A DNA stretch of 16,465 nucleotides from Methylococcaceae bacterium (GTDB taxonomy: Bacteria > Pseudomonadota > Gammaproteobacteria > Methylococcales > Methylomonadaceae), in the NCBI GenBank assembly GCA_013140465.1, contig JABFST010000342.1:1-16465 (forward strand). Reading direction: 5' to 3'. The position numbers and the translations under genes were made by a program. Position 1 is the stretch's first letter; each line of letters opens with the position of its first letter. Under the pieces are notes generated by a model that was not told the origin of the DNA, did no database searches, and saw only the letters and a list, made by a program, of their open reading frames with translations. Of this stretch, positions 1 to 16,465 are shown one piece after another.

Positions 1-107
1 TGGAACAGCGCGGCGACCCTTGGCCCGTTATGCACATTGATGCGCGTAGCCCTGATGATGTCATCACGTTACTGAATACTTTACTGGCGAGTTTGGAATA
101 TTTATAA
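1..107 (+). CDS. C-terminal end of a probable small Ras-like GTPase (partial)
   Basis: Only the last 34 codons are visible, in frame from base 3 to the TAA at 105-107; the gene starts upstream of the window. The tail contains the segment PVMHIDARSPDDV followed by a helix NTLLASLEYL. This resembles the end of the bacterial small GTPases paired with roadblock proteins, where a short strand with an (A/D)AR- or SA-type G5 motif precedes the last helix. The next gene, 51 bp downstream on the same strand, encodes a roadblock/LC7 protein, the usual partner of such GTPases. The assignment is therefore mostly inferred from context. It could be another protein. Confidence 0.5.
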   Translation, partial: EQRGDPWPVMHIDARSPDDVITLLNTLLASLEYL

Positions 108-158
108 ACTCGCCAGCCAGTATAACCCCCCTAAAAACTAAACCACCTGGAGAAAAAC

Positions 159-566
159 ATGGCAAAACTAGATGATATTTTACAAACCGTTGTTTCCAAC
201 GTAGACGGCGCCTTAGGGTGTGCAGTAGTCGATTTAAATTCGGGCCTGTTAATGGGTGCAGCCCACAACGTGCCCTATTTTACCTCGTCTTACCTCGAAG
301 CGGTGGCGGCGGCTGCCGTAGACATGCTGCGCGGTAAAAACGTGCGTGCGGTAGAGTCGTTGCTGTCTAGCCAACGCGGCAAAACCGTTGAGAAAACCAT
401 ACAAGAAATTCAGATGACCACTGAAAAAACCTTGCACTTTATGGCGATTGTTAAAGACAAACCCGATTATTTAGTGGTTTTAATTACCAGCAAAGCCACT
501 AACCTGGGTATGGGATGGGCCGCTGTGCGCAACAATATGTCTAAAATCGCACCGCTTTGCCCTTAA
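159..566 (+). CDS. Roadblock/LC7 domain protein (MglB-like)
   Basis: A 135-residue protein with the roadblock/LC7 layout: an N-terminal helix (MAKLDDILQTVV), strand pairs around GCAVVDLNSGLLMG (20-33), a long helix at about 45-70, then two further strands including HFMAIV (93-98) and YLVVLIT (104-110) and a C-terminal helix. Roadblock proteins of this type dimerise and bind small GTPases as activators or exchange factors; MglB acting on MglA in polarity control is the known bacterial example. A GGAG ribosome binding site lies just upstream of the ATG. The gene follows the probable GTPase tail closely, supporting a GTPase-roadblock pair. It has no signal peptide or membrane segment, so it is probably cytoplasmic. 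The cellular process it controls cannot be told from the sequence. Confidence 0.8.
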   Translation: MAKLDDILQTVVSNVDGALGCAVVDLNSGLLMGAAHNVPYFTSSYLEAVAAAAVDMLRGKNVRAVESLLSSQRGKTVEKTIQEIQMTTEKTLHFMAIVKDKPDYLVVLITSKATNLGMGWAAVRNNMSKIAPLCP

Positions 567-590
567 CTCTAAATCACCGTCATGACTACC

Positions 591-618
591 GCAGCGGGGC
601 GATCCATTACCCCGCTGC
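591..618 (+). terminator. Hairpin after the roadblock gene
   Basis: GCAGCGGGG (591-599) and CCCCGCTGC (610-618) form a perfect 9-bp stem with a 10-nt loop, 25 bp after the stop at 566. The following bases are CTTT, a weak U-tract, so it is at best a leaky terminator. It shares two bases with the next inverted repeat (617-671). Confidence 0.4.
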
Positions 619-671
619 CTTTACCTACCGCCTCAGGCGCACTCTGGCCCTAAAAGGCGGTAGGCAAAGGC
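617..671 (+). repeat. 17-bp near-perfect inverted repeat in the leader of the phosphoesterase gene
   Basis: GCCTTTACCTACCGCCT (617-633) and AGGCGGTAGGCAAAGGC (655-671) are reverse complements at 16 of 17 positions, with a 21-nt loop. It sits 95 bp before the next start codon and is not followed by a U-tract. It could be a transcript-stabilising or attenuation structure or an operator, or a dispersed repeat copy. Only the inverted repeat itself is seen. Confidence 0.5.
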
Positions 672-765
672 CCGCGTCTGGTACGGGAGGGCTTAGCCAC
701 AACCGCCCACGCGTACAGTTTGTTAAGAAATACATGAGCGCCACTGATGACCCAACTTTGTTTTT

Positions 766-2343
766 ATGCCTAGCTCCCAGTTGCCTAACCTCGAACTTAT
801 CGGCGCCATTGATGGGCAATGCCATTACCAAGCCAGCGACATCCACGCTTTGCTGGCGTTGGGGGCAGAAACCCTAAAAATTGGCACGGCATTTACAGGC
901 AGGCCCAGCACGCGCATTTATGCTAATCCGCAGCATGTGGTTAAAATTCGTGCCGAGCTGGATTTAAGCGTCGCCAAAGCAAGGTTGTGGGCTAGCAACA
1001 AATTACAGCAAGAACAACAACTAGGGGTGTATCACCCCAACAAGACCTGGTTTATTAGCCACGACAACGGCCCTAAAGTATTGGTCGGCAGCATCAGCCC
1101 ACGGTTGTTGCCCTTAAACATGGCCCTACAAACAGCCCCGCAAACCCGCAGCGAACGCCAACGTTATCTCGCCGTGCTTAACGCCATGTTTGGCTGCTAT
1201 TTGGCCTTGGCTAAAGCGACAGGCCACAAGCTTGACGAAGGCTTGTCCAATTTTGCCATCGACCCGCACGACCGCGTGTACTATCTTGACGATGAATATT
1301 ACGTTTGGGATGGCTTTATCGCCTTTGCCGTCATGCTCGGCGTTTTTATCCGCAGCTACGATTGGCTCACAATACCGTTTATCGCACGGCTGGCCCGACA
1401 ATTGGCACGGCAAGTAGACGACATTTTTGCCGACCCGCATTGTCGCGTGATTATTTGTTCACAATTACAGTCCTTGTTTATGCCCGCCGAGCATAAGGAA
1501 CAATTGCTCAGATGCTTGCTTAGGGGCTTGTCCAAACCCACCGAAACGGCTGTTGTCCATACCGCCAACAAAAAAAACCTCAATGCCCGCAAAAACAACA
1601 GCAACCGCTATTTTGCGATTATGGCTGACATCCACAGCAACGATGCCGCCTTGGAAACCGTACTGGCTTTCTACCGCAGCCGCAACATCAGCCAAGGCAT
1701 CGTGCTGGGCGACATCGTCGGCTACGGCCCCAGTCCGCAACGCTGCATAGAACTCTTGCAAGACTCCAGCTTTGAAATCATCAAAGGCAACCACGACCAC
1801 GCCGTAGCAACAGGAAACACCACGCGCGGCTTTTCCAGCAACGCCAAATGGGCCATCGACTGGACGATTGGGCAATTGTCCGACGACCACAAACAATGGC
1901 TGCATGGCTTGCCAGCGGTTTCGCAAAATCGGCATTGGCTGGCAGTGCATGGTGCGCCTATTGATCCGGGCTTTTTTTACGGCTATGTCTACCCCTTGAC
2001 GGCAGAAGAAAACTTGGACTACTTGCAAGAAAAAAATATCAGCTTATGTCTGCACGGGCATAGCCATACGCCGGGCGTGTTTGCACGCGATGCCCGTCAC
2101 CATGACCATTTCCTGACTGGGGCGCAGGTAGACCTAACCCCCTATGCACAACTCTTAGTCTGTCCCGGTTCAGTGGGACAACCGCGCAATAATGTGCCCA
2201 AAGCCCAATGCGCCATCTACGACCGCGAACAGCGCGTGGTTGAATTTATTAATCTCGCCTACCCGGTGGACGCTGTAGTTGCGCGTATGCAGCACTACGG
2301 CCTTCCCGATGCGCTTTGGCAACGCTTGCTTACAGGACACTGA
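766..2343 (+). CDS. Calcineurin-type metallophosphoesterase with an N-terminal, possibly kinase-like domain
   Basis: 525 residues in two halves. Residues 282-500 carry the full set of binuclear-metal phosphoesterase motifs: DIH (288-290), GDIVGYGP (315-322), GNHDHA (341-346), VHGAP (394-398), LHGHSHTP (429-436) and CPGSVGQPR (466-474). This is the YfcE/ApaH-like group of calcineurin-type enzymes. The first 255 residues are not a family I can name. They contain a VVK lysine (60), a HKLDEGLSNFAID segment (154-166) and YYLDDEYY (172-179), which could correspond to the lysine, catalytic loop and metal-binding acid of a protein-kinase-like fold; this is inference. A Lys/Asn-rich linker (about 268-281) joins the halves. 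The start is the only ATG soon after an in-frame stop (748-750), but it lacks a clear Shine-Dalgarno. It is co-directional with the GTPase/roadblock pair and translationally close to the next gene. Its substrate is unknown. Confidence 0.8.
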   Translation: MPSSQLPNLELIGAIDGQCHYQASDIHALLALGAETLKIGTAFTGRPSTRIYANPQHVVKIRAELDLSVAKARLWASNKLQQEQQLGVYHPNKTWFISHDNGPKVLVGSISPRLLPLNMALQTAPQTRSERQRYLAVLNAMFGCYLALAKATGHKLDEGLSNFAIDPHDRVYYLDDEYYVWDGFIAFAVMLGVFIRSYDWLTIPFIARLARQLARQVDDIFADPHCRVIICSQLQSLFMPAEHKEQLLRCLLRGLSKPTETAVVHTANKKNLNARKNNSNRYFAIMADIHSNDAALETVLAFYRSRNISQGIVLGDIVGYGPSPQRCIELLQDSSFEIIKGNHDHAVATGNTTRGFSSNAKWAIDWTIGQLSDDHKQWLHGLPAVSQNRHWLAVHGAPIDPGFFYGYVYPLTAEENLDYLQEKNISLCLHGHSHTPGVFARDARHHDHFLTGAQVDLTPYAQLLVCPGSVGQPRNNVPKAQCAIYDREQRVVEFINLAYPVDAVVARMQHYGLPDALWQRLLTGH

Positions 2344-2345
2344 CC

Positions 2346-3479
2346 ATGACCCGCCACACTTTGCACTATCTTGGCTTTGAAGCCCCCCAACAAGAGGCTA
2401 TCGCCGCGATATTAGACTTGGCTGAGTCGGCCTTGACCAGCGAATGGCGAAGCGTCGATAACCAAGACTGCGATGTGCTAATCATTAACGTAGACAGCGA
2501 AGACGGTGCGCACCAATATCAAGCAGCCTTGCGCAGCCGCCCCTTATACCAACTAGTGGCAGTCACTGAAGAACCGTCAAAAATCAGCCCCAACGCCTGG
2601 ATATTGACCAAAAAACCCCACGCGCCACCCAGCCTAAAAGAATTGGCGACCTTGTTCAATGAAGTTGCGATAGTGTTGGCGGAGGCGGCACAGAATGCGC
2701 CCTCACTTAATATAGACGAACCCACACCCACTGCCAGCGTAGATGCGCCTAACATGACGGACACCCGCGCACCTACAACGGCTGAAGAGGATGCCGCTAT
2801 TGTAGAACCAGAAGAGACAGCTATAGCAACGGCAAACCTTGCCGATATGATAGAAGAACCTTTAGCCACGCCTGTTACTGCACCCACGCTTGCCGAAACC
2901 CATAGGCCCTTAACCCCACAGCAATATTTGTTTGGCCTGTTGCTGCGGTCTAAACAAGACCAAAACCGCCGCCTCATCAAATTAAGCACAGCCCCGGCAC
3001 TGTATGTGTCTGCCGCTGACAACAGCTATTATTTTGACGGTAGCCAAGCAGAATTGTTGGGCTATATGCTTGCACAACCCCAAGACTGGACGGAAACCAT
3101 CATCACCAAGGCCAAGTTCAACAAAATCGTAAAAAACCAACAACTCTCTGCACACCCTTTAGATGCGCTGCTGGTTGAAGCCATTCTTAAAGCCGCTGGC
3201 GGACGTTTGCTTGAAGGCCATCAGCCCGAACAAAAAATCCAAATTAAGCCACTGCCGCCGTTACCCGGCTTAGAACCTTACCAAACCATCGCCCACTTGC
3301 TGGCCCAACACCCCATGTCGTTGTACGAAGCCGCCGAAACCCTGCACTTACCACTAGCCCACGTTTTCGATTTTTATAATGTCTGCACACTCTTAGGCCA
3401 TATCGACACCGTTACCAGCCCCGCCCCCGAAAAAACCAGCGTGTTAGGCCATTTCTTAAAAGCACTTTTTAGGCAATAA
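2346..3479 (+). CDS. Hypothetical protein with degenerate receiver-like N-terminus and helical C-terminal domain
   Basis: 377 residues from the ATG at 2346, chosen because AGGA (2334-2337) lies 8 bp upstream and the start follows the previous stop by two bases; an in-frame ATG at 2316 would overlap the upstream gene. Residues 1-110 have the strand/helix rhythm of a response-regulator receiver: DVLIINVD (43-50) at the third strand, LVAVTEEP (70-77) at the fourth, and ILTKKP (86-91) where receivers carry the conserved Lys-Pro. The acidic pocket is not clearly preserved, so it may be a pseudo-receiver. Residues 115-188 are a Pro/Ala/Thr/Glu-rich linker. Residues 190-377 are a compact domain ending in a possible winged-helix-like segment (311-352). 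I do not recognise the family. Tight coupling to the phosphoesterase suggests the two act together. Confidence 0.6.
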   Translation: MTRHTLHYLGFEAPQQEAIAAILDLAESALTSEWRSVDNQDCDVLIINVDSEDGAHQYQAALRSRPLYQLVAVTEEPSKISPNAWILTKKPHAPPSLKELATLFNEVAIVLAEAAQNAPSLNIDEPTPTASVDAPNMTDTRAPTTAEEDAAIVEPEETAIATANLADMIEEPLATPVTAPTLAETHRPLTPQQYLFGLLLRSKQDQNRRLIKLSTAPALYVSAADNSYYFDGSQAELLGYMLAQPQDWTETIITKAKFNKIVKNQQLSAHPLDALLVEAILKAAGGRLLEGHQPEQKIQIKPLPPLPGLEPYQTIAHLLAQHPMSLYEAAETLHLPLAHVFDFYNVCTLLGHIDTVTSPAPEKTSVLGHFLKALFRQ

Positions 3480-3574
3480 GCTTTACCACGGCATGGCTGC
3501 CTGTAGGCAACAACCGCAACCCGACGCCCAGTCCAACAACCTGCGGGTGTGGCGCAACCACATCCAAAACGTAA

Positions 3575-3595
3575 TTTCTCGCTCCCAAACTCCAG
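3575..3595. repeat. Half copy of the TTTCTCG(T)TCCCAAAC palindromic repeat
   Basis: TTTCTCGCTCCCAAACTCCA at 3575-3594 and the following G match the left end of the composite repeat at 8545 at 20 of 21 positions (T to C at 3582). The expected right half, GTTTGGGAACGAGAAA, is missing. Where it should begin, the terminal repeat AGAGACTGTGAAA of the next element starts instead. This suggests a repeat interrupted or truncated by the neighbouring element. Confidence 0.7.
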
Positions 3596-3787
3596 AGACT
3601 GTGAAAATATTTCAAATACTCACAAAAAGGTGTTTTTTATTTTCGTAAGCCTCTATTTTAAGTAGAGACTGGAGTGAAAAACATGTTTTTCACTTCGATG
3701 AGCAAGCTTACATACTCCCGACTGTAGTGAAAAAACATGTTTTTTCACTCCGATGAGCAAGCTTACGTTAATTCTTTCACAGTCTCT
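3594..3787. repeat. MITE-like element: 13-bp terminal inverted repeats around nested palindromes
   Basis: AGAGACTGTGAAA (3594-3606) and TTTCACAGTCTCT (3775-3787) are perfect inverted repeats bounding 194 bp. Inside, CGTAAGC (3644-3650) and GCTTACG (3761-3767) form a second, nested pair. Two tandem units follow: each begins GACTG(G/T)AGTGAAAA, contains a perfect palindrome (22 bp at 3673-3694, half AGTGAAAAACA; 24 bp at 3726-3749, half AGTGAAAAAACA), and ends CGATGAGCAAGCTTAC (3696-3711 and 3751-3766). The element has no coding capacity and no clear target-site duplication. Miniature inverted-repeat elements have this form, but mobility is not demonstrated. Confidence 0.5.
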
Positions 3788-3792
3788 ACCAC

Positions 3793-4389
3793 TCACCACA
3801 TCCTACGCTGGTATTTTGTTTTAGCGCAGGTTACCGCGTTAATTGCTGCAATCTTAAATTGTTTTTCTAACACTTCGATTTTGAGGTTGGCTAATTTTGG
3901 AGTACCGACACCTGCCGACAATGGATAGTCTTTTAAAACGCCCGTTTTCTGGTAGTTGCGCCTTAAATAAAAGGAGATCAGTTCCGTTCTTGATGACACC
4001 ACAACGATGACACATTTCTCTGAACCAAAATTTACACTTGCATACATTTCTGCATGAGCAAGCATTTGTTTGCCAGTACCAACCCCTTGCAGAGCTGGAC
4101 TCACTGCGAGCATCCCTAGGTGGCTATTTTTGCCCATTTTCTCGATATGAACACACGCTATAATCTCTGATGAGCTTAAACCAACAAGGATAACGGAATC
4201 TGGTTTTGACATTATTTCCGTGATTTGACTGTCATTTGTTCTGTTTCCAGAGACCAAACCTGACTCGTGAGTCCAGCCAGATGCCCCTGATGCTGGTCGA
4301 TACGCCCTATTAACAAGTTTCACTATTGCTTCGATATCCGACTTATTAGCTATTCGGTATTTATCAATGCCTGTGTGTTGGGTTTGCAT
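3793..4389 (-). CDS. GNAT-family N-acetyltransferase
   Basis: 198 residues from the ATG at 4389, five bases after the cupin stop codon; an upstream in-frame start at 4431 would overlap the cupin gene. The GNAT fold is clear: first strand YRIANKSDIEAIVKLVNRAYR (11-31), strand IIACVHIEK (76-84), LGMLAVSPALQ leading into the acetyl-CoA pyrophosphate loop QGVGTGKQ (101-108, the Q-x-x-G-x-G/A motif), then the FYLRRNYQKTG segment (140-150) common in the family's last helix and strand. GNAT enzymes move an acetyl group from acetyl-CoA to an amine; the substrate here is unknown. The fold should end near residue 178. The last 20 residues (KIAAINAVTC...RRMW) look like an unstructured extension reaching the edge of the MITE-like element. 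It is probably co-transcribed with the cupin gene. Confidence 0.85.
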   Translation of the reverse strand: MQTQHTGIDKYRIANKSDIEAIVKLVNRAYRPASGASGWTHESGLVSGNRTNDSQITEIMSKPDSVILVGLSSSEIIACVHIEKMGKNSHLGMLAVSPALQGVGTGKQMLAHAEMYASVNFGSEKCVIVVVSSRTELISFYLRRNYQKTGVLKDYPLSAGVGTPKLANLKIEVLEKQFKIAAINAVTCAKTKYQRRMW

Positions 4390-4394
4390 GGGCT

Positions 4395-4874
4395 TCAATA
4401 GGGCGAACCGTCTTTGTGTAAAAACTGCCATTCCTTCTCAACTAAGGATGCTTTTAAGTCATCGTCTGGGTATATGACCGAATCACCTGAACTGCGATCA
4501 CCGATTTCAAGATAGCTGACATCTTCATTGGTCCGATTAAGCAAATGATGCGCGTTTCCCGTCCCCGCCTTGAATCCAGCACACATGCCAGGAGAGAGTT
4601 GCGTCTCGCCTGAATCGGTAATCAGCACGGGATAACCGTGCAAAATATACACAAATTCATCTTGCGTGGAGTGGGCGTGACGTAAAGCCGATTTGGCATT
4701 CGGTAACAGCTTGGTTAAATTTACCCCAAAATTTACCAGACCAAAAAAATCACCTAGGACTCGCTTTTCACGTCCATTCATTTGTGTAGCAAACGGCTCT
4801 GGATAGAGGGATGTTTTTTGGCGAGGTACAACTTCTGTTGCCATAACAGTTACAGGAATATCTTTATTATTCAT
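4395..4874 (-). CDS. Cupin-domain protein
   Basis: 159 residues with one cupin barrel. Motif 1 is RHAHSTQDEFVYILHG (65-80), with probable metal ligands H66, H68 and E73. Motif 2 is GFKAGTGNAHHLLN (100-113), with H109 as fourth ligand. About 55 residues precede the barrel and about 30 charged residues follow it. Small single-domain cupins include isomerases, dioxygenases and ligand-binding sensors, and the sequence does not say which this is. The start is an ATG with no strong Shine-Dalgarno. The GNAT gene follows five bases after its stop, while 106 bp with a hairpin separate it from the upstream GST gene, so cupin and GNAT may form their own unit. Confidence 0.82.
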   Translation of the reverse strand: MNNKDIPVTVMATEVVPRQKTSLYPEPFATQMNGREKRVLGDFFGLVNFGVNLTKLLPNAKSALRHAHSTQDEFVYILHGYPVLITDSGETQLSPGMCAGFKAGTGNAHHLLNRTNEDVSYLEIGDRSSGDSVIYPDDDLKASLVEKEWQFLHKDGSPY

Positions 4875-4923
4875 AGCTAAAGCACACTGCGCTCAATTTC
4901 TTGTAGATAGATAGATAAAGTTT

Positions 4924-4949
4924 CTGGGGCTTTTACCCCAGCATTTTTT
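4924..4949 (+). terminator. Plus-oriented hairpin with T-run between the GST and cupin genes
   Basis: CTGGGG (4924-4929) and CCCCAG (4936-4941) form a 6-bp stem with loop CTTTTA, followed on the plus strand by CATTTTTT (to 4949). The shape is that of an intrinsic terminator reading rightward, although both flanking genes read leftward; on the minus strand no U-tract follows. A short TAGA tandem repeat (about 4903-4917) lies next to it. It may be a relic or serve antisense transcription. Confidence 0.4.
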
Positions 4950-4980
4950 CTGATGCCTACCGCGTCATCAACTTTGTGTC

Positions 4981-5682
4981 TTAGCCGATAAACAGGGTGT
5001 TAATCGCTGCGTCTTGTGGCGGCTCAAGCGAAAACTGGCGGGCGTCTGCAAAGGCGCTTACAAATGCTGGCCTCTTTGAAAGAGTTGATAAATAGCGTTG
5101 AAACACGTCGTCTTGGCAAAGACCATAGGCTCTTGCCCAAGAAACGCAGTGCCCAACAACGCAATCCGCCGCCGTAAAGACCTTGCCACAAATGTACGCT
5201 CCTGCTTCAAGCCGCTCGGCAAGCTGCGGCTCAACTTCTTTTGCAAACTTCATCCGATATCTGGCAACAGTTCGAGGATCACGCTCTCGTGTTGGAAGTA
5301 CATGCTCGTGGATGCGTATTTGCCACAGCATCATGTCCATCCAAGTCGAACCGAAGTGGAGCATCTGAAGGTAATCTGCACGCTCGAACGATGCGCTAGG
5401 TGGAGGTGCCAGGCCTTTGTCTGGATATGCGTCGGCAAGAAAACAGACCATTGCCGCGCTCTCGAGCATAGACTGGGTATTGCCGTCCTCCCAAGTCACT
5501 TCCAGCACTGGAACACTGTGGTTCGGGTTGAGTCGCAAGAACTCCTCGCTGTACTGAGTGCCTTCATAAATCTCGACTCTCGCTACCTCGAACGCATCGC
5601 CTACGACTTCGTGCAACACCCATTTTACGCGTGCGCTCCGTGTGGCGGGGTAGTGGTGAAGCTTCAGGGCTTTTATGTTCAT
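4981..5682 (-). CDS. Glutathione S-transferase family protein
   Basis: 233 residues from the ATG at 5682; a TTG two codons upstream is a less likely start. The N-terminal thioredoxin-like domain (about 4-88) has the active-site stretch YPATRSARV (11-19, with Ser/Arg rather than Cys), the cis-proline motif HSVPVLE (55-61) and the glutathione gamma-glutamyl contact ESAAM (74-78). The C-terminal helical domain (about 95-215) carries the N-capping box FTAADCVVG (169-177). The length is normal for a cytosolic GST. Such enzymes conjugate or reduce electrophilic compounds with glutathione; the substrate is unknown. It lies 77 bp downstream of the NTF2-like gene on the same strand, probably in one transcript. 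Confidence 0.87.
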   Translation of the reverse strand: MNIKALKLHHYPATRSARVKWVLHEVVGDAFEVARVEIYEGTQYSEEFLRLNPNHSVPVLEVTWEDGNTQSMLESAAMVCFLADAYPDKGLAPPPSASFERADYLQMLHFGSTWMDMMLWQIRIHEHVLPTRERDPRTVARYRMKFAKEVEPQLAERLEAGAYICGKVFTAADCVVGHCVSWARAYGLCQDDVFQRYLSTLSKRPAFVSAFADARQFSLEPPQDAAINTLFIG

Positions 5683-5759
5683 GGACAAATTTTCATCAGG
5701 TTGGTTAAGGCATAACGTTGTAGGTAAGGGGCTAACCGCAAAGCAGAGTGACCGATAGG

Positions 5760-6113
5760 TTAGAGGTAATGGGCGTATGACATGGTCACCTTACCTTCGG
5801 GATTGAAATGAAACACCTCGGCAGCAGGGCCGCTTACGCCATTGTAGTAAAGAGTAATGCTACCAACGCCAATAAGGGTGGCGAGCAGCTCAAAACGGAG
5901 ATTGGGAACTCGCTGTAGAGCCTTTGCCCAATAAGAACCGACAGCCACTTTGCCTTTCAGTACGCCGGAAAGCTCGCCAGCCACTTTAATGATGACCGGA
6001 GACGACAATTCAAAATCGTCTGTGTAATGCGCCATGATGCGCTCAAGATCGTGGGCGTTCCATGAGGCTATCCAGTCAACTGCAAAATGCTCAGCAAAAG
6101 TTTTGCTAATCAT
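5760..6113 (-). CDS. NTF2-like (SnoaL-type) superfamily protein
   Basis: 117 residues with the NTF2-like pattern: WIASWNAHDLERIMAHYTDDFELSSPV (14-40), where a helix with W/HD leads to the first strands, then alternating strands NLRFELLATLIGVGSITLYYNGV (71-93) and VFHFNPEGKV (100-109). The cone-shaped fold binds small hydrophobic ligands and serves as isomerase, cyclase, hydrolase or binding protein; no specific activity can be assigned. The ATG at 6113 has a strong AGGAG seven bases upstream. A 22-bp perfect palindrome (6133-6154) lies just ahead of the ribosome binding site. The gene heads a minus-strand group with GST, cupin and GNAT. The stop codon is embedded in CTCTAAC, discussed in the findings as a possible recombination-site core. 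Confidence 0.8.
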   Translation of the reverse strand: MISKTFAEHFAVDWIASWNAHDLERIMAHYTDDFELSSPVIIKVAGELSGVLKGKVAVGSYWAKALQRVPNLRFELLATLIGVGSITLYYNGVSGPAAEVFHFNPEGKVTMSYAHYL

Positions 6114-6132
6114 GAAATCTCCTAACGTGAAA

Positions 6133-6154
6133 TAAACGACAAATTTGTCGTTTA
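6133..6154. promoter_or_regulatory. 22-bp perfect palindrome, candidate operator of the NTF2-GST group
   Basis: The half TAAACGACAAA (6133-6143) is followed directly by its reverse complement (6144-6154). It ends 20 bp upstream of the NTF2-like start, a position where a bound repressor would block expression. Related single half-sites, TGTCGTCTA near 6168 and TTGTCGTATT near 6283, lie further upstream. A TAAAAT-like -10 candidate lies at about 6159-6165 on the minus strand, without a convincing -35. No regulator gene is in the window. Confidence 0.5.
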
Positions 6155-6475
6155 GCTATTTTAAAAATGTCGTCTAACCCAAAATTTTTGTTAAAAACGC
6201 CAGTACGGACGGGACTTCAGCGAAAGCAAACGCGACATGTCAAGCACACAAATACGGCATAAATTCGGGTGTTTAGTGATAGTTGTCGTATTATCTGGAA
6301 ACCTAGCAACGTCTCATTCGTCACAGGTAAGCTTATTTTTTCAATGGGTTAGCGGCTTGAAAAGTCACTAAAATGGGTATTTTTTCTAGTCCCTTAACTT
6401 AAGAATCAATGGTGTGCAGCATATTTTCCGCCGATTTGATTGATTTTTAGCAATACTTCCCAGTCACGCAAGCAA
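6155..6475. other. Intergenic region without a supported gene
   Basis: About 320 bp between the candidate operator and the fhcA remnant. It contains GTCTAAC at 6172-6178 (GTTAGAC on the minus strand), half-sites resembling the 6133 palindrome, and one member (6304-6318) of a direct-repeat pair shared with 10085-10099. On the minus strand a short open stretch, DCLRDWEVLLKINQIGGKYA and a few more residues, ends at a stop near 6407 and might be the tail of a decayed gene, but I do not recognise it. Confidence 0.5.
6304..6318 (+). repeat. Left copy of a short direct repeat flanking the accessory islet
   Basis: TAGCAACGTCTCATT matches TAGTAACGTCTCATT at 10085-10099 at 14 of 15 positions in the same orientation. 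The similarity continues weakly to the right (AGG, TA, CTTATT shared). Confidence 0.4.
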
Positions 6476-6652
6476 TCACCAAAGCAAAGCTTCGGCGCAG
6501 CATTTTCTCGTTCCCAAACAGAGTTTGGGAACGAGAAATTCGCCGGACGGCTTATCAACAATACGGCCATCTTGGATATAAATATCCTGTTGTTGTCCGT
6601 CTATACCGCTGGCTGGGTCGTAGACTTTAGCGCCTGTGAGTTTAATTAACAT
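6476..6652 (-). pseudogene. fhcA: Orphaned 5' fragment of formylmethanofuran dehydrogenase / Fhc subunit A
   Basis: Reading leftward from the ATG at 6652-6650, preceded by AAGGAA, the frame encodes MLIKLTGAKVYDPASGIDGQ (1-20) and then a segment ending QDGRIVDKPSGE (to 38). This is the characteristic N-terminus of the amidohydrolase-type A subunit (FwdA/FhcA), where a MLIK-x-x-G-x-x-YDP-x-x-G-x-x-G start leads into DGRIV. Homologous sequence stops at about codon 38. From 6538 the frame enters the palindromic repeat (translated FLVPKLCLGTRK), and it ends at a TGA at 6478-6476 after 58 codons. An intact A subunit is more than 500 residues, with metal-binding histidines soon after this point; none is present. 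The fragment lies on the same strand as fhcB and downstream of it, as expected for an fhcB-fhcA order, but 3.6 kb away. Confidence 0.72.
6504..6538. repeat. Minimal palindromic repeat (16+3+16) that truncates the fhcA fragment
   Basis: TTTCTCGTTCCCAAAC (6504-6519), AGA, GTTTGGGAACGAGAAA (6523-6538): perfect arms with a 3-nt loop. It is followed leftward by a second imperfect hairpin, CCAAAGC/GCTTCGG (6479-6495). The same arms end the composite repeat at 8545-8670, and a half copy is at 3575. This is a dispersed hairpin repeat of the REP/MITE type. Confidence 0.85.
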
Positions 6653-6717
6653 GGTGGTTCCTTAAAACGGGTTTTTTAATTTGGGTGGAGAAATAAGTTA
6701 AAACGCGGGGTTACGGT

Positions 6718-6978
6718 TTACTCATAATGCGTCCACATTCGATAGACCTTAACTAACATCTCGCTTTCAATCACTTCATAAACTAACCGATGCTGTTTAT
6801 TAATGCGTCGGCTCAATAACCCTTTCATGTCCCCTTTTAATAACTCGTATTCAGGTGGGTATTGCCAAGGATTTTCTTTTATGATGTTCAGCAATGTTAA
6901 TGTTTTTTCTTTTAATCCATGAGCCGATAACTTCTTAGCATCTTTTTGTGCTTGGGTCATCAATTTAAGTGTGTACAT
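6718..6978 (-). CDS. YoeB/Txe-family toxin (mRNA-interferase type)
   Basis: 86 residues from the ATG at 6978, which overlaps the antitoxin stop as TAATG; a TTG two codons upstream is a weaker start. The family signature is clear: NPWQYPPEYELLKGDMKGLLS (36-56) followed by RRINKQHRLVYEV (57-69) and C-terminal MWTHYE. Compared from memory with E. coli YoeB, E45, R64 and H84 fall at the catalytic positions E46, R65 and H83, so the toxin looks active. YoeB toxins cleave mRNA in the ribosomal A site when freed from antitoxin. It forms an operon with the gene just upstream. The pair sits in the AT-rich islet between the fhcA remnant and the K+ channel gene. Confidence 0.88.
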   Translation of the reverse strand: MYTLKLMTQAQKDAKKLSAHGLKEKTLTLLNIIKENPWQYPPEYELLKGDMKGLLSRRINKQHRLVYEVIESEMLVKVYRMWTHYE

Positions 6979-7196
6979 TACCAATCCAAACTTTCTAATG
7001 TCACACCAAGCTGTTCCGGTTCGGCTCTTGCTTCCTTAATACTGTCAACCATACCGGGTATTGTCCTTAAATACTGGTCATCACCCCCATCATCTGATTG
7101 CTCTAAAATTTGTAATTCGTCTTTTGAGAAATGCGCTAACAACCAGCAAAATTTCTCGTAAATACTATTGTCTATTTTTAGGGTGACTGTTTTCAT
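6978..7196 (-). CDS. Antitoxin of the YoeB-type toxin
   Basis: 72 residues from the ATG at 7196: MKTVTLKIDNSIYEKFCWLL, a ribbon-helix-helix-like N-terminus (strand TVTLKID, then two helices), followed by an acidic stretch EQSDDGG (about 32-38) and a toxin-binding tail GMVDSIKEARAEPEQLGVTL. The stop overlaps the toxin start by one base, the usual antitoxin-first order. An in-frame ATG at 7223, preceded by GGGAAAG at suitable spacing, would add nine residues and may be the real start. The start at 7196 was chosen because MKT(V/I)TLKI openings are typical of these antitoxins. It should neutralise the toxin and repress the operon, by analogy with the family. Confidence 0.78.
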   Translation of the reverse strand: MKTVTLKIDNSIYEKFCWLLAHFSKDELQILEQSDDGGDDQYLRTIPGMVDSIKEARAEPEQLGVTLESLDW

Positions 7197-7367
7197 TGGG
7201 GCATTAAAGTTAGTTAAAATCATGTTGAATCTTTCCCGTAGCCAAAGCGTGGTTTCGCCAATAAGCAAACGGCCATGCCTAATGCAACAACAACGCTTTA
7301 CAATGGCGGATTACCTGTCTGCGAACCAACACAGTAGCCTATGAACTGATTTTGTTTGCGTCGTAAA

Positions 7368-8408
7368 TTAACTCTGAGTTTTTCTTAAATTCCGTTTTTG
7401 ATGCTCTTGAACAGCACGGATTAGGACAGAGAAAACTTCTTCCTCTGATACAAAATCATTTTTCCTACCCTCAGTGATTGCATTAGCCAAACCCACACTT
7501 TCAAATGCTTCCGAAAAAACGTCTGGTTTATTTTTAATTAAATCAACCATGAGCTCAGCCAATAATTCTTTTGCCGTTTCACCATCATTTTTCTCTCTGT
7601 ATTCATTATCGGAAATACTACGCGACACATAAATTGTAAAAGAAACAACTATAAGTACAACGCCATTGATAACTTCATAAACGGCTAAGAATTTAGAAAA
7701 ACCAGATATTGGGTGCAAATCACCATAACCTACTGTGGCTATGGTGATGCCACTGAAATAAACGGAATCCCAAATATTGGCAATCCATTTATTACCATCA
7801 TCAAGACCACATCCATAAATTGACAAGATGAATTGCAATATTCCATATAGAAATATAAGTTCAAGATAACTAACCATCGCCAGTTTTATTCTTTCATAAA
7901 ATTTCAAGTCACTTGATTCTTTCTCCGAGTCATTTTTTGAGAAATCTAATTTGTCTCTTGCATCGCGTATAAATGCAAAAAACACCTCATTGACTCTGGA
8001 AAAAGCATAAAAGCCAATAAGATAAATACATATTACAAATGGCCACCAATCTTTAACTTTGTCTAGCTGCTCATTTGGCAATAAACACTTAAATAAAAAA
8101 AACACAGCTATAAGTAAAGTATCCCAAAAATATCTTTTATTAAATTTTCTTATGAGATTGGCTTTGTCACCTGGCCCTGGCTCAAGGGATTTTTTATAGC
8201 TAGCAAAAAGTAGTGTCCCTGATAAAAAATACACACATATTTCATACTTGCACTTTTTATCAATATGTTTTTTGAAATCACTTTTAAAAAATAAAAATAA
8301 AAAAACAAAAACAAAGTAAATGACACAGAGAACAACTGGAATCCAATTTTCCATCTTCACATTTTCAGCAATACACATTTCACATCCCATAAATTGTTCG
8401 CATCGCAA
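7368..8408 (-). CDS. Potassium channel family protein with two-TM pore module and cytosolic tail
   Basis: 346 residues from the most upstream start; ATGs at 8390, 8378 and 8354 are also possible, the last placing the first membrane segment right at the N-terminus. Hydrophobic segments lie at about 22-41, 96-110, 122-137 and 181-199, then a pore helix (211-223) with the K+ selectivity filter TVGYGD (225-230) and a final inner helix (238-262). Channels with this filter pass K+ across the inner membrane. Residues 263-346 form a charged cytosolic tail (KELLAELMVDL..., EEEVFSVLIRAVQEHQKR) with no recognised ligand-binding domain (no RCK or cNMP motif seen). The gene is markedly more AT-rich than the core genes on either side, consistent with transfer. 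It lies 266 bp downstream of the SLATT gene on the same strand, separated by a composite repeat. Confidence 0.87.
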   Translation of the reverse strand: MRCEQFMGCEMCIAENVKMENWIPVVLCVIYFVFVFLFLFFKSDFKKHIDKKCKYEICVYFLSGTLLFASYKKSLEPGPGDKANLIRKFNKRYFWDTLLIAVFFLFKCLLPNEQLDKVKDWWPFVICIYLIGFYAFSRVNEVFFAFIRDARDKLDFSKNDSEKESSDLKFYERIKLAMVSYLELIFLYGILQFILSIYGCGLDDGNKWIANIWDSVYFSGITIATVGYGDLHPISGFSKFLAVYEVINGVVLIVVSFTIYVSRSISDNEYREKNDGETAKELLAELMVDLIKNKPDVFSEAFESVGLANAITEGRKNDFVSEEEVFSVLIRAVQEHQKRNLRKTQS

Positions 8409-8544
8409 TAGCTCAATTCTTTCATCTCACTATTCACACTTAATATTCAAAAAACTGTGTAAATCCTTGCCGCTGCCAGCCTAGTTTTAATTTAGTATCC
8501 CCAGACCACAACAGTCCATTCAACTCTAAAGTTAATGCGACATG

Positions 8545-8670
8545 TTTCTCGTTCCCAAACTCCAGTTTGGGAATGCCTATGACCAAGCTCTGCTTGGTGT
8601 GTTGGTTTTGTGCAGACTTCAAGCAGAGCTTGAAGGTAGGCATTCCCAAACAGAGTTTGGGAACGAGAAA
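8545..8670. repeat. Composite hairpin repeat with 18-bp perfect terminal inverted repeats
   Basis: TTFs: the ends TTTCTCGTTCCCAAACTC (8545-8562) and GAGTTTGGGAACGAGAAA (8653-8670) are perfect inverted repeats. The similarity continues inward to about 35 bp (GTTTGGGAATGCCTA and its complement) with one small indel, so each end can also fold on itself. Two internal hairpins follow: CCAAGC-TCT-GCTTGG (8583-8597) and CTTCAAGC-AGA-GCTTGAAG (8617-8635). The total of 126 bp has no gene; an open frame across it reads VPKLCLG, the translation of the repeat. It is the full-length relative of the copies at 6504-6538 and 3575-3595. It lies between the SLATT and K+ channel genes. Confidence 0.85.
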
Positions 8671-8674
8671 TGAT

Positions 8675-9394
8675 TTATTTAGATTCACAAGGTAAAAGAG
8701 GATCTCCTCCTAAAAACGATGGCATTACATGTGATATGCCAAGCAAATCTAAAATAAAAACAAATTCAGCAATTATCATGAGTGTTGGGAGGATAAAAGG
8801 AATAATATAGAGGCAACATGCTTTCAATTTGTAATAAGCCCGTTTCAATCCCGTTATCTTATAATCCTCCGGCATTTCAAGAATTGATAAAAGATAATCC
8901 AGCCTGCTATGATTTTCAGACTCATTTAAAGCCTCTTTATAATCTTCGTGATATTTGGTAAGGTCAAGCACGTTAGAACTACTTTGGGCCTTATGTTGTT
9001 CATCACGAAGTTGGCGAATTAAGTCTTTTACTTTATCCCCACATTCATTCAAAGCTAATGAACGAACATCATAACGTGCCGTACCATTTATAACAGAATA
9101 TACTAAAATAGCGACAGCTAAAAATATTTGCATCATATTCAATACCTTAGAAATAAAATGCAGAGGCACGTCGGAATTTTGAATAAGCGGAATAAAGATA
9201 ATACCAAGCGATAAAAATGTTGTAGTAAAAAAAGAATATTTACTAATAACATTGATACGAGATGAAGCATTAAACCTACATCTTGATGTCATTCGCATAC
9301 TATTCATTAATTTTTTAACTGGATCGGGTTCATATTGCTCAATAGGATATAAACTAAATAACCAAAAAATACTATTTTTAAAAGTTAAACTCAT
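8675..9394 (-). CDS. SLATT-domain membrane protein (predicted defence effector)
   Basis: 239 residues from the ATG at 9394, with GTAAGGCGGG upstream as ribosome binding site. The layout matches the SLATT (SMODS- and SLOG-associating two-TM effector) superfamily: a basic helix TSRCRFNASSRI (36-47), two membrane helices (about 54-72 and 85-103), then a long amphipathic helix DVRSLALNECGDKVKDLIRQ and following residues (109-133). NESENHSRLDY (157-167) resembles the conserved N-H...D-Y segment. A third hydrophobic stretch (195-219) and a short tail end the protein. It looks closest to SLATT family 5, judged from memory. SLATT proteins are predicted pore-forming effectors found beside nucleotidyltransferases, SLOG sensors or reverse transcriptases. 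None of those is in the window, so the sensor, if any, is unusual or distant. The Uma2-like gene ends 18 bp upstream, so the two are probably co-transcribed. Confidence 0.75.
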   Translation of the reverse strand: MSLTFKNSIFWLFSLYPIEQYEPDPVKKLMNSMRMTSRCRFNASSRINVISKYSFFTTTFLSLGIIFIPLIQNSDVPLHFISKVLNMMQIFLAVAILVYSVINGTARYDVRSLALNECGDKVKDLIRQLRDEQHKAQSSSNVLDLTKYHEDYKEALNESENHSRLDYLLSILEMPEDYKITGLKRAYYKLKACCLYIIPFILPTLMIIAEFVFILDLLGISHVMPSFLGGDPLLPCESK

Positions 9395-9412
9395 TAACCC
9401 GCCTTACAATTG

Positions 9413-10030
9413 TTAATCTTCCGCCCAAGTATCAAATATCTCATTCACACTCATTGCCAGTTCGGGGAATAAATGTGGTATCACCGTATCATCATTGGTG
9501 TACATGGCTTGCAATTCATATTTTTGCTCGGCATTCAATACGAATTGCTGGATGGTTTGATGACTTGGAAACACTAGCCAATATTCGATCACGCCACTTT
9601 CTTGGTAAAGCTCATATTTAGTATGGATTTCCCGTTTAGAATTCCCTTTAGAGAGTATTTCAATAATCCAATCAGGTGCGCCGTTGCAGCCTTGTTGATC
9701 GAGCTTTTCTTCTGGTTGGCAAATAACGCAAATGTCCGGCTGGACTACGGTATGTATCTGTTCGTTTTTTAAAAGCGATTTTTTGCGGTCATAAAGCCTG
9801 ACATCAAACGGCGCGGCGTAAACGCGGCATTTTTTATGTTTGAAATAGACCAATAAATTACGCATTAAGTTACTGGATATGTCCTGATGCTTAACATTAG
9901 GTGCGGGCGACATCAGCGTGATTTTGCCTTTGATGAGTTCCACAGCTTCTTTAAGCTGCCAAGTCAAATAATCGGCGTAGCTATAGGTTTGGTTTAAATC
10001 CAACTGGTCGAGATGAAGTATCTTGGACAT
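9413..10030 (-). CDS. Uma2-family protein (PD-(D/E)XK nuclease fold, DUF820)
   Basis: 205 residues with the Uma2 layout: N-terminal MSKILHLDQLDLNQTYSYADYL, EAVELIKGKITLMSPAP (28-44), HQDISSNLMRNLLVYF (48-63), then VVQPDICVI (95-103) and APDWIIEILSKGNSKRE (118-134), which supply the acidic residues (D99, D120, E124) and following Lys/Arg of a PD-(D/E)XK site. GVIEYWLVFP (146-155) is the other conserved stretch. Uma2 proteins are numerous in cyanobacteria and gammaproteobacterial methanotrophs, and their biological role is unproven. The ATG lies at 10030 in an AT-rich leader. The gene heads a probable unit with the SLATT gene. Confidence 0.85.
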   Translation of the reverse strand: MSKILHLDQLDLNQTYSYADYLTWQLKEAVELIKGKITLMSPAPNVKHQDISSNLMRNLLVYFKHKKCRVYAAPFDVRLYDRKKSLLKNEQIHTVVQPDICVICQPEEKLDQQGCNGAPDWIIEILSKGNSKREIHTKYELYQESGVIEYWLVFPSHQTIQQFVLNAEQKYELQAMYTNDDTVIPHLFPELAMSVNEIFDTWAED

Positions 10031-10084
10031 CGCTTATACTCGGGTGTTAAAAGGTCGGCAATCATAAGGGCTTAAGAAAAAGCT

Positions 10085-10099
10085 TAGTAACGTCTCATT
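10085..10099 (+). repeat. Right copy of a short direct repeat flanking the accessory islet
   Basis: TAGTAACGTCTCATT, 14 of 15 identical to 6304-6318 in the same orientation. It lies in the leader of the Uma2-like gene, between that gene and the C-rich/G-rich repeat. Confidence 0.4.
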
Positions 10100-10118
10100 G
10101 CTTGTAGGGTACTTATTC

Positions 10119-10199
10119 ACCTCCCCCTTGAAAAGGGGGGATTGAGGGGGGTTATTCAATAAAACCTCCCCTAACCCCTCCTTTTTAGGAGGGGGACTG
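10119..10199. repeat. C-rich/G-rich imperfect inverted repeat
   Basis: Two arms of about 40 bp (10117-10157 and 10160-10200) are imperfect reverse complements. Each contains its own hairpin: CCCCCTT-GAA-AAGGGGG (10123-10139) and CCCCTCCT-TTTT-AGGAGGGG (10175-10194). It is noncoding. It resembles a C5TTGAAAAGGGGG-type dispersed repeat seen in various bacteria (from memory). Confidence 0.65.
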
Positions 10200-10226
10200 A
10201 ATGTTTACCTTGTAGGCAATCGCGGC

Positions 10227-10259
10227 AGACCTGCGAGGTTTTATAAACCTCGCAGGTCT
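10227..10259. terminator. 15-bp perfect hairpin downstream of fhcB
   Basis: AGACCTGCGAGGTTT (10227-10241), TAT, AAACCTCGCAGGTCT (10245-10259). It lies 29 bp beyond the fhcB stop, where a terminator or mRNA 3'-end stabiliser would be. The minus strand has no U-tract after it; the plus strand has TTTAT. The sequence is also reminiscent of a dispersed GACCTGCGAGGT repeat, so its function is uncertain. Confidence 0.55.
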
Positions 10260-10287
10260 TTATCGCGCCACTCATGAGTAGCCCAAC

Positions 10288-11547
10288 TTACAGCGCCTGC
10301 TCTATCGCGTTTAACACGTCAGCCGTACTAGGCAATCCGGCATCACGCAATTTTTTTAGGCGGATGGCAACGACGTTGTCCATACGGTAGGCGTGGCCCG
10401 CATGATCGATGCCGGGTGTGCCTACGGGGATGAACACGTCGGGTTCTTTGCTAAAGGTCATGCCGGAACGCCCGACCACTATCGTCGGCAAGTCGGTGAC
10501 AGGCGGTGTAGCGTTGGTGTTGAAGGCGTGTACCCACACTAAGGCATCGGCTTCGCCATCGGCAATCAGCTGCTTGCTGTCGTTTAAAAACGGGTCGTAT
10601 TCTGGGTAGCCACGGCTAAAGCGAGTGCGTGCCGGATAGCCTGTGGTCCAGCCGCATACTTGGTTGGCGGTTTGGTCGCCTTCTTTGCCAGCTAAGGGCA
10701 AACCAGAGCAGCGGGTGTTTTTGTCGTTGATGTCTTTAATCATTTCTGACAGGGTTTGTACGGTCAATTCGGCTTGGGGGTAAGCCAACGCACCTGCCGC
10801 CCAGGTGACGACACCGTAGCGGGCGGCTTTAAGCTGTTCGGCGAGTGCCAACAAATCTGCTACGGCGATGCCACAGACTATGCTTGCGCGTATTGGTTGG
10901 CCTTTGACCAAGGCGCGTAACACCGCGACAACGTCGGGCAAATCTTCGGTGGCGCAGGGCAAAACTTGGGCTTGTTTGCCGTTAGGCGAAGTGGACGCTG
11001 CACCTGATGGGGCTTTGCCTAAATACACGACGCTGCGTAAACTGGTGTCGGCAACAAACATGGATCCTGGATTCCAGATATACCGTTCAAAAAAGCGTGG
11101 GGCGAAAGCTTCTAAATCCGTACCGACTACCACTAATAAATCACAGCGGTTTTTGACTTCCGCTAAGGTGGTGTTCATCCAGCCGGAATCTTGCAAGGCC
11201 AAGAAGTTATTGCGTGCGCCTGTAAAATTGATGTTGTCCACGACCGCACCGCTACGGTCTGCCAAGGCCAATAAACCGCGCATACCATTCACGTCGGTGG
11301 CACAGCCGCCAATCACGGGCAGGTGGGTGTCTTTTAACAGCGCGGCAGCGGCGGCCACGGCTTCGGCTAAACTGGCGGGTTTGCCCTGCACGCGTGGCTG
11401 GGTATCGGTTACGGCTTGTTCAAACAGCGGTGTATTGACCGCACAGCCATTTTCTAGCACTTTTAGGGTTGTGCCTTCGACCCTGATGGTTAGGTCATCC
11501 GTGCCTATGCCACAAAAAGGACTTGGTACTTCAGTTATGTCAGTCAT
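10288..11547 (-). CDS. fhcB: Formyltransferase/hydrolase complex subunit B (formylmethanofuran dehydrogenase subunit B homologue)
   Basis: 419 residues, full length for the bacterial B subunit. Recognisable segments are PFCGIGTDDLTI (10-21), which keeps one cysteine of the archaeal metal-site motif, PVIGGCATDVNGMRGLLALA (77-96), CGWTTGYPARTRFSRGYPEYDP (298-319) and the C-terminal PVGTPGIDHAGHAYRMDNVV (374-393). The Fhc complex (FhcABCD) takes formyl groups from formyl-tetrahydromethanopterin and releases formate in the C1 oxidation pathway of methylotrophs. In bacteria the B subunit has no dehydrogenase role and appears structural. The ATG is preceded by AAGGTAG. fhcA would be expected directly downstream, but here the next genes are an accessory islet and only an fhcA remnant remains at 6652. 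A palindrome, GGCTAGGCCCTAGCC (11582-11596), lies 35 bp upstream. Confidence 0.92.
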   Translation of the reverse strand: MTDITEVPSPFCGIGTDDLTIRVEGTTLKVLENGCAVNTPLFEQAVTDTQPRVQGKPASLAEAVAAAAALLKDTHLPVIGGCATDVNGMRGLLALADRSGAVVDNINFTGARNNFLALQDSGWMNTTLAEVKNRCDLLVVVGTDLEAFAPRFFERYIWNPGSMFVADTSLRSVVYLGKAPSGAASTSPNGKQAQVLPCATEDLPDVVAVLRALVKGQPIRASIVCGIAVADLLALAEQLKAARYGVVTWAAGALAYPQAELTVQTLSEMIKDINDKNTRCSGLPLAGKEGDQTANQVCGWTTGYPARTRFSRGYPEYDPFLNDSKQLIADGEADALVWVHAFNTNATPPVTDLPTIVVGRSGMTFSKEPDVFIPVGTPGIDHAGHAYRMDNVVAIRLKKLRDAGLPSTADVLNAIEQAL

Positions 11548-11581
11548 TCAGCTACCTTTGGGTTTTAAGTAAAGTGGTCAA

Positions 11582-11596
11582 GGCTAGGCCCTAGCC
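11582..11596. promoter_or_regulatory. 15-bp palindrome upstream of fhcB, possible operator
   Basis: GGCTAGG-C-CCTAGCC is a perfect inverted repeat whose near end lies 35 bp upstream of the fhcB ATG on the minus strand. With a one-base centre it is more likely a protein site than an RNA hairpin. No clear -35/-10 pair could be placed around it. Confidence 0.3.
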
Positions 11597-11738
11597 AGCC
11601 CTGATGGTGGCATTATTCTAACCCTAATTTTGTAGGCTGTCGCTGTAATCGCCCGTCTTTAGTGGCGGCTACTGTGGATGCGTTTGGGATAAATAAACGG
11701 CAGTATAGGCCGTATTGGGAGGATGTTGCTGGGGATGG

Positions 11739-11769
11739 ATAGGCCGGGTAGCATTGCTGCCCGGCCTAT
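11739..11769 (-). terminator. Strong hairpin downstream of ftsZ
   Basis: ATAGGCCGGG (11739-11748) pairs with CCCGGCCTAT (11760-11769). The stem extends through a T-G wobble and AGC/GCT to a 3-nt loop, about 14 bp in all, 12 bp after the ftsZ stop. There is no U-tract on the minus strand, so it may protect the 3' end or act with Rho. It marks the end of the division cluster transcript. Confidence 0.55.
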
Positions 11770-11780
11770 AGGTGTGGGTG

Positions 11781-12938
11781 CTAGTCTGCTTGCCGTCTTA
11801 GGAAGGCCGGAATGTCCAGATAATCTAAGTCGATTTCTTTTTTGTTTTGCGCCCCAAAACGGGTTTCGCGGTTTTCTTTTTGTCCGCCTTGGCGCAAGGT
11901 GGATTTTTCATGCTCGTCAAAATGAGTAGTCTCACGCGCTGGTTTTTGCAGCGGTTTGACGGCGGCTTTAACAGGCAACGGCGGCGCGCCCATGCCTGTC
12001 GCAACAACAGTGACTTTAATTTCGTCGCCCAAGTTAGGATCTATCGCCATGCCGATTTTGATGATGGCATCTTCAGAGGCGAATTCATGCACGATATTGC
12101 CGACTTCGTTAAATTCCGCCACGCCCATGTCGGCAGCCGAGATGTTAACCAAAATGCCGCGTGCGCCTTGTAGGTTGATGTCTTCCAACAAAGGACAAGC
12201 GATGGCTTTTTCTGCCGCTTCACGCGCACGGTGTTCGCCTGTTGCCGAACCCATGCCCATAATCGCTGCACCCATGCCGGACATAACGGTTCTGACGTCG
12301 GCAAAATCGACGTTAATCATGCCGGGATGCACGATCAGTTCGGTGATGCCTTGCACGGCATCCAGCAATACGTCGTTAGCCGCTTTAAACGCATTCATTA
12401 ACGATACGTTATTGCCTAACACGGGCAACAGTTTTTGGTTGGGTATGGTGATTAATGAATCCACATATTTTTCCAACTCAATAATGCCTTGCTCGGCAAC
12501 GGCTTGTTTCTTTTTGCCTTCAAACAAAAACGGCTTGGTCACGACGGCAACGGTCAGGATGCCCATTTCCCTAGCGATTTGGGCAATCACAGGAATTGCG
12601 CCTGTGCCTGTGCCGCCGCCCATACCCGCAGTGAGGAACACCATGTCCGCGCCTTGCAGCACTTCTTTGATGCGTTCTTTGTTTTCTTCGGCGGCATGTT
12701 TGCCGATTTCTGGGTTTGTACCTGCACCTAAGCCTTTGGTCAATTCCACACCCAGTTGGATGATGGTATCAACCGTCAGTTTTCTTAACGCTTGTGCGTC
12801 GGTATTGGCGCAAATAAATTCAACCCCCTCAATATGGCAGCCAACCATGTGATTAACTGCATTGCCACCGCCGCCGCCTACACCAATAACTTTGATGACG
12901 GCGGTTTCACTATATGTATCCACCAATTCATATTTCAC
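11781..12938 (-). CDS. ftsZ: Cell division protein FtsZ
   Basis: 385 residues, GTG start at 12938 with a GGGGC-type ribosome binding site about ten bases upstream. The N-terminal GTPase domain has IGVGGGGGNAVNHM (18-31), CANTDAQAL (43-51) and the tubulin signature GGGTGTG (107-113). The synergy-loop domain follows (GMGSATGEHRAREAAEKAI). Then a variable Lys/Arg/Gln-rich linker (about 318-372) leads to the C-terminal peptide LDYLDIPAFLRRQAD (371-385), which binds FtsA and ZipA. FtsZ polymerises at midcell into the division ring. It lies 34 bp after ftsA in the conserved ftsQ-ftsA-ftsZ order. lpxC, the usual next gene, is replaced here by fhcB. Confidence 0.98.
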   Translation of the reverse strand: MKYELVDTYSETAVIKVIGVGGGGGNAVNHMVGCHIEGVEFICANTDAQALRKLTVDTIIQLGVELTKGLGAGTNPEIGKHAAEENKERIKEVLQGADMVFLTAGMGGGTGTGAIPVIAQIAREMGILTVAVVTKPFLFEGKKKQAVAEQGIIELEKYVDSLITIPNQKLLPVLGNNVSLMNAFKAANDVLLDAVQGITELIVHPGMINVDFADVRTVMSGMGAAIMGMGSATGEHRAREAAEKAIACPLLEDINLQGARGILVNISAADMGVAEFNEVGNIVHEFASEDAIIKIGMAIDPNLGDEIKVTVVATGMGAPPLPVKAAVKPLQKPARETTHFDEHEKSTLRQGGQKENRETRFGAQNKKEIDLDYLDIPAFLRRQAD

Positions 12939-12972
12939 TTTCGCTGCCCCTTAATTTAACCAATAAATACTA

Positions 12973-14199
12973 TTAAAAATTACCTTGAAACCAGTTTTTT
13001 ACTTTTGAAAACCAACCTAAAGCATCCGCTTCTGCATCGCGGTTTAGGTTTTGATGCTCTTTACCATAGATCAATAAGCCGACCCCTGTGGAATGGATAG
13101 GGTTTTTGACGACTTCTGCCAATCCCGTCACATTTTGTGGGCCGCCCATGCGCACTGGCATATGGAATATTTCCTCCGCCAGCTCAATTAAGCCTTTTAC
13201 TTTTGAACTGCCACCTGTCAGCACAACGCCAGCGGCAATTAACTCTTCGTTGCCGCTGCGCCGCAATTCCGACTGCACCAGCAACATTAATTCTTCATAA
13301 CGCGGTTCGATAATCTCCGCCAAACTCTGCATGGAAATCTTGCGCGGGGCACGGTCGCCTATGCTGGGCACTTCGATGGTGCTGTCGGCACTGGCCAATT
13401 GGGTCAGGGCACAGGCGTACTTGCGCTTGATGTCTTCGGCATTGATAGTCGGTGTGCGCAAAGCCACGGCGATGTCGTTAGTCACTTGGTCGCCAGCTAT
13501 CGGGATGACTGCCGTGTGCTTGATCGCCCCATCGACATAAATGGCTATATCGGTGGTGCCGCCGCCGATGTCGCATAACAAACAGCCCAAGTCTTTTTCG
13601 TCGTCGGTGAGGACGGAATTGCACGAGGCCAATTGTTCCAGCACGATGTCTTCAACTTCCAAGCCACAACGGCGTATACATTTGATGATGTTTTGTGAGG
13701 CACTGACGCTACCTGTCACCATGTGGACTTTGGCTTCCAAGCGTATGCCGGACATGCCTATGGGTTCTTTGATCCCGTCTTGCAGATCGATGACAAATTC
13801 TTGGGGCAAGATGTGCAATATTTTTTGGTCGGCAGGTATTGCCACCGCCCGCGCAGAGTCGATGACCCGTTCGATGTCGAATTGCGTCACTTCTTTGTCC
13901 TTGATCGCCACGATGCCGTGGGAATTAAGGCTTCTGATGTGGCTGCCCGCAATGCCCGCAAAGACGGATTTAATTTGGCATCCTGCCATCAATTCGGCTT
14001 CTTCTATGGCTTTTTGAATGGACTGGACGGTCGATTCCAAATTGACGACAACGCCTTTTTTTAGGCCGCGCGAGGGCGTAGTGCCTATGCCTATGATTTC
14101 TATGTTGCCATCAGTGGTGAGCTCACCAACAATAGCCGCGACCTTTGACGTACCGATGTCGAGTCCGACTATTAAATTACGCTCTGTTTTTTTTGCCAT
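12973..14199 (-). CDS. ftsA: Cell division protein FtsA
   Basis: 408 residues, an actin-like ATPase that tethers FtsZ to the membrane. The nucleotide-binding motifs are GLDIGTSK (12-19), CDIGGGTTDIAI (209-220) and GVVLTGGSS (324-332). The subdomain 1C typical of FtsA occupies about 84-165. The C-terminal amphipathic membrane-targeting helix GWFSKVKNWFQGNF (395-408) is intact. The ATG lies one base after the ftsQ stop, so it is translationally coupled, with only a weak Shine-Dalgarno (AGAGTAG) inside the end of ftsQ. Length and motifs are ordinary for gammaproteobacteria. Confidence 0.97.
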   Translation of the reverse strand: MAKKTERNLIVGLDIGTSKVAAIVGELTTDGNIEIIGIGTTPSRGLKKGVVVNLESTVQSIQKAIEEAELMAGCQIKSVFAGIAGSHIRSLNSHGIVAIKDKEVTQFDIERVIDSARAVAIPADQKILHILPQEFVIDLQDGIKEPIGMSGIRLEAKVHMVTGSVSASQNIIKCIRRCGLEVEDIVLEQLASCNSVLTDDEKDLGCLLCDIGGGTTDIAIYVDGAIKHTAVIPIAGDQVTNDIAVALRTPTINAEDIKRKYACALTQLASADSTIEVPSIGDRAPRKISMQSLAEIIEPRYEELMLLVQSELRRSGNEELIAAGVVLTGGSSKVKGLIELAEEIFHMPVRMGGPQNVTGLAEVVKNPIHSTGVGLLIYGKEHQNLNRDAEADALGWFSKVKNWFQGNF

Positions 14200-14200
14200 T

Positions 14201-14998
14201 TTATCTACTCTGTTTAGCCTTTTCGTGTTCTTGTGTGGTAAGGGTGGGTGCGGCTAGTGCCGCCCAGTCTATCTCAGGGCTGCCGGGCTTCCATGACACG
14301 GCATAACCATTCGGGTAGCGTAAGTCTACAACCGCCATGAGTCCGGTTTGTTCGGGTTTTAGCACGCTTAGGGTTTTTAAGAACCGTTGCAGTTTTTTGA
14401 GTTGCTCTTCCCTTCCTAACAAAATCTCCAAACCATCCGCCAATTTTATTTTCCAAGCCCCTCGGCTATTAATGCCAAATTCCGCCAATGTTAAGGATTG
14501 GTCTGCCAAGGCGGTCTTTACGCCTTTCATAATTTCCAGCACTTTAAGGTGTTGCATTTCAGGGCCGCTGACCCGCACCAAGTGTTGGAAGGGTACGGTG
14601 TTTTGGGGTGTAAAAATTACCCCGTTTTGGGTAATCAGGCTGTTTTCGCCCCAACGCGCATAAGGCCGACGTTCGGTTATTTTTATATCGACTGCATCGG
14701 GCCAAATGCGTTTTACGCTGACGGTATCCACCCAAGGCAAGGCAGCAACGGCAGCATGTATGGTCTGCATGTCGGCCTGAAAGATGCTTTTGTCAACCAA
14801 AGGCAACAGCGTAGCCTTCAGGTCCGATTCGCTGAGGTATTGGAAAATACCGCCGATATGCACAAACTTTATCGGCATCAGCTGGCTTTTAAGCGTTATC
14901 TGCTTAAAATGACCTTTGCTGGCAGCGACATAAGCCCCCGCTAACACACCCGCCAGTAATACTACGCTTACCCAGCTTAGAGTCCCTACTTTGCTCAT
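14201..14998 (-). CDS. ftsQ: Cell division protein FtsQ
   Basis: 265 residues from the ATG at 14998, whose first base is the last base of the upstream TAA (TAATG); an in-frame TTG at 15028 would lie inside ddl and is rejected. There is a short cytoplasmic N-terminus, one membrane helix (about 5-25), a POTRA domain (about 45-112, with LPWVDTVSVKRIWPDAVDIKITERRPYARWG at 87-117) and the beta domain reaching VVDLRYPNGYAVSWK near the end. FtsQ is a bitopic inner-membrane protein that links early and late divisome proteins (FtsBL). The last 20 or so residues are basic. The gene is tightly coupled to ddl and ftsA. Confidence 0.95.
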   Translation of the reverse strand: MSKVGTLSWVSVVLLAGVLAGAYVAASKGHFKQITLKSQLMPIKFVHIGGIFQYLSESDLKATLLPLVDKSIFQADMQTIHAAVAALPWVDTVSVKRIWPDAVDIKITERRPYARWGENSLITQNGVIFTPQNTVPFQHLVRVSGPEMQHLKVLEIMKGVKTALADQSLTLAEFGINSRGAWKIKLADGLEILLGREEQLKKLQRFLKTLSVLKPEQTGLMAVVDLRYPNGYAVSWKPGSPEIDWAALAAPTLTTQEHEKAKQSR

Positions 14999-16465
14999 TA
15001 CCCTAAACTGGTTTCCAACACCCGCCAAACCAAGTCGTCAAAATCGATGCCCGCTTGCCTGGCTGCCATCGGCACTAAACTGTGGTCAGTCATGCCGGGT
15101 ACGGTGTTGATTTCAATCAGTTGATATTGCCCGGCATCGTCAATAAATACATCGACCCTAGCCCAGCCTTTTGCCCCAACTACTTTGCCCGCAGTGACCG
15201 CCAGCTTTCTAAGCAGTTGTTCTTGCTCGTCCGCCAAGCCCGCAGGGCAATGGTATTGGGTGGTGTTGGCGAGGTATTTGGCTTCGTAATCGTAAAACGC
15301 GTTAGGTGTTTCTAGCCTTATGACAGGCAGGGCTAGGCCGTTCAGCACCGCAACCGTGTATTCTTTGCCTGTCACCCAACTTTCGGCATACACGTCACAA
15401 CCAAATTGCAGGGCAAGCTCTAAGGCTTGTGCCAATTCTGCGCGGTTGTTGGCTTTGCTCATGCCTATGCTGGAGCCTTCTTGCGCGGGTTTGACGATCA
15501 CCGGAAAGCCCAGTTTTTCGATACACGCATCCAAATCCTCGGCATCCGCCAGCAAATGCCAGCGTGGCGTGACCAAACCGTAGCCTTGCCAGCATAGTTT
15601 GGTCTTGAGTTTGTCCATCGTCAGGGCTGATGCCAACACCCCGCTACCCGTATAAGGTATGCCCAGCACTTCTAAGACGGCTTGCAGCACGCCATCTTCG
15701 CCACCGCGCCCGTGGATAATGTTAAACACCCGGTCAGGCTTGATGCCCGCCAAGGCATCAATAGGGCTGCCCGTGACATCAACCGCGACCGCATCAACGC
15801 CCTTGCGGATTAAGGCATCATAAACCGCCGCGCCGCTTCTTAAAGAAACGGCTCGCTCAGCGGCAGAACCACCCATTAACACGGCAACGCGGCCAAACTG
15901 TTCGGGCTTAAGCTGCGCCGCCGCAGCGTGTGTTTGTTCACCCACCATACAAACCTCAGTATGCAATTCCACGCCTTGCTGCTCCTTTACTTGTTTTTGT
16001 ACATAATAAATTAAGTTTTCAATGTCAGCGGCGGTGGCGTTGCCGGTATTGACGATAAAATTGGCATGTTTTGGGGACACCAATGCGCCACCGATGGCAT
16101 AGCCTTTTAAGCCAGATTGCTCAATTAACCGGGCGGCAAAATCACCTGGCGGGTTTTTAAATACCGATCCGCAACTGGGCTGGTTAGTGGGCTGCGTCTG
16201 CGCCCTGTGTTCCAGCAATGCTTTTATTTTTTGTTGGCTGGCTTCGGTGGTGCCTGGCTGCAATTGCAGTTGGCAGCTTAAAAACCAGTCCTGTTCATAA
16301 TTTTTTACCGAACGGTAGCCTATGTTAAAGGCCTGGGCATTGCGCATTGTCACGTTACCAGCACGGTCTAGCATTTCTACTTGTTTGACGATAGCCCAGG
16401 TTTCGCCGCCGAAAGCCCCTGCGCTCATCTTAAGCGCGCCGCCCATCGTGCCGGGTATGCCCGCC
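14998..16465 (-). CDS. MurB-Ddl fusion: C-terminal part of UDP-N-acetylenolpyruvoylglucosamine reductase joined to D-alanine--D-alanine ligase (partial)
   Basis: One uninterrupted minus-strand frame runs from the right edge to the TAA at 15000-14998; the MurB N-terminus is outside the window. Residue numbers count from the methionine at 16446. MurB: GIPGTMGGAL across the start, GAFGGE (10-15), GYRSVKNY (43-50), the catalytic-serine segment SCGSVFKNPPGDFAARLIE (91-109) and the closing stretch GVELHTEVCMVGE (158-170). A linker QTHAAAAQLKPEQ follows. Ddl (184-482) has VAVLMGGSAAERAVSLRSG, HGRGGEDGVLQAVLE, PVIVKPAQEGSSIGMSK, YEAKYLANTTQY and LIEINTVPGMTDHS. MurB makes UDP-MurNAc and Ddl makes D-Ala-D-Ala. 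The ATG of CMVGEQ (15948) has GAGG five bases upstream, so Ddl could also be made alone from an internal start. A short sequencing frameshift joining two genes cannot be excluded. Confidence 0.9.
   Translation of the reverse strand, partial: AGIPGTMGGALKMSAGAFGGETWAIVKQVEMLDRAGNVTMRNAQAFNIGYRSVKNYEQDWFLSCQLQLQPGTTEASQQKIKALLEHRAQTQPTNQPSCGSVFKNPPGDFAARLIEQSGLKGYAIGGALVSPKHANFIVNTGNATAADIENLIYYVQKQVKEQQGVELHTEVCMVGEQTHAAAAQLKPEQFGRVAVLMGGSAAERAVSLRSGAAVYDALIRKGVDAVAVDVTGSPIDALAGIKPDRVFNIIHGRGGEDGVLQAVLEVLGIPYTGSGVLASALTMDKLKTKLCWQGYGLVTPRWHLLADAEDLDACIEKLGFPVIVKPAQEGSSIGMSKANNRAELAQALELALQFGCDVYAESWVTGKEYTVAVLNGLALPVIRLETPNAFYDYEAKYLANTTQYHCPAGLADEQEQLLRKLAVTAGKVVGAKGWARVDVFIDDAGQYQLIEINTVPGMTDHSLVPMAARQAGIDFDDLVWRVLETSLG

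Follow-up and report, generated by a model that had tools for sequence, protein, structure and literature searches.

What became of fhcA in this genome is the question raised by a 16,465-nucleotide contig of a Methylococcaceae bacterium (JABFST010000342.1, assembly GCA_013140465.1), the whole of which we call the window; we label the contig C102 and the genome G000. The A subunit is the hydrolase part of the Fhc complex. PMC8141765 describes this complex as producing formate from formyl-H4MPT with bound methylofuran. A first-pass annotation of the window had recognized only the 5' end of fhcA, on the strand and side expected of an fhcB-fhcA operon, and offered two outcomes, namely that an intact fhcA lies elsewhere or that the lineage has lost or replaced it.

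We show that the stub is the beginning of fhcA. It occupies 6536-6652 on the minus strand and comprises 38 codons plus a codon 39 (TTT) that it has in common with an adjoining palindromic repeat. Residues 3-37 of its translation match positions 2-36 of TIGR03121, the profile of formylmethanofuran dehydrogenase subunit A (E = 6.8e-9, whole NCBIfam library searched); the N-terminal sequence of the family is thus present, at 34.5 bits against a full-length curated cut-off of 392.75 bits, which is not reached. At the DNA level, 6536-6687 is identical, ungapped, at 140 of 152 positions to the start of a complete fhcA carried by another contig of the genome, C284 (E = 3.4e-58 when the whole genome was searched with the stub), and at 143 of 149 to the fhcA of the nearest relative, a MAG from Lake Pavin (G002). 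Homology begins 35 bp upstream of the ATG and stops at codon 38 or 39, taking in a leader with an RBS-like AAGGA (6653-6687, minus strand), of which 35 bp are common to the C284 gene and 32 bp to that of G002. The alignment to FhcA N-termini proposed by the first-pass annotation therefore upholds its reading of 38 codons with their leader. In the 58-residue read-through frame that it reported (6476-6652, minus strand), only 6536-6652 is fhcA, and the final 19-20 codons are repeat and flanking sequence. A tblastn search of the window with full-length FhcA returned nothing else better than E = 2.3.

The partner gene, fhcB, is intact at 10288-11547 (minus strand) and is the sole match in the genome above the TIGR03129 cut-off (353 bits; cut-off, 327.8). 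From its stop to the ATG of the stub we count 3635 bp, in agreement with the 3.6 kb of accessory DNA noted earlier. Thus, fhcA does not stand directly 3' of fhcB; order and strand are kept, the distance is large and the gene is truncated. The window has no fhcD or fhcC behind it; the end of contig C400 carries fhcD together with the start of fhcC. To place this arrangement, we surveyed fhcB neighbourhoods in relatives, drawing on public genomes and taking the best 80 of the 146 fhcB loci confirmed in them. In 75 of these 80, fhcA follows fhcB in the same orientation; of the remaining five, two are cut short by a contig end within 1.1 kb and three continue for 10 kb with no fhcA. The latter are L102, L132 and L151 (L-numbers denote loci of relatives), L102 and L132 being sisters in the FhcB tree. 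Between fhcB and fhcA lie no more than 119 bp in 61 of these 75 loci and 400 bp or more in 14. We found fhcD after fhcA, on the same strand, in 57 of the 75, the two being 400 bp or more apart in 22 of these 57 measured loci; fhcD was not found in the other 18, six of which have at least 3 kb of sequence behind fhcA. Taken together, the conserved order and the wide gaps indicate that the stub stands where fhcA belongs and that operon break-up is not unique to G000. The window therefore resembles the Methylococcaceae fhcB-fhcA-fhcD-fhcC operon in having an intact fhcB with the fhcA leader and 5' end downstream on the same strand, and departs from it in that only a stub is present here, that 3.6 kb of accessory genes and repeats intervene, and that fhcB, fhcA and fhcDC of G000 lie on three different contigs. 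A 3' fhcA fragment was seen at L154:12824-13075 (residues 466-549, 75% identical), a locus that also has an intact fhcA. Our literature search, by title or the start of the abstract, found no work on fhc operon break-up, which is no proof of its absence.

With most of the reading frame lost and an intact homologue present in the genome, the stub has the make-up of a pseudogene. Because nearly all of the protein is missing, it cannot carry out the FhcA reaction, and we infer that it is a non-functional 5' relic at the ancestral operon position of the gene. It is highly improbable that the fragment is instead a functional leader peptide or regulatory element tied to fhcB or to toxin-antitoxin genes. 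In favor of such a role, it retains a start codon preceded by an RBS-like leader, and its frame stays open for 58 codons. Against it, the tail of that frame is encoded by a repeat, and the islet genes on this strand lie upstream of the stub. An Rfam scan of the whole window gave no family at or above its gathering score, and in the best 80 of 146 loci the only detached 5' fhcA pieces were genes truncated by a contig end.

The stub runs into a perfect 16+3+16 palindrome at 6504-6538, the end of which coincides with the TTT of codon 39. While this junction is as the first-pass annotation described it, its view that the palindrome had cut the gene does not hold in that form. The palindrome is the short form of a dispersed repeat family, and G002, too, has such a palindrome, 41 bp ahead of its fhcA leader; the palindrome of the window therefore marks the junction and need not have cut fhcA. 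Its 12-nucleotide arm, TCGTTCCCAAAC, has 26 matches in G000, each perfect palindrome being counted twice. The exact full palindrome occurs once in the genome, and BLAST returned further family matches, many of them within a longer composite form such as that at 8545-8671; the family is thus a dispersed one with many copies in the genome. Among the best 80 of 146 loci, the exact arm was found at the locus of G002 only. The palindromic repeats of this genome may be of the REP/MITE kind, which they resemble in their short, near-perfect inverted repeats, their tens of matches and their short and composite forms. A simple insertion of the palindrome into fhcA is ruled out, as no fhcA sequence follows it in the window. 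A repeat-associated deletion would be a plausible cause of the truncation.

Further repeats surround the locus. The stretch downstream of the palindrome (6401-6453) is 85% identical to part of contig C277, and an overlapping stretch is 83% identical to part of C317. Positions 3595-3788 and C284:2047-2237 hold the same repeat, with dozens of matches across G000 contigs. Between fhcB and the next gene, one repeat (10108-10208) is missing at this point in G002 and found elsewhere in that genome; its neighbour (10210-10281) has at least 85 matches in G000, at least 77 in G002 and at least 32 in a further relative, G022 (those listed being short), and since both strands were counted, copy numbers are lower than these counts. 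Among the matches listed for this neighbour, two are in G012, one is in G007 and none is in the other five of the ten genomes.

Is FhcA lost, then? The genome search shows that it is not, which settles the two outcomes in favor of the first and against loss or replacement. G000 contains one complete fhcA, on C284, with 551 codons and no internal stops, scoring 775.7 bits with TIGR03121 (cut-off, 392.75); its protein aligns across residues 1-539 with chain A (FhcA) of structure 6s6y. Compared with the G002 gene, it has 69 synonymous and 6 nonsynonymous codon differences, as expected under purifying selection. We propose that FhcA would be made from this gene. At 42 bp downstream begins a gene for an AAA ATPase, followed by a DUF3226 gene, a pair that corresponds to the PADLOC defence candidate PDC-M38A/B. 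Upstream of fhcA, the sequence from about 0.5 kb before the gene to the contig end shares 99% identity with the end of contig C74. We had presumed the contig end to be the end of a 5S rRNA gene; an Rfam search of C284:9300-9836 gave nothing at E 0.01, and this is only a lead.

A second, divergent fhcA type, 51-52% identical to the main FhcA in G000, is represented in this genome by decayed pieces on C474 (719-1711) and C402. In a relative, G018, this type lies amid three CobW-domain genes, presumably of the COG0523 type, a ZIP transporter gene and a DUF1826 gene (L214:1790-9433). An exact match, TGTTATATTATAACA, to the consensus that we assumed for a Zur-type box is found at L214:1803, near the start of the first gene of this cluster; in the box search of L214, 53 of 200 shuffles gave as many matches at up to three mismatches, a count in which exact matches were not separated. 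Near the second fhcA paralogue of G018 (L215), the one match, with three mismatches, was no better than chance. The second type looks like a spare FhcA for low zinc, of which G000 keeps decayed pieces only. A literature search on such a spare FhcA yielded nothing beyond a selenium review.

The islet that separates fhcB from the stub consists of accessory genes, all on the minus strand, in which direction the order is fhcB, two repeats, Uma2, SLATT_5, the composite repeat, ion channel, short ORF, yoeB, stub and palindrome. The Uma2-family gene (9413-10030; PF05685, 2.2e-32) is the PADLOC candidate PDC-S03 (3e-51). It is followed by genes for a SLATT_5 two-TM effector-like protein (8675-9394; PF18160, 3.5e-36; PADLOC RTasSLATT, 2.5e-28) and an Ion_trans_2 channel-like protein (7368-8408; PF07885, 3.5e-12). 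A YoeB/Txe-family toxin gene (6718-6984; TIGR02116, 84.5 bits, cut-off 51.8) ends 30 bp upstream of the stub leader and is overlapped by a short ORF (6978-7211, start uncertain), which by its position may encode the antitoxin and had no family match in the profile searches. Beyond the stub, the minus strand of 3793-6113 carries a row of GNAT acetyltransferase, cupin, GST and SnoaL-like genes. This row has no relative among the best 80 of 146 fhcB loci and four G002 stretches; a stretch elsewhere in G012 matches its SnoaL gene at 71% in DNA.

The fhc locus of G002 (same sequence as JAPLRR010000030.1) has the order fhcB, Uma2, an ORF of 91 codons, palindrome and fhcA. It is like the window in its fhcB-Uma2-fhcA order, in a DNA identity of 90-96% over the common pieces (90-91% for Uma2, at the same position) and in the same palindrome family near fhcA. 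In contrast, its fhcA is complete, and the 91-aa ORF takes the place of the SLATT, ion-channel and YoeB genes, which have no match in that locus. No fhcD was found behind fhcA there. The homology continues upstream of fhcB (11548-11648, minus strand) and stops at 11648, before the ftsZ operon, which adjoins the fhc block in the window and lies on another contig in G002. Outside the block, 6121-6291 (171 bp) is 84% like G002, and the other gene-length stretches of C102 and C284 are 68-81% identical to G002 in DNA, with repeats higher.

This contrast is pronounced at third codon positions, where identity between G000 and G002 is 86.2% for fhcB and 87.8% for fhcA, against 50.5% for ftsA and 57.4% for ftsZ. 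The fhc/fts ratio of third-position divergence is 0.28, the lowest of 136 genus pairs (17 genomes with all data; median, 0.97), followed by three other genus pairs at 0.46-0.53. Because the fhc block is far more alike than ftsA and ftsZ, we infer that fhcB-Uma2-fhcA was probably exchanged between the G000 and G002 lineages after their split. The ftsA+ftsZ, fhcB and fhcA trees all join G000 with G002, and we therefore dropped topology as evidence, so that the claim depends on how unequally the genes have diverged. This contrast can also be read in ways other than exchange, given the other low-ratio pairs, the agreeing trees and the longer fts branch of G000 (0.24 vs 0.14 in G002); the fhcB branches are 0.057 and 0.007, respectively. 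The match counts for the repeat at 10210-10281 do not decide a direction of transfer. A quick FhcB tree placed the pair outside a 31-row set holding the other genus members. However, a tree constrained to keep these rows and the pair together scored better (p-AU = 0.77), and we do not claim an origin outside the genus.

The same contrast could arise if the contig or the bin joined DNA of a G002-like strain with the host genome, fhcB-Uma2 and fhcA being far more G002-like than their flanks. The assembly (3.6 Mb in 507 contigs, 83% complete, 2.5% contamination) would allow for such an artefact or strain mixture, which we nevertheless regard as very unlikely. Both C102 (in pieces of 121 and 68 bp) and C284 carry the repeat that other G000 contigs match dozens of times; among the matches listed for six relatives to its core (C284:2086-2230), only one is above 100 bp, in G020. 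Native-like segments flank the block on both sides on C102. Furthermore, no repeat match was present around 11648 among those listed for five relatives, nor at the 3' end of the C284 fhcA among those listed there.

Starting from the stub, the intact copy, the gene order of relatives and the identity contrast, we consider the following history likely. The family operon would have been fhcB-fhcA-fhcD-fhcC, into which accessory genes including Uma2 would have entered between fhcB and fhcA, with fhcDC becoming detached. The fhcB-Uma2-fhcA block would then have been swapped, in either direction, with a G002-like lineage, and in G000 would have come to lie beside the ftsZ operon. A complete fhcA with its 35-bp leader may next have come to sit elsewhere, beside the two-gene defence candidate. 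The old copy, now redundant, would finally have been cut at codon 38-39 at the repeat junction and its remainder lost, with more accessory genes entering upstream. Against this history, no intermediate with a full old copy is known among the relatives compared, and the stretch 6121-6291, outside the block, is G002-like as well.

The scar announced by the first-pass annotation is real, and it is datable only in relative and rough terms, with no absolute date. In 149 sites, stub and C284 differ at 12, G002 and C284 at 8, and stub and G002 at 6; these near-equal distances imply that the three lines parted at roughly the same point, close to when the block itself separated. Up to codon 39, private changes fall in codons 13, 30, 32, 35 and 38 of the stub and 11, 18, 19 and 28 of C284, and in none of G002. 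Two of the five stub changes alter the amino acid, too few to show relaxed selection. Since the stub is closer to the G002 gene than to the C284 copy, a late copy within the genome is not directly supported, and a star-like early duplication fits.

It is also conceivable, though we think it unlikely, that the stub was never whole, and that the entry of a cassette at the start of fhcA duplicated the 5' part of the gene, leaving stub, insert and complete fhcA in a row until the gene moved away. At four of the 14 wide-gap loci (L128, L129, L150 and L178), the fhcA leader is duplicated at the beginning of the inserted cassette (a 44-bp repeat at 89% in L129; about 18 bp, by eye, in the others), as if insertion had copied the ribosome binding site, and the leader homology of stub, C284 and G002 starts at nearly the same point (-32 to -35). 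Yet these duplications hold the leader and start-codon region rather than 39 codons, the remaining ten of the 14 loci (from the best 80 of 146) have no second leader, the 6.5 kb of contig left beyond the stub contain no complete fhcA, and the C284 copy is not the one nearest in sequence to the stub.

The stub is well documented but ordinary pseudogene debris, and repeated invasion of the operon is the better story. Among the best 80 of 146 loci, split fhcB/fhcA junctions (at least 400 bp; 14 of 75) often hold Uma2 or toxin-antitoxin-type genes. The first inserted gene of L128 matches MazE_antitoxin, L129 and L178 hold PIN-domain genes just under the Pfam cut-off, and the L150 gene falls by clustering in the same sequence cluster as the latter two. 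The YoeB, PIN/MazE-like, Uma2 and SLATT genes at this junction resemble toxin-antitoxin and defence-candidate genes inserted into operons. A hot spot limited to the fhcB/fhcA junction is not supported, since the fhcA-fhcD junction is often wide as well, which suggests that the whole operon is open to insertion.

In the window, as in eight of these 80 loci (L101, L106, L123, L129, L131, L142, L147 and L163), a co-directional Uma2 gene separates fhcB from fhcA; in L129 it is split into two overlapping pieces. AU tests showed that the Uma2 data reject the fhcA grouping (p-AU = 0.0019) and that the Uma2 grouping is rejected by the fhcA (9.4e-7) and fhcB data (0.0032), p-values that are optimistic because the groups were named after the trees were seen. 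At third positions, Uma2 is the more similar gene in 35 of 36 pairs when compared with fhcB and in 28 of 36 when compared with fhcA. The fhcA and fhcB trees disagree over L131 and L142, with less support than the Uma2 conflict, so Uma2 is not the sole gene in conflict and recombination is not confined to it. We tentatively suggest, without rating it as the likelier case, that the fhcB/fhcA junction is a recurrent entry site for mobile defence and toxin-antitoxin cassettes, and that the junction Uma2 may move between species independently of the fhc genes, splitting the operon and leaving stubs, after which the fhc block would travel between lineages with its passenger.

The fragmentation pattern around the stub raises its interest somewhat above that of the stub alone and can be tested with long-read Methylococcales genomes. 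A truncated core gene beside its partner is no safe sign of pathway loss, FhcA being intact elsewhere here. The scar shows a core gene cluster disrupted by accessory genes and repeats, and the locus provides a concrete case of a conserved methanotroph operon that has been broken up, probably exchanged between lineages, and repeatedly invaded.
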